From positions 1-54,527 of the forward strand of contig CAMCXS010000039.1 of the NCBI GenBank assembly GCA_945883495.1: 54,527 nucleotides of DNA. The letters run 5' to 3'. This DNA comes from Akkermansia muciniphila (GTDB lineage Bacteria > Verrucomicrobiota > Verrucomicrobiia > Verrucomicrobiales > DEV007). Shown here piece after piece: positions 1 through 54,527 of this stretch (position 1 is the stretch's first letter; each line of letters starts with the position of its first letter). Below the pieces are notes generated by a model. That model made no database searches and was not told the origin of the DNA. It saw nothing but the letters and a program-made list of their open reading frames with translations. Made by a program: the position numbers and the translations under genes.

Positions 1-231
1 CCTCCGAGGCGGAACGGACCACCTCCGAGGCGGAACGGACCACCTCCGAGGCGGAACGGACCACCTCCGAGGCGGAACGGACCACCTCCGAGGCGGAACG
101 GACCACCTCCGAGGCGGAACCAACCACCTCCGAGGCGGAATGGACCACCTCCGGGGCGGAACGGACCACCTCCGAGGCGGAACCAACCACCTCCGAGGCG
201 GAATGGACCACCTCCTGGGCTCGAATGCCCC
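1..231. repeat. 21-bp tandem array (family R1), truncated by window edge
   Basis: Ten consecutive 21-bp units of the form CCTCCGAGGCGGAACGGACC+A run from base 1 to 210, followed by a decayed eleventh unit. Units 1-5 are identical. Units 6/7 and 9/10 carry the same substitutions (CCAACC, then TGGACC), with unit 8 a variant of the basic unit, so part of the array was copied as a multi-unit block. Each unit holds the interrupted palindrome CCGAGGCGG. There are no spacers, so this is not CRISPR. The same unit recurs at 49272-49313. The array continues past the left edge, so its full length is unknown. Confidence 0.95.
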
Positions 232-444
232 ACCCTGAGCCTGGTCAAAATTCCGTCGCGGCGTTGATCTCAGGGCAGGCGGAGTCGGGGATGCGGATGG
301 CGCCACTGGGCCGCCGGGGATTGCTCAACGGACGTTTGCAAATGACAATACTGTAACTTGCCAGACGTGTAGGTAGATCCTAGCGAGTAACCCAGCTGAA
401 ACATCCAGTCGCATTTACGTAAACCTTAGATACCTAATCGAACC
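232..444. other. Intergenic leader, no recognised element
   Basis: This unique sequence lies between the R1 array and the gene starting at 445. The last 120 bases are richer in A+T than the surroundings and probably hold the promoter of that gene, but I could not pick convincing -35/-10 boxes or a Shine-Dalgarno sequence. Confidence 0.4.
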
Positions 445-921
445 ATGGAACAGAACTTCGTTTCCTCTCAACTGAGCGACGCCGAACGCGATGAAATCCT
501 GGCGTTGCTCGAAGCCGTCTTGACGAAATTGAAGCCGGTGGCGCACGCGTTAACCCCAGAGGAGCGCGGAACCATCGTCCGGATTCGGCCTGAGGATCTG
601 GCGCTTTTAGAGCAGGCCCTGGACTTTGCTAGGCAGAATCCGGCGGCGGTGCCGGATGATGTGGATGTGGAGGAACTGGCCAAAGACATCGCCCTGGCCC
701 GGCAAGAGCAGCCCATCCTGGCGAAGGTCCAGATCCTTCACGAGGTCATGCAAGATGCATCCATGTCGGTCCTCAGCGATGCCTATGACGCCTCTCTGGA
801 CATCTACCGCATCGCCAAAGCGATCAACAAATCAGGGAAATACGACACCTTCGTGAAATCCTTCGGCGCCCGCTTTGCCAAGCGACGTCGGCCTAAGTCA
901 GGTCCCGGCGAGAAAGCGTAA
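445..921 (+). CDS. Small helical protein of unknown function (158 aa)
   Basis: I do not recognise a characterised family. The product is almost entirely predicted helix, highly charged, with a Lys/Arg-rich tail (KRRRPK near residues 145-150). It has no signal peptide and no membrane segment, so it is probably cytoplasmic. Residues 30-95 (ALTPEERG, DLALLEQALDFARQNP, VDVEELAKDI) recall small helical-bundle proteins seen as uncharacterised in other bacteria. Codon use looks like the neighbours. The ATG at 445 lacks a clear Shine-Dalgarno sequence. It stands alone on the plus strand directly downstream of a tandem array, the same relation the gene at 52372-53139 has to its own array. Confidence 0.75.
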   Translation: MEQNFVSSQLSDAERDEILALLEAVLTKLKPVAHALTPEERGTIVRIRPEDLALLEQALDFARQNPAAVPDDVDVEELAKDIALARQEQPILAKVQILHEVMQDASMSVLSDAYDASLDIYRIAKAINKSGKYDTFVKSFGARFAKRRRPKSGPGEKA

Positions 922-1303
922 ACCTTGGACGATCCGCCCCTATTTGGGGATGATGGTCGCTATCTTCGCAAGCATTCGTTTGATCTGTTTGCTGTCTGTG
1001 GGGAAAAGGGGAATACCTCAGCACAGAGGACAGCGAAAGCACAGAGGTGGTGGTTGCGTGGGCAACAGAAAAGCATATCGACGCTGATGTAATGTCTCTC
1101 CCATTCCTTCGTGGTGATCGGATCAAGAGCCGCACCACGGAGCAAGGGCCACGAAAGCTGGATGGGAAGCAGGCGGCCAACGATCCATCGATGGCTCGCT
1201 CATAACTCCCTCCCAGCCTAAAGTCCGTTCGGCAGTCATGGCGGAGCCGGTCCTCAATGGGTGTGTACGGAGTTGCCCTGGAGGTTGGCAGCCAGCGGCA
1301 GCC
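922..1303. other. Intergenic region with decayed CACAGAGG-type repeat
   Basis: No convincing gene. GCACAGAGG occurs twice (1021-1029 and 1039-1047). Farther on, CTTCGTGG near 1109 and CCACGAAG near 1150 form an inverted pair. This resembles remnants of a dispersed intergenic repeat of the CACAGAGGACACGGAG kind. A similar trace (CACCCACGGAATACACGGAAC) occurs near 53722. Short reading frames here overlap on both strands and look random. Confidence 0.4.
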
Positions 1304-1630
1304 TTAGGTCAACGGGGCCACGTCGTAAACAACGACCCGCTCGAAGAACGGCTTGCAATTCGCGACGAAGCGGGCGTGGTCCGGGCAATCTTTCTGGTAG
1401 AACTCGTGGTCCGCCATCGACTTGAAATGAAAGGATGTCGAGTAGTCGAAGGAATGATCGGTCACCGGCCGGACCTCCGTGGCGGCGGGCTTGCCGATGA
1501 AGGCGTGCGCCAGGTAAGAGGTTTGGGCGAGAAGGGTGAGTTCACTCTCGAAATGCTCGCGCTCCCATGGGGTGAGGTCTTTACGGAGCCAGAAGTAAAC
1601 GTTGTGGATGAGTGCTGCTTGATTGGGCAT
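1304..1630 (-). CDS. Dabb (stress-responsive A/B barrel) domain protein
   Basis: This 108-residue protein has the length and pattern of a single Dabb (dimeric alpha-beta barrel) domain. An initial strand ALIHNVYFWLR is followed by a helix with TPWEREHFE, a central FIGKPAATE strand, the segment DYSTSFHFKSMADHEFY, and a terminal strand around VVVYDV. Family members are small cytosolic dimers found in stress proteins and some ring-forming or lyase enzymes, so the substrate cannot be deduced. It lies 57 bases downstream of uxaC on the same strand and may be co-transcribed with it. The ATG at 1630 is well placed and the length matches the domain. Confidence 0.85.
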   Translation of the reverse strand: MPNQAALIHNVYFWLRKDLTPWEREHFESELTLLAQTSYLAHAFIGKPAATEVRPVTDHSFDYSTSFHFKSMADHEFYQKDCPDHARFVANCKPFFERVVVYDVAPLT

Positions 1631-1687
1631 GGATGAAATGGTGAGTCGGAAGGCTTCGCTGTTTGGTGCAGAACACAGATTCTCGGA

Positions 1688-3094
1688 TCACAGGCCCAAT
1701 CCCAGGAAATCCCTGGCATTGGCGAAGCAGATGTTGCGAACCATGGGGCCGACCATGGTGTCGTCGTCCGGGATCACGGCGTCGGCCATGTCCTGGCCAA
1801 TGAGATTGCAGAGCGTCCGGCGGAAATACTCGTGACGCGGGAAGCTCATGAAGGAGCGGGAATCCGTGAGCATGCCGACGAATCGGGACAAGAGACCGAC
1901 GTTGGAGAGGGCGTTGATCTGCCACTCCATCGCTTCTTTCTGATCGAGGAACCACCAGCCGCTGCCGAATTGGACTTTTCCAGGCGTGATTCCGTCCATG
2001 AAGTTCCCGGCCATGGCGGCGAAGAGGTAGTTGTCTGATGGATTCAGGTTGTAGAGAATCGTCTTGGGCAACGCCTGCATCTCCGTGAGGCGGCCGAGGT
2101 AGCGGGAGAGCGCGACGCCTTGGTTCCAGTCGCCGATGGAATCGCAGCCGATATCGGGGCCCAAGGTCCGGAAGAGGTGGGTGTTGTTGTTGCGCAGCGC
2201 GCCGAGGTGGAGCTGTTTGGTCCACCCCTTCTCCGCGTCGAGCTGGCCGAAGAGCAGCATCATCGCGGTGGCGAACTTGGCGTGTTCCTCGGGGCTGGCG
2301 TTGGTTCCGACGCGGACTTTGTCGAAGATCGCGGCGACTTCGGCGTCGCTGCAAAAGTCGGCATAGCAATGGCTCAAGCCGTGGTCGGAGAGTCGGCCGC
2401 CGAGGGCGTGAAAGTCGTCGTGTCGCTTACTGAGCGCGTTTTTGAAATCGGAATAGGAGGCGATGTCAATGTTTGCGATAGCGGCGAGGCGGTTCGTCCA
2501 GGCGTTGAACGCGTTGGCGTCGTGGACGTTGAGGGCCTTGTCGGGGCGGAAGGTGGGATAGACGCGGACGTCGAAACTCGAATCGGCGGCGATGGCGCGG
2601 TGCCAGTTGAGGTCATCGGCCGGATCGTCGGTGGTGCACAGAGCGCGGACTTTGCAGCCTTTGAGGATGCCGCGAGCTGAGAGTTCCGGCTTGGCGAGTT
2701 CCGCTTGGGTTTGCTCCCAAATGGCGGGAGCGGTGTACTCGTCCAGGAGGGTGTCGATCCCGAAGTAGCGCTTCAGTTCGAGGTGGGTCCAGTGGTAAAT
2801 CGGATTGCGCAGGGTGTGCGGGACGGTCCGGGCAAAGGCGAGAAACTTCTCGTAGGGATTCGCATTCCCGGTGCAGAAGGCTTCGGGAACGCCGTTGGAG
2901 CGCATGGCCCGCCATTTGTAATGATCGCCTTCGAGCCAGATCTCGAAAAGATTCCGGAACTGGCGATTCTCCGCGATGTCTTTGGGCGGCAGGTGATTGT
3001 GGTAATCGAGGATCGGCTCGTCTTTGGCGAAACCGTGGTAGAGTCGGCGCGCGGGCTCGGAACGGAGGAGAAAATCGTCGTGGATGAAGGGCAT
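1688..3094 (-). CDS. uxaC: Glucuronate/galacturonate isomerase UxaC
   Basis: This enzyme interconverts D-glucuronate and D-fructuronate, or D-galacturonate and D-tagaturonate, the first cytoplasmic step of hexuronate breakdown. The 468-residue product matches the family's usual length of about 470. It shows the metal-binding DYHNHLPP near residue 31, LEGDHYKWRAMR, WTHLELKRYFGI and CTTDDPADDLNWH, all typical of UxaC in the amidohydrolase superfamily. I placed the start at the ATG reading MPFIHDDFLL, because the 11 residues upstream are not conserved-looking. It sits 45 bases after the DUF2314-like gene and before the Dabb gene. No kdgK, uxaB or uxuA lies in the window, so the rest of the pathway is elsewhere. 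Confidence 0.96.
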   Translation of the reverse strand: MPFIHDDFLLRSEPARRLYHGFAKDEPILDYHNHLPPKDIAENRQFRNLFEIWLEGDHYKWRAMRSNGVPEAFCTGNANPYEKFLAFARTVPHTLRNPIYHWTHLELKRYFGIDTLLDEYTAPAIWEQTQAELAKPELSARGILKGCKVRALCTTDDPADDLNWHRAIAADSSFDVRVYPTFRPDKALNVHDANAFNAWTNRLAAIANIDIASYSDFKNALSKRHDDFHALGGRLSDHGLSHCYADFCSDAEVAAIFDKVRVGTNASPEEHAKFATAMMLLFGQLDAEKGWTKQLHLGALRNNNTHLFRTLGPDIGCDSIGDWNQGVALSRYLGRLTEMQALPKTILYNLNPSDNYLFAAMAGNFMDGITPGKVQFGSGWWFLDQKEAMEWQINALSNVGLLSRFVGMLTDSRSFMSFPRHEYFRRTLCNLIGQDMADAVIPDDDTMVGPMVRNICFANARDFLGLGL

Positions 3095-3139
3095 GACCGG
3101 GCGATTAACGGTGCGAGGCCTACGCACGTCAAGCAGCTG

Positions 3140-4432
3140 TCAGGGGGCGTCGCGGAAGGGGAAACGCGGTGCCGGATCGCTCGGTTTGGTGGAAGCGGCA
3201 CTGAAAAGGCCAATGACGGGGGCGTCGTCGTCAGTGCCCAGGCGGTAGGCCCAATCGTGAAGGTCGGCAATTCTGACAGCTACCAAGCTTCCGTAGCGGA
3301 GCGATGGGAGTTCGATTGGGTGATTGGCCAATCGGCCTTCGATGGTTTCGTGGTGGAGAGCCTCGACGTGAATCCAGATGCACTCGCTCTTCGATCCTTC
3401 GATGACCAAGACCTTGACACTGAACAGATCACCAGCGCGACGGTGATCAAAGGCTGCCCTGAACTCGGGGAAGCGGAGCTGCGCATGGCGTGAAGCTTCG
3501 AGGACGCGGGCATCCTCCTCAGCAACGCGATAGGCGCCTGGTGCCAGTTGGCGGCTGAAATTCTCCAACCCATTCGGACCAACGAGGAGGCCGAAGACTT
3601 CGTCATTCCAAACATTGATTTGGCCGGTTTCGGGCCGGAAAACCGCCAGGGTATCCTCTGGATCGGCCAGCTCGACGAGCAGCCGGATAACCGGCGCATA
3701 GAGATCGTGAAGATTGCCGGGGGCTGCGGGGGATTCCACCAAATCCACACCGATCCATGCTTCATGGGAGAGGATCGCGCGGCGTCGAGCAGGATCGATC
3801 ACCAACGACGCAATCGCCGTCGCGTCGGGCCAATAAGGCGACGAGAGGGAATGAACGTGGAAAACGCCGTGGATGCTGCGAATCCGAAATGACGATGCAT
3901 TTAGGGACTCCACCGGATCGTTATAGTTCCCGCCCCAAGCGTCGCCGGCGAGTTGCTGCAACTCCGCCGCGGACATGGATCTCGGCTTGGTGAGGAGGAG
4001 GACCAGAGAAGTGAGGGAAGGAGGACGGCCCGGAGCCGCGGGTGGCTGGACGGAGCGGGTTGCTCCCGGGCAGCTGGTTTCGGCGGAATCACGGGATCTC
4101 GTGAACGGCAAGGGAGGGGCCAAAGCGAGAATCAAAAAGGCGTTAGCCGCCGCGAAGGCGCCGGCCCAAGGAACCGGCTGTGTCAAGAAGTGAGAAAGGT
4201 GAATAAGGGCGCTCAAGGAAAGCACGATGAACAAGATCGACCTGGGCCTCCTCTGGCCGCGCTTGCGCCAAGTTGTGATCGCCGCCACGCAAGTCATTGG
4301 GCCGAGGAGGAAGTGGGAGGCTTGAGATGCGCCATGCCAAATGGCCCAGGCCAAGGTCAAAATCCCGAGACAAACCGCCGCTGCGAGGGCGAAGTGTGAG
4401 GAAATGGGGGCTCGGGGGGCGGCGGGCTTCAT
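3140..4432 (-). CDS. Membrane protein with C-terminal DUF2314-like domain
   Basis: The N-terminal 110 residues contain about four hydrophobic segments (for example FALAAAVCLGILTLAWAIW and ILFIVLSLSALIHL). A Pro/Ser-rich linker and a soluble region follow. The last 85 residues match the DUF2314 pattern: FSVKVLVIEG, ECIWIHVEAL, IEGRLANHP, YGSLVAVRIADLHDWAY. DUF2314 has no established function. The middle part (IHGVFHVHSLSSPYW through the WNDEVFGLLVG segment) resembles domains often found beside DUF2314 in uncharacterised proteins. I chose the ATG at 4432 over a TTG 24 bases upstream. It is first in a possible operon with uxaC and is divergent from the gene at 4533. Confidence 0.75.
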   Translation of the reverse strand: MKPAAPRAPISSHFALAAAVCLGILTLAWAIWHGASQASHFLLGPMTCVAAITTWRKRGQRRPRSILFIVLSLSALIHLSHFLTQPVPWAGAFAAANAFLILALAPPLPFTRSRDSAETSCPGATRSVQPPAAPGRPPSLTSLVLLLTKPRSMSAAELQQLAGDAWGGNYNDPVESLNASSFRIRSIHGVFHVHSLSSPYWPDATAIASLVIDPARRRAILSHEAWIGVDLVESPAAPGNLHDLYAPVIRLLVELADPEDTLAVFRPETGQINVWNDEVFGLLVGPNGLENFSRQLAPGAYRVAEEDARVLEASRHAQLRFPEFRAAFDHRRAGDLFSVKVLVIEGSKSECIWIHVEALHHETIEGRLANHPIELPSLRYGSLVAVRIADLHDWAYRLGTDDDAPVIGLFSAASTKPSDPAPRFPFRDAP

Positions 4433-4532
4433 GCCAAGCTCGGGGAAAACAAACAACCAAAGGTCATCCTAGGAGCGTCACGGCGAAACGCAAACGTGAT
4501 CGTATTGACGTAGGACGAAGTTCAGGAGAAAC

Positions 4533-5474
4533 ATGGAGGTCCCAATGGAAAAAAGAACCCTTGTCCATCGAATCCATGCCAGCCTGCTCCTGGGCGGACT
4601 GGCCCTGACGCTACCCACGCCTCTTCCGGCGGAGGTGCTCTCACCGGCGCAGATCGCAAAAATTCTCGCTGAGCTTCAGCGAGTCGGAGAAGTGATTGAC
4701 GGCAAACAATTGGAGGGGCGTCGCAGCGCGGTGGACGCGTTTCGACGAGGCGCCGCCAGCGAAAAAGAGGCCTATGACCTTTACCTGTTGTGTACGAAGC
4801 AGGTCGATTTCGATGAACAAGGGAAGACGTCGATGGATTTTCGCGACTGGAAGGAACGGCAAGAGCCGAAGCTAAAGACCCCGTCCCGGATGGCGGCGAT
4901 GCAACTGCAATTGCAGTATCTGGTTCTCACCCTGAGGCTGGCGCAAGGGGAAGCTCCGTTGAAAATGGTGCCCGAGGTGGAGACCTTTTTGGCGGCGCTG
5001 GTGAGCAATGCGGATTCCCTGGAAGGGGATTTTGCCGTTCTGCAACGCGAGAGCATCTTGGCTACCCCGTTTGCCAAAGCGTATGACCTTGACCAGACGG
5101 TGAAGCTGGAGAACTGGGCGCTCAACCCTGCAAACATTGGGCAGGTGTATGATAAGTTTGTTCTGCCAACGATGAGAGAATCGCACCCGGAGCTGGTCGG
5201 GACGACTTGGGACCGGCGGATTCAGTTGGAGACTCAGCTTTTGCAAACGACCCGGAAAGACGATCCAGTAGCAATGCAAAGATTCGGGGCCGAAACGTTG
5301 CCTCGATTGCAGTGGCGTCGATGGGAGGATGTCTTCAAGATGGGGCAACAAACGGAAGCGGCGCTCGCGATGCTTAAGCTGTTGCAGGATCGTGGAGATC
5401 ATCCAGATGCAGGAGAATGGCTTGACAACTTCCGGACCTTGCTGCAGCCGCCTGAAGACAAGAAGGCAAATTAG
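4533..5474 (+). CDS. Secreted protein of unknown function (313 aa)
   Basis: The N-terminus has a basic start and a hydrophobic core (IHASLLLGGLALTLPTPLPAE) typical of a Sec signal peptide with cleavage near residue 33. The mature part is helical, rich in Leu, Gln and Glu, with no recognisable catalytic motif. Two starts are plausible. ATG 4533 is preceded by AGGAG, while ATG 4545 is preceded by GGAGG that lies inside the longer reading. Either gives the same mature protein. The 3' end overlaps the start region of the YkuD-like gene, so the two are probably translationally coupled and may share a periplasmic role. Confidence 0.75.
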   Translation: MEVPMEKRTLVHRIHASLLLGGLALTLPTPLPAEVLSPAQIAKILAELQRVGEVIDGKQLEGRRSAVDAFRRGAASEKEAYDLYLLCTKQVDFDEQGKTSMDFRDWKERQEPKLKTPSRMAAMQLQLQYLVLTLRLAQGEAPLKMVPEVETFLAALVSNADSLEGDFAVLQRESILATPFAKAYDLDQTVKLENWALNPANIGQVYDKFVLPTMRESHPELVGTTWDRRIQLETQLLQTTRKDDPVAMQRFGAETLPRLQWRRWEDVFKMGQQTEAALAMLKLLQDRGDHPDAGEWLDNFRTLLQPPEDKKAN

Positions 5475-6081
5475 GACCACAATCGGGCTTTTGCTAGCGG
5501 TCGTCGGGCAGTCGGGCGCTGCTCAGGACCCAGTCCTGTTGGTGGAGCTCTCCGCCTCAAATCCTGGGTTGAGCCGGGCCATTTTGCGCTCGTCCACAGG
5601 CCGGGAATTGGTGTTCCCGGTTGGCTCTGGCAGCAAGGGCATCCGGCCAGAGGGGGCGAGATTCGTGAACGGCTGGTCTCTCCTCGGAAGGTTTCGGGTG
5701 ACCGGAATCCTTACGTCGCAACGGTTCGAAATGGAGGCGACGCTGATCGCGAAGTCCGGAAAGGAGGAGACTGAACTGCGGAAAGTCCTCTTTGCAAACA
5801 TGAGCCGAATCGACTTCGACGGCGATGGGGCAGCTAGGGAATACGGGACCGGTTTTGCCGGTTTGGAACCAGAGAATCGCGCGGTGCCCCAACCCTTCGG
5901 CTTTGGCGAGTATCGGGGAGTTTTTCGGTGGTTTAGCTACGCGGTGCACGGGACCGAGGACGAATCCCGAGTGGGACGAAGGTCCACAGGGGGGTGCATC
6001 AACCTGAGGCGGGCCGATTTGGAGAGGGTGCTGGCCGAGCTGCGGGTGGGATCGCGGGTGGAGATTCGGGAAATACCGTGA
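5407..6081 (+). CDS. YkuD-like (L,D-transpeptidase fold) periplasmic protein
   Basis: L,D-transpeptidases crosslink or remodel peptidoglycan using a Cys in a His...Ser-His-Gly-Cys signature. Here the C-terminal 45 residues read SYAVHGTEDES...RRSTGGCINLR. His181 and Cys197 are present, but the residue before Gly-Cys is Gly rather than His or Arg, so activity is uncertain. A signal peptide lies around RRQIRTTIGLLLAVVGQSGAAQ. No ATG or GTG lies just before it, so I placed the start at the in-frame ATG 5407 inside the preceding gene (68-base overlap). A TTG at 5422 is possible. Together with the upstream gene it forms a small secreted pair. Confidence 0.7.
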   Translation: MQENGLTTSGPCCSRLKTRRQIRTTIGLLLAVVGQSGAAQDPVLLVELSASNPGLSRAILRSSTGRELVFPVGSGSKGIRPEGARFVNGWSLLGRFRVTGILTSQRFEMEATLIAKSGKEETELRKVLFANMSRIDFDGDGAAREYGTGFAGLEPENRAVPQPFGFGEYRGVFRWFSYAVHGTEDESRVGRRSTGGCINLRRADLERVLAELRVGSRVEIREIP

Positions 6082-6122
6082 CTTTTTTCGCTGACTGAAT
6101 CTTTATCCTTGAAATCGTGCTG

Positions 6123-6147
6123 AGAGGGTTTACTAAGACGGCCCTCT
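6123..6147 (+). promoter_or_regulatory. Hairpin in the rpsN leader, next to the start codon
   Basis: AGAGGG (6123-6128) and CCCTCT (6142-6147) can pair around a 13-base loop, ending one base before the rpsN ATG. No other Shine-Dalgarno-like sequence is present, so the purine-rich AGAGGG would be sequestered when the hairpin forms. This arrangement could permit translational control, but the stem is short and the role is inferred. Confidence 0.4.
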
Positions 6148-6148
6148 T

Positions 6149-6418
6149 ATGGCGAAACAAGGTTGGATTGAGCGCAACAAGCGCAAGCGCAGGACGGTTG
6201 AAAAATACGCCAAGTTGCGCGCGAAACTGAAGGCGGACAAAGATTACGTCGGCCTCTCGATGTTGCCCCGTGATGCGAGCCCGACCCGAGTGGTGAATCG
6301 CTGCCAGGTCACAGGCCGCCGCCGCTCGTTTATTCGTCGTTTTAAGCTCTCGCGGATTGCTTTCCGTGAGCTTGCCTCCGCTGGGATGATTCCTGGTGTG
6401 ACGAAGAGCAGCTGGTAA
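6149..6418 (+). CDS. rpsN: 30S ribosomal protein S14 (zinc-free type)
   Basis: S14 binds 16S rRNA in the head of the small subunit. The 89-residue sequence begins [13 protein letters not shown] and contains the conserved [19 protein letters not shown] and the terminal [11 protein letters not shown]. It lacks the CxxC pairs of the zinc-binding form, so it is the long, zinc-independent C- type. It is unlinked from the large ribosomal protein operon and has its own leader, with a probable terminator just downstream. Confidence 0.97.
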
Positions 6419-6443
6419 GTCGCCGTTGGCACGACGGTTTGTC

Positions 6444-6481
6444 GGAGGTGCAGTTGGAAGCTCCGCCTCCTTTGTCTTTTT
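6444..6481 (+). terminator. Probable rho-independent terminator after rpsN
   Basis: GGAGG(TG) at 6444 pairs with (CG)CCTCC ending at 6470, and a T-rich tract TTTGTCTTTTT follows. It lies 25 bases after the rpsN stop. The stem is only about 7 bp including a wobble pair, so confidence is moderate. Confidence 0.5.
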
Positions 6482-6526
6482 CGGTTGGAATTTGATCCTT
6501 CGCTGACTATTTTCTAGGGGTCGACG

Positions 6527-6781
6527 ATGCCGCTCTACGAGTACATTGCTGAGTCTCCCGAAGATTCCTGCCGGGTGTGCGCCCGTGGATTTGAGATTCG
6601 GCGGCCGATTTCGCGTCCGCCACTTGAGCGTTGCCCGCTTTGTTCCAAACCGGTACGCAAGCTGCTATCCCGGAACATATCCCAGCCCAAGCTCACGGCT
6701 CCACTTTCCGTGTCGGACGCCAAGGCGTCTGGCTTCACGGTGTTGGAGCGCAGAGACGAGGGGGTCTACGAGAAACTGTGA
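6527..6781 (+). CDS. FmdB-family zinc-ribbon protein
   Basis: The family is recognised by MPLYEY at the N-terminus and two CxxC knuckles, here Cys15/Cys18 and Cys36/Cys39 (SCRVC and ERCPLC), within 84 residues. FmdB-type proteins are putative regulators that often precede unrelated genes, and their target is rarely known. The C-terminal half has no conserved motif. It lies 79 bases upstream of the CorC-like gene on the same strand and may share its transcript. Confidence 0.88.
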   Translation: MPLYEYIAESPEDSCRVCARGFEIRRPISRPPLERCPLCSKPVRKLLSRNISQPKLTAPLSVSDAKASGFTVLERRDEGVYEKL

Positions 6782-6860
6782 ACCTTGCCGCCATGCCACT
6801 CCGACCGTGGAGCGTTTCTCTTGAGGAACGGGGCCGCCGCAGCGCCGCCTTGTTGATCCG

Positions 6861-8303
6861 ATGATCGCTCCGCAGCTCCTCACCTTGGTTCTTTACGCTG
6901 CCGCGCTTCCGGTCACGGATGAGTCAGGCTCCATCGGAGGGAACCTGGGCCGTTTCGCCGTGCTGCTGTTTCTGGTGCTTTTGAATGGGTTCTTTGTCGC
7001 GGCGGAGTTCTCCATCGTCAAAGCGAGAGGCAGCCGGTTGGAAGTGCTGCTGGAGAGAGGGGATGCCCGGGCGAGCGTGCTGGAACGGATTGGAACCCAG
7101 CTCGATTCGTATCTTTCCGTCACTCAGTTGGGGATTACGGTCTCAAGTATTGCCCTTGGGGTCATCGCGGAGCCGTTTTTTGCGTTCGTTCTCGATCCTC
7201 TGGTCCGGAGCGCTGGTCAGTCGGAGCCTGCGGTGCTGGACTTGGTGTCCTTCGCCGTTTCGTTTTTGGCGGTGACCTTTCTCCACGTTGTCCTTGGGGA
7301 GCTGCTCCCGAAGAATCTGGCGCTGCTACGGCCGCTGCAAACCGCCTTGTTTATCGCGCGTCCGCTGCAACTCGTTCACTCCGTGGCGCGTCCCACGGTT
7401 TGGCTCCTTACCGGGACGGCTCGGGCGTTGTTGAAGTGGATCTTCCGCGTCGATCCGGTGAGCGAAAAGGAGATTGGGCACACAGCGGAGGAGCTTGCCG
7501 TCCTCGTGAGCGCTTCAGAGAAATCGGAGGTGACCGAGGTTGAGAAGGAGATTCTCATCAACGCCCTGGAGCTGAGCGAGCTAGAGGCACGGGAAATCAT
7601 GCTGCCGCGGAACAAGGTGGTAGCACTTGACATTAACGATGGCTTTGAAGAGAACTTCGCCAAAGCGATCGAATCTCGGCACACGCGGTTCCCTCTGGTC
7701 AACGGACACCTAGACCGCACCTTGGGACTGATTCATGTGAAGGACTTGATGCAGATCAGCCGAACCAAGTCGCCGGATCTGAAATCGATTATCCGGCCGC
7801 TTGAGTTGGTTCCTGAGCGCATGGCGGCGGACCTCTTGCTTAAGAAATTTCTCAGTTCGCGGATCCACATGGCGTTGGTTGTGGACGAGTACGGTGGCTC
7901 CTTGGGGATCGTAACCCTTGACAACGTGGTAGAGGAGCTGGTCGGTGATATCAATGACGAGTTCGACGAAGGGGAGTCCGAGGCCAGCCGGTTCTCGCGC
8001 CTCAACGACAACGCCTTCGAGGTGGATGGGACCCTGCCGATGTACGAGCTGGCGGAATACAGCGACTTAGAGCTCGAGGACCCTGAGGTCTCCACCGTCG
8101 GGGGCTACGTCACCCATCTTTTGGGGCATTTGCCCAAAGTGGGAGAGCAGATTCAGGTCGAGGATTATCTCGTGACCGTGATTGATGCAGATGAACGAGT
8201 GATCGGCAAGCTTCACTTCGAACGGGTTCCCGAGTCTCGTTCGCCGGAGGAGCCTCCTCACGGGTTGATTCAAGGTACTCCCGAGGACGCACTCGCGTCC
8301 TAA
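6861..8303 (+). CDS. CorC/HlyC-family membrane protein (CNNM transporter domain + CBS pair)
   Basis: Three modules occur in order. First is a CNNM/DUF21 membrane domain (residues about 30-200; LLFLVLLNGFFVAAEFSIVK, then two further hydrophobic stretches). Next is a CBS-domain pair (about 215-345; IMLPRNKVVALDI, FPLVNGHLDRTLGLIHVKDL, ALVVDEYGGSLGIVT). Last is a CorC_HlyC ligand-like domain (about 385-460; FEVDGTLPMYEL, YVTHLLGHLPKVGE). The family is linked to Mg2+/Co2+ efflux and homeostasis, and older 'hemolysin' names are historical. The full length of 480 residues is normal. Its stop codon overlaps the stop of the convergent apbE gene by three bases, leaving no room for a separate terminator. 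Confidence 0.93.
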   Translation: MIAPQLLTLVLYAAALPVTDESGSIGGNLGRFAVLLFLVLLNGFFVAAEFSIVKARGSRLEVLLERGDARASVLERIGTQLDSYLSVTQLGITVSSIALGVIAEPFFAFVLDPLVRSAGQSEPAVLDLVSFAVSFLAVTFLHVVLGELLPKNLALLRPLQTALFIARPLQLVHSVARPTVWLLTGTARALLKWIFRVDPVSEKEIGHTAEELAVLVSASEKSEVTEVEKEILINALELSELEAREIMLPRNKVVALDINDGFEENFAKAIESRHTRFPLVNGHLDRTLGLIHVKDLMQISRTKSPDLKSIIRPLELVPERMAADLLLKKFLSSRIHMALVVDEYGGSLGIVTLDNVVEELVGDINDEFDEGESEASRFSRLNDNAFEVDGTLPMYELAEYSDLELEDPEVSTVGGYVTHLLGHLPKVGEQIQVEDYLVTVIDADERVIGKLHFERVPESRSPEEPPHGLIQGTPEDALAS

Positions 8304-9181
8304 TTCTTTAAAGGTGACTTCAAGAACAGCGCCTCGATTCCATGGTGCTCCGCGATCGGTCGACCCGATTCTGCTCCATGCACCAACAGAGCGGTGGCCC
8401 ATGCATCCGCCTGCATGGCACTGCGGGCGATCACGCTGACGGAAACGGTGTCATGGGTGACGGGCTGCCTCGTCCGTGGATCAATGATGTGGCCTCTCTG
8501 AGTGTAGTTGCCCGAGGTGGCGAGTGCTTCGTTGTACAGACGCAGGGTTGTGAAGATTTGCCCGGCGGGAGCCCCAGGGGTTTGCACTCCAGTGGGCCAT
8601 CCAGCGCCATCTGGGCCCGAGCCGCGAGCCAGCAGCTCGCCGCCAATCTCGAGGAGAAAGCTCCGGTGGCCGGTCGATTCCAAGCGGCTGGCGATTCGGT
8701 CCAGAGCAAGCCCCTCGACGAAGCAGGAGAAGTCAAGAGTCGCTGATGCCCGTTGTTTGATGAGAGTTTGAGAGGCTGACTCGAAGGAGATTGCACCGAA
8801 GCAAGGCACGGAATTTGGATCGGCCAAGGCTGGCGGCCCGTAACCAAACGCCGCGACGAGAGGCCCGACGGTTGGATCGAGAACCCCTTCGGTGCGGTTG
8901 TGCATCTCAGCGGCGAATTGAATGGCGGCGGCGAGTTCAGCGGACGCGGCGAAGGGCAGTGCGGCTGGATGGCGATTGAAGCGGGAGATCTCCGATGCGG
9001 GGTTCCAGGTAGAGAAAATCGATTCCAAGGAGTCGAGCTCGGATTGAATTTCGTTTTGATCGACCGGAGTCTCCAGGGTGTGCAGTGACCAAGTCGTGCC
9101 CATGGTCCGGCCGCCGTACACCATCGCAAAAGGAGGCTTGGTGCACTGGCTGCACAAGGCGGAAACGGTGAGCGAGAGCAT
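8300..9181 (-). CDS. apbE: ApbE-like FAD:protein FMN transferase (first copy)
   Basis: ApbE transfers FMN from FAD to a Ser/Thr of exported FMN-binding domains. The 293-residue product has the early GGRTMGTTWSL, the LDPTVGPLV segment, IDPRTRQPV and the Mg-site region ADAWATALLVHG. The loop that normally reads DLGGIAKGYAVD is here DFSCFVEGLALD, which loses the Gly pair and the Lys, so this copy is divergent. The N-terminus from ATG 9181 is hydrophobic with Cys residues (MLSLTVSALCSQC), consistent with export. It follows, by 20 bases, a gene with two ApbE target motifs and is surely its partner. A GTG at 9199 is an alternative start. Confidence 0.9.
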   Translation of the reverse strand: MLSLTVSALCSQCTKPPFAMVYGGRTMGTTWSLHTLETPVDQNEIQSELDSLESIFSTWNPASEISRFNRHPAALPFAASAELAAAIQFAAEMHNRTEGVLDPTVGPLVAAFGYGPPALADPNSVPCFGAISFESASQTLIKQRASATLDFSCFVEGLALDRIASRLESTGHRSFLLEIGGELLARGSGPDGAGWPTGVQTPGAPAGQIFTTLRLYNEALATSGNYTQRGHIIDPRTRQPVTHDTVSVSVIARSAMQADAWATALLVHGAESGRPIAEHHGIEALFLKSPLKN

Positions 9182-9201
9182 GACGATACCCGGTCTCACG
9201 G

Positions 9202-10842
9202 CTACCCCCAAAGCGCGATTGCGGCTCCTGCGGCGAGAAGTCCGAGAGCGGCCCAGTCTCGGCTCTCGAATCGATGTTGAGATGCCCCAGTGCGCAGAAA
9301 GCGGAGCAAGGCCCCGGTCGGACAACCGAACTTGCAGTAGGCTAGCGGATGGAAGACGGAGGCGATGAGCCCAACGAGGGCAATCGTGACGCTGGCCATC
9401 CCCGAGGCGCGGAAGATCCAGGCATCAAACGGTTCAAACGCCGCGAGATTGATTCTCGCCCCGGCAGTCACGGCCAGCAGCAAGGCGCTAAGCAGGAGAA
9501 AGGGGATCTTGGTCATCCATTGATTGAGTGTTGCCGGTAGAACGAATTTCTTATTGGTAAGCCTTCCGAGCCATTGTTGGGCGGCGCCATGCGGGCAGAG
9601 ATGGTGACAGTAGATCTGTTTACCAGTAAACAGGGGAACCAGCAGGGCAGCGAGGGTCAAAACGGCAAGGCCGGGAAGGCTCCGCCAGGCAATTCCATGC
9701 GTCGCCCAACCAGCCAGGAGAGCTTGGGAAACCAGATCGCCAGCGATCAAGCCGACGTAGCCGATGAGAATGCCATTCCAGATCCAGCGAACCCAGCGGT
9801 TGCCTCGCCACGAACTGAAGGTCAGAACGCCGGCCAAGCAGACGATGGCGATGAGCAAGCCGTCCCGCAGTTCAAAACGGAAGCGGGAGGCGTTTCCTAT
9901 GGATGACTCGTTGAGCCGCCGCTGAACGCCTTCGACAACAGCCAAGCTGGTGCGAGTCGCCCCGGAAACGCCGGAAACGCCTTCACGCTGGAGGTCGAAG
10001 TTTCGCATCGATTCGACGCTCCGGCCGGAAAAGCCCGGGAGAAACCGGGAGTCCTTGGTCGCCACGGAGAGGTATTCCTCCGTTTCATACGAATCGCGGA
10101 CCCGGATCTCGCGGATGACCTTTCCGGTGGGATCGAGGACGACGATCGTATCGGTTGGGCCTTTGTAGCCAGTCACTGGATCGCTCGCCGGTGAGGTTCG
10201 CAAGACGCGTCCCAGGACAGCGTCGCGGGCATTAAGGACCACGACGCCGCCCAATGCCGCCGGATCGTGTTCCAGCTTGGTAGCGGTTGGGAAGAGAGGT
10301 TGAAGCTCCCTGAGCTCCAGTGGATACGGGAAGAGAAGCGACGCCCGTTCCGCGCTGCCGAGAGCGCGCAAGATGCCACGGGTGATCGCAGAACTTGTGA
10401 GTGTGGCGCCGCTGACATTGCGGATGAGACCTGCGTCGGGAAGGGTGCGAACTTGGTCCCAATACTCCGCGTCCTCCAGAACGCGCCGAACATGATCCGC
10501 CGTATCTCCGCTCGAGAGAAGCTTGGCGCCTTTCACCTTTCGGTTGCGGTCAAGGGCAATCAGCGTATTGCTCGGACCGGAATACCCGATGATGTCGTTG
10601 GCGCGGGGCAGAGTCTGCATAAGGACGCCAGTCAAATCCCCGAATCCGTCGGTGACATACTGGGCGCCCGTTTCGCCATCGGGGGCGCTGATTTTGGCGG
10701 CTCCCGGGAACCATTGCTTGGCCTGCTCCTTGACTAGGGGAACGGGGCGGTCAATCGAGCGGCATTGCGAACGAATCAGGGCCATCGCCGCGATCAAGAC
10801 GGAGAGGCGCCAGAGCCGCAGCAACCAGACGCGGTGCTTCAC
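9202..10842 (-). CDS. NosR/NapH-like membrane protein with two FMN-binding domains and CxxxCP clusters
   Basis: After an N-terminal membrane anchor (VWLLRLWRLSVLIAAMALI) there are two FMN-binding (NqrC/NosR-type) domains. Each ends in an ApbE modification motif: RNVSGATLTSS with target Thr147, and SGVSGATRTSL with target Thr297. The C-terminal 200 residues hold about five membrane helices and two Fe-S or heme-linked CxxxCP motifs, CHHLCP (412/416) and CKFGCP (503/507), as in NapH and NosR. It probably moves electrons through the membrane between the quinone pool and periplasmic flavins. I chose the GTG at 10842, giving a GTGA overlap with the upstream oxidoreductase. The reading-frame extension beyond it lies inside that gene. 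Confidence 0.88.
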   Translation of the reverse strand: MKHRVWLLRLWRLSVLIAAMALIRSQCRSIDRPVPLVKEQAKQWFPGAAKISAPDGETGAQYVTDGFGDLTGVLMQTLPRANDIIGYSGPSNTLIALDRNRKVKGAKLLSSGDTADHVRRVLEDAEYWDQVRTLPDAGLIRNVSGATLTSSAITRGILRALGSAERASLLFPYPLELRELQPLFPTATKLEHDPAALGGVVVLNARDAVLGRVLRTSPASDPVTGYKGPTDTIVVLDPTGKVIREIRVRDSYETEEYLSVATKDSRFLPGFSGRSVESMRNFDLQREGVSGVSGATRTSLAVVEGVQRRLNESSIGNASRFRFELRDGLLIAIVCLAGVLTFSSWRGNRWVRWIWNGILIGYVGLIAGDLVSQALLAGWATHGIAWRSLPGLAVLTLAALLVPLFTGKQIYCHHLCPHGAAQQWLGRLTNKKFVLPATLNQWMTKIPFLLLSALLLAVTAGARINLAAFEPFDAWIFRASGMASVTIALVGLIASVFHPLAYCKFGCPTGALLRFLRTGASQHRFESRDWAALGLLAAGAAIALWG

Positions 10843-13130
10843 GGCATCCGCACGACTTGAACGGCGTCGGCATGTACCGTGCCATCCACGCCCTGGTTGG
10901 TGAGGGTCACGGAATAGGCTTGTCCCGGCGCAAAGGACCAAGTGCCGAGCACTCGATACCCCTTCTCCCCGGGAGCTTGCTGCTGGTTGACCGTGAGCAT
11001 GGTATCGCCGTCGGAGGTGCGGATCGTGACCGGCGCGTTGGAGGCGCGGTTGTCGTGAGCCTGCCAGTAGAGGCGGACTTCGTGGCTCCCGGCTTCCTTG
11101 ACGAAGAATTCAAAACGCGCCGCGCCCTCCCCGGCTTGGGGATGGTAAATGTAATGGTCCCCCACGTAATCGGAGAGGCCTTCGCCGGACTTCCAGGAGC
11201 CAATGAGCTTGGCCTCGGTGTCGTCGATCACGATGCCTTCCAGCTCTGCAGGGTCAATGAATTCAATGCCGGTTGGCAGGAATTTGGGGCCGCCCGGTGG
11301 GACGTAAATATCCGTGGTCAAAGCATCACGACGAGCCCAACCAGGCTGCCTGCAAAGCTCCTTGAGGAGATCAAGGTGGTTCTCGTAAACCCCGCGCGGC
11401 GACGTCTCGTGACGGAGAACGATCCAAGCGGCTTTGCCGATAACCTCGCCCATCATTCCGCAAGTTCGCATGACCCGGGTGGTACCGAGGGCAAGGCGAT
11501 CGACGCTGATGTTGCGCCCGGCCATGAAGAGATTCTCGATGTCACGGGAATAGAGGGTGCGGTAGGGGACCAAGTAACCCTCCTTCTTCTCGCCCTCGAA
11601 ATGACCGAACTCGGCGCGGGAGATAAAAGGATTGTCCTTGTAGCTCTTCATGTATTCCTCTTTGGGGTAATGGAGGTCCAAGCCCCAAGTAGTGGCGACT
11701 AGACCGTCGTCAAATTTGCGGCCGTTCTTGATATCGTCTCCGGTCAACACTAGGTCGCCAGTGAGGAGGCGGGACTCGCGGTTTCCGCCGATGCAGGCGA
11801 CCCAAGCCATGGACTGAGTCGCGTATTTCTCTGGAAGATTTCGCTTTAGTGAGGCAAAGGCCCCATAGACAGCACGGAGGTTCCAATCACGGATGAGTTC
11901 GAGGTCGTTGAGCGGGTGCTTGTCGAAGCCGCTTTCCCAGAACCACTCACCCTTGAGATAACTCCGGTCCCCCCAGGTGGCGGGACGCGGTTCGGGGAAC
12001 TCATCCAAGGTGAGTTCCAAAGCCCACGGCGTATCTGGCCAGGGGGCCGGCCTCCCGGTGTCCTCGGAGTACCACATGTTGCTCATGCCGAGGTGGCCCT
12101 TCTCCGCCATGGTGAACGGTGCACCTGCGAGGGCTCCGATCGTGCCGTGGCCGGTGCAATCCGCGAACAGCTTGCCGGGAAAGCGCTTCTCCTGGCCGGA
12201 GCGGGTATCGAGAGCGTGGACCGCGATGATGCGCTTGCCTTGCATCTCCACCTTGGTGCCGTGATGGTTCAGGAAGAGGGCCAAGTTCTTCTCCGCGCGG
12301 ACGATCTCTTCCTTGAGGTTGTCTCCGTACTCTTCCTCGGAGCCGGGGCTGTTCTTGGCGTGATCGGTGAATTCCTCCACGATTTCACCGAGGCGAGGGT
12401 ATTCATTGACCCGGGTTTTGCCTTGGGCCCAGACACGAACTTCACTGCTGCCGTTCCCGCCAAGGACGGGACGGTTCTGGATCAAGGCGACGCGGAGTCC
12501 TTGCCGAGCACCGGAAATAGCGGCCGCAGTTCCGGCGTAGCCTCCGCCGGTGACGACGAGATCAAACTCACCGGCATCGGGCGGCGTGGCCGGAAGCCCA
12601 AGGGCTGCCCTCCGGAATGCGAGCAATTCTTCTCCCGAGGCTGGAGGAGCCGGGGTGCCAGGCTTGCTGAAAACTATGGCGTCGCAACGGCCGGCGAAAC
12701 CAGTCAAATCGTGAAGACGGAGCTCAGTTTCCGGCGAGGTGACTTCAATGGTGCCGCCGTCCTGCCAATGCCAATCCGCCCCCGTGGTGCCAAACTCCGC
12801 GGCCACCGGTTTGCCCGCGACTACGAGCTGAAAGCGGCCCGGGGTGCCCGGCGCGGACCAGGGGCCCACCCAATCTTTGGTGCGGACGTGCACCTGCCAA
12901 GTGCCGGTGGAGGGGAAGGTCACTTGGGCGACCGCATCCTCGACTGGGCGGCCCATTCCGTGCGCCAGGAGATACGGCGATCCCATGATCTCAATAAATT
13001 GGGTGTCTAACGTCCAGCCTCCGGGAGTGGAGAAGGATTCAGCCTCGATGAAAACTTGAGCAGCGGAGAGGGAAGTGCCGGAACCGGCGCAGAACGCGAC
13101 GGCCAGGAAGGCTTGGAACAACGGACGCAT
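10839..13130 (-). CDS. Secreted FAD-dependent oxidoreductase (xanthan-lyase-like annotation family)
   Basis: A Sec signal peptide (MRPLFQAFLAVAFCAGSGTS...SAA) is followed by a beta-rich region (about 26-155) resembling a carbohydrate-binding or golvesin-like sandwich. Next comes an FAD-binding oxidoreductase core starting at DLVVTGGGYAGTAAAISGAR (about 190-209), with VLGGNGSSEVRVWAQG and FMAGRNISVDRLALGT. A second golvesin-like beta domain (about 635-760) follows. Homologues are often misnamed xanthan lyase and their substrate is unknown. It heads an operon with the flavinylated membrane protein (GTGA overlap) and apbE. The context argues that its FAD exchanges electrons with the covalent FMN of that protein at the outer face of the membrane. 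Confidence 0.85.
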   Translation of the reverse strand: MRPLFQAFLAVAFCAGSGTSLSAAQVFIEAESFSTPGGWTLDTQFIEIMGSPYLLAHGMGRPVEDAVAQVTFPSTGTWQVHVRTKDWVGPWSAPGTPGRFQLVVAGKPVAAEFGTTGADWHWQDGGTIEVTSPETELRLHDLTGFAGRCDAIVFSKPGTPAPPASGEELLAFRRAALGLPATPPDAGEFDLVVTGGGYAGTAAAISGARQGLRVALIQNRPVLGGNGSSEVRVWAQGKTRVNEYPRLGEIVEEFTDHAKNSPGSEEEYGDNLKEEIVRAEKNLALFLNHHGTKVEMQGKRIIAVHALDTRSGQEKRFPGKLFADCTGHGTIGALAGAPFTMAEKGHLGMSNMWYSEDTGRPAPWPDTPWALELTLDEFPEPRPATWGDRSYLKGEWFWESGFDKHPLNDLELIRDWNLRAVYGAFASLKRNLPEKYATQSMAWVACIGGNRESRLLTGDLVLTGDDIKNGRKFDDGLVATTWGLDLHYPKEEYMKSYKDNPFISRAEFGHFEGEKKEGYLVPYRTLYSRDIENLFMAGRNISVDRLALGTTRVMRTCGMMGEVIGKAAWIVLRHETSPRGVYENHLDLLKELCRQPGWARRDALTTDIYVPPGGPKFLPTGIEFIDPAELEGIVIDDTEAKLIGSWKSGEGLSDYVGDHYIYHPQAGEGAARFEFFVKEAGSHEVRLYWQAHDNRASNAPVTIRTSDGDTMLTVNQQQAPGEKGYRVLGTWSFAPGQAYSVTLTNQGVDGTVHADAVQVVRMP

Positions 13131-13249
13131 CGCCGACTCTCTGCCGGTCCGGCGGGCCCGGGCAAGTCTTTTCTTGATACGGCGGACGAGATTCGCGGTC
13201 CTCGCCGTGGACGAAACGGGAGGTGTGTGGTTGGTTGTCCGCCCGGAAT

Positions 13250-14581
13250 ATGTTCTCGCAGCTCAGCAATCAGCTCGAAGGCGCCTTCAAGAAACTTCGT
13301 GGTCACGGCAAGATCTCGGAGTCCAATGTGACCGAGGCCATGCGCGAGGTCCGCATGGCGTTGCTTGAGGCGGATGTCGACTTCAAGGTCGCCAAAGACT
13401 TCATCGGCGCCGTGAAAGAGAAGTCGCTGGGCACGGAGGTGCTACTCAGCGTCACGCCGGGACAACAAATCGTGAAGATCTTTCACGACGAACTCACGCG
13501 GGTCCTAGGAGGCGACTCGGCCCCCCTGGATTTGAACCCGCCGGGCCGGATTCTCATGGTGGGGTTGAACGGGGCGGGGAAAACGACCACATCTGCCAAG
13601 CTGGCGCTCCACTTAAAGAAAGAGGGGCGTCGCCCGGTTTTGGTGGCCTGCGACTTGATCCGTCCGGCGGCGATTGAACAGTTGGTGACGCTCGCCAAGC
13701 AGATCGATGTCCCGGTCTACGCGCCCTCCAAGGACGAGAAGGATGTCCTCAAAGTGGCCGAGGCCGGCCTGAAGTTTGCCTCCGAGCAACAGGCCACCGT
13801 CACCATTTTCGATACAGCTGGACGCCAGGATCTCGATCAAGGACTGATTGAGGAACTCAAGAAGCTCAACAAGCTGCTGGACCCGAAGGAGGTGCTTCTG
13901 GTGGCCGACTCCGCCACTGGCCAGCAAGCGGTTAACGTCGCTAAAACCTTCCAAGACGCGGTCGGTTTGACCGGAATCGTCCTCACTCGGGTGGATGGTG
14001 ATGCCCGGGGCGGGGCCGCTCTTTCGATGCGGACCGTCACTGGACTCCCCATCAAGTTTATAGGGGAAGGGGAAAAGCTGAATCAACTCAGCGTCTTTCA
14101 TCCCCAGCGGATGGCGGGCCGAATTCTCGGCATGGGCGACGTCGTCAGCCTGGTGGAAGCGGCCGCCGAGAACATCGATCAGGACGAAGCCATGCGGATG
14201 GCAGAGCGTCTGAAACGCGCGGAGTTCGATCTAAATGACCTCTTGGCGCAGATGAAGATGATGCGCAGTCTCGGCCCGCTAGAAAATTTGCTTGGCATGC
14301 TGCCGGGTATGAGTAAACTTGGCCCCCTTTCGGTTGATGAGAAGCAGATCCGTCGCACTGAGGCGATTGTGCTTTCGATGACACCGAGGGAGCGTTCCCG
14401 GCCGGAGATCATCAATGGAAGCCGCCGGAAGCGTATCGCCAAAGGGAGCGGTACTAGCGTCCCGGCGGTGAACCAGTTACTCCGGCAATTCTCTGACATG
14501 CGGAAGCTGATGCGAAGCAAGGGGAAGATGCGGAAGATGATGAAGCAGATGGGTGGAGGCGGAACGAAGTTCGGCTTCTGA
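13250..14581 (+). CDS. ffh: Signal recognition particle protein Ffh (SRP54)
   Basis: Ffh binds SRP RNA and signal sequences and delivers ribosomes to FtsY at the membrane. The N domain occupies about 1-85. The GTPase G domain has the P-loop GLNGAGKTTTSAKLA, DTAGRQDLDQGL and TRVDGDARGGAALS. The Met-rich M domain spans about 300-443 with GSGTSVPAVNQLLRQF and the MRKMMKQMGGG tail. I chose ATG 13250 (MFSQLSNQLEGAF), the conserved N-terminus, over a GTG 27 bases upstream. It is followed closely by rpsP and khpA, a widely conserved order. Confidence 0.98.
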   Translation: MFSQLSNQLEGAFKKLRGHGKISESNVTEAMREVRMALLEADVDFKVAKDFIGAVKEKSLGTEVLLSVTPGQQIVKIFHDELTRVLGGDSAPLDLNPPGRILMVGLNGAGKTTTSAKLALHLKKEGRRPVLVACDLIRPAAIEQLVTLAKQIDVPVYAPSKDEKDVLKVAEAGLKFASEQQATVTIFDTAGRQDLDQGLIEELKKLNKLLDPKEVLLVADSATGQQAVNVAKTFQDAVGLTGIVLTRVDGDARGGAALSMRTVTGLPIKFIGEGEKLNQLSVFHPQRMAGRILGMGDVVSLVEAAAENIDQDEAMRMAERLKRAEFDLNDLLAQMKMMRSLGPLENLLGMLPGMSKLGPLSVDEKQIRRTEAIVLSMTPRERSRPEIINGSRRKRIAKGSGTSVPAVNQLLRQFSDMRKLMRSKGKMRKMMKQMGGGGTKFGF

Positions 14582-14623
14582 CGTTTAGGGAAAACTTTTA
14601 AGAGACTGAGAAGAGGACAGATT

Positions 14624-14896
14624 ATGGCAGTAGCAATTCGACTTCGTCGCGAGGGAACCAAGAACCGGCCTTTCTACCGGATCGTTGTCGCGGATCAGCG
14701 TCACCGTCGCGACGGTCGCTTCATTGAGATGATTGGCACCTATGACCCGCTTCATGCGGAAGGTGAGACCAAGCTTGATCTAGCCAAAGCGGAAGCGTGG
14801 ATCGCCAAGGGCGCCCGTCCATCCGAAACCGTCGCCAGCATCATTAAGAAAGAACGCAGCAAGCCGAAGCCGGCGCCTGCGACGATCGACGCTTAA
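14624..14896 (+). CDS. rpsP: 30S ribosomal protein S16
   Basis: This small-subunit assembly protein has 90 residues, a normal length. It contains [27 protein letters not shown] in its first third, then [10 protein letters not shown] and [21 protein letters not shown], all conserved S16 signatures. GAGGAC 8-13 bases before the ATG is a fair ribosome binding site. It is co-oriented with ffh upstream and khpA downstream. Confidence 0.98.
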
Positions 14897-14926
14897 CTCG
14901 ACTTCCGGAATGATCCGGAGTAATTG

Positions 14927-14953
14927 GGAACGGCGCGGAGCGTCGTTCCTTTT
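14927..14953 (+). terminator. Rho-independent terminator between rpsP and khpA
   Basis: GGAACGGCGC (14927-14936), loop GGA and GCGTCGTTCC (14940-14949) form a 10-bp stem with one mismatch, followed by TTTT. It ends 18 bases before the khpA start, so it would separate khpA from the ffh-rpsP transcript or act as an attenuator. Confidence 0.6.
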
Positions 14954-14971
14954 GCTTGTACGCGAATCGCT

Positions 14972-15223
14972 ATGGACGCAGGTCTTGCTCTCAAGGAGTT
15001 TCTCGAATTTGTGGTGGGCAGTCTGGTACGCTATCCCGAATCCGCCAGTGTCGTGCATGAAATGCACGGAACCAAGCATGTGTATCGGTTGCGGCTGTCG
15101 TCGGAGGACATGGGCCGGATCATTGGGCGCAACGGATACACGATCAGCTCAATTCGCAGTTTGCTGGACGCGGCTGCGGAACGGCATCATCTCAAGGCTA
15201 CCCTTCGAATCGACGAGAGCTGA
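14972..15223 (+). CDS. khpA: KH-domain RNA-binding protein KhpA
   Basis: KhpA-type proteins are single KH-domain RNA chaperones that in some bacteria pair with KhpB. The 83 residues start MDAGLALKEFLEFVVGSLVR (typical of the family) and carry the KH core MGRIIGRNGYTISSIRSLL, where GRNG replaces the more usual GKRG. I chose ATG 14972 because the family begins at this helix; the 16 upstream residues overlap the terminator. Its position after ffh and rpsP is the standard genomic context. Confidence 0.93.
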   Translation: MDAGLALKEFLEFVVGSLVRYPESASVVHEMHGTKHVYRLRLSSEDMGRIIGRNGYTISSIRSLLDAAAERHHLKATLRIDES

Positions 15224-15324
15224 CGGGAAGCAGGGGTAAGATATCGAGCAAGATAAGCGGTCCGCTTGTTCAAAGTTCACATTTTAGTTGATTGTTAGGA
15301 AGAGCCAACTAGCGTGGGTTCATC

Positions 15325-16725
15325 ATGCCTGCGCAGTATCTCAAACAGCTCGCTTTCTTCGCGCTCGGATCCTTCGTGCTCTCTTCCTGCTCGCTGACGG
15401 ACTTGCCGGACGATGACTTGATCCCTACGTCCGGGGCGATGTCCGCCACCGGGTCCAAAACCAAGTCAGCAGGGAGTTTGGCAGCAGAGGAATCGAAGCA
15501 CTCCAAGCTCCCGCTCCGTCCCCTGGAAAAGGGCGAAATGGGCGGTGATCTTGGGGTGACCGAGCCATTTCCTGATTACAATCGGGAACCGCTTCCGGCC
15601 TCCACCCGTATTTTTCTAGTGGCTGGAGGTGCTGGGGCAGCGACCTTCCTGCAGGAGATCGTGGTCCTGCGGGATTACTGGTTGAGCCAGGGCTATCGCG
15701 CGGATCAAATCGCGTGTTACTACGTGAAGCCAGAGAAGTCCGACTATGAGGCGGATCGGCGGAGATTTGATTCGATGGCAACGCGGACGCAGTCGTTCTA
15801 TTTGGCGGCGCCACACGTGCTGTTCCGGCACCTGAAGACCGTGGCATCTGCCAATCCGCGGGTGATGCATCTCTACGTGAACGGCTTGGGCAAAGCGCCG
15901 ATGAATGCCACGAGTGAAGAACGCGCTTTGGCGGCAGAGTTTCCCGAGTTCGCGGGTTGTCACCGGATCGTTCTGCGCGGAGGTCCCAGCGGCCACATGA
16001 ACGAGCGGATGCGTTTGGAAGCGCTGCGGGACGGAATCGATGCGCACTACTTGGTCTTCAACGCCCAGTTTTTGGCGGAGGCGCTCAATGAATTCCCGGC
16101 GTCTTGCGAGAAGTTCGTCGTATTGAACGCGGACCATTCGGGTGGTTTTCTGACGGGAAGTGCCGGGCAGGAGGGCTTGCTGCGCGGATTATCGAACATA
16201 ACCGTGCTGGCCTCCTCTGGCCATGACCGGAAGAATTCGGACGAGGGAGGGGAGTTAAGTCAGTTCGGGGGGCTCTTCCTTTCGGCTTTGTCGAGCGGAT
16301 CGGGCACTGTGGAAGCCCGTTCGTGGCGTAGCCTGGCAAACGAGGTGGTGGTTTCCGTGGATCGTAGCGAGGGGAATGCTGGAGTGCGGGCTCGTCTGCG
16401 GAGTCGGCCCGAGTTTTTCTCCAATGTTGCCCGGGAGTCCGGCGGATTGGCGGAGTTGGCGAGTGAGCTGGCGGTGTCCGAGGAAGAGCGTGCCCGGATC
16501 GTGCCGGTCAGTGGGTTGCCAGTGTCGGGGGGAACGAGCGAGGAAGCGTCCAGCAATCTGCCTCCGCCCAGAACGGAACCACGGCGCAAAGCAGGAGCCA
16601 ATGGCGCTCCAATCATTTCTGAATCAGTCAAAGTGGAGGAACCGAGGCCGACCGCGCCGCGGACGGTGAGTCCAACCCAGGGCACGGCGGGCTCGGGCTT
16701 TGGCCGCGGGCGGTTCAACCGTTGA
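15325..16725 (+). CDS. Lipoprotein with caspase/legumain-like fold, catalytic residues replaced
   Basis: The signal peptide ends in a lipobox (FVLSSC, lipidated Cys22). After a low-complexity linker, residues about 93-325 follow the secondary-structure plan of the caspase-hemoglobinase fold. These are strand TRIFLVAGGAGAA, helix, strand ending at CYYV, strand MHLYVNGLGKAP where active members have a [SA]GHG motif, and strand KFVVLNADHSGGF where active members have D-A-C-x-S-G-G. A further strand is ITVLASSGHDRKNSDEGG, then GGLFLSAL. Thus the catalytic His is Leu188 and the Cys is replaced in ADHSGG (268-275), so it is probably non-proteolytic. The C-terminal 100 residues are Pro/Ser-rich and disordered. 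The fold call is my inference from pattern. Confidence 0.6.
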   Translation: MPAQYLKQLAFFALGSFVLSSCSLTDLPDDDLIPTSGAMSATGSKTKSAGSLAAEESKHSKLPLRPLEKGEMGGDLGVTEPFPDYNREPLPASTRIFLVAGGAGAATFLQEIVVLRDYWLSQGYRADQIACYYVKPEKSDYEADRRRFDSMATRTQSFYLAAPHVLFRHLKTVASANPRVMHLYVNGLGKAPMNATSEERALAAEFPEFAGCHRIVLRGGPSGHMNERMRLEALRDGIDAHYLVFNAQFLAEALNEFPASCEKFVVLNADHSGGFLTGSAGQEGLLRGLSNITVLASSGHDRKNSDEGGELSQFGGLFLSALSSGSGTVEARSWRSLANEVVVSVDRSEGNAGVRARLRSRPEFFSNVARESGGLAELASELAVSEEERARIVPVSGLPVSGGTSEEASSNLPPPRTEPRRKAGANGAPIISESVKVEEPRPTAPRTVSPTQGTAGSGFGRGRFNR

Positions 16726-16776
16726 AACTGTTTGCAATGCCGGTGCGCCTGGGCAAGCTGGACGACTCTTCTTTCG

Positions 16777-17226
16777 ATGCGCGTTGTTTACGAAATCGCC
16801 GGGAAATACGAAAAGCCGGAGCCATGCGATGGCTTAGTGAATTCTCAGATTGACCCGGGCGTCACCTACCGGCGCAGCCGTCTTTACGACTTCACCTTTG
16901 AAGGCGATGCCGAGCGATTGGACGCGTTTGTGCGCCATTCTCTCTTCGATGAAATCGGCCAACAGCTGCGCCAAGATGCCCCGTTGATTGAAGGTCAGAA
17001 TTTAACTTTAGAAGTCGGGATGAAGCCCGGCGCGCTCGATCTGGAGAAAGAGGCGATCGTCGCGGTGTATCGCGGGCTTCCCGACGCCGGATTCGTGTTG
17101 TCGCGCTTCCGCCTGAGCCAACGGTTTTGCTTTTTTGGTCCGGTGACCGAGACGGTCGAACGCCGTTTGGTGCGCGATTTGGTGAACCCGGCCATTCATA
17201 CCCACACCCTCGTCCGGTCCGCATGA
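16777..17226 (+). CDS. purS: PurS-type subunit of FGAM synthase, two-domain form
   Basis: PurS bridges PurL and PurQ in the complex that converts FGAR to FGAM with glutamine and ATP. This protein has 149 residues, about twice the usual 80. The C-terminal half (LTLEVGMKPGALDLEKEA, VLSRFRLSQRFCFFG, RDLVNPAIHTH) is a PurS domain. The N-terminal half (MRVVYEIAGK, SRLYDFTFEG, AERLDAFVRHSLFDEIG) looks like a second, diverged copy. The layout resembles the N-terminal domain fused to PurL in enterobacteria. I used ATG 16777; the longer reading starts with TTG. Its stop overlaps the purL start (ATGA). Confidence 0.8.
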   Translation: MRVVYEIAGKYEKPEPCDGLVNSQIDPGVTYRRSRLYDFTFEGDAERLDAFVRHSLFDEIGQQLRQDAPLIEGQNLTLEVGMKPGALDLEKEAIVAVYRGLPDAGFVLSRFRLSQRFCFFGPVTETVERRLVRDLVNPAIHTHTLVRSA

Positions 17227-19586
17227 GTCAGAGCGCCAGTTTTCGACAGATTCCGATTCGGGAGCTTTCCGGCGGAGAGCTCCTTGCCCTGAGCAAGCAG
17301 ATGAAGCTCTCGCTCAGTGAGGAGGACATGCTGACCGTGCAGGGAATCTACAAGCAGTGGGATCGTGAACCGAGCGATGTAGAGCTGGAGGTCATCGCGC
17401 AAACCTGGTCCGAGCACTGCAAACACCGGATTTTCGGCGCCCAGATTGAGCACGAGCGGGACGGGGTGATGGAAACGGTGGACGGACTGTTCCGGACGTT
17501 CGTTCGCAAAGTCTCCGAGGCAATCTTCGCGGCGAAGCCGGGGTTCGTGCTCTCGGCGTTTCATGACAACGCGGGGTTCATCACGCTAGACGAGAATCTC
17601 GCGGTCTGTCTAAAGGCGGAAACGCACAATCACCCGTCCGCCATCGAGCCTTACGCCGGGGCGAACACCGGTTTGGGCGGCGTAATTCGGGATATCCTCG
17701 GCGCGGGACAGGGCGCCAAACCGATTGGCTCGCTCGACGTGTTCTGTTTTGGATATCCCGACACCGACCCGGCCGAGATCAAGGGCGATGACGTGATTCA
17801 TCCGCGTGGAATTCTCCGGGGCGTGGTCCGCGGGGTTCGCGATTACGGAAACCGGATGGGAATTCCGACCGTGGCGGGCGCGATTCAGTTTGACCCGGCG
17901 TATCTATACAATCCGCTGGTTTATTGCGGGACGGCTGGGGTGATTCCCCGTTGGGCCATCGACAAGAGGGTGCAGGCCGGACACTTGGTCGTGGCCGTGG
18001 GCGGCCGGACGGGACGGGATGGGTTGAAGGGGGCAACGTTTTCGAGTGCCGCGCTCGATGACACCAGCCACGTCGAGGATCAGCAGGCAGTGCAGATCGG
18101 CAACCCGATCGAGGAGAAAAAGGTCGCCGACTTTATCTTGGCGGCGCGTGATGCCCGGCTCATCGAGTTTGTGACCGACTGCGGCGCGGGCGGTTTTTCG
18201 TCAGCCGCCGGCGAGATGCTGAGCGAGTGCGGCGGCACGATTTACCTGGAACGAGCTCCGCTGAAAGAAGAGGGGCTCGTCAGCTGGGAAATCTTTATTT
18301 CGGAAAGTCAGGAGCGCATGGTTTTGGCTGTGCGGGAGGAGTCGCTTCCGGAGCTGCGCCGTTTGGCCGCGATGTTTGAGACCGAGCTTTGCGTCTTGGG
18401 TGAGGCGGATGGCAGCGGAGTGCTCAAGGTGACCCATCACGGCACCGAAGTCTGCCGACTCGACAACAGCGTGCTGCACGAAGCTCCGCGTCAGCATCGC
18501 CGCTCGCGTTGGACGACGCCCAACTTCGATCCCGAACCGGATCTGTCCGGCCTAGATATCGCCTCCACTCTAAAGGGGATGCTCGGCGACTTCGCAATTT
18601 GCAGCCGGGAGCCGATCATCCGGGAATACGATCACGAGGTGCAGGGCAATACCTTCCTCAAGCCGCTGGCCGGTGCGAAAGGGGACGCTCCCCAGGACGG
18701 CGCGGTGATCCGGATCGATGGCAGCGAGCAGCTTCTCGCCATTGGGCTTTCGATCCTGCCCGAATGGGGCAAAACCGATCCAGAAGGCATGGGCTTGGCC
18801 GTGGTCGACGAGTGTTTCCGGCAGTTGGTCAGCGTGGGATCGAACCCGGACCGGATCGCCCTGCTCGACAACTTCTGCATGGGGAACCCGAACGATGAAC
18901 GGGAACTCGGCGCTTTGGTGGAAACGTGCCGCGGCATGGCCACGGCGGCGACTGCGTACGCGGCTCCGTTTGTTTCCGGCAAAGATTCCTTCTACAACTA
19001 CTTTGAGGTGGACGGTCAATCGATCTCGATTCCCGTCACCTTGCTCTTAAGTGGCATGGGGATCGTGGAAGATGCGGCGCACGTGACCGGATCGACAATT
19101 CGCCGTCCGGATTCGGTGCTGGTTCTAATCGGTCATTCGAGCCGGGATCTGGGCGGAAGTGTGTTGGCTCGCCGCCTCGGACAGGGGAATTTGCGGGTGC
19201 CTCGCCCCGACTTGCAGCGCAATCTGGCACTTTACCGCGTTCTGTATCAGGCGATCCGCGATGGCCTAGTCCTGTCCGCCCACGATGTTTCCGAAGGCGG
19301 TCTGGCGGTCGCCGTTGCGGAGATGAGCTTTGGCGAGAAGGCGGATGTGAAGATCGACTCCCCGCTGGATGCGGTGGACTTGTTTAACGAGGCTCCGGGG
19401 CAGATCGTGTTGGAAGTGCCGACGGCGAAACAAGAAGAGGTGCTCACCCGATTCCACGATCTCCCGGTCCGGGTGATTGGCCGGACTCATTCTGGTTCGG
19501 GACGTCTCCGCATTGGTTCGGCCGTGGATGAGCCGATTTCCGTATTGAAAGCCATTTGGAAAGCGCCGTTGGGCGCTCATTATTGA
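17223..19586 (+). CDS. purL: Phosphoribosylformylglycinamidine synthase subunit PurL
   Basis: This ATP-dependent synthetase subunit of FGAM synthase acts in the fourth step of purine biosynthesis. The 787-residue product is the small, separate-subunit type. It shows the N-terminal segment around TWSEHCKHRIFGA, LKAETHNHPSAIEPYAGANTG, TDCGAGGFSSAAGEMLSECG, YAAPFVSGKDSFYNYF and LSAHDVSEGGLAVAVAEM. I chose ATG 17223 (MSQSASFRQIPIREL), which gives a 4-base ATGA overlap with purS. The reading frame upstream lies inside purS. purQ starts 3 bases after its stop. Confidence 0.98.
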   Translation: MSQSASFRQIPIRELSGGELLALSKQMKLSLSEEDMLTVQGIYKQWDREPSDVELEVIAQTWSEHCKHRIFGAQIEHERDGVMETVDGLFRTFVRKVSEAIFAAKPGFVLSAFHDNAGFITLDENLAVCLKAETHNHPSAIEPYAGANTGLGGVIRDILGAGQGAKPIGSLDVFCFGYPDTDPAEIKGDDVIHPRGILRGVVRGVRDYGNRMGIPTVAGAIQFDPAYLYNPLVYCGTAGVIPRWAIDKRVQAGHLVVAVGGRTGRDGLKGATFSSAALDDTSHVEDQQAVQIGNPIEEKKVADFILAARDARLIEFVTDCGAGGFSSAAGEMLSECGGTIYLERAPLKEEGLVSWEIFISESQERMVLAVREESLPELRRLAAMFETELCVLGEADGSGVLKVTHHGTEVCRLDNSVLHEAPRQHRRSRWTTPNFDPEPDLSGLDIASTLKGMLGDFAICSREPIIREYDHEVQGNTFLKPLAGAKGDAPQDGAVIRIDGSEQLLAIGLSILPEWGKTDPEGMGLAVVDECFRQLVSVGSNPDRIALLDNFCMGNPNDERELGALVETCRGMATAATAYAAPFVSGKDSFYNYFEVDGQSISIPVTLLLSGMGIVEDAAHVTGSTIRRPDSVLVLIGHSSRDLGGSVLARRLGQGNLRVPRPDLQRNLALYRVLYQAIRDGLVLSAHDVSEGGLAVAVAEMSFGEKADVKIDSPLDAVDLFNEAPGQIVLEVPTAKQEEVLTRFHDLPVRVIGRTHSGSGRLRIGSAVDEPISVLKAIWKAPLGAHY

Positions 19587-19589
19587 TTT

Positions 19590-20312
19590 ATGGCCCGGCC
19601 CAAAGCCCTACTTTTCAAATTCCCCGGCACGAACTGCGATGCCGAGACGGACCGCGCGATGCGGCTCGCGGGATTCGAGACGGATGTCCGGCCGATCGCG
19701 GTGGTGGATGCGGCGTCGTTGCGGGAGTATCAGCTGCTGGTCTTCTCCGGCGGGTTCAGCTATGGCGACTACGTGATGGCGGGCCGGCTGGCGCAATTGG
19801 AGATCGAGCGCCGGTTGGGGAGCGCGATTCGCGACTTTCACCATGCGGGCGGTCACCTCTTGGGGATCTGCAACGGCTTTCAAATTCTCTCGAAAATCGG
19901 GATTCTTCCTCCGGCCAGTTTGATCGAGAATGTTTCGGGGCGGTTCGTCTGCCGTTGGGTTCCGCTGCACCGGGTGGCCAAGGACAGTCCGTTCCTCTCG
20001 GCGTTACCCGACGACTTTGAACTCCCGGTGGCTCACGCCGAGGGGAGGCTGGTCACTCCGGCGCCGGAAGACGCGGAGACTTATCTGCACAATGGCTTGG
20101 CCGCGCTGACCTACGGCGAAAATTTCAACGGCAGCTCCGCCGCGATCGCCGGGTTGCAGGATCCCTCGGGACGCGCTTTCGGCTTGATGCCGCACCCGGA
20201 ACGCTTCATTGACCGCCGCCAGCACTACGATCGCGATTGGATCGCCGCAGAGCATGGTTGGGGCCACTATCTGTTTCAATCGATCTACGAACGCCTCGCG
20301 GCATCAGCATGA
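19590..20312 (+). CDS. purQ: FGAM synthase glutaminase subunit PurQ
   Basis: PurQ releases ammonia from glutamine for PurL. The class I amidotransferase nucleophile is Cys94 in HLLGICNGFQIL, with VFSGGFSYGDYV upstream and the catalytic His-Glu pair in GLMPHPERF near residue 208. Length (240 aa) is normal. It is tightly packed between purL (3-base gap) and purM (ATGA overlap), so all four pur genes here should be translated from one message. Confidence 0.97.
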   Translation: MARPKALLFKFPGTNCDAETDRAMRLAGFETDVRPIAVVDAASLREYQLLVFSGGFSYGDYVMAGRLAQLEIERRLGSAIRDFHHAGGHLLGICNGFQILSKIGILPPASLIENVSGRFVCRWVPLHRVAKDSPFLSALPDDFELPVAHAEGRLVTPAPEDAETYLHNGLAALTYGENFNGSSAAIAGLQDPSGRAFGLMPHPERFIDRRQHYDRDWIAAEHGWGHYLFQSIYERLAASA

Positions 20313-21307
20313 GCGAAGAAAAGTTTACTTACAAACAGGCCGGTGTGGACATCGGCGAGGCGGCCACGCTGGTCGGTGACATCGGCAAACTGCGGGCTCG
20401 GACTGAGAAGAACCGGCGGTTGCACCAAGCGTTTGGCCTGTTTGCCGCGAGCTACGACCTCTCGTCTTACAAGAGTCCGGTGATCGTGACCGGCTGCGAC
20501 GGGGTGGGCACCAAGCTGGAATTGCTCCTGCGCCATGACCTCCTGGAGATCGCCGGGATGGACCTCGTGGCGATGAACGTGAACGACATCCTCACGACGG
20601 GAGGCGATCCGCTATTGTTTTTGGATTACGTAGCCATGTCCCATCTCGACCGGGGTCGGATTAGCCGGATCATCGCCGGGATGGTCGACTATTTGGAGGC
20701 GTGCGATTGCATTTTGGCCGGTGGAGAAACCGCCGAGATGCCAGGGTTGGTCCCTGAGGGAGCGATTGAGCTTTCCGGATTCTGCATCGGCGCGGCGGAG
20801 AAGGAAGATCTGCTCGACCCGGCAAATATCGAGGCGGGTGATGTCTTCATCGGCTACGCCTCGGACGGATTCCACGCCAACGGTTGGAGTTTGGTCCGCC
20901 GGGTCTTGGCCCAGCACGCGTCCGAGTTCACCACGGAAGAAATTGTCGATCTCTTGGCGCCGACTCGTCTCTACCACGATGTAGTGGGCGGGCTGCGAAG
21001 CGCCGGACTCCGCCCCAAAGCGATGGCGCACATTACCGGAGGCGGACTGCCCGAGAATCTCGAACGGCTCCTCGGCGGCAAGGCGGCTCATCTGACCATC
21101 CCGCAGTGGAATCGCGGAGCAGTGCAGAAGGTTCTCTCGCATTGTGATCCCGCGGACTGTTTCAACACGTTCAACATGGGGATCGGTTGGGTGGCGCTCG
21201 TGGCGCCCGCGGACATTGATGCCGCGCTGGGAGTTGGGCCCGGCGGACGGCTTCTCGGAACTGTCGAGGGCGAATCCGGGCACGTCAGTGTGGTCATTGC
21301 CGGTTGA
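20309..21307 (+). CDS. purM: Phosphoribosylformylglycinamidine cyclo-ligase PurM
   Basis: PurM (AIR synthetase) closes the imidazole ring of FGAM with ATP, the step after PurSLQ. The 332-residue product has TYKQAGVDIGEAATLV, VTGCDGVGTKLEL, DLVAMNVNDILTTGGDPLLF, LAGGETAEMPG, GYASDGFHANGWSLVRRVL and HITGGGLPENLERLL. I placed the start at ATG 20309 (MSEEKFTYKQAG), giving an ATGA overlap with purQ. A 42-bp tandem array begins about 30 bases after its stop. Confidence 0.98.
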   Translation: MSEEKFTYKQAGVDIGEAATLVGDIGKLRARTEKNRRLHQAFGLFAASYDLSSYKSPVIVTGCDGVGTKLELLLRHDLLEIAGMDLVAMNVNDILTTGGDPLLFLDYVAMSHLDRGRISRIIAGMVDYLEACDCILAGGETAEMPGLVPEGAIELSGFCIGAAEKEDLLDPANIEAGDVFIGYASDGFHANGWSLVRRVLAQHASEFTTEEIVDLLAPTRLYHDVVGGLRSAGLRPKAMAHITGGGLPENLERLLGGKAAHLTIPQWNRGAVQKVLSHCDPADCFNTFNMGIGWVALVAPADIDAALGVGPGGRLLGTVEGESGHVSVVIAG

Positions 21308-21339
21308 GGGCGCGAGGACCTACGGACGGTGTCTGGCCT

Positions 21340-21596
21340 GTTGCCCCCGAAAGCTGTTTTGGGCCGAAACGAACGTTCCGCCGAACTCTCGATACCTGCT
21401 TAGGGCCGAGACGAACGTTCCGCCGGGCTCTCGACACCTGCTTAGGTCCGAGACGAAGATTCCGCAGAGCCCTCGACACCTGCTTAGCGCCGAGACGGAC
21501 GTTCTGCTGAGCCCTCGACAACTGTTTTTTGCCGAGACGGACGTTCTGCTAAGCTCTCGACAACCGTTTGGTGCAAAAACGGACCTTTGTCCTTGC
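21340..21596. repeat. 42-bp tandem array (family R2)
   Basis: Six units with an exact 42-base spacing start at 21361, 21403, 21445, 21487, 21529 and 21571, with a partial unit before the first. The consensus is roughly GGCCGAGACGAACGTTCCGC followed by CGGGCTCTCGACACCTGCTTAG. The early units contain the palindrome GAACGTTC; it decays in later units. Because 42 is divisible by three, several frames stay open and encode 14-residue repeats, but none has a start, composition or length that suggests a real gene. It fills the gap between purM and the convergent lipoprotein gene. Confidence 0.95.
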
Positions 21597-21691
21597 ATCC
21601 GTGAGTGGTTTTCTCAGCGCAAACAGCTGGTCGTCTCACCCTTGAGAAGAAAGCATTGAGATCGAGCGAAACGGGGAGTGGGAGGTGGAGA

Positions 21692-22429
21692 TCATTTGGT
21701 TTTTCGCTCCGCGGCGGCGCGTTCCTGCTCTTCCATTTCGATTACTTCGCGATTCAGTCTGTCGACCTCCTTCGTGGCGGCCTCGATTTGAGGGCGCATT
21801 TCCCGGTAGCGACTGACGCCGCCCATGCCGGGTTTCGAGGCATCGTTGTTGAGTCTGTCAAGATTCTCCTTGGCGCGCACCAGCGCCCGCTGCCGGGCCG
21901 TCAAGGCGGGTGAAGGCTCTTGGAGCGCGGACAGGTTGATCACCGGGAGCCCTTCAATGAGTTCACGCGTATCGGGGCTGAGTTTCGATAAGGGAAAGAC
22001 GTAAGAGCGGACCGTGGTCTCGTTCATTCTGGTAAAGCGGACGGAGGATTCATCTCGCCCCTGAACGCTTACGAGAATGCTTTTGCCTTCCTCGTTGGTG
22101 AGTTCCGTCTGAAATGGGGTCCGCAGGATCAATACCGAAGGAATTTTGGCCACTTGGCGCTGCGAATCCGTCGTCAGCTCGTTGATTCTCACCAGGGCGA
22201 CTTTGGTGGCCAGATCCCTGTTATCTTTAACCCAGAGGGCAGTTTGGGTTCGCCCCAAAACAATGAAGTTTCCCGCACGGCCATCCGCAAAACTGAGGTG
22301 CTGTGCGACGGGGGGCTGCAATGCTGGATCGGTCTCGGCCATGGGGGCGGGTGTCAGCTTGGGCAGCTCAAAACAGCCACTGAGCACACAGGCAAACGAA
22401 ACGAACAAGCCGGGAGATAGCCATCGCAT
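21692..22429 (-). CDS. Lipoprotein of unknown function with C-terminal coiled coil
   Basis: The signal peptide MRWLSPGLFVSFACVLSGC ends in a lipobox (LSGC), so the mature protein should be anchored to a membrane facing the periplasm. The centre (residues about 45-160) is beta-rich. The last 60 residues are Glu/Arg/Lys-rich helix (IEAATKEVDRLNREVIEMEE), likely a coiled coil. I recognise no family. I chose ATG 22429; the longer reading adds 29 residues before the signal peptide, which is unlikely. It lies 165 bases downstream of the PNP gene on the same strand. Confidence 0.72.
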   Translation of the reverse strand: MRWLSPGLFVSFACVLSGCFELPKLTPAPMAETDPALQPPVAQHLSFADGRAGNFIVLGRTQTALWVKDNRDLATKVALVRINELTTDSQRQVAKIPSVLILRTPFQTELTNEEGKSILVSVQGRDESSVRFTRMNETTVRSYVFPLSKLSPDTRELIEGLPVINLSALQEPSPALTARQRALVRAKENLDRLNNDASKPGMGGVSRYREMRPQIEAATKEVDRLNREVIEMEEQERAAAERKTK

Positions 22430-22594
22430 TTGACAATCGGTGGCAGCGTCAGTGCCCCTTGTCAACTTCGACATCCTGCCCAAGCCTATCCAGAAACAGC
22501 GGTCGGCAAGGAACAAAGGCGGATGATCTTGCCGCGATCCGATGGAGAATTGGCGGAAACTTCCGGACTCCCGGAAGGGCTAGCGGGCACGCTG

Positions 22595-23395
22595 CTACTT
22601 CGGCAAGTGTCCCGCGAGGGCGACAAGGAGGCGCTCCAGCTGAGTGACGGCGGCTTTCCCACGAGCCATGACGTCCTCGTGATCGAGGATGTTATCGGAG
22701 AGTCCGGCCGCCCAGTTGGTAAGATACGAAAGGCCGATGACTCGCATCCAAAGCGCGCGTGCCTGGATCGTTTCGAGAACCGTCGACATCCCTACGGCGT
22801 CGGCTCCGAGCAAGGCGAGCATCCGGACTTCCGCCGGCGTTTCGTATTGAGGTCCCGGCATGCCGGCGTAAACGCCTTCGGCAACGTCGATCCCTTGTTC
22901 CCGGGCGACGCGAAGCAGGAGGGCGCGCAGCATCGGATCGTAGGCCTCGCCCATATCGCAGAACCTGGAGGAACCGGTCAACGGGGATGCTCCGGTGAGA
23001 TTCAGGTGATCGGTGATGGCCATCCAGCTCAGCGAGAAATCGCGATTGATGGCGCCGGCGGCGTTTGTGAGGAGAATGGTCTCGACGCCGAGGCTGGCCA
23101 TGGCGCGAATGTGGGCGGTGGAGCGTCGCCCGGAATGGCCTTCGTAAAGGTGGACGCGGCCTTGGGCGATGATGGTTTCCACCGAGCCGATTTTGACCCG
23201 CACGAAGCGCCCGGCGTGCCCCGGAACCGTGCTGGCGGCCATGCCCCCGACGTTGGTGTAGGGGATTTCGTCGAGTACTTCAAAGCGATCCACGAGTTGT
23301 CCCAAACCGGAACCGAGGACCAAGCCAAAACGGGGCCGCCAGCCTTCGCAATGAGCGGCAAACTTGGCGAACTCGCGGTCGAGATTGGGACGCAT
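22595..23395 (-). CDS. Purine nucleoside phosphorylase (trimeric PNP/MTAP family)
   Basis: The enzyme cleaves purine (deoxy)nucleosides with phosphate to free base and (deoxy)ribose-1-phosphate for salvage. The 266-residue product shows the phosphate-binding LVLGSGLGQL, TVPGHAGRF, AQGRVHLYEGH, LLTNAAGAIN, GPQYETPAEVRML and VGMSTVLETI, and is of normal family length. The set of motifs fits PunA/DeoD2-type trimeric enzymes rather than hexameric DeoD. It lies 18 bases downstream of the topoisomerase gene and is probably co-transcribed with it. Confidence 0.95.
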   Translation of the reverse strand: MRPNLDREFAKFAAHCEGWRPRFGLVLGSGLGQLVDRFEVLDEIPYTNVGGMAASTVPGHAGRFVRVKIGSVETIIAQGRVHLYEGHSGRRSTAHIRAMASLGVETILLTNAAGAINRDFSLSWMAITDHLNLTGASPLTGSSRFCDMGEAYDPMLRALLLRVAREQGIDVAEGVYAGMPGPQYETPAEVRMLALLGADAVGMSTVLETIQARALWMRVIGLSYLTNWAAGLSDNILDHEDVMARGKAAVTQLERLLVALAGHLPK

Positions 23396-23413
23396 GGCTG
23401 AATGGAACGGTAA

Positions 23414-25372
23414 TTAACGAGGGGCGCGGACGATGCGATCCACCTGGTGCTTGGTGACGATGTTGCCATTGCTGTCGCGGCCTTTGATGGCGATTTCGCG
23501 GAAGTCGAAGTCGAACTCCAGGTTGCGCAAACGCGGGGCCGGCTTGAGGTGAACTCGCAGCTTGCAGGCGGACGAAGAGGCTTCGTCGTCATGGACCTGG
23601 AAGTGGAAGACGCGGCTCCCTTTGGTTCCCTTGGTCAGATCGTAGATCCGGTTGCGGGTGAAGCCGCTGACTTGGAAGCGCTTGGCGTAAAGGGCGCCAT
23701 CCTTGCCGTCACGGTAAATCATGTTGTAGACCACCGGAGAATCCTTCTGGAAGACGGCGCAGTAGACGTTGTTCTCCCCGACGAACACCTTCTCGGCGGC
23801 GGGGACCACCCGCATCGTGCCATCGCTGGAAAAGGCGATGATGTCGTCCAAGCGGGAACACGGTCCCACTTCCTCGTCCTTCTTCAGGGCCCAGCCGACG
23901 AAGCCGTCCTTGCGATTGACGTAGAGCGTCTCGTTCGCCACCGCCACTTCGCGGGCCTTCACCCGGTCGAAGCTGGTGAGCACGGTCCGGCGCTCGCGGC
24001 CGGCTCCATACTTCGTCTCTAGGTTCTCAAACCAGGAAATGGCGTATTGGGTAAGGTTGCGCAGGTTCCGGCGCACGTCCTTCATCTGGTCTTCGAGACC
24101 CTTGATGTATTCGTCTGCCTTGAACGAATCGTATTTGGAGATGCGCTTGATGCGGATTTCCGTGAGCCGCTCGACGTCTTCGTCGGTCACGTCGCGCTGA
24201 AGCTTGTGGAGGTGCGGCTTGAGGCCGATCCAGATCTCCTTCATGACCGCTTCCCAGGTCGTACACTCTTCGATGCGACGGTAGATGCGATTCTCGATGA
24301 AGATCCGTTCGAGCGAGGAGAAGTGCCACTTGTCTTCCAGCTCGCCGAGTTCGATCTCGAGCTCGAGTTTGAGGAGATCCCGGGTTTGGAAGGTGCATTT
24401 CCGGAGAATCTCGGAGACGCCGAGGAATTTCGGTTTGTTGTCCTCGATGACGCAGGAGTTCGGCGCGATGGAGACCTCGCAATCGGTGAAGGCGTAGAGC
24501 GCTTGCAGCGTTTGCTCGGGATCGGTGCCGGGCGGCAGGGTGATGCGGATATCGACCTCATCGGCGGTGAGGTCATCGAGCTTGGCGATCTTGATCTTGC
24601 CCTTGTTGTGGGCGTCGGTGATCGAGGTCTCAATCGACTCCGTCGTGGTTCCGAAGGGGATTTCCCGGATCGAAAGTGACTTATTCTTGAGGATATCGAT
24701 CCGGGCGCGGACGCGGATCCGGCCGCCGCGGAGACCGTCATTATAATCGGTGGCATCGAGCAAGGCGCCCTGAGCGAAGTCCGGGTAAAGCGTAAACGGC
24801 TCGTTGCGCAGGACCGCGATGGAAGCCCGGATCAGCTCAATGAAGTTGTGCGGGAGGATCTTGCAAGCCAGACCGACGGCGATGCCCTCGACGCCCATGG
24901 CGAGGACGAGTGGGAACTTCACCGGGAGCGTCACCGGCTCCTTGTTCCGGCCATCGTAGGAAGCCGCCCAGACCGTGGTCTTCTTGTTGAAGGCGGCCTC
25001 GAGAGCGAACTTTGAGATTTTACACTCGATGTAACGGGGAGCGGCCGCGTTGTCGCCCGTGTGAATATTTCCCCAGTTTCCTTGGGTATCGATCAGAAGA
25101 TTTTTCTGGCCCAATTGGGTCATGGCTTCGCCGATCGACGCGTCCCCGTGGGGGTGATATTGCATCGTGTGACCGACGATATTGGCCACCTTGTGGAAGC
25201 GGCCGTCGTCCTTCTCAAACAACGAATGAAGAATCCGACGCTGGACCGGTTTGAGTCCGTCCAAGATGTGGGGAACGGCCCGCTCCAAAATGACATAGGA
25301 AGCGTAGTCGAGAAACCATTCGCCATACATGGCGTTCATGGGTGAACCTTGGTCCGGTGCGGTCGTTGCCAT
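23414..25372 (-). CDS. parC: DNA topoisomerase IV / gyrase A-type subunit (ParC-like, short)
   Basis: This type II topoisomerase subunit cuts and religates DNA. The breakage-reunion domain starts near residue 17 (EWFLDYASYVILERAVPHILDG) and has QYHPHGDASIGEAM (quinolone-determining region) and the catalytic Tyr114 in AAAPRYIEC. The C-terminal part (about 440-652) is short and lacks the GyrA box QRRGGKG, which favours a ParC-like decatenase over gyrase. The length of 652 is well below the roughly 750-850 of most GyrA/ParC. No parE or gyrB partner is adjacent, although many genomes pair them; it may lie elsewhere. ATG 25372 is the only reasonable start. Confidence 0.9.
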   Translation of the reverse strand: MATTAPDQGSPMNAMYGEWFLDYASYVILERAVPHILDGLKPVQRRILHSLFEKDDGRFHKVANIVGHTMQYHPHGDASIGEAMTQLGQKNLLIDTQGNWGNIHTGDNAAAPRYIECKISKFALEAAFNKKTTVWAASYDGRNKEPVTLPVKFPLVLAMGVEGIAVGLACKILPHNFIELIRASIAVLRNEPFTLYPDFAQGALLDATDYNDGLRGGRIRVRARIDILKNKSLSIREIPFGTTTESIETSITDAHNKGKIKIAKLDDLTADEVDIRITLPPGTDPEQTLQALYAFTDCEVSIAPNSCVIEDNKPKFLGVSEILRKCTFQTRDLLKLELEIELGELEDKWHFSSLERIFIENRIYRRIEECTTWEAVMKEIWIGLKPHLHKLQRDVTDEDVERLTEIRIKRISKYDSFKADEYIKGLEDQMKDVRRNLRNLTQYAISWFENLETKYGAGRERRTVLTSFDRVKAREVAVANETLYVNRKDGFVGWALKKDEEVGPCSRLDDIIAFSSDGTMRVVPAAEKVFVGENNVYCAVFQKDSPVVYNMIYRDGKDGALYAKRFQVSGFTRNRIYDLTKGTKGSRVFHFQVHDDEASSSACKLRVHLKPAPRLRNLEFDFDFREIAIKGRDSNGNIVTKHQVDRIVRAPR

Positions 25373-25499
25373 ATTTAGAGTGCGGCCAAATTGTCCTTAG
25401 GAGATCTTAAATGCAAAGAAAATATGGGTTTTCTGTCAGGATCTTGCCCGGAGCCTTCAGATCGCCTAGGCTGCGTGATTCTTCAATTTGGAAGCGCTC

Positions 25500-28193
25500 A
25501 TGAATCGCCGAGATCTGCTGCAACGCACCGCCCTTTTGGCCACAGGCGCCGGATTTCTCCCGGCGATTGGCGAGGCGACCACCCACACCCAAGTCTTCGA
25601 CGGCCCCGACAGTTTGGTGCTTGGACCGGAATGGGAGTCGCTCAATCCCGGCTATTGGCAGATGAAAGACGGGGCGTTGCGACGCCGGCTCCGCAATGTC
25701 GGCGACCGGGCGCGCTCCACCGGATTTCCGTTCCACGGCGGCCGCAAAGGGGAGCCGTTTTCGACCCAATGGGATCCATCGCTGCCGATGGGCGTGGTCT
25801 ACCGGAGGGACCAGCGTCTCAAGGGGGACTACATTTTAGTCGTAAAGTTCATTTACCGGGCGGACCGGCCGGAACCGGGACGCGGCGACGATCCGACGTG
25901 GAGAATGTATCAAGACGGCCACGGATTCTTCGGCGTGGCGCTCGGGGCGAAGAGCATTTTCGAGAGCTTTCAGGGAATCCAGCACGCCATTTTGGTTGGT
26001 TGGAGCGATGACGAGCATCTCCGCGTGATCGTTCCCGAGGGCGCGGTGAAACGGCGCAGCATTCCGCTCGAACCAGGGTTGGCGGCGTTGGAGCAACGCG
26101 AAGTGCCAGCGCGACGGCCACTCCCAGGAGATGAGGTGAAGTTGGAAGTGCGGGTCACGCTGGATCGGGGAAGTCTCTCGTTGTTAACGGCGCGGATGTC
26201 GTGGAAAGGCGGGCAATCGCCCGATCTAGTGGCCTATCTGCCATCGGTGGAAACTGAAGGCTTCTATGGGATTGCCGGCCGCGGATTGATCGACTTCGAG
26301 GTTCGCGAGATCACGGTGGACGGCACCGATGTCCATGTGATGGACGCGCCCCAGCCGGAATGCGTGATCTGCTATCCGCTGGGCGACTCTTTGCGGCTGG
26401 AGGATGGGAAATGGAAGGCGAAGTTCGTCGGGCTCTTCCACAGCGCGGGAACGACGATGGAGATTCGCGTGGCTCGGGAAGAAAACCCGCCGGGCGGCTG
26501 GGTGCTGGTTCCTCCAGGAGGGAAAGGCGCGATCGTGAACAACGACTGGCGGCGGCACACGGCGGTCGCGGAAGTCGAACTCCCCACGAATCCGGCGGAA
26601 ACCGATCTGTTTTTCACGGTGTGGAAGGATGGGGTCAACGTGACCGGTGATCCGCGGATCGGCACGGGCGCTTGCGGACCGGGCACGGGCTTGGTAGGCG
26701 ATGTTCCGGCGAAGGGGAGCTATGTGGGACGTTTGCCGCGTTTGACGGCTCCGTACAAGCTCTGCGGCCTGAGTTGCCACGCCTTGAGCAAAGGATTGCA
26801 GCGCCACGTGGACGGGAAATGGGAAATGGCCGGCGCGAACGACGAGTGGAAGCTGCGCGATCAACCCACGGAGGGCGCCTATCGGGAGTTTGAGAATTAC
26901 GGCTTCCAGATCCTGGTGTGGGAAGACGACGTTTGGTATATGGAGCTGGAGTTTTTCCCGCCCAGCACCGATGACGCCTGGAAGGTCATCAGGCACTCCA
27001 TCGCCGGGCCCACCAGCCGCTGGCAAATGATGCGGCACTGGAACGTCATCAATCCGGGAGATCACGACTACGGGATGGATGACATCAAGGGACCGGAACA
27101 ACTGGCGGTCCGGCGGCGCGGCGACTTAGGCCAAGATCCGGCGTATTTGCGGCGCAACTTCCAGATCGTCCATCATTTGGTAACCGGCGCGGAAGAGATC
27201 GATCCGTTGGAGAACCCCAAAAAGTGGCGCGCCTGGAAGATGCCGAGTCGCGACTTCACCCTGCTCGTGCTCGACGCCCGGCTTTGGCGGACCAGTCAAG
27301 ACACCAACCTCTGGACTCGGGAAGGCTGGGGAGCCGCTAAGGACGCGCTCGATCGCACCGATCCCACCCGGACGTTGTTGGGCGAGGAGCAGTTTGCCTG
27401 GCTCGAAAACCAGATCCGGTTCAATGCCTCGCCGTTGATCTGTCTGACCGGGCTCAACGGATTGCACACCATTTGGAACGGAGCGAAAGCGGCTCCGGAA
27501 TGGGATCAGAGGGATCGCGTCACTGCAGATTATGCCGGCTGGGTCAAAGCGGGCGCCGATCGCGTTCTGGAGCTTCTGGGACGACGCTCCGGAGTGATCA
27601 CGGTTTACGGGGACGTCCACAACGGTTCCATCCTGCGCAACCTGCAGCATGGCCTCATCGAGTGCTCGTTTGGTCCCATCGGACGGAGCGGTGGCCGAGA
27701 AGTGATCGAAGGATTCGGTCCAAAGATGAAGGATCACGACGGACGCGAGGTGGAAATCACCGCTCTCTATCACCAAAAGTACGCCAATCCGGCGCTGGAA
27801 CCGCACGCGGAGAATCAGCCTTACTACTGGAACTTCCTAGAAATGGAATTCGATCCCCGTCCTGCGGATCCCAGGATCGCGTTGCGGTTGCGGAACCTCG
27901 TCGATCCTCCCGGTGAGGCGCCTCGCGGTGGCGGGGCGTTGGACGTGTTTGCCTCCGCTACCGGACGACCGATCACATGCCGCTTTCCGGAGCTGAAGTT
28001 GCTGCCCCATGCCGATGTTCGCATCTCGGATCACGAAGGTGATCCGGTGCGGGCGGTTCGTAGCTTGGCGGATGGAACGGTGCCGTTGCCCGGGTTGACC
28101 GGGGTCGCACCAGGTGCGTTTTTGCTGGTGACGGCCTTCGACGGGAAGACCGCATCCTCCGTGGTGATCGACACCCTCCCGCTTACGCCCTGA
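25500..28193 (+). CDS. Exported PhoD-like metallophosphatase
   Basis: A twin-arginine-like signal begins MNRRDLLQRTALLATGAGF. The N-terminal half (about 35-270) is beta-rich with LamG/jelly-roll character. The C-terminal half carries the PhoD-like phosphodiesterase/alkaline phosphatase signature: LCGLSCHAL, NPGDHDYGMDD, LLVLDARLWR, LLGEEQFAWLENQI and VITVYGDVHNGSI, with His and Asp residues suited to a two-metal centre. PhoD enzymes act outside the membrane on phosphodiesters or phospholipids. At 897 residues it is much longer than typical PhoD (about 500-580). I used ATG 25500; the longer frame starts with TTG. It probably scavenges phosphate or modifies an extracellular polymer. Confidence 0.8.
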   Translation: MNRRDLLQRTALLATGAGFLPAIGEATTHTQVFDGPDSLVLGPEWESLNPGYWQMKDGALRRRLRNVGDRARSTGFPFHGGRKGEPFSTQWDPSLPMGVVYRRDQRLKGDYILVVKFIYRADRPEPGRGDDPTWRMYQDGHGFFGVALGAKSIFESFQGIQHAILVGWSDDEHLRVIVPEGAVKRRSIPLEPGLAALEQREVPARRPLPGDEVKLEVRVTLDRGSLSLLTARMSWKGGQSPDLVAYLPSVETEGFYGIAGRGLIDFEVREITVDGTDVHVMDAPQPECVICYPLGDSLRLEDGKWKAKFVGLFHSAGTTMEIRVAREENPPGGWVLVPPGGKGAIVNNDWRRHTAVAEVELPTNPAETDLFFTVWKDGVNVTGDPRIGTGACGPGTGLVGDVPAKGSYVGRLPRLTAPYKLCGLSCHALSKGLQRHVDGKWEMAGANDEWKLRDQPTEGAYREFENYGFQILVWEDDVWYMELEFFPPSTDDAWKVIRHSIAGPTSRWQMMRHWNVINPGDHDYGMDDIKGPEQLAVRRRGDLGQDPAYLRRNFQIVHHLVTGAEEIDPLENPKKWRAWKMPSRDFTLLVLDARLWRTSQDTNLWTREGWGAAKDALDRTDPTRTLLGEEQFAWLENQIRFNASPLICLTGLNGLHTIWNGAKAAPEWDQRDRVTADYAGWVKAGADRVLELLGRRSGVITVYGDVHNGSILRNLQHGLIECSFGPIGRSGGREVIEGFGPKMKDHDGREVEITALYHQKYANPALEPHAENQPYYWNFLEMEFDPRPADPRIALRLRNLVDPPGEAPRGGGALDVFASATGRPITCRFPELKLLPHADVRISDHEGDPVRAVRSLADGTVPLPGLTGVAPGAFLLVTAFDGKTASSVVIDTLPLTP

Positions 28194-28254
28194 AACCGGC
28201 AAGATTTGCGACTAGAAAGGGATGCGACTAGAGTCGAAAGAGTTGAGCTCTTTC

Positions 28255-29562
28255 ATGAACCGGTCTCGCCAATTTCTCTCCTCCCTCGCGATGTGCGCGC
28301 TCCTGCTGGGGGTGACCGGATGCGACAAGCTCTGGGAACTTGGCCAGAAGCTGAAAGCGCCCGAACCTCCGGTGGCGGAGGTTGTGGCGTCCACGGAAAC
28401 CGCCGCCCCTGCGCCGGAGGAACCTCCTCCGCCACCTCCCGAGCCGGAAGAGACTGGGCCGGTGTTCAATCCCAGCGTCCAGGTCTCGATTTTGGGGTAT
28501 CACGACTTTTCGCCGACGCGCCGCATTTCGGACATGGTGATCCATCCAGACCGGGTCCGGGCGCAGATGGAAGCGATCAAGAAGGCCAATGTCCCAGTGA
28601 TCCGGATGAGCGAGTATCTGGCATGGAAGAAGGGACAGAAGAACATTCCCGACCCCTGCATCGTGATCACATGCGACGACGGTTGGGAGGGCGTCTACAC
28701 GGACGCGTATCCGATCTTTAAGGAATATGGCTATCCATTCTCGATATACATTTACCGGAATTACATCGGTGGTTCGGGCCGCTCTTTGAGCATCGACGAG
28801 ATCCGGGAGATGATGGCGAACGGCTGCGAGATCGGCAGTCACTCCGTGAGCCATGCGGACCTCACCAGAAAACCGAAGGACAAGGACTACGATCAATGGC
28901 TTCAAGAAGAATTGGTCGGCTCCCTGGAGTTCCTCCGCGCCACATTCGGCGTGGAGAACGTGCTCCCGGTCTTCGCTTACCCCTACGGAAAATACAACAC
29001 CAAGGTCCTCGACCTTTGCAAAGGCTACGGCTACGAGCTCGGAATCACCGTGGCACCGAAAAAAGCGGCATTTGGCGAACCAAATCTTGAAGTCGGCCGC
29101 TTCATCATTCACGGGGACGATGACACGAACTTCAACTACGCGATGAGTTTTAGGGGCGCTCTCCCCCCGTCCGGCGGGAACTTACTGACCAGCACGGAGG
29201 GGGCGCCGCAAGTGACTCTTTGGCCGGAGGATCAAGGCATCGTCACCACGCGGCTCCCGCGTATCGAAGCGGACTTGTCCCAGATCGAAGGAATTGAACC
29301 GGACGCAGTTTCCATGCGGTTGAGTGGATTTGGCGAGGTTCCGTGCGTCTACGATTCCAAGTCCGGGCGTCTCCATTTCCAGGTCACCGAATCGCTGCGT
29401 TCGGAGCGATGCCAGGTTACGGTCCGGTTACAGCGCAAAGGGCAAGAGAAGCCCGATTACATCAAATGGGCCTTCGAAGTAGACCTGGAGCACCTCTACC
29501 TTGATGAGACACTCCAGGCCCAGCCCCTGGCTCCGGCCAACGGGGCGGAATCAGGGAGTTAA
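28255..29562 (+). CDS. Polysaccharide deacetylase (NodB-like) lipoprotein
   Basis: Residue 23 is the lipidated Cys of GVTGC. A Pro/Glu-rich linker (EEPPPPPPEPEE) leads to a carbohydrate esterase family 4 domain at about 72-270. It has motif 1 ITCDDGWEG (Asp141-Asp142), motif 2 SHSVSHADL (His196 and His200, metal ligands) and motif 3 FAYPYGKYN. Such enzymes remove N- or O-acetyl groups from peptidoglycan, chitin-like or exopolysaccharide chains. The last 130 residues form a beta domain with no clear name. I chose ATG 28255, which gives a standard-length signal; ATG 28222 would add 11 residues. It follows the PhoD-like gene closely and converges with the Gfo/Idh gene. Confidence 0.9.
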   Translation: MNRSRQFLSSLAMCALLLGVTGCDKLWELGQKLKAPEPPVAEVVASTETAAPAPEEPPPPPPEPEETGPVFNPSVQVSILGYHDFSPTRRISDMVIHPDRVRAQMEAIKKANVPVIRMSEYLAWKKGQKNIPDPCIVITCDDGWEGVYTDAYPIFKEYGYPFSIYIYRNYIGGSGRSLSIDEIREMMANGCEIGSHSVSHADLTRKPKDKDYDQWLQEELVGSLEFLRATFGVENVLPVFAYPYGKYNTKVLDLCKGYGYELGITVAPKKAAFGEPNLEVGRFIIHGDDDTNFNYAMSFRGALPPSGGNLLTSTEGAPQVTLWPEDQGIVTTRLPRIEADLSQIEGIEPDAVSMRLSGFGEVPCVYDSKSGRLHFQVTESLRSERCQVTVRLQRKGQEKPDYIKWAFEVDLEHLYLDETLQAQPLAPANGAESGS

Positions 29563-29576
29563 GCGGAACGGAGCGA

Positions 29577-30740
29577 TCAAACGACCGGAAAGGGCAACCA
29601 CTTCTCTGAGGACTGAGAGCTCCGCACAGCGGTCTCAATGAACGCCATGCCGGCGATCCCGTCGCGGATATCCGGGAAATCGTAACCTTCGGCTGGAGCG
29701 GGTCGGCCTTCAATCCGGTCGGAAATGGCCTGGCCGGCCGCGAGGTAGATGTTCGCAAACGCCTCGATGAATCCTTCCGGGTGGGCAAACGGAGTCCGGG
29801 AGTAGGCCTTGGCTTCCGGCCCAAGGTAGTCGTTGCCACGGCGGTAGACCTTGCGAGGCGCGTTGGCATACTTCACGATCAAATCGTTCGGGTCTTCCTG
29901 GTGCCACTCGATGGACGCTTTCGTTCCGTAAGCACGGATCGACAAGGCGTTCTCGTCGCCGTTGGAGATCTGGGACGCGTAAATGATTCCCTTGGCGCCG
30001 CCTCGGAAGCGGACCAGGATGTTTCCGTCGTCGTCGAGCTGGCGCCCTGGAATGAAGGCGGTCAGCTCCGCGCACATCGACTCGATCTCCACCCCGCAGA
30101 TGTAGCGGACGAGGTTGTGGGCGTGGGTGCCTATGTCCCCAATGCAGTTGGAAACGCCCGAGACGTTCGGGTCGGATCGCCAGTTGGAGATCTGGCCCTG
30201 GCCATCGCCTTCCACGTCGCCGACGGCGTAGCCTTGCGGATACTCGGCGACGATCTTGAGCAGACGGCCCAGTTCACCGGCGCGCACCATGCGACGCGCT
30301 TCCTTGACCATCGGATACCCGGTATAGTTATGGGTCAAGGCGAAGACCAGACCGGTGCGGTTCACGATGGAGCGAAGCTGGAGCGCTTGTTCCAGATTGA
30401 ACGTCACCGGCTTGTCGCAAATCACGTGAATGCCCGCTTCAAGGAACGTCTTGGCGACATCGAAGTGGAGATTGTTCCGGACTACGATGCTGACGAAGTC
30501 GATGCGCTTGTCCGCCGGTAAGGCGGCTTCCGCGCTCGCCATCTCTTGATAGCTGGAGTAAACCCGGGACGGATCGAGGAAGAAGTCCTCACCAGAAAGA
30601 CGGGATTTCTCCGGGTCGGACGAAAAGGCGCCGGCGACCAGTTCGATTTTGCCATCCAGGTTGGCCGCCATGCGGTGAACTTGGCCAATGAAGGCGCCGC
30701 GTCCGCCGCCCACCATGCCCATGCGAAGTTTCCGTTTCAT
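29577..30740 (-). CDS. Gfo/Idh/MocA-family oxidoreductase (downstream copy)
   Basis: These NAD(P)-dependent enzymes oxidise sugars, inositols or sugar acids. The Rossmann start is RMGMVGGGRGAFIGQVHR, with the cofactor-linked catalytic EKP motif present as VICDKPVTF (Asp instead of Glu) and the C-terminal domain His region CIGDIGTHAHNLVRYICG. The 387 residues are a normal length. It lies 33 bases downstream of a second, distantly related family member, so the two probably act on the same or successive substrates. The exact sugar cannot be read from sequence. No twin-arginine leader is present, so it is cytoplasmic. Confidence 0.93.
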   Translation of the reverse strand: MKRKLRMGMVGGGRGAFIGQVHRMAANLDGKIELVAGAFSSDPEKSRLSGEDFFLDPSRVYSSYQEMASAEAALPADKRIDFVSIVVRNNLHFDVAKTFLEAGIHVICDKPVTFNLEQALQLRSIVNRTGLVFALTHNYTGYPMVKEARRMVRAGELGRLLKIVAEYPQGYAVGDVEGDGQGQISNWRSDPNVSGVSNCIGDIGTHAHNLVRYICGVEIESMCAELTAFIPGRQLDDDGNILVRFRGGAKGIIYASQISNGDENALSIRAYGTKASIEWHQEDPNDLIVKYANAPRKVYRRGNDYLGPEAKAYSRTPFAHPEGFIEAFANIYLAAGQAISDRIEGRPAPAEGYDFPDIRDGIAGMAFIETAVRSSQSSEKWLPFPVV

Positions 30741-30773
30741 GCGAAAAGTGGATTGAATTGAGGAGGATAAGGT

Positions 30774-31853
30774 TCAGCACGCCACCGGAGCGCCGGTGCG
30801 AGCGGAGAGATAAATGGCATCGATGATCTTCATCAAGGCGAGCGCCTGGGAGGGCGTGTTCAACGGAGCCTCGGTCCCTTCGATCGTCCGGATGAAGTTC
30901 GAGGCGGAACGAATCCGGCCCATGTCTTCGCAGGCGGGGACGACGACGGAGCGATTCACCGAGTTCCCGTTCTCCTGCACGTAGAGCTCGCAGGTGTCGA
31001 TCGCGGTGGCGTCGAGGCCATCGCGGCCAAAGAGGCGTTCCACCTTGCCACCGGCGCGGGTTCCCTGGAAGACAACGCTGACTTCCTCACGCTTGACCAT
31101 CTCGGCCCAGGAAACCTGAAGGCTGAGGACTTGACCGGTGCGGAAGGTCACAAACCCGTGAGCCGCAGCCTCGACGTCGGTCGTGCCACCAGCGACGTCT
31201 GGCAATCCCCAAGGTCCTTTGAACGCCTTGTCCGTGATGAAATCGCTGAACGTCTGTCCCAGCACATGGGCTGGCTCCGGATAGCCCATGAAGAACAGGG
31301 CCAGGTCGATCATGTGGAGCAGGTCGATCAACGGACCGCCGCCGGCCAGGGACTTGGTGGTGAACCAGCCGCCGAACCCTGGAATGCCGGTGCGGCGGAT
31401 CCATTTGGCTTGGGCGGAATTGATGGTGCCGACCACGCCGCCTTTGATGTAGTCCATCATCGCGTAGGATTCCGGCCGGGCGCGGTTGTTGAAGTTGAAC
31501 ATGAGCGTCTTGGCGGCCCTCTGGGCGACGTCGATCATCTGCTGAACCTCGGCGGCACTGATCGCAGGCGGCTTCTCGCAGAACACGTGCTTTCCGGCCT
31601 GAAGGGCTTGGATGGCCAGCGGAGCGTGAAACTTGTTCGGGACGATGATGGACACGGCATCGATCCCGGGATCGGCCAACATGCTGGCGACATCGCCAAA
31701 AACACGGGGAATGCCCTGGCTGGCGGCGGTGCGCTGGGCCGCTGCTTCGTTGACGTCCGCGATGGCGACGATTTCAGCGCCTGCCGCTTTGAAGCCGTCA
31801 ATGTGATAGCGGACCATGCCGCCCGCTCCGATAACTCCTACCTTGGTTGCCAT
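30774..31853 (-). CDS. Gfo/Idh/MocA-family oxidoreductase (upstream copy)
   Basis: The protein has the NAD(P)-binding start TKVGVIGAGGMVRYHIDGF, AIADVN, the canonical HVFCEKPPAIS and a C-terminal region with GGGPLIDLLHMIDLALFFMG. The 359 residues fit the family. I chose ATG 31853 (MATKVGVIG); a second ATG at 31895 would add 14 residues unlike the family start. It is first in a two-gene unit with the paralogue at 29577-30740, with which it shares only the fold-level motifs, so this pair is not a recent duplication. Substrate unknown. Confidence 0.92.
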   Translation of the reverse strand: MATKVGVIGAGGMVRYHIDGFKAAGAEIVAIADVNEAAAQRTAASQGIPRVFGDVASMLADPGIDAVSIIVPNKFHAPLAIQALQAGKHVFCEKPPAISAAEVQQMIDVAQRAAKTLMFNFNNRARPESYAMMDYIKGGVVGTINSAQAKWIRRTGIPGFGGWFTTKSLAGGGPLIDLLHMIDLALFFMGYPEPAHVLGQTFSDFITDKAFKGPWGLPDVAGGTTDVEAAAHGFVTFRTGQVLSLQVSWAEMVKREEVSVVFQGTRAGGKVERLFGRDGLDATAIDTCELYVQENGNSVNRSVVVPACEDMGRIRSASNFIRTIEGTEAPLNTPSQALALMKIIDAIYLSARTGAPVAC

Positions 31854-32039
31854 GTCGTGGGGGTGGCCGTCGGCCACGTTTTGATGACCTGTCATCTAGA
31901 GTGGGAGCTTCCGGGAGGCAACAGGGAAATGACAGAGGGTGGAAACCTAGCGATGACGAGGCCGTCGACCGCGTGTGAAATTCTAGAACTGTTGGTTTTC
32001 AACTTGGCAGATGATGGGAAATCCCCTAACATCGGCCTC

Positions 32040-32339
32040 ATGCAAACTTTCGTTTTTGAACCAATGATGGCGGCCGCCCTGCAAGAAATTGGATTCTGGT
32101 GCGGCATTGGAATCCTGGCCGGGGCTCTTGCCCGCTGGATTCTCCCTGGAGATCAGAAGATGAACTGGATTCTCACCATGGTTTTGGGGATCGCCGGGGC
32201 CTTTTTGGGAGGCTTTGTTCTGGATCTCATGAAGCTTGAGGGCAGCCCCACGTGGATGCCGCTCGTTTCGGCGACCGTGGGCGCCTTTATCCTTCTTGTG
32301 GTCGTCCAGGCGCTAGGAGTTTTTAAGCCGAAGAGCTGA
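32040..32339 (+). CDS. GlsB/YeaQ/YmgE-family small membrane protein
   Basis: This 99-residue protein has three hydrophobic segments (about 16-33, 42-62 and 75-92) with the family-like Gly-rich pattern IGILAGALARWILPGDQ and ILTMVLGIAGAFLGGFV. The family is often called transglycosylase-associated, although no enzyme activity is established and members are linked to general stress. I placed the start at ATG 32040 because everything upstream in this frame is antisense to the Gfo/Idh gene. Confidence 0.85.
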   Translation: MQTFVFEPMMAAALQEIGFWCGIGILAGALARWILPGDQKMNWILTMVLGIAGAFLGGFVLDLMKLEGSPTWMPLVSATVGAFILLVVVQALGVFKPKS

Positions 32340-32357
32340 TTTCTGCCTCTGTCCAGT

Positions 32358-32393
32358 CCCGGGCGGTCTGACTTCCGGCCGCCTCGGGCTTTA
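32358..32393. terminator. Probable bidirectional terminator hairpin
   Basis: CCCGGGCGG (32358-32366) pairs with CCGCCTCGGG (32379-32388), with one bulge and one wobble, around a 12-base loop, then GCTTTAG. It lies between the plus-strand GlsB-type gene and the convergent minus-strand TAXI gene and could serve both. Confidence 0.5.
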
Positions 32394-32407
32394 GAACTGC
32401 TTAGCGT

Positions 32408-33715
32408 CTAGAATTTATCGGGATCAATCAGGAAGGTCCCCACCGGGCGAGCCGTCGTGCTTCCCGACCAAGCGTCAACCATCTTCATCAGCACTGGATC
32501 CTCGTGCCGCGACCAACCAAACGAGGCCCAAGTCAAGTCACCACGCTGAATGCGGCGCAGAGTGTCGGAGACGTCTTTCCACTTGTCGCCAGCTTGCGGA
32601 GTCCCGAAGTCGCGGATCAAACCTGAATCACTCGATTCATCCAGATTGGTGAGCAGACGGTAGAGCGTGTGCCGCACCCAGAGGAGGCGATGGCGTGACG
32701 CCTCGCTCGCTTTGGCATCCGCGGAGTAGGAGCGATGAGTAACCAAACACGCCGTGACGCCGCGAGTCGAAATGGCGCCCTTTTCCGCAGTGAGGAACTC
32801 GTAATCGCCTGATTGAATCGTCGTCTTCACATAGCCCCGGAAGTCGGGATCACGGTCGACCGCGGCGTCGGCCTCGGGACCGAACGGCAGGAGGGCCAGT
32901 TGGGCCACGCTGGTGGTGCGATTGAAAAGGCCCTGCTTGACCTGATCCATGGCGAACTTCTCCAACGCAGGGAAGGGGACCCCTCCAACGAGAATCACCG
33001 CGTCGAGCTCCCCTTGCCCTTTGGTAAGAGTCTCCAAGGCGGCATCGGCGGGGAGGAATTGTGGCTTCCACCGAGTTTCGGGAGCGCCCTTGGCGCGCAA
33101 CTCCCGGAGAAGCATTTCTTCCAAAAGCGTGCAAGTGATCATGCTGCCCGATCCAGTGGTGCCGACGCTGACCCGTGCCTTGCTCTTGAAGAGGCCCATA
33201 AGGTCCTTGAACTGATCCTTGCCGTAGGGCGTGACAACGATGTGGATTTGCTCGGTGTAGAGAGGCAAGAGCAGGCGCGTATCTGTGGCGATCTGGCGCC
33301 ATGATTCGCGGGTCTTGGTGCTCAGCCAATTGCCCGCGCTGGTGGCCGGATCGCCCAGCTTCTTGGCGTAGTACCAAAGATCTGACTGCACGATGCCCAT
33401 TTGCACATCGGATTCGAGGCGGAGGCGCTTGACGCTGTCTAGGCCGCCTTCCGTGGCGACTACGTTGAGTCGATACGGGGACCTTCCGTCGCGAGGCTTG
33501 GCGCAAAGCGTGGCAAGATCTTCGGCGAAACGGAGGTAAAGACCGGAGTGGGAGCCGCTGGCGATTCCTGGGTTAGACCGAGTGTTGGTCGCAGCCCCTG
33601 GAAAGGTGCCAACGTCCATCGAGAAGATGCTATCTTGGGCTACAGCGCCATAGGGCGTGGACAAGCCGAGGGTGACGACGGCGGCGAGCTGGAGAATCGA
33701 TGCGGAGCGTGTCAT
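32408..33715 (-). CDS. TAXI-family solute-binding protein (copy 2)
   Basis: TAXI proteins are periplasmic solute receptors of TRAP transporters, related to NMT1/THI5-like binding proteins. After a signal peptide (ILQLAAVVTLGLSTPYGAVAQ) the sequence has GTFPGAATN, NPGIASGSHSGLYLRFAEDL, VVATEGGLDSVKRLRLESDVQMGIVQSDLWYYA and VGTTGSGSMITCTLLEEML, the family's typical order. At 435 residues it is longer than most TAXI receptors (about 320). It is 12 bases downstream of a close paralogue. No TRAP permease gene is in the window. Confidence 0.85.
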   Translation of the reverse strand: MTRSASILQLAAVVTLGLSTPYGAVAQDSIFSMDVGTFPGAATNTRSNPGIASGSHSGLYLRFAEDLATLCAKPRDGRSPYRLNVVATEGGLDSVKRLRLESDVQMGIVQSDLWYYAKKLGDPATSAGNWLSTKTRESWRQIATDTRLLLPLYTEQIHIVVTPYGKDQFKDLMGLFKSKARVSVGTTGSGSMITCTLLEEMLLRELRAKGAPETRWKPQFLPADAALETLTKGQGELDAVILVGGVPFPALEKFAMDQVKQGLFNRTTSVAQLALLPFGPEADAAVDRDPDFRGYVKTTIQSGDYEFLTAEKGAISTRGVTACLVTHRSYSADAKASEASRHRLLWVRHTLYRLLTNLDESSDSGLIRDFGTPQAGDKWKDVSDTLRRIQRGDLTWASFGWSRHEDPVLMKMVDAWSGSTTARPVGTFLIDPDKF

Positions 33716-33727
33716 GGGAAGCCGTGG

Positions 33728-35083
33728 TTAGAACGGATTGTCGGGATCAATCAAGTTTGGCGAAGCACCGCCCGGCAAGCCTTCACCCCAGGTTCGAAGC
33801 ATTTCCTGGAGCACGCGATCGTCGTGGAGCTTCCAGCCGAAGCTCTCCCAGGTCAGCCCGTCGACCTTTTGATTCACTTTCTGGAGATTGCGCGCGGTTT
33901 CCTGCCACTTATCGCCAGCGTGCGGAGTTCCGAAGTCTTCGACCAAACCAGTTTCACTTCCGGGACGCATTTTGCTGAGCACCCTGTAGAGAATGTGGCG
34001 CACCCATTGGATCTTGTGCGCCTCTTTACCAGCGGTGTCATTATACTTCGCATGGGTGACCAAGCAGGCCATGATGGAGCGCGTCTTTACGGGAGTAGAT
34101 TCAGGTTCCAGGAAGGAGTAGTTCGATGCCTCAATCGTAGCCGGGAGATATCCGCGGAATTCGGTGTTCGCGTCGATGACTTTGTCCGCTGCGCTGCCGA
34201 ACGGCAGCAGCGCCATTTGCGGGGTGAATTTGGGCTCGGAAGTAAGATCCCGAAACAGGTTCCGAGTCGGGGTCCGCTTCATGTGATCGACATGAAACTT
34301 CTCCAAGGCGGGGAACGGCACGCCGCCGACAAGGATCACAGCGTCCAGTGTGCTTTCCTCTTTGTTCACGAGGCGTGCGAGCGCCACATCGGTGCTTTCA
34401 TAGGCTGGTTTCCAGGTCTTTCCACCAGTTCCCCCGGGGCCTTGCGTCAAAATTTGCTCCAAAAGCGTACAGGTCACAAAGGCGCCCGATCCCTTTGTTC
34501 CGATGTTAACTCGCGCTTCCTTGAGAAAGAGGTCAGATAAATCTTTAAACTTCCCGGATGTCTTGTCTTCCGGGCGGACCAGGATGTGAATGGTCTCCTC
34601 GTAAAGGGGCAGGAGCATCCGAATATCCTGATGAATTTCGCGCCAGGAAGCTTGAATCTTCTCCTGCGCGCTCTGCATCCGTCCGGAAGTCGCGGATGAT
34701 GGGGTGCCGAACTTTTTGGCGTAGTACCACAGATCGGACTGCACGATGGCGAGTTGCACCTCATCTTCCTTCCGGAGCCGTTTGAGGCTATCGAAGGCAC
34801 CCTCAGTGGCGAAGACGTTCAATCGGAACTTGGGTCGGCCCGAACCCTCCTCATAGCGTTCGCAGAGATTGGCAATGTCTTCGGCAAAACGGATGTAGAC
34901 CCCCGCGTGAGTGCCGCTGGCGATCCCGGGACTTACTCCGCGCTCAAGAGGCTGCAAGCCGGGATAGGTCCCAATCGGTATCTCGAAGAAGGTTCGCGTC
35001 GGTCCCTGCGCCCAGCTGCCGCTGGTCGAGTAAAAAAACAAGACGGAGATGGCAAACAGCAACGGCAAGCGAATCGGCTTCAT
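33728..35083 (-). CDS. TAXI-family solute-binding protein (copy 1)
   Basis: A signal peptide (PIRLPLLFAISVLFFYSTSGSWA) precedes a receptor domain with IGTYPGLQPLERGVSPGIAS, VYIRFAEDIANLC, VFATEGAFDSLKRLRKEDEV, LAIVQSDLWYYAKKFG and IGTKGSGAFVTCTLLEQIL. It aligns along its whole length with the next gene, including the unusual C-terminal third (DAVILVGGVPFPALEKF and a GDKW-containing segment), so the two arose by tandem duplication. I chose ATG 35083; ATG 35095 is almost equal. The ligand is unknown. It lies 134 bases after the second apbE gene. Confidence 0.85.
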   Translation of the reverse strand: MKPIRLPLLFAISVLFFYSTSGSWAQGPTRTFFEIPIGTYPGLQPLERGVSPGIASGTHAGVYIRFAEDIANLCERYEEGSGRPKFRLNVFATEGAFDSLKRLRKEDEVQLAIVQSDLWYYAKKFGTPSSATSGRMQSAQEKIQASWREIHQDIRMLLPLYEETIHILVRPEDKTSGKFKDLSDLFLKEARVNIGTKGSGAFVTCTLLEQILTQGPGGTGGKTWKPAYESTDVALARLVNKEESTLDAVILVGGVPFPALEKFHVDHMKRTPTRNLFRDLTSEPKFTPQMALLPFGSAADKVIDANTEFRGYLPATIEASNYSFLEPESTPVKTRSIMACLVTHAKYNDTAGKEAHKIQWVRHILYRVLSKMRPGSETGLVEDFGTPHAGDKWQETARNLQKVNQKVDGLTWESFGWKLHDDRVLQEMLRTWGEGLPGGASPNLIDPDNPF

Positions 35084-35217
35084 GAATCCCGGCATTCTCA
35101 ATGGCTGGCCGCGAGGCGATAGATTTTCCTCCTGGCACGGCTGGTTAACCGCTGATTGTGCCCAGCAGGGGCGCGGAGTCAATCTCAATCTCGCCTTGGA
35201 TCGCGGGTGGAGGTGTG

Positions 35218-36186
35218 TTACTCCTTCGCAGAGGGCCAGTTCCGCCTTCGCTCTCGCTGATTTTCGTTGCCATCAGGGGATGCCTCCTCAAACCGGAACG
35301 CAATTTCTTTAGGTAGGCTGCAACCCTCGGTCCCGGCTACGCTGAGGGCGGTGGCCCAGGCGTCGGCCGCGACACTGGACGGAGCCAACACATTGACCAT
35401 ACGACGGATCGAGAGCCCAATCCCTGTCTTCGGATCCAGAATATGGGAGTAGGTCACTCCTGCGATCTCCGCGGCTTGCTGCGTATCACCGGAGGTCGAT
35501 AGCGCTTGATTGCGAAGAAGAATCGACGCGTTCAGGCCATCGGGATCATCCAAACTGGCGATGCCAACCTCCCAACCTTCTTTCCCCGGCGGAGACTCGC
35601 CGGCCAACACGTCGCCACTGGCCGCCACCAGGGAGCGGTCCAATCCATGACTCTTGAGGATCGCCAAGACGGCGTCCGCCGCATATCCTTTTGCAATTCC
35701 GCCCAAATCGAGCCGCATCCCGTCCACCTCTAGAGTCGCTGATCCATCCGGGAAAAGCTGGATTTTGTCCCCACCGGTGACAGCGCGAGCTTCCTGGATC
35801 CTCGCGGCGGAAGGCATTACGGCGTCCCGCCGGCTTTGGCGCCAAAGCCGCTTGAGCGGACCAATGGTGACGTCGAAGGCACCTCCCGAGGATCTGCTTA
35901 TTTCCCCAGATAGTTGAAGAATTCGATAGAGGTCCGGCGATAGCTGAACCTTGGACCCTGGCTTTGCCCGGCAGAGCCGCATCAACTCGCTTTCCGGGTC
36001 GTAGTCGGAAAAGATCGCGTTGAGCCGGTGCACCTCGATCCAAGCGGCTTGGACCGCATGCTGGGCGCGCCCTTCATCCAGGGCGTAGACTTCCGCCCGG
36101 AAGATGGTGCCCATGGCGGGCTCCTCAAACCGGAAGCGCTTCAGTAAACAGTCCTCCGCGCCGGCAGAAGCCAGCGCGGCGACCAT
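35218..36186 (-). CDS. apbE: ApbE-like FAD:protein FMN transferase (second copy)
   Basis: This copy keeps the canonical residues: EEPAMGTIFRAEVYA, AFDVTIGPLKRLWR, the FAD loop RLDLGGIAKGYAAD, HILDPKTG and ADAWATALSVAG, in 322 residues. It should attach FMN to exported proteins carrying the (S/T)GAT-type motif. The start is uncertain. ATG 36186 gives only a short hydrophobic leader (MVAALASAGA), while an upstream CTG overlapping the stop of the cytochrome/FGE gene would give a normal signal peptide (LITCAMVAALASAGA). Either way it follows that gene with at most 26 bases between them. No FMN-binding target domain is visible beside it, unlike the first apbE. Confidence 0.92.
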   Translation of the reverse strand: MVAALASAGAEDCLLKRFRFEEPAMGTIFRAEVYALDEGRAQHAVQAAWIEVHRLNAIFSDYDPESELMRLCRAKPGSKVQLSPDLYRILQLSGEISRSSGGAFDVTIGPLKRLWRQSRRDAVMPSAARIQEARAVTGGDKIQLFPDGSATLEVDGMRLDLGGIAKGYAADAVLAILKSHGLDRSLVAASGDVLAGESPPGKEGWEVGIASLDDPDGLNASILLRNQALSTSGDTQQAAEIAGVTYSHILDPKTGIGLSIRRMVNVLAPSSVAADAWATALSVAGTEGCSLPKEIAFRFEEASPDGNENQRERRRNWPSAKE

Positions 36187-36212
36187 CGCACAGGTGATTA
36201 GTCTCGGAGCAG

Positions 36213-37760
36213 TCAGTCTTTCTTCGCGTCTTTGACTTCGTTCTCCTCGCCGCGACCGGAATTCCAAATCGCGTGCATGGTCTCCGCCGACGGAACATTC
36301 AGGGGACGGACGAGACGGAAGCCTAACCACTCACCATCGGTATGATACCAGATCGACTTCGGAAGCTGGGGATCCTGAATCTTCCACTTCGGGTTCGACT
36401 TGAAGCGGGTCGAGGAGCGGAGGAGGTCCATGTCGTCATACCAGCTCCCGCCACGGGCCACGCGGGGATAGAGGAGCTTGCCGGGTTTGACATAGGGATT
36501 CTCCACCACGCCGGTTGCGGCCGGGTAAGGTTCGTACCAGTCGAGAACCCACTCAATGACGTTCCCGTGCATGTCATGCAACCCCCAAGGATTGGGCTTC
36601 TTCTGACCCACCTTCTGATATTTCTCGCCTGCGTTGTCCCAAAACCAGGCGTAGTCGCCGCCCTGAGCCGGGTTGTCCCCCCAGCTGAATGCCGTGGTGG
36701 TTCCGGCGCGGCAAGCGTATTCCCACTCGGCTTCGGTCGGGAGGCGGTAAAAATGTCCGGTTTGCGCGCTGAGCCACTGGCAATATTTCAGGGCAGCGTG
36801 CTCGGTCATGCTGATGGCGGGGAATCCTTTGGTGCCCATCCCGAAGCTCATTTCGGTGTACGGCGTCGTAGGCTTCGAGGTGATGAACGCGGCGTCCGCG
36901 TCGGCGGGGATCTTTTCCGGCGAGCCATTTTTGCGGCGGGCCACGTCGGTAATCATGAAAGGCTCATACTCGTCCCAGGTCACCTCGAACTTGCCCATCC
37001 AGAAGGGGTCGATCTTCACCTTGTGCTGCGGCCCTTCGTCCTCCTTGCGATCGGCCTCCGAAGCGGGACTGCCCATGAGAAATTCGCCGGCAGGGATGGG
37101 AACCATCGTGTAGCTCGCCCCGGTGATCGGCACCTTCGCTTCGTAAACCTTCATATCCGAAGGAGATTCTTCCGTGTGCGTGGCCGTGATCTTCTCGTGG
37201 ATCGTCTTGACGAGATCCAGGTTGTCACCGGGGCCATCGGGCTCTGGACCGCCAAGTTTCAGACCTTGGGGCCAAACCGCGCCTTGTTCACTCCAGAGGC
37301 GAATCATTTTGACCTCCTCCGCCGTGAACGGTCCGCCGCGGGCAAAGAGCGGTTGAATATTGTTCGCAAAATCCATCCGCGGCGTCTCTTGCAACACGAC
37401 TCCGTCAGGCCAGGGAGCACCGGCTAAAATCCACTCCTTCAGAATGTCCGTCTGCGCCTGAATCAATGGCTTCTTCGGCGGCATAATGAGATCGTCCGTC
37501 GGAGGCAACGTCGTCGTCCACCACACCGATGACTTCTCCGGATCGCCAGGAGTGATCCCTGGATTGTCCTCGCCCCCGGCATACGCCGCCTCTTTGGTGT
37601 CGAGCCGGACGTCGCCCTCTTGCTTCTCCGTGCCGTGGCAATGAATACAAGCCGCTTCAAGAATCGGACGGACGTCGCGATTGAAATCTAACTTGGACTC
37701 CGCCGCCATCATGATTCCGGGCAGGAGGAGCGAAACTGAGAGAATACGAAGATAGGACAT
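36213..37760 (-). CDS. Fusion of planctomycete-type cytochrome c domain and FGE-like domain
   Basis: A signal peptide (YLRILSVSLLLPGIMMAAES) is followed by a PSC1-type cytochrome c domain with one heme site, CIHCH (Cys38, Cys41, His42), in FNRDVRPILEAACIHCHG. Residues about 220-490 are a formylglycine-generating-enzyme/sulfatase-modifying fold: MVPIPAGEFLMGSP, FWMGKFEVTWDEYEPF, YRLPTEAEWEYACRAG, DMHGNVIEWVLDWY and RGGSWYDD. Active FGE needs two Cys shortly after RGGSW; here none is present, so it is not a formylglycine maker. This architecture is common in Planctomycetes and Verrucomicrobiota, with unknown role. Its stop abuts the second apbE gene. Confidence 0.88.
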   Translation of the reverse strand: MSYLRILSVSLLLPGIMMAAESKLDFNRDVRPILEAACIHCHGTEKQEGDVRLDTKEAAYAGGEDNPGITPGDPEKSSVWWTTTLPPTDDLIMPPKKPLIQAQTDILKEWILAGAPWPDGVVLQETPRMDFANNIQPLFARGGPFTAEEVKMIRLWSEQGAVWPQGLKLGGPEPDGPGDNLDLVKTIHEKITATHTEESPSDMKVYEAKVPITGASYTMVPIPAGEFLMGSPASEADRKEDEGPQHKVKIDPFWMGKFEVTWDEYEPFMITDVARRKNGSPEKIPADADAAFITSKPTTPYTEMSFGMGTKGFPAISMTEHAALKYCQWLSAQTGHFYRLPTEAEWEYACRAGTTTAFSWGDNPAQGGDYAWFWDNAGEKYQKVGQKKPNPWGLHDMHGNVIEWVLDWYEPYPAATGVVENPYVKPGKLLYPRVARGGSWYDDMDLLRSSTRFKSNPKWKIQDPQLPKSIWYHTDGEWLGFRLVRPLNVPSAETMHAIWNSGRGEENEVKDAKKD

Positions 37761-37835
37761 GCTGCGAATGAAGGTTCGGCGCCCGGACCGGGACGCAAAG
37801 TGGGCTATTTCATTCCACTTTGGCCGCTTTTGCAA

Positions 37836-38060
37836 CTGGATTACGGCGGCATGCGTTTCGGGGACGCCGTGGAACAGACTATGTCAAAACACGGGTTTTC
37901 AATATCTCTAAGAAAGTAGTGGAAATTAATAAAAAATGTAGTAGGATTATGCGTTGCCGGCTATCAGTCGCCGCAACAACAAAAAAACTCTCGCTTTTGC
38001 GACGCAGTGAGGCCTATTTATTTTCATCCCAGGAACCAGTGGTGTTGTTGTGACTTCCGT
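37836..38060. promoter_or_regulatory. AT-rich divergent promoter region
   Basis: This stretch separates two divergent genes and is clearly richer in A+T than the rest of the window, especially 37880-38040, with runs such as AATTAATAAAAAATG and TATTTATTTTC. It probably holds promoters for the ankyrin-L,D-transpeptidase gene on the right and the cytochrome/FGE gene on the left. I could not choose specific -10/-35 boxes with confidence. Confidence 0.45.
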
Positions 38061-38106
38061 AACTTGTCATTCTGATGCCGATTTCTTGATCCGGCTGGGC
38101 CGCTTC

Positions 38107-40104
38107 ATGAGCCGTCTGATCGTACTCATGACGCTGACCTTCCTCATCGTCAGCGTAGGAGTCGCCACGGCGCGACGCTGCGTTCGAGCTGACTGGTTCA
38201 CCAAGCTCCGACTGGAGCGTGACGGATATAAAGCGGACATTGCCTCCGTGCATCGTGCGCTTGAGCAGGGGGACGCTTTGGCTCTGACTCGGCTGAAGGT
38301 GGTCGGGGTTCCGCTTGATCACGCGGATGAGAGTGGTAAGACCCCGTTCCAAAAGGCGATCTTGGCGAATCGGGTGGATATGATGCAGTGTCTCGCGGAT
38401 CTGGGCGTGGCCTTGGATCTATCGCGAATCGAAGGGCGGCCCGCCGAGGCTCGGGCTTTGGAAATGGGCTCGTTGGCGATCGCGGATTACCTGCTTTCCC
38501 GAGGGGGCAATCCCGATGTCGACATGGAGCCGGGTGTGCCAGCGTTGGTCTGGGCGATCCGTGACGGACATGATAAGGCTTTGGATCTTCTGGTGAAGCA
38601 TGGGGCTTCGATTCAGGTCCAGAGTCCCATCGGGACTCCTCTAGCCGTTGCATTGGACCGTGGAGATGGCCGGGCGATTGATAAGCTTTTGCAACTCGGG
38701 GCCGACCCGGCGGGAACAACGGTGGACGGCAGGCCGTTGACGGTGGCCTGTCTTGAAACGGGCCGGGTCGATCTTGTCGAACGGCTCCTGTCGGCAGGGG
38801 CCTCTCCGGAATCCGAGGGCAAGAACGGGGAATCCTTGATTGAAGCCGCTTTTCGGCTCCGCTCGCAACCCGCCTTTCTCCTCTGTTTGGCCAAGGGCGC
38901 AGATTTGGAGAAAGCTCGCAGTGGACAATTCGGACTTCTGGAAGCCGCGTGTGAAGCAAATTCGCTGGACTGGGTCGGCCTTCTGCTGAAACATCGCGCC
39001 GATCCTTCTCAGGTGAGCGGCTCCACGGGCGAAGCGCTTTGGTGGAGCGAACTTCAACATGGGCGCCCCCATATGGCCGAAGCGCTCCTGGGGGCGGGAG
39101 CCGACATCAACGCACGCTTTTTGGACGGGCGTACGCCGATCGAGCGCGCTATCGAGGACCGCGATTTCCGGCAGACCCGGTATCTCTTCGGCCGAGGCGC
39201 CAAGGCCCGTGGCAGCAGCCTTTGGGGACCGATGCAGGCGAAGTCGTATGACGTGATGCGCCTTCTTGCCGCTCACGGGGACAACTTGAACAACCCAACT
39301 TCCACCGGGTTCACGCTTCTCGGTTTTGCAGTGATGAATGGGGACGTGACGGCCGCAGCGCTCCTTTTGGAATATGGCGCTCGCTACGAGGCGAACGACC
39401 GGCCTGGCGGACACCGCCTGTTGGAATGGTCGGTCGCAAACCGTCAGCCAGCCATGACGGAATTGCTTCTGGCGAACGGTGCGGATCCGAACGGTCGATT
39501 GAATTACCCTGTCAGCGGCGAATTTCTCGCGAAGTTTTCGGAGAACGGCAGCCTAGCCTATCGCTTGAAGAACGAGACGAATGTCACCCCGCTCATGCTG
39601 GCGGCCGGGTCCAAGCAGTTGGATGTGGCGAAAATCCTCCTGAAAAAGGGTGCGCATCGCAACCGGCCGACCAACGACTATACCTACCCTGTGACGTTTG
39701 CCATTAACGCTGGGGATATCCCAATGGCCCAATTGATGCTGGGAAGGGAACCCGAACTGGACGGCAAGCACCAGCGTAAGATTGTCGTTTCGATCAGCGA
39801 CCAGGTCGCACGGTTCTACAAGGACGGCTCCTTGCTCTACTCGACCGGGTGTTCGACCGGAAGATCTGGCTTCCGCACGCCCCGGGGTACATTCGTGATC
39901 ACCGACAAGAGCCGGCTCCGCTATTCCACGCTTTACGGCTCGGCTATGCCGTTTTTTATGCGGTTGAGCGGCAGCGCCGTCGGGATGCACCAGGGGAATT
40001 GCCCTGGTTATCCGGCATCGCACGGGTGTATCCGGTTGCCCTACACCTACGCGAAGAACTTCTTCGGCGTGGCCCAAGTTGGGGATGTCGTGGTGGTCGA
40101 GTAA
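38107..40104 (+). CDS. Ankyrin-repeat / L,D-transpeptidase (YkuD) fusion
   Basis: An N-terminal membrane or signal segment (LIVLMTLTFLIVSVGVATA) is followed by a long array of ankyrin repeats (about 45-520; units such as GKTPFQKAILANRVDMMQCL and AMTELLLANGADPNG). A C-terminal YkuD catalytic domain (about 527-664) then shows KIVVSISDQVARFYKDG, FRTPRGTFVI, His628 and the full ASHGCIRL signature with Cys641. It should act in the periplasm on peptidoglycan cross-links or on attachment of proteins to it, with the ankyrin part as a protein-binding scaffold. I chose ATG 38107; a GTG at 38050 would put 19 extra residues before the membrane segment. Confidence 0.9.
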   Translation: MSRLIVLMTLTFLIVSVGVATARRCVRADWFTKLRLERDGYKADIASVHRALEQGDALALTRLKVVGVPLDHADESGKTPFQKAILANRVDMMQCLADLGVALDLSRIEGRPAEARALEMGSLAIADYLLSRGGNPDVDMEPGVPALVWAIRDGHDKALDLLVKHGASIQVQSPIGTPLAVALDRGDGRAIDKLLQLGADPAGTTVDGRPLTVACLETGRVDLVERLLSAGASPESEGKNGESLIEAAFRLRSQPAFLLCLAKGADLEKARSGQFGLLEAACEANSLDWVGLLLKHRADPSQVSGSTGEALWWSELQHGRPHMAEALLGAGADINARFLDGRTPIERAIEDRDFRQTRYLFGRGAKARGSSLWGPMQAKSYDVMRLLAAHGDNLNNPTSTGFTLLGFAVMNGDVTAAALLLEYGARYEANDRPGGHRLLEWSVANRQPAMTELLLANGADPNGRLNYPVSGEFLAKFSENGSLAYRLKNETNVTPLMLAAGSKQLDVAKILLKKGAHRNRPTNDYTYPVTFAINAGDIPMAQLMLGREPELDGKHQRKIVVSISDQVARFYKDGSLLYSTGCSTGRSGFRTPRGTFVITDKSRLRYSTLYGSAMPFFMRLSGSAVGMHQGNCPGYPASHGCIRLPYTYAKNFFGVAQVGDVVVVE

Positions 40105-40108
40105 TCGC

Positions 40109-40549
40109 CTAGAATTGATCAGCCAAAGTACGGAGGACGCCCTTGACCCGTGTGGTGGGGGAGAGTCCAGACGAATCCGCGAGTTCCTGCAAATCAATCA
40201 GTTGCTGGGTGACTCGTTGCAGGCGGAACGCAAGCAAACGGGCGATGTGGATATTGAGCTCTGGATGGGCATGAAGGAATTCCTCGGCGTTCTCGGCCAC
40301 GTAGAACTCGCATTCCACCGCGGCGACCACGGACGCACTATGCGCAGCTTGCAATAGCGCGGACACTTCCCCGAAAATGGCCCCCGGCGTGGTGGTGGTG
40401 ATCACTGGTTGCCCCGCCTTGCGAACCTCGACAGCTCCCTTTTTAAGAATGTAGAGCCGTCCATCCTTGCGGTCTTCATGAATGATGACGTCGCCAGGTT
40501 CATAGGACCAGACCGGCAGGTTCCGGCAGATTTCGAGGAGAGGCGGCAT
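40109..40549 (-). CDS. Stand-alone cyclic-nucleotide-binding domain protein
   Basis: The 146 residues consist of one CRP-like cNMP-binding domain: WSYEPGDVIIHEDRKDGRLYIL, the VEVRKAGQPVITTTTPGAIFGEVSALLQAAHSASVVAA region containing the phosphate-binding cassette, and a C-terminal helical tail (RLLAFRLQRVTQQLIDLQEL). The cassette reads FGEVSALLQAAHSAS, where the Arg that contacts the cyclic phosphate in canonical members is not present, so binding of cAMP or cGMP is doubtful. There is no helix-turn-helix, so it is a sensor or adaptor, not a transcription factor. It converges with the preceding gene with a 4-base gap. Confidence 0.88.
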   Translation of the reverse strand: MPPLLEICRNLPVWSYEPGDVIIHEDRKDGRLYILKKGAVEVRKAGQPVITTTTPGAIFGEVSALLQAAHSASVVAAVECEFYVAENAEEFLHAHPELNIHIARLLAFRLQRVTQQLIDLQELADSSGLSPTTRVKGVLRTLADQF

Positions 40550-40706
40550 GTCGTATCGTCAGCAGAACTTCCCGAAAAAGCAAACCGCTCCTCGGCTCCT
40601 GCACTCTCCGGGAATTTTGACAAACGGCATCCATCCATGAAGGTGGAATGGGTTGAGTTCCAGGATCGTCCAAAGCACGACCCAGTCGAAATTCGCGCGA
40701 GCCGCA

Positions 40707-41618
40707 ATGAGTAATTATTCCGATCCCTACCAAGAACCACGCCGGTTTGACCCTCTGATGGCGGGTCTCACGGCCACGCTCTTCCTCTTGCTCGGTTCCA
40801 CCGTCTACCTCGCATTTGGATTGCGGGAACGCAGTACCGAGCTCGCCGAGTCCAAAGCGCAGGCCGCAGTCCTTCAGACGCAGTTGGATGAAACGAAGAA
40901 GCAGGCCGAACGCGACAAGAGTGCGCACCTCGCGGAGGTTCAACGGCTCAACGCGGATTGGGAGGCCCAAGTTAAGGCCGTCGAACAAGCCGGGGAACAG
41001 CGCCTCAATCAGGGGATGGTCGCCGTGGCCAAGGTCGTTGACGATGTTGTGAACAACAGTGAGGCCACCGTCGGCTATCTGCGGCAGCTTGAGGCCAAAG
41101 TCCGGGGCGGGCAGCAGTTGCAACGCGCGGAGATCGACAAGCTGCGAGCCCTAGCCGGAGGGTTGGCCTACCTCAACAAGCAATACGAAAAGCCAATCGA
41201 AGAATTCAAAGAACTCGACTCCTACGTTTCCCAGCAGTTGCAACTTCCGCCTTCGACCAGTCCGGAGGAAAAGGGGAAGCTGCTTCGGAGACTCTTCAGC
41301 CCAGGCTACCGCGAGCAACAAAAAGCACAGCTGGCGCAGTTCCACGAGGATCAGGGGCGGCGTGAAGCATTGACGGCCATGCAAACAAAGGTCGTTGAAT
41401 CTTACGGGGAAGCGCAGAGCCAAATGGCCGCAATCCGGGTGGATCAGGACAAATACCTCGCCAGTTTAGACGCCCTCGTGAACGGAAAGGACGCCGACAT
41501 CCAGGCCATGGAATCCTTTTTTCAGGTTTCCGCCAAGATTCTCGACATCCACCAGAAGATGATGGCAATCGAACCGCCCGCCGCGGAGCTGGCTCAACCC
41601 ACCAAGCCGCAACCCTGA
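40707..41618 (+). CDS. Membrane-anchored coiled-coil protein, unknown
   Basis: A single membrane segment (PLMAGLTATLFLLLGSTVYLAFGL, about residues 11-34) precedes a long charged helical region (about 36-95; Glu/Lys/Gln-rich heptads such as SKAQAAVLQTQLDETKKQAE) and further helices to residue 290. No catalytic motif is visible. The topology suggests a large periplasmic or cytoplasmic coiled-coil rod held in the inner membrane. I placed the start at ATG 40707 (MSNYSDPYQEP). It lies between the cNMP-binding gene (divergent) and kamA (convergent, 6 bases). Confidence 0.7.
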   Translation: MSNYSDPYQEPRRFDPLMAGLTATLFLLLGSTVYLAFGLRERSTELAESKAQAAVLQTQLDETKKQAERDKSAHLAEVQRLNADWEAQVKAVEQAGEQRLNQGMVAVAKVVDDVVNNSEATVGYLRQLEAKVRGGQQLQRAEIDKLRALAGGLAYLNKQYEKPIEEFKELDSYVSQQLQLPPSTSPEEKGKLLRRLFSPGYREQQKAQLAQFHEDQGRREALTAMQTKVVESYGEAQSQMAAIRVDQDKYLASLDALVNGKDADIQAMESFFQVSAKILDIHQKMMAIEPPAAELAQPTKPQP

Positions 41619-41624
41619 CTTCCG

Positions 41625-42800
41625 TTACGGTAGGAATGCCCCCAGCGACGCGAACTCGGCCGCTGGTTCGGGGTATTCGAATAGCTTGCCCTCGTAGTTG
41701 CGGACGATGATCCGCTCCTCGTTGCGCTGAATGACCGTATCCGGGTGAACCGGAACCTTTCCGCCTCCGCCCGGGGCGTCGATGACATAGGTGGGCACGG
41801 CGTATCCCGTGGTATGGCCCCGGAGCCCTTGGATGATCTCCAATCCCCGGGAGACGGGGACCCGAAGGTGCGAGGAGCCGAGGATCAGATCCATTTGATA
41901 CAGGTAATAGGGGCGCACACGGCAGCGGAGAAGCTTGTGGACCAGCACCTTCATCACATCGAGGCTGTCGTTCACTCCTCGCAACAAAACGCTCTGGTTC
42001 CCCAGCGGAATCCCGGCGTCCGCAAGCCGCTCCAACGCCTGCTTCACCTCCGAGGTCAATTCTCGCGGATGGTTCGTGTGAACGCTGATGAAGAGTGGGT
42101 GGAACTGGCGCAGCATGGCGCAAAGCTCCGGTGTGATCCGCTGGGGCAGGAAGATGGGCACGCGGGTTCCAATCCGCACGAATTCGATGTGCTCAATGGC
42201 GCGCAACCGGCGCAAAATCCGCTCCAGTTTGCCATCGGAAAAGAGCAAGGGATCGCCACCAGAAAGTAGCACGTCGCGGACCTCGGTGTGCTCTTCGAGG
42301 TAGTTGAACGCAGCCTCGAACTCGGTCTCGAGATGTTGGGTTCCGGCGCCGCTCACCACCCGGCTCCGAGTGCAATAGCGGCAGTACGATGCGCACCGGT
42401 CCGTGACGAGGAAATTGACCCGATCCGGGTAGCGGTGGACCAAACCGGGAACCGGCATGTCGCCGTCCTCGCCGCAGGGGTCTGCCATTTCGTAGTCCGC
42501 CTCCACGGTTTCCTCGATGCGAGGGATGACCTGGCGCCGGATGGGGCAATCGGGATCATCGCGATCAATGAGGTTGAGGAAATGGGGCGTGATGGCCATG
42601 GCCAACTTGTTCCCCGAAAGCAAAATGCCGCTGCGCTCCTCACGGGTCAGGCGGAGATGATTCTCCAGTGATGGCAGATCATTGATGCGGTTCTGGAGCT
42701 GCCACTGCCAGGAGTCCCAGTTCACACTGGGCTGATTTTTCCAATAACCCGGCGCATGGGAGGAAAAGCTCCGCTCAGGAACGTCTCGGTCAAAGTGCAT
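41625..42800 (-). CDS. kamA: Lysine 2,3-aminomutase (KamA family, radical SAM, PLP)
   Basis: KamA converts L-lysine to L-beta-lysine using a [4Fe-4S] cluster, SAM and PLP. The radical SAM cluster motif is Cys136, Cys140 and Cys143 in RCASYCRYCTR. The PLP lysine is Lys348 in DAPGGGGKVP. The two acidic residues that hold the epsilon-amino group of lysine in characterised enzymes appear as Asp304 (YQMDLILG) and Asp341. This pattern and the 391-residue length favour a true aminomutase over the shorter EpmB. No beta-lysine acetyltransferase gene is adjacent. The Nudix and ECF sigma genes lie just upstream on the same strand. Confidence 0.92.
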   Translation of the reverse strand: MHFDRDVPERSFSSHAPGYWKNQPSVNWDSWQWQLQNRINDLPSLENHLRLTREERSGILLSGNKLAMAITPHFLNLIDRDDPDCPIRRQVIPRIEETVEADYEMADPCGEDGDMPVPGLVHRYPDRVNFLVTDRCASYCRYCTRSRVVSGAGTQHLETEFEAAFNYLEEHTEVRDVLLSGGDPLLFSDGKLERILRRLRAIEHIEFVRIGTRVPIFLPQRITPELCAMLRQFHPLFISVHTNHPRELTSEVKQALERLADAGIPLGNQSVLLRGVNDSLDVMKVLVHKLLRCRVRPYYLYQMDLILGSSHLRVPVSRGLEIIQGLRGHTTGYAVPTYVIDAPGGGGKVPVHPDTVIQRNEERIIVRNYEGKLFEYPEPAAEFASLGAFLP

Positions 42801-42868
42801 GGTGAGATACCTCTACTTCAGGATGCACCACCATCACCGCCTCGACCATAGTCTATGCGACCCATGTG

Positions 42869-43516
42869 TCAACTGACGCCAGCGGTAGCGGAGGCGAGAA
42901 CCTGATCCAGGTTTTCCACGATCAAGCGAGACCAGGACTCCAAAAATCCGCCCTTGGCCCGTTCCACGAGTTCCTCCTTGGTGAGGAAGCTTAAATTCGT
43001 GATGCCGACCTCATTGGGAGCGACTTCGGTTGACTCCAGGGTGAAGAGATGGACCACGCCGAGGTGGACCTGGCCGACTTCAGTGGTGTCGTCATTGATG
43101 AGGCCGACGATCGACTGCTGGTATGGACAGCTGATGCGAAGTTCCTCGGCGATCTCACGTTCGACGCCAGTAACGTAGAGATCCCAACCGAGACTGCCAC
43201 TGGCGTGGTAATCTTCCGCGTTGACGTGACCGCCGATGCCGATCGATCCCTTGGATGCGAGCCGTTGTTCCCCCGCATTTCCGCCACGCACGTAGTGCAA
43301 AAAGCGGTCGCCACACTGAAATAAGGCGTAGGGGATGATCTGCTTGTGCCCCGGATCGGTTTCGGCATCCGCCCGGCAAAGAAACGAATTGTTCGCCGGA
43401 TCCAAAATGGACGGCAGATAGCGGCCAGCATCGGCCTCATAGCCGTGAAAGGCCCCGAGTTCATCGAACAAGGCGCGAGGGATGACCAGGACGTGCTCCA
43501 AAGAATGATTGCCCAT
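42869..43516 (-). CDS. Nudix-fold hydrolase-like protein
   Basis: The central region has a Nudix-box pattern: IGIGGHVNAED, then GVEREIAEELRI giving the REx2EE-like catalytic helix with the preceding Gly, although an insertion separates the first Gly from the REIAEEL part. The 215-residue length exceeds a minimal Nudix domain; the N-terminal 70 residues (LVIPRALFDELGAFHG) form an extra segment found in a group of uncharacterised phosphoesterase-like Nudix proteins. It should cleave a nucleoside diphosphate linked to another moiety, substrate unknown. It lies 68 bases upstream of kamA and 35 downstream of the ECF sigma gene. Confidence 0.82.
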   Translation of the reverse strand: MGNHSLEHVLVIPRALFDELGAFHGYEADAGRYLPSILDPANNSFLCRADAETDPGHKQIIPYALFQCGDRFLHYVRGGNAGEQRLASKGSIGIGGHVNAEDYHASGSLGWDLYVTGVEREIAEELRISCPYQQSIVGLINDDTTEVGQVHLGVVHLFTLESTEVAPNEVGITNLSFLTKEELVERAKGGFLESWSRLIVENLDQVLASATAGVS

Positions 43517-43551
43517 CCGTCTTTCCTAACATGCCCCCCCTGAATCGCAAC

Positions 43552-44160
43552 TCAGCCGTCTAGATATTTCTGAAGATCTTCCTTCAATTGGGCGCGAGCC
43601 CGGAACAAAACGCTCTTCACCGCAGGAAGCGACAAACCGAGAATCTCCCCGATTTCTTCATAGGCCATCTCCTGGTAGCGGCGCAGAACCACCGCCATCC
43701 GTTGTTTCTCCGGCAATCGCTGAATCGCAGCGTCTACCGCGGTCTCCAGCTCCGCGTGCAAGGCGAACTCATCCGGCTTCATCTCGCCATCCACAGAGAG
43801 CGTGCCGAAGTTTTCCTCCTCCCGCTCCTCCAAGGAAACCGCAGGCTTGCGTTGTCGACGTCGGATCTCGTTGAACACCAAGTTCCGCGTGATTGTGAAC
43901 AACCAGGTCGTGAACTTGGCCGTGGGCTGGTAGCGCGGAGCGGAGCGCCAGACACGGACGAACACCTGCTGCGCGACGTCTTCCGCTTCCGTGGCGTTCC
44001 CGAGCATCTTCGCCACGGTCCCCAAGACCGCGTGCTGATGGATTTCCACGAGCTCCGCGAACGCGACCTCATCCCCTTCGGCGATCCGGCGCATCAGGAC
44101 CAAGTCCCGATCGTCGTCGCTTCCGGAGGCTGGCGCGGCCGGATTGCTGGTCTCCATCAT
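43552..44160 (-). CDS. ECF-type RNA polymerase sigma factor
   Basis: Region 2 is at about 25-95 (AFAELVEIHQHAVLG, EDVAQQVFVRVWRSAPRY, FTTWLFTITRNLVFNEIRRR) and region 4 at about 140-198 (RLPEKQRMAVVLRRYQEMAYEEIGEILGLSLPAVKSVLFRARAQL). The linker is acidic (EEREEENFG). The protein is a normal-length ECF sigma of 202 residues. No zinc-finger anti-sigma gene follows; the next gene downstream is the Nudix gene. Divergent to menF, with a 110-base intergenic gap that may hold promoters for both. Confidence 0.95.
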   Translation of the reverse strand: MMETSNPAAPASGSDDDRDLVLMRRIAEGDEVAFAELVEIHQHAVLGTVAKMLGNATEAEDVAQQVFVRVWRSAPRYQPTAKFTTWLFTITRNLVFNEIRRRQRKPAVSLEEREEENFGTLSVDGEMKPDEFALHAELETAVDAAIQRLPEKQRMAVVLRRYQEMAYEEIGEILGLSLPAVKSVLFRARAQLKEDLQKYLDG

Positions 44161-44270
44161 ACAGGGGTTCGCTCAAGAAACGGTTCTCCCTCTAAACCAA
44201 ACCGGGAGATTCTACGAGTTCCGGATCTTGAGAATTCCACCATCCGTAACTAGGGTCGGAGTTTGATCGA

Positions 44271-45278
44271 GTGAAGGACTACGCCTTTTTAAAAACTGAC
44301 TCCGGTCAGATCGTTTCCGGCTTCGGTCCGTTCACCAGCCGGACCGAGCCCCCGGAGAGCGGGGTGGCATTTTATTGCAACGACTTCGATCTCGGGGACG
44401 CGATGCCGTGGAAGGTCCCAACGCAGTGGGGGATGTCCCCTGATTTGACCACGGTTCGCGCGAGCCTCAATGGAGCCCGACACCCCGACATCCGGTGGGA
44501 GCCCCCTGATCAAGGCCCGTTCGCCACGATTTACGAAGCTATCATGCGGGAAATTCTCGATGGCGAGATGACCAAGTCCGTCCCAGTCTTCACCGAGCGC
44601 GGGGCACTGCAATCGGGGGCGATCGACTCTTTGATCCCGAATCTTGATCACTTGCCGGCTTCCTTGTTCGGCTACGGCTTCCGCGAGGGCGATGCGGGGT
44701 TGATTGGAGCCACCCCCGAGCTGCTGCTATCGGTGCACGGCCGCCATCTCGAAACGATGGCCCTGGCCGGGACGACTTCCGTGGAGCAAGCCGAGGCATT
44801 CGAAGCGGATCCAAAGGAGATCGCCGAACATGAATTCGTCGCCGAATACCTTGTGCATAAATTGCAACCGCTTGGCCACGTGCGCCGTGATGATCGGCAG
44901 CTTCTGACGCTGGGGACCATTGCCCACTTTCTGTCCTCCATTCACGTGGAGCTCCTCGAGCCACCGGACTTGAATTCCCTGATCCGTCTGATGCACCCAA
45001 CCCCAGCGCTCGGTGCCTTGCCGCGCACGCCGCCTATGCTGGATAAGTTGCGGGGCTATCGCGCTCAGTTGGGAGCGCCGGCGAGGTTTGGGGCGCCGTT
45101 CGGTGCTTGGGTGAACGGTAGCTTTCACGCCGTGGTCGCCATCCGGCATGTCAGTTGGTCTGCGAATCGCGTCTTTCTCCCCGTGGGCTGCGGGGTAATT
45201 GCCGCGAGTGTCTTGGAGAAAGAATGGCGCGAATTGGCCTTGAAGCGGAGCTCGGTGAAGCGGTTGCTCGGCCTGTGA
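44271..45278 (+). CDS. menF: Isochorismate synthase MenF
   Basis: MenF converts chorismate to isochorismate, the first committed step of menaquinone synthesis. The 335-residue protein is a compact chorismate-utilising domain: FREGDAGLIGATPELLLSVHG, LETMALAGTTSVEQAEAF, EFVAEYLVHKL, LMHPTPALGALPRTP and RFGAPFGAWVNGSFHAVVAIRH. The start is GTG 44271 (VKDYAFLKTD). Its position as first gene of menF-D-H-B-A separates it from other chorismate-binding enzymes. Its 3' end overlaps menD by 55 bases. Confidence 0.95.
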   Translation: MKDYAFLKTDSGQIVSGFGPFTSRTEPPESGVAFYCNDFDLGDAMPWKVPTQWGMSPDLTTVRASLNGARHPDIRWEPPDQGPFATIYEAIMREILDGEMTKSVPVFTERGALQSGAIDSLIPNLDHLPASLFGYGFREGDAGLIGATPELLLSVHGRHLETMALAGTTSVEQAEAFEADPKEIAEHEFVAEYLVHKLQPLGHVRRDDRQLLTLGTIAHFLSSIHVELLEPPDLNSLIRLMHPTPALGALPRTPPMLDKLRGYRAQLGAPARFGAPFGAWVNGSFHAVVAIRHVSWSANRVFLPVGCGVIAASVLEKEWRELALKRSSVKRLLGL

Positions 45279-46804
45279 CCGATAGCGAACAACTAGCGCG
45301 CGCCGTGATTGTGGCGTGCTTGCGGCGAGGTGTGGCCGAATTCGCCATTTGTCCCGGCTCTCGCGACAGTCCCCTCATTCTGGAAATCCTACGCTCTGGA
45401 CTGAAGTCGTTCCCGTTCGTTGATGAACGGAGTGCTTCGTTTTTCGCGTTGGGACGCGCCATCACCTTGAACCGGCCCGTTGCGGTAGTGACGACATCGG
45501 GAACCGCCGTGGCGGAACTGTATCCGGCCGTGGTGGAAGCGCTGTATCAAAGAGTGCCCTTGCTCTGCCTCACGGCGGATCGTCCGGCAGAATTTCGCGG
45601 CAGCGGAGCTCCCCAGGCGATCGAACAACGGGGATTATTCTGCCTCTACGCAGTGGAGAGTTGGGACGTAAGCGGGGGCCGGGTCGATCTCAATCGATGG
45701 GCATGCGATGGGCCCGCCCACCTGAATGTCTGCTTCAGCGATCCGTTGCTGAGTGGACCGGGCGTCTCCATGCCACCGATCGATGAGATTCCCGTCGTGC
45801 CGCCGAAGCGAAAGCAGAAGCGGAGTGCGATGGAGATTCCGCACCCGGATCTCGTGATCCTCGGGGCGATTGCCGAGCAGGATCGGGAGCGGGTTTTAAA
45901 GAAGATCGCGAAATGGAGTTGCCCCATCCTGGCCGATGCCATGAGCGGTTTGCGGGAAGCGCCGGCGCTTCAAAAGTGGATGATTCAAGGCGGCGAACGG
46001 GCGTTGCGCGCTCATCCGGTCCGTTCCGTCTTGCGAATCGGCACCGTGCCGACCTTCCGGTTCTGGCGCGATTTGGAGAACCGGCCAGAAATCTCCGTTT
46101 GGTCGGTCGAATGCCACGGGTTCCGGGGGTTGGGCCGGGATTGTTATGTGCTGCCGGGCTTGGATGGATTGACATTCGCTCCGCCCACCGAGCCGAAAAG
46201 GATGCCGGAGACGGATCGCGCCACCGCGCAGCGTCTTGAGGAGGCTCTTGCCAAGCACGCCCGCTCGGAACCGGCTTTGGTGCGTTCCCTGGCCAGCCAA
46301 ATCCCTTCGGGTGCGCGGGTCTTTTTGGGCAACAGCTTGCCAGTGCGGGAATGGAACATGGCGGCCGCCTACGCCGATTCCAGGCACTCGGTTTGGGCGA
46401 ACCGGGGTGCCAACGGGATCGATGGCAATCTCTCCACTTTCTTCGGTTGGGGGGCCGATCACGACGAGAGCTGGGGGATTTTTGGCGATCTCACGACGAT
46501 CTACGACCTCAACGCACCATGGATTCTTCCTCATCTTCCGGGCTCCAAACGCCGGATTGTGGTGCTGAACAACGAAGGCGGCCGGATTTTCGCTCGCCTC
46601 CCCGGATTCAATCAGATCCCGGAGCCATTCAAAATTTACACAGAAAGCCGGCATTCCCTGCGGTTCGGTGCTTGGGCGGATTTTTGGGGCCTGCCGCACG
46701 TGGAATGGCGCGGTGGTCCGTTGCCGAAGTTGCCGGATCAGGTCGTGATTGAGGCCATCCCGGACAACGCGGAGACCGAACAATTCTGGGAGACCATGGG
46801 ATGA
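45224..46804 (+). CDS. menD: SEPHCHC synthase MenD
   Basis: MenD is a thiamine-diphosphate enzyme that joins 2-oxoglutarate-derived semialdehyde to isochorismate. It shows [17 protein letters not shown], the cofactor Glu in [62 protein letters not shown] and the ThDP-Mg motif [11 protein letters not shown]...[11 protein letters not shown]. The 526 residues are typical. I chose ATG 45224 ([11 protein letters not shown]), preceded by GGAGAAAG; the frame upstream lies inside menF. The stop overlaps the menH start (ATGA). Confidence 0.97.
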
Positions 46805-47505
46805 TTTGGGCGCTGCATGGGAATCTGGGTTCGCCGGACGACTGGTCCGCCTTCACCGCTGTCCTTGGAGAAGAGGTGGTGCCCCCAATCCTTTGGGAGC
46901 CCAAGCCCGAGCCGTTTTCCGCTTGGGCGCGGAATTTCAACGACGAGGTTCGCCGCCAGGACCCCAAGCCCATTGTGATCGGCTATTCGCTCGGCGGGCG
47001 GCTGGCGATGCACGCGGTGACCGCGCCAAATGCTCCGTGGAAGGCTGCCATCTTTGTCTCGGCGCATCCCGGACTGGGAGACCGCGGCGCTCGTGCATTC
47101 CGTGTCGATTCGGATCGGCAATGGACGGACCTCCTGCGATCTGGCTCGAAGGATGCCTTTCTCGAACGCTGGAATGCTCAGGCGACGTTGCAGGGCGAAC
47201 CGGTCTCCGGCCGCCAGGCGGAGGTGGTGGGGCGCTATTCCGAGGCCATCGCGGAAGCGTTCCACGTTTGGTCTTTGGGAAACCAGAAGGACCTGCGCTC
47301 GTCCTTGGCGGACTGCCATATTCCGCAACTTTGGGTCGCCGGCGCCGAGGACCGGAAATTTGCCGGTCTCATGCGGGAAGCGGCGGCCCATGTCCCGTCC
47401 GCTTCGTATGCAGAGATCGAGGCAAGCGGGCATCGAGTTCCCTTGCGCAATCCTTCGGGCTTGGCAGAATGCGTCCGCCGCTTCCTCGCCTCCCTTTCCC
47501 TTTAA
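46801..47505 (+). CDS. menH: SHCHC synthase MenH (alpha/beta hydrolase)
   Basis: MenH eliminates pyruvate from SEPHCHC to give SHCHC. The alpha/beta-hydrolase nucleophile elbow is GYSLGGR (Ser near residue 63), the oxyanion region is [13 protein letters not shown], and the catalytic His lies in [11 protein letters not shown]. The 234 residues are slightly short but complete. Assignment rests on the men operon position (ATGA overlap with menD, 5 bases before menB) as much as on sequence, because the fold is common. Confidence 0.9.
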
Positions 47506-47510
47506 ACACC

Positions 47511-48323
47511 ATGTGGACTACCGCCGCGACCTTCACTGATCTCCTCTACGAAAAGACTTCGGACGGGATCGCCAAGATCACCATCAACCGTCCCGAGGTC
47601 CGCAACGCCTTCCGGCCGCTGACAGTCAAGGAGCTGCTGATCGCCTTGGAATTGGCTCACGAAGACCCGTCCGTCGGGGTGATCATCCTGACCGGCGCCG
47701 GCGACAAAGCGTTCTGCTCCGGCGGCGACCAGAAAGTCCGCGGAGAAGCCGGCTACGTGGGCGAGGATGGAGTTCCGCGTCTGAATATCCTCGACGTCCA
47801 GAAGAAGATCCGCAGCTTGCCCAAACCAGTCATCGCCATGGTGGCGGGGTATGCGATCGGCGGCGGCCACGTGCTCCACGTCGTCTGCGACCTGACGATT
47901 GCCGCAGAGAACGCCCGGTTCGGGCAAACCGGCCCCAAGGTCGGCTCCTTTGATGGAGGACTCGGCTCCAGCTACTTGGCACGCATTGTCGGGCAGAAGA
48001 AGGCTCGGGAAATCTGGTATCTCTGCCGCCAATACGACGCCCAACAAGCTCTGGAAATGGGCTTGGTGAACACGGTGGTTCCGCTGGAGCGCTTGGAGGA
48101 AGAGACCGTCACCTGGGCGCGTGAAATTCTTCAGCATTCACCCCTGGCGCTCCGTTGCCTCAAGGCAGCGCTCAACGCGGACTGCGACGGTCAGATTGGA
48201 CTTCTCGATTTGGCCGGAAATGCCACGCTGCTCTACTACATGAGCGAGGAAGCGCAGGAGGGGAAACAAGCCTTTCTCGAGAAGCGAGCACCGGACTTCA
48301 GCAAGTTCCCACGCGTCCCGTGA
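47511..48323 (+). CDS. menB: 1,4-dihydroxy-2-naphthoyl-CoA synthase MenB
   Basis: MenB is a crotonase-fold enzyme that cyclises o-succinylbenzoyl-CoA. Conserved elements are [56 protein letters not shown], and [21 protein letters not shown], which is diagnostic for MenB within the crotonase family. Length 270 is normal. I chose ATG 47511 ([16 protein letters not shown]); the upstream extension of the frame lies inside menD and menH. Its stop overlaps the menA GTG (GTGA). Confidence 0.97.
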
Positions 48324-49195
48324 AGTCCTGGATTCTGGCCGCGCGCCCGAAGACGTTGCCTGCAGCCATCGTTCCGGTCTGGTTGGGGACGATGCTGGCC
48401 TGGTACGATTCAGGAACGGTGTCGATCTGGCTCGCTGTCGCCACCATCGTCAGCACGATCTGCATTCAGATTGCCACGAATCTGTTCAACGACGCACTCG
48501 ATGCGCAAAAGGGGGCGGACACCGAGCGGAGGCTGGGACCGGTGCGGGTCACGGCTTCCGGCAAGCTTCCGGTGCGCGCGGTGCTACTGGGCGGGGTGGG
48601 GTTCTGTGGATTAGCGGCACTCTTCGGGCTGCCGTTGATCGCGGCGCGGGGCCCCGTGATTTTGGGGATCGGCGTCGTCTCGTTGCTCCTGGCCTACGCC
48701 TACACCGGAGGTCCCTATCCGTTGGCCTATCGCGGAATGGGCGAGCTGTTCGTGATTCTCTTCTTCGGCTTCGTGGCCACCCTTGGTAGTTACTTCGTGC
48801 AGACGGGGCAAATGGCCGCCATGTCTGGCTGGATGCTGGCGCTGCAAGTCGGTCTCCTCAGCTCCGCGTTGATCGCCATCAACAACCTCCGCGACGCCGC
48901 GGAGGACGCCACCACGGGCAAACGGACCCTCGCGGTGAGGTGGGGGACAACGTTCGGTCGCGTCGAAATCACCTTGTTCTGCCTATTGCCACTGCTGCTC
49001 GGGTTCGTGGCTTGGGGCTTTGCCAGCACGGTGGCATGGTTGCCTTTCGGGCATCTTCCGGTGGCACTGATCATTTGCCGGGGAGTCTGGACTCAGCCAC
49101 CAAGCCGGGCCTACAATCGGTTTCTCGCTCTCGGAGGCGTCCAGCTCCTGACGTTTGCCGTGCTTCTGACGGCCGCGCTGCTCCAATCGAAATGA
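48320..49195 (+). CDS. menA: 1,4-dihydroxy-2-naphthoate polyprenyltransferase MenA
   Basis: MenA attaches the polyprenyl tail to DHNA in the membrane. The UbiA-family signatures are both present: [18 protein letters not shown] and [20 protein letters not shown], whose Asp residues bind Mg-prenyl diphosphate. About eight hydrophobic segments follow the start [16 protein letters not shown]. The start is GTG 48320, overlapping the menB stop as GTGA; the frame upstream is inside menB. It ends the cluster; menC and menE are absent from the window, as are the methyltransferase genes. Confidence 0.96.
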
Positions 49196-49271
49196 TCAGC
49201 TCTAGACCATCGCGCTTCTGAGTTCGCGTGAGTTGATCCCATTCCCGCATCTAAGCGAGGGACAGAAACCA

Positions 49272-49313
49272 CCTCCGAGGCGGAACGAACCACCTCCCAG
49301 GCGGAGTTGATCC
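49272..49313. repeat. Two-unit copy of the 21-bp repeat family R1
   Basis: One unit (49272-49292) differs from the R1 unit at 1-231 by a single base, and a second more decayed unit (CCTCCCAGGCGGAG) follows in phase. It sits in the 230-base gap between menA and the beta-helix gene, 49 kb from the first array, showing that the unit is dispersed in the genome. I see nothing else of note in 49196-49423. Confidence 0.9.
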
Positions 49314-49423
49314 GGAAGAATCATAGAGGCCATCTCCTTGATCAGGACCTGCTCAGCGGCAACCATCTCCGTCCAATGAGCACCGCTCATTGGGAAAGCT
49401 CCACGTTGAGATCAAGCGAAACG

Positions 49424-50932
49424 ATGAAGCAAACCATCACCCGAACCCTCGTGGGAGCGGTGGCGCTCGCCGTGGCCACTACCCCCGCAGCCGAAACCGA
49501 AGTCACGCCGCACCCGGTGCCTTGGGAGTTCGCATCGGCCCGCTACGGTGTCACGGTCAATGGTAAGCCCGTTACGGTGTTCTTCGCTGCGATGAACCTG
49601 CATTTCGCGAGCTTCGACTTCACCGGCCAGGCAGAGGTACAGGTCACGATCAACGAGACCGATTACAACCGCAGCGATGGCAAGACTTACCTCAAACCGG
49701 ATGAGTTCTGGCAGGGCAACGCAGTCGTTCGTCCATTGGCGCGCGGCATCCAGCCGACAACGGACGGGCGCAAGGTGAGCTTTAGCGTCACCCAGCCCGG
49801 CCAATATTCCATCGAACGTCCCGGCACGGGCCACTTTGAAGACGAAGTTCTATTTCTTTTTGCCAATCCAACGGAGAAAGACATTCCGCGGCCCGACGAC
49901 GCGAAGGTCATTTGGCTCGGTGCGGGCACGCACCAGCGAACCGTCGATCTCACGAGTGGCCAGACCCTGTATCTAGCGCCCGGCGCTGTGCTCTATGGAG
50001 CCATCAATATCTGGGACGCGGAGAACGTGCGCATCAGCGGGAGAGGCACGGTGGTCTACAATGGACCCAATGCGCGGAACTTCGATTCCGGTTGGATGAG
50101 CCGGCCAAACTGGCATCCGCTCACCACGCACAATGTGAAGCACCTCGCCGTGGATGGCGTCACTTTCGTCAACCGCGCACGCACCTGGAGCCTTCAGTTC
50201 CGCGGCACCACGGATTCAACCTTCGACAACATCAAGGTGATCGCCTCCACGCCGGAGAATCTCAACTGCGATGGCATGGATTGGTATGGCGGCGGGCGCG
50301 CCGTGGTGCGCGATAGTTTCTTCCGCACGGCTGACGATATCTTTGCCGTGCATCCTGAACAGGCCAGCATTGCTCTGCGTGTGGATCGTGGCGGTGGTGG
50401 ACATCTGCCTGGAGCGCCACATACGAAGACTCCGCCGACGCGCGGTGAGTTTCATGGGCTCAAGGTCGAGCGCTGTATCTTCTGGCCCACCGTAGCAAAC
50501 ATCTTCCGCGCTGGATGGAACAATCAGTCGCTCACCACGAGTGATGTCATCATCCGCGATTGTGATGTGATCCACTCGCGCGAATTGCGGGAGAAACCGT
50601 GGATGGGAGCCGACTGGGCGCTGTTTACCACCGTGATTCCTGACGGCAGCGGCGTCTGCGAGCATCGCGACTATCTCTTTGAAGAAATCCGTATCGAACA
50701 CCCCTTCGCCCTGCTGGGCGTGAACTGGCCGGAGGCGACGCTGCGGAACTTTCAGTTCAAGAACATCCAGATCGCAGGCGCGGCCGGCAAGAGTTTGCTC
50801 AAAGCCAATGCGGATGGCATGACCTTCGACAACGTGCGCATCGGTGACCGAGCGGCAGAATCTCTGGACGACATCCACCTCACCATTGAGGGCGATGCCG
50901 AAAACCTCCGCTTCTCTCCTGCGGAGAAGTGA
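49424..50932 (+). CDS. Exported right-handed beta-helix glycosidase-like protein (GH28/GH49-like)
   Basis: After a signal peptide (TRTLVGAVALAVATTPAAE) residues about 25-155 form a beta-sandwich with SVTQPGQYSIERPGTGHFED and VLFLFANPTE, as in dextranase/isopullulanase relatives. Residues about 160-490 are a parallel beta-helix (LAPGAVLYGAINIWDAENVR, LAVDGVTFVNRARTWSLQF). The acidic residues of polygalacturonase-type clefts appear as NCDGMDWYGG (281-290) and RTADDIFAVH (301-310). It probably cleaves an extracellular polysaccharide; the polymer is unknown. Pectin would fit with uxaC in the same window, but that is inference. ATG 49424 was chosen for its signal peptide. Confidence 0.8.
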   Translation: MKQTITRTLVGAVALAVATTPAAETEVTPHPVPWEFASARYGVTVNGKPVTVFFAAMNLHFASFDFTGQAEVQVTINETDYNRSDGKTYLKPDEFWQGNAVVRPLARGIQPTTDGRKVSFSVTQPGQYSIERPGTGHFEDEVLFLFANPTEKDIPRPDDAKVIWLGAGTHQRTVDLTSGQTLYLAPGAVLYGAINIWDAENVRISGRGTVVYNGPNARNFDSGWMSRPNWHPLTTHNVKHLAVDGVTFVNRARTWSLQFRGTTDSTFDNIKVIASTPENLNCDGMDWYGGGRAVVRDSFFRTADDIFAVHPEQASIALRVDRGGGGHLPGAPHTKTPPTRGEFHGLKVERCIFWPTVANIFRAGWNNQSLTTSDVIIRDCDVIHSRELREKPWMGADWALFTTVIPDGSGVCEHRDYLFEEIRIEHPFALLGVNWPEATLRNFQFKNIQIAGAAGKSLLKANADGMTFDNVRIGDRAAESLDDIHLTIEGDAENLRFSPAEK

Positions 50933-50986
50933 GCGGCGATTCGCCAGCACCAGAAACAACGTCAACATCTCCTTCCCAGCTTTTGC

Positions 50987-52066
50987 ATGAAACACACCTT
51001 CCCACTCATCACCCTCCTCGCGCTTTCACTTAGCTCAGCGACCGCCGACACCGTCACCACCTTTGCCGGGACCGGCACCAAGGGCTTCTCTGGAGATGGC
51101 GGCCCGGCGACAAAGGCAGAATTGAACAATGTCTTCGGCGTCGCTCGCGGGCCGGACGGCTTTCTTTACCTTTGCGACATGGACAACGCTCGCGTCCGGC
51201 GAGTCGGTCCTGATGGCAAGATCGAAACGTTTGCGGGCAACGGCGTGCGTGGGCGTAAAGGCGATGGCGGCCCTGCCGACGAAGCCTCGTTGAACATGCC
51301 CTATGAGCTGGCTTGGGACCGGGCTGGCAATTTGTTCATCGTTGAGCTGGCCAACCATGCGGTGCGCCGTGTGGATGCAAAAACGCGCATCATCACCACC
51401 ATCGCTGGGTCGGGCAAACAAGGCTTCAGCGGCGATGGCGGACCCGCGACGGAGGCGCAGTTCAACCAACCGCACAGCCTCGCCTTCGATCCGGCCGGCG
51501 ATCTCTACGTCTGCGACATCATGAACCATCGCGTGCGCAAGATCGATATAAAGACCGGCATCATCTCGACCTGGAGCGGCACGGGGGAGGCGAACACCGC
51601 GCCCGATGGATCGCCCATCAGTGGTTCGCCGCTCCACGGTCCGCGTGCCCTCGCCTTTGGCTCGGATGGAAAATGCTATCTCGCCCTGCGTGAGGGCAAC
51701 GCATTGCTCCTTCTCGACCCGAAGGCGAACACGATCAAGCGAGTCGCTGGCACTGGCAAGTCCGGCTTCACCGGCAACGGAGGCCCCGCACTCGAAGCCA
51801 GGCTCGCGGGTCCAAAGGCGGTGGCTCTCGATGCCGAGGGCAACGTCTATCTGGCGGACACTGAGTCGCACTCCATCCGCTATCTCGACGTGAAAAAGGG
51901 CACGATCGAGGTCCTCGTCGGCAATGGCAAGAAAGGCGACGGCCCCGATGGCAAGGACCCGCTCAACTGCCAGCTCGCCCGTCCCCACGGCGTTTTCGTC
52001 GACCAAGACGGCTCCATCTTCATCGGCGACAGCGAGACACATCGCGTGCGGGTATGGCGGAAGTAA
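50987..52066 (+). CDS. Exported NHL-repeat beta-propeller protein
   Basis: A signal peptide (FPLITLLALSLSSATA) is followed by six NHL-type blades, each with the run GxxGFSGDGGPAxxA and DxxNHRVRK or close variants (FAGTGTKGFSGDGGPATKA, VCDIMNHRVRKID, VAGTGKSGFTGNGGPALEA, DSETHRVRVW). NHL propellers bind proteins or small ligands and a few are lyases. No catalytic residues can be assigned. It begins 54 bases after the beta-helix enzyme on the same strand and is probably co-transcribed and co-exported with it. Confidence 0.88.
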   Translation: MKHTFPLITLLALSLSSATADTVTTFAGTGTKGFSGDGGPATKAELNNVFGVARGPDGFLYLCDMDNARVRRVGPDGKIETFAGNGVRGRKGDGGPADEASLNMPYELAWDRAGNLFIVELANHAVRRVDAKTRIITTIAGSGKQGFSGDGGPATEAQFNQPHSLAFDPAGDLYVCDIMNHRVRKIDIKTGIISTWSGTGEANTAPDGSPISGSPLHGPRALAFGSDGKCYLALREGNALLLLDPKANTIKRVAGTGKSGFTGNGGPALEARLAGPKAVALDAEGNVYLADTESHSIRYLDVKKGTIEVLVGNGKKGDGPDGKDPLNCQLARPHGVFVDQDGSIFIGDSETHRVRVWRK

Positions 52067-52191
52067 GGTTGTGGCACAGACCTTAGCCACCCTCCCGCGG
52101 GATGCGCGAAAAATGAACCCCCACCATTCCACGCCGACAGGCGCCTCGTGAGCGGGCGGGGAACGGTATCGGCAGATCCCTGTCGGTTTAA

Positions 52192-52210
52192 TTAGGCCCG
52201 TCGGGCCTAA
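52192..52210. terminator. Perfect hairpin TTAGGCCCG/CGGGCCTAA
   Basis: A 9-base perfect inverted repeat with a single central base, followed on the plus strand by AAAAGG and preceded by TTTAA. It can terminate transcription from either side: from the NHL gene on the left or the DUF6261-like gene on the right. Confidence 0.6.
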
Positions 52211-52265
52211 AAGGCAGGCAAAACGAGTGACAAAGAGTCAGGCTCTCCTCCCCGCCGCTGGGAAG

Positions 52266-52288
52266 CTCCACGATGAACAGTCGTGGAG
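52266..52288. other. Second intergenic hairpin CTCCACGA/TCGTGGAG
   Basis: An 8-bp perfect stem with a 7-base loop (TGAACAG) but no T tract. With the hairpin at 52192 it fills much of the 305-base gap 52067-52371. It may be a terminator part or a repeat remnant. I see no gene in this gap. Confidence 0.5.
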
Positions 52289-52315
52289 GGGGGGCGGGAT
52301 CGACCCGCACCTCAA

Positions 52316-52353
52316 GTTGGACCTGTGCTCCGACTGAACGAAGCAACCTACGG
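52316..52353. repeat. Shortened copy of hairpin repeat H
   Basis: GTTGGACCTGTGCTCCGAC (52316-52334) matches the left arm of the hairpin at 53603-53677 at 18 of 19 bases, and CAACCTACGG (52344-52353) matches the end of its right arm. The centre is deleted. It lies just after the stop of the DUF6261-like gene. Confidence 0.7.
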
Positions 52354-52371
52354 AGTTGCCGTCTGACGCCC

Positions 52372-53139
52372 TCAGCTGGATAGCTCCGCCTTCTTCCCGG
52401 CCGCCTTCTTCTCGCGCTTGGCCGCGGTCGTGTCCCGCAGTTTGGCGAGGGAAGAAAGGGCGACGAGTTCGGCGCGCAGGCCGCGAAAGATTTCGGCGTG
52501 ACGGCTTTCGCTGCCGAGGCGGTTGGCGGCCCAAGCGAGGTTTTCGAGGAGGATGCGGAGGGTTTCGTTGTAGTCGCGGCGGATGTCCTTGAGCCCACGT
52601 GGTGCTGGGGCCGTGCGTTCGTATTCGTCGAAGGTCTTGTCGGCGATCTCGAATGCGCTTTCGGCGGAGGCCAAGGCGTTGACCCACTCTGTCAAGCCCG
52701 CATCAGCGACGGCCTTCTGGACGCCCGGTTCGGCGAGATCGGTGAGGAGCTGCTGCAAGTGGGCGGTGTTTTCGCCGTAGATCAGATGCTGAAAGCCGGC
52801 GGGGCGACGGTCGAGCACTTCTTGGACGATGGCGGAAGCGGCGCGGACGGATTCACTTTCCGGATCTTCTCTGGCGATCCGGGTCATCTCATAGAGCCGC
52901 ACCTTCAGTCGGTCCCGCTTCTTGTCCGCCTCGGACTTCTGGTCGGCCAACGGGTTGCCCGGCAACCGGCCGATGCGTTGTCCCAGTTCCTGATTCAACT
53001 CGGCTAGGCGGCCGGATAGCAGCGAGAACATCTCCCCTGGGGCAAAACCGGTGAGGAGCTCGACGGATTTGGCGCCGAAGTTGAAGAGGTGGTCTTCGGA
53101 AAAATTGCGGATATCGAAAGACGGGGTGGTGAACAGCAT
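52372..53139 (-). CDS. DUF6261-like helical protein
   Basis: The 255-residue product is all helical and hydrophilic, with no signal peptide. The end of the helical region, ADAGLTEWVNALASAESAF, then RGLKDIRRDYNETL, resembles DUF6261 proteins, known mainly from Bacteroidota and without known function. The C-terminus is Lys/Ala-rich (KREKKAAGKKAELSS). I placed the start at ATG 53139 (MLFTTPSFDIRNF). The frame stays open for another 147 codons only because the 42-bp array upstream is a multiple of three, and I consider that part untranslated. Gene plus array are bracketed by two copies of a hairpin repeat. Confidence 0.65.
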   Translation of the reverse strand: MLFTTPSFDIRNFSEDHLFNFGAKSVELLTGFAPGEMFSLLSGRLAELNQELGQRIGRLPGNPLADQKSEADKKRDRLKVRLYEMTRIAREDPESESVRAASAIVQEVLDRRPAGFQHLIYGENTAHLQQLLTDLAEPGVQKAVADAGLTEWVNALASAESAFEIADKTFDEYERTAPAPRGLKDIRRDYNETLRILLENLAWAANRLGSESRHAEIFRGLRAELVALSSLAKLRDTTAAKREKKAAGKKAELSS

Positions 53140-53278
53140 GGGGAAGCTGGGCTGATGGTGAGTTGGATTGCGGCGGACCTTCCTTTGCGTTGGGGGGAAT
53201 GACAATGCGTTTTTGAGTGAACTGTTAGGATTGGGCCTTCCCTCTCCCGTGCACGGCGCCGGACAAGCCAGAATCAGC

Positions 53279-53530
53279 CTTGTTCTCACCGGTCCAGCGC
53301 CGTCCCGGGCGGAATCAAGGGTGATTCTTGCTGGGGCGGCTCCGTGCCGACCCGACCCAAGGGTCATTCTCGTAGGGACGGCGCCGGTCCTGGCGGAATG
53401 AAGGGTGATTCTCATCGGAACGGCGCCGTCCCGAGCGGAACCAGGGGTGATTCTCGTGAGGACGGTGCCGTCCCGGGTGGAAGGAAGGGTGATTCTCGCT
53501 GGAACGGCGCCGTCCCGGGTGGAAGCATAT
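53279..53530. repeat. 42-bp tandem array (family R3)
   Basis: Six units at an exact 42-base spacing begin at about 53279, 53321, 53363, 53405, 53447 and 53489. The consensus is GTGATTCTCGCTGGAACGGC followed by GCCGTCCCGGGTGGAAGGAAGG. Each unit centres on the near-palindrome GGAACGGCGCCGTCCC (for example 53417-53432). The array lies upstream of the minus-strand DUF6261-like gene. It is unrelated in sequence to R2 but has the same period. Confidence 0.95.
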
Positions 53531-53602
53531 CCCCTGGAAGACGGTCCAATCCCTGCGCGGGGCCGAAGCAGTGTCCGCATCAGGCGTCGTGAGGCGATCG
53601 CT

Positions 53603-53677
53603 CGTACGTTGGACCTGTGGTCCGACCGGCCCCAATCATCACGATGGAGGACGGTCGGATCACAGATCCAACCTACG
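53603..53677. repeat. Long imperfect hairpin repeat H (full copy)
   Basis: The arm 53603-53628 and the arm 53652-53677 are inverted copies with 23 of 26 bases matching, around a 23-base loop. This is far beyond chance for 75 bases. A shortened copy is at 52316-52353. It may be a REP- or MITE-like element. No terminal target duplication was recognised. Confidence 0.8.
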
Positions 53678-53836
53678 GAACGAGGTCTTGAGCGACGGAA
53701 AGAAGAAAACGGGAATCACCACCCACGGAATACACGGAACATGCATCGGCGGCGGCTGTTCTCCCCGGGGACATCTTTGCAGCGTGGCGATGGTGGTAGA
53801 GCACGGTCTCCTGAGCCAGGCACGCGGAGGTCGGCG
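53678..53836. other. Intergenic remainder with CACGGAATACACGGAAC trace
   Basis: No gene recognised. CACCCACGGAATACACGGAAC near 53722-53742 resembles the dispersed CACAGAGGACACGGAG-type intergenic sequence also hinted at near 1021-1160. The rest, up to the Uma2 stop, has no clear structure. Confidence 0.35.
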
Positions 53837-54409
53837 TCAAACCGCCAATACGGCGGACAGATCGAAGGCAAATCCCGGCAGCGCGCTGGACTCCACTAGC
53901 GTTTCGGCGGCGATGTGGAGGACCTCGGAGTATCTCCCATCGACGGGACGCCGGTAGACCTCGGTGCGCTGATCTTCGGGGACGACGATCCACACTTCCG
54001 GCACCCCAGCTTGGGCATACGTCGCCGTCTTGGCACGGTCGAGCGCCAACGAGCTGATCGCGACTTCAATGACCAAGTGCGCCGTCGTGGGTTTCAGGAG
54101 CCAGAAATCTTCCAACCTTCCAGCCACCACCGAAATGTCCGGCTCTGGCTCGGAATCTCCGATCGTCAAAGGATCTTCCTTGCGGACCAGAAACTGATCT
54201 TCGGGACAAAACTTCGCTAAGGCCCGGAACAAAACTTGGAACACAAAGAGGTGCAGCTCGGACTTTGACATTTTCTGGACGATCACGCCGTTGATCAACT
54301 CGACGGGGCACTCATCAAACACCCCTGCCGCGATCATCCGATGGTAACGCTCAATGGTCACGGGCGCGACTCGCTTGCGGATTTCAGCGTCTTCGAGGAT
54401 CTCCAGCAC
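53837..54409 (-). CDS. Uma2-family PD-(D/E)XK nuclease-fold protein
   Basis: The 190-residue protein has the Uma2 (DUF820) plan: VTIERYHRMIAAGVF, VELINGVIVQKM, SEPEPDISVVAG with the catalytic Asp, HLVIEVAISSLALDRAKTATYAQAGVPEVWIV with Glu and Lys, and YRRPVDGRYSEV. The nuclease residues appear complete, but the biological role of these proteins is unknown. They are expanded in cyanobacteria and found in many Verrucomicrobiota. The start is GTG 54409 (VLEILEDAEIRKRV). I see no gene in the last 118 bases. Confidence 0.9.
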   Translation of the reverse strand: MLEILEDAEIRKRVAPVTIERYHRMIAAGVFDECPVELINGVIVQKMSKSELHLFVFQVLFRALAKFCPEDQFLVRKEDPLTIGDSEPEPDISVVAGRLEDFWLLKPTTAHLVIEVAISSLALDRAKTATYAQAGVPEVWIVVPEDQRTEVYRRPVDGRYSEVLHIAAETLVESSALPGFAFDLSAVLAV

Positions 54410-54527
54410 AACGGCAGCCTACCGTGAGGGAAAGCGCAGAGCAAGGCCCCAGTCTCGGGTCAAGTAAGTCACCCAAGCCTAAGGCATGATCGCGGCTTCA
54501 GAGAGCCCGCCGATACCGCTCAATGGC

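Follow-up and report, generated by a model that had tools for sequence, protein, structure and literature searches.

In a stretch of 54,527 nucleotides from Akkermansia muciniphila, referred to here as the window, a gene for a putative lipoprotein lies between khpA and the genes of a purine cluster, and in a preliminary description its product had been likened to caspase-type peptidases with both catalytic residues replaced. This locus raises the question of what such a protein descends from, whether it is maintained in the absence of its catalytic residues, and how it came to stand at this address. The open reading frame had been located correctly (it starts with ATG, stops with TGA and encodes 466 aa; Table 1), and the motifs quoted for it, viz. 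LYVNGLGKA (residues 183–191), FVVLNADHSGGF (residues 264–275), VLASSGHDRK and GGLFLSAL, are all present in the translation. The protein also looks lipid-anchored, as had been suggested. Its predicted signal peptide, judged by eye, ends in LSS-C at residues 19–22, by which the lipobox rule marks it as a lipoprotein, and Cys22 and Ser23 are invariant in all five of the aligned members (three copies lacking the catalytic residues, termed here the dead copies, and two intact copies). These features suggest that the protein is exported and anchored by lipid in the envelope, where, by the rule known from E. coli, Ser at position +2 would favour the outer membrane.

Table 1. Features of the window considered in this work, with their positions (in nucleotides of the window) and the basis of each assignment.
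Feature	Position	Strand	Basis
ffh, rpsP, khpA; upstream neighbours, other side of presumed break	13250..15223	+	Pfam
Putative pseudo-C13 lipoprotein gene, 466 aa + stop	15325..16725	+	ORF; orthologues in the genus's other two genomes
Predicted signal peptide and lipobox LSSC, Cys22	15325..15390	+	Sequence; lipobox rule
Variable linker, residues 23–80	15391..15564	+	Residues 1–80 with 41–51% pairwise identity; pLDDT <50 over 19–80
Predicted caspase/legumain-fold core, residues 81–370	15565..16434	+	Predicted structure; BLASTP to intact paralogue over 81–367
Leu188, position of catalytic His (Gln in both orthologues)	15886..15888	+	Alignment
First insert, residues 199–212, without counterpart in intact paralogue	15919..15960	+	Alignment
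35-residue run, residues 213–247, identical across three orthologues	15961..16065	+	Alignment, column shuffles
Second insert, residues 222–233, within the invariant run; without counterpart in intact paralogue	15988..16023	+	Alignment
Asp270, position of catalytic Cys; Asp in 3/3 orthologues	16132..16134	+	Alignment
Variable C-terminal tail, residues 371–466, not in intact paralogue	16435..16722	+	Alignment; mostly pLDDT <50
purS-slot gene, purL, purQ; downstream half of split purine cluster	16774..20309	+	Pfam (purL, purQ), place

No Pfam family matched the window protein at E values up to 1, and in NCBIfam only two sub-threshold rows were obtained. One of these (RNA polymerase subunit K) was taken as chance, and the other was NF047832 (caspase, EACC1-associated type), for which the window protein scored 15.9 bits and its paralogue 31.3 bits, the cut-off of 140 being reached by neither. 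This paralogue was the only one found in a search of the protein's own genome (G000; 6.46 Mb, 206 contigs), where it is located on contig C1 and was matched in two pieces. It is a predicted lipoprotein of 313 aa (L002:1369-2310) in which SHG and GCHAGG, containing the catalytic His and Cys, are kept, and it passes the Pfam cut-off for Peptidase_C13 (PF01650; 32.6 bits, E 7.7e-8, cut-off 22.8). BLASTP aligned it with the window protein at 33% identity over 292 columns (E = 1e-45 in a single comparison), and overall the two kinds of copy are 33–35% identical. When PF01650 was searched against the own genome at E up to 10, the paralogue was matched and the window protein was not. The window protein shares descent with a protein that is above the C13 cut-off, and through this paralogue its sequence places it as kin of family C13 (legumain). 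Of the three genomes of the genus, G000 and G018 yielded the intact copy; its absence from G026 says little, since that genome is 81% complete and is also without a purC match.

The model predicted for the window protein has a mean pLDDT of 59, with values below 50 at residues 19–80, 219–229, 231–241 and 301–311, in most of the second insert and in most of the tail. Foldseek matched it to metacaspases, caspases and legumains with E values from 9.2e-5. As the top match in this comparison alone was a metacaspase, with a legumain in fourth place, the C13 label is founded on the paralogue and on structural realignment. Realignment of residues 93–372 with the legumain-type chain 6l4y_B gave a Z score of 18.5 (rmsd 3.2, 221 residues), and the first 39 of the best 50 realignment matches listed were legumains, asparaginyl endopeptidases or ligases, or GPI transamidase; metacaspases appeared from Z 16.8. 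The model of the intact paralogue has a mean pLDDT of 74, with legumains as its best Foldseek matches (E 3.9e-8) and a best realignment Z of 19.9, both models being built from the same five sequences, paralogues included, so that the window model is not independent of the intact paralogues. For the intact paralogue, sequence searches of PDB chains gave two weak rows, both metacaspase-9 (E 0.41 and 1); the window protein gave a single chance-level row and the alignment profile none, and only the fold comparison is clear. The core of the window protein is hence predicted to have a caspase/legumain fold, as had been proposed, and a model lacking this fold did not arise.

The replaced residues were read from the alignment with the two intact copies (G000, G018). 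In this alignment TTSHGVAP of the intact paralogue corresponds to VNGLGKAP of the window protein (His to Leu188), and LQGCHAGGF corresponds to LNADHSGGF (Cys to Asp270). The orthologues in G026 and G018 have Gln at the His position and Asp at the Cys position, so that neither the catalytic His nor the catalytic Cys of C13 is found in any of the three orthologues in total, one of which (G026) is cut at a contig end. The claim that both residues are replaced was thus borne out, whereas the reading of Cys as "Asp/His" is right for Asp and not for His, since the His following Asp270 is also a His in the intact copy. As to the conservation of the replaced positions, for which a check had been proposed, Asp is fixed in all three orthologues but the His position varies between Leu and Gln. 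An error in one assembly is an unlikely cause of these replacements, because they are also present in the orthologues from the two other genomes, and judging from the alignment the window protein is very probably a pseudoenzyme. It resembles family C13 (legumain, PF01650) in its predicted core fold and in having a same-genome paralogue that keeps His and Cys, but it differs from this family in lacking the catalytic pair and a Pfam match of its own, in its long tail and, relative to its C13 paralogue, in two inserts.

Homologues of the window protein were found, at E values up to 1e-3, in 3 of 74 genomes of the family, which are the three of the genus, and in none of the 71 others. With an E limit of 1e-5 and the first 4–5 candidates per genome scored, they were present in 3 of 288 genomes of the order and in 1 of 387 genomes of the phylum (its own); outside the genus, the 285 other order genomes and the 386 other phylum genomes, which are overlapping sets, gave no homologue. 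Scanned with the window protein, genome contigs gave only the two known orthologues, and viral contigs scanned with the intact paralogue gave no relative. Among plasmids, five Acinetobacter records had a match covering 40% of the intact paralogue; two of these matches are annotated as peptidase C13 family protein and three are without a listed gene. PF01650 was matched in 18 of 288 phylum genomes (21 loci), and the best of these loci outside the own genome aligned with the intact copy at an E value of 0.001 and 22% identity.

Of the neighbours that had been named for the gene, Pfam confirmed ffh and khpA and, downstream of it, purL, purQ and a purM-like gene of the AIRS family. Nothing in Pfam matched the occupant of the purS slot (16774-17223) at an E limit of 1e-3; it was named from its place and from its tblastn relatives (30–43% identity), which in 12 outgroup regions have purC on one side and purL on the other. 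Other genera have purC, the purS-slot gene, purL, purQ and the purM-like gene in a row. Contiguity of purC, purS and purL was seen in 12 of the 15 outgroup genomes read, which were chosen partly for having both genes on one contig, and the count to be used is instead 31 of 37. This is the share of other family genomes with both genes found (drawn from samples of 53 other genomes of the family, with a purL match in 44 and a purC match in 39) in which the gap between purC and purL is 487–1126 bp (median 564), which is too small for a 313-aa gene besides purS. In the remaining six, the two genes are about 35 kb apart on one contig (G010) or on different contigs (five genomes, in three of which one gene is less than 300 bases from the first base of its contig). 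On the contig concerned in G010 (C97), purC and purL are in opposite orientation, and there was no match to the C13 genes.

In both G000 and G018, one contig carries purC, the intact copy and a beta-propeller protein, and another carries khpA, the dead copy, purS, purL and purQ, the break in the purine cluster being internal to contigs in both genomes. In G026 the dead copy and khpA stand at the end of one contig, and purL is at the start of another. The listed GTG start of the intact paralogue overlaps the purC stop by 4 bases in the own genome. Because the intact copy follows purC and the dead copy precedes purS and purL, the two flank one former junction. The simplest history of the two genes would be that a C13 gene was inserted between purC and purS and was then duplicated, with a rearrangement breaking the cluster between the copies. 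A split purine cluster explains the neighbourhood of ffh, rpsP and khpA without a functional link, and in the regions read from other genera these three genes did not adjoin pur genes. A functional link to translation via ffh and khpA was rejected, as neither lipoprotein was matched (E 1e-3) in 18 ffh regions of other genera, one of which (L081) is cut inside ffh and does not cover the downstream side. The address is indeed unusual, as had been remarked, but it is best read as a by-product of the split cluster and does not point to a connection with translation or purine synthesis.

Two other genes of these neighbourhoods may be mentioned. The beta-propeller protein (PF09826; 1074 aa; L044:9872-13093, G000:C1) follows the intact copy, has a relative likewise placed in G018, and could be a partner or substrate. 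On the minus strand of the window, a gene for an FAD-dependent oxidoreductase with a Golvesin C-terminal domain (10839-13130; PF12831, PF25275) neighbours ffh, as it does in the other two genomes of the genus.

The three pseudo-orthologues have 63–71% amino-acid identity and a dN/dS of about 0.11–0.20, a rough value because synonymous sites are saturated (pS 0.66–0.71). No in-frame stop is present in any of the three genomes, the copy of G026 being cut at the contig end. Between G000 and G018 the window protein shows 63% identity, the lowest of nine genes compared (the intact copy shows 84%, purL 86%, ffh 87% and the purS slot 70%), and its gene evolves faster than the eight others. Residues 213–247 are identical in all three copies, and no run of 35 arose when the 290 core columns were shuffled 10,000 times; the best 47-column segment (residues 209–255, with 44 invariant columns) was reached in 10 of the 10,000 shuffles, which take columns as independent and hence show clustering but not its cause. 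At 79 core positions, one residue is common to the three dead copies and another is common to both intact copies. A supposed likeness of residues 213–247 to a motif of DUF4091 was discarded, since none of three fragments matched it and the only Pfam row they yielded was LPD15 at chance level (E 0.28).

Starting from the computed observations, i.e. the predicted fold, the loss of the dyad, the conservation, the intact paralogue and the split cluster, the explanation that we consider reasonably likely is that the window protein is a pseudoprotease, which arose by duplication of a C13 lipoprotein within one genus of a Verrucomicrobiota family, lost its dyad and was kept by selection. In this history one copy would have lost the His-Cys dyad and come to differ by a long tail and by two short inserts, both of which lie between the positions of the former dyad. 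It is doubtful that the two C13-like genes instead arrived separately, on either side of a broken purine cluster and without any duplication. Their low mutual identity and the failure to find an intermediate would accord with this, but the searches of the family, order and phylum revealed no homologue beyond the genus at the E limits given above, and the former purC-purS junction has one copy on each side. Very improbable is a decaying duplicate heading for loss under residual constraint only: although the gene has the lowest identity of the nine compared and both catalytic residues are gone, its frame is without a stop at 63–71% identity, its dN/dS is well under 1, and the run of 35 residues is without amino-acid change despite the saturation of synonymous sites.

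A different fate for the retained gene, that of a neofunctionalised enzyme in which Asp270 and the invariant His, Glu and Arg of residues 213–247 form a new active or metal-binding site, also appears unlikely to us. Asp is fixed at the former nucleophile while the His position varies, and the most conserved stretch is rich in polar residues, both of which would fit such a site; however, the low pLDDT of most of the second insert means that closeness of this stretch to Asp270 is not supported by the model, and the three fragments matched no Pfam family beyond the one chance-level row.

Because the protein is kept without its catalytic dyad, it most likely acts by binding without cutting, a reading that seems to us rather probable. 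We infer that it is most likely a binding or regulatory protein of the envelope, and the stretch of residues 213–247, between the former His and Cys positions, is most likely its best candidate binding site. Caspases dimerise through their last strand. Since an RS-P-F motif is common to dead and intact copies at the last predicted core strand, the intact copy may be a partner of the window protein, and it can be named, tentatively, as the first candidate. The window protein could then regulate the intact paralogue by pairing with it or by competing for substrate.

Proteins comparable in part are known. c-FLIP is a dead caspase-fold paralogue that regulates live caspase-8, and structure entry 3h11, among the realignment matches listed for the intact paralogue model, is presumably this complex. 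As in that system, a dead caspase-fold paralogue is kept here beside a live one, but the partnership shown there is only proposed here, and animal cytosol is replaced by bacterial envelope. The bacterial pseudoproteases MamO and CspC have folds that differ from the caspase/legumain fold. Both are described as pseudoproteases (MamO, PMC4794232; CspC, PMC6636752). Closer to the present case are the pseudo-orthocaspases, bacterial proteins of caspase-like fold in which, as reported by Klemencic et al. (2019; PMC6426788), Tyr and Ser take the place of the His-Cys dyad; these changes lie in the p20 domains of orthocaspases and were noted mostly in photosynthetic bacteria. The lineage of the window protein differs from these in having Leu or Gln and Asp at these positions, and in being a C13-derived lipoprotein of Verrucomicrobiota; a search of the text of that study gave no occurrence of Verrucomicrobia, C13, legumain or lipoprotein. 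Literature searches on peptidase C13 lipoproteins in bacteria or Verrucomicrobia gave, judging by the listings, no description of a pseudo-C13 lipoprotein, and broader ones gave no bacterial pseudo-C13 among the matches listed. Hence, while pseudoproteases of this fold are already known, the C13 lipoprotein lineage is apparently new and undescribed.

Regulation by pseudoproteases is known from animals and from some bacteria, and in our judgement it is uncommon that a dead copy, an intact copy and the likely site of duplication are all in view. The two copies are directly comparable, and the stretch that is most conserved after the loss of the dyad points to the site that a new function would have. 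By analogy, and as a possibility that we hold only tentatively, the window protein may be a young bacterial pseudolegumain that pairs with a live envelope paralogue or shields its substrates, a prokaryotic counterpart of c-FLIP and caspase-8. If true, this would be a pseudolegumain born at the break of a purine cluster, with its parent still in the genome.
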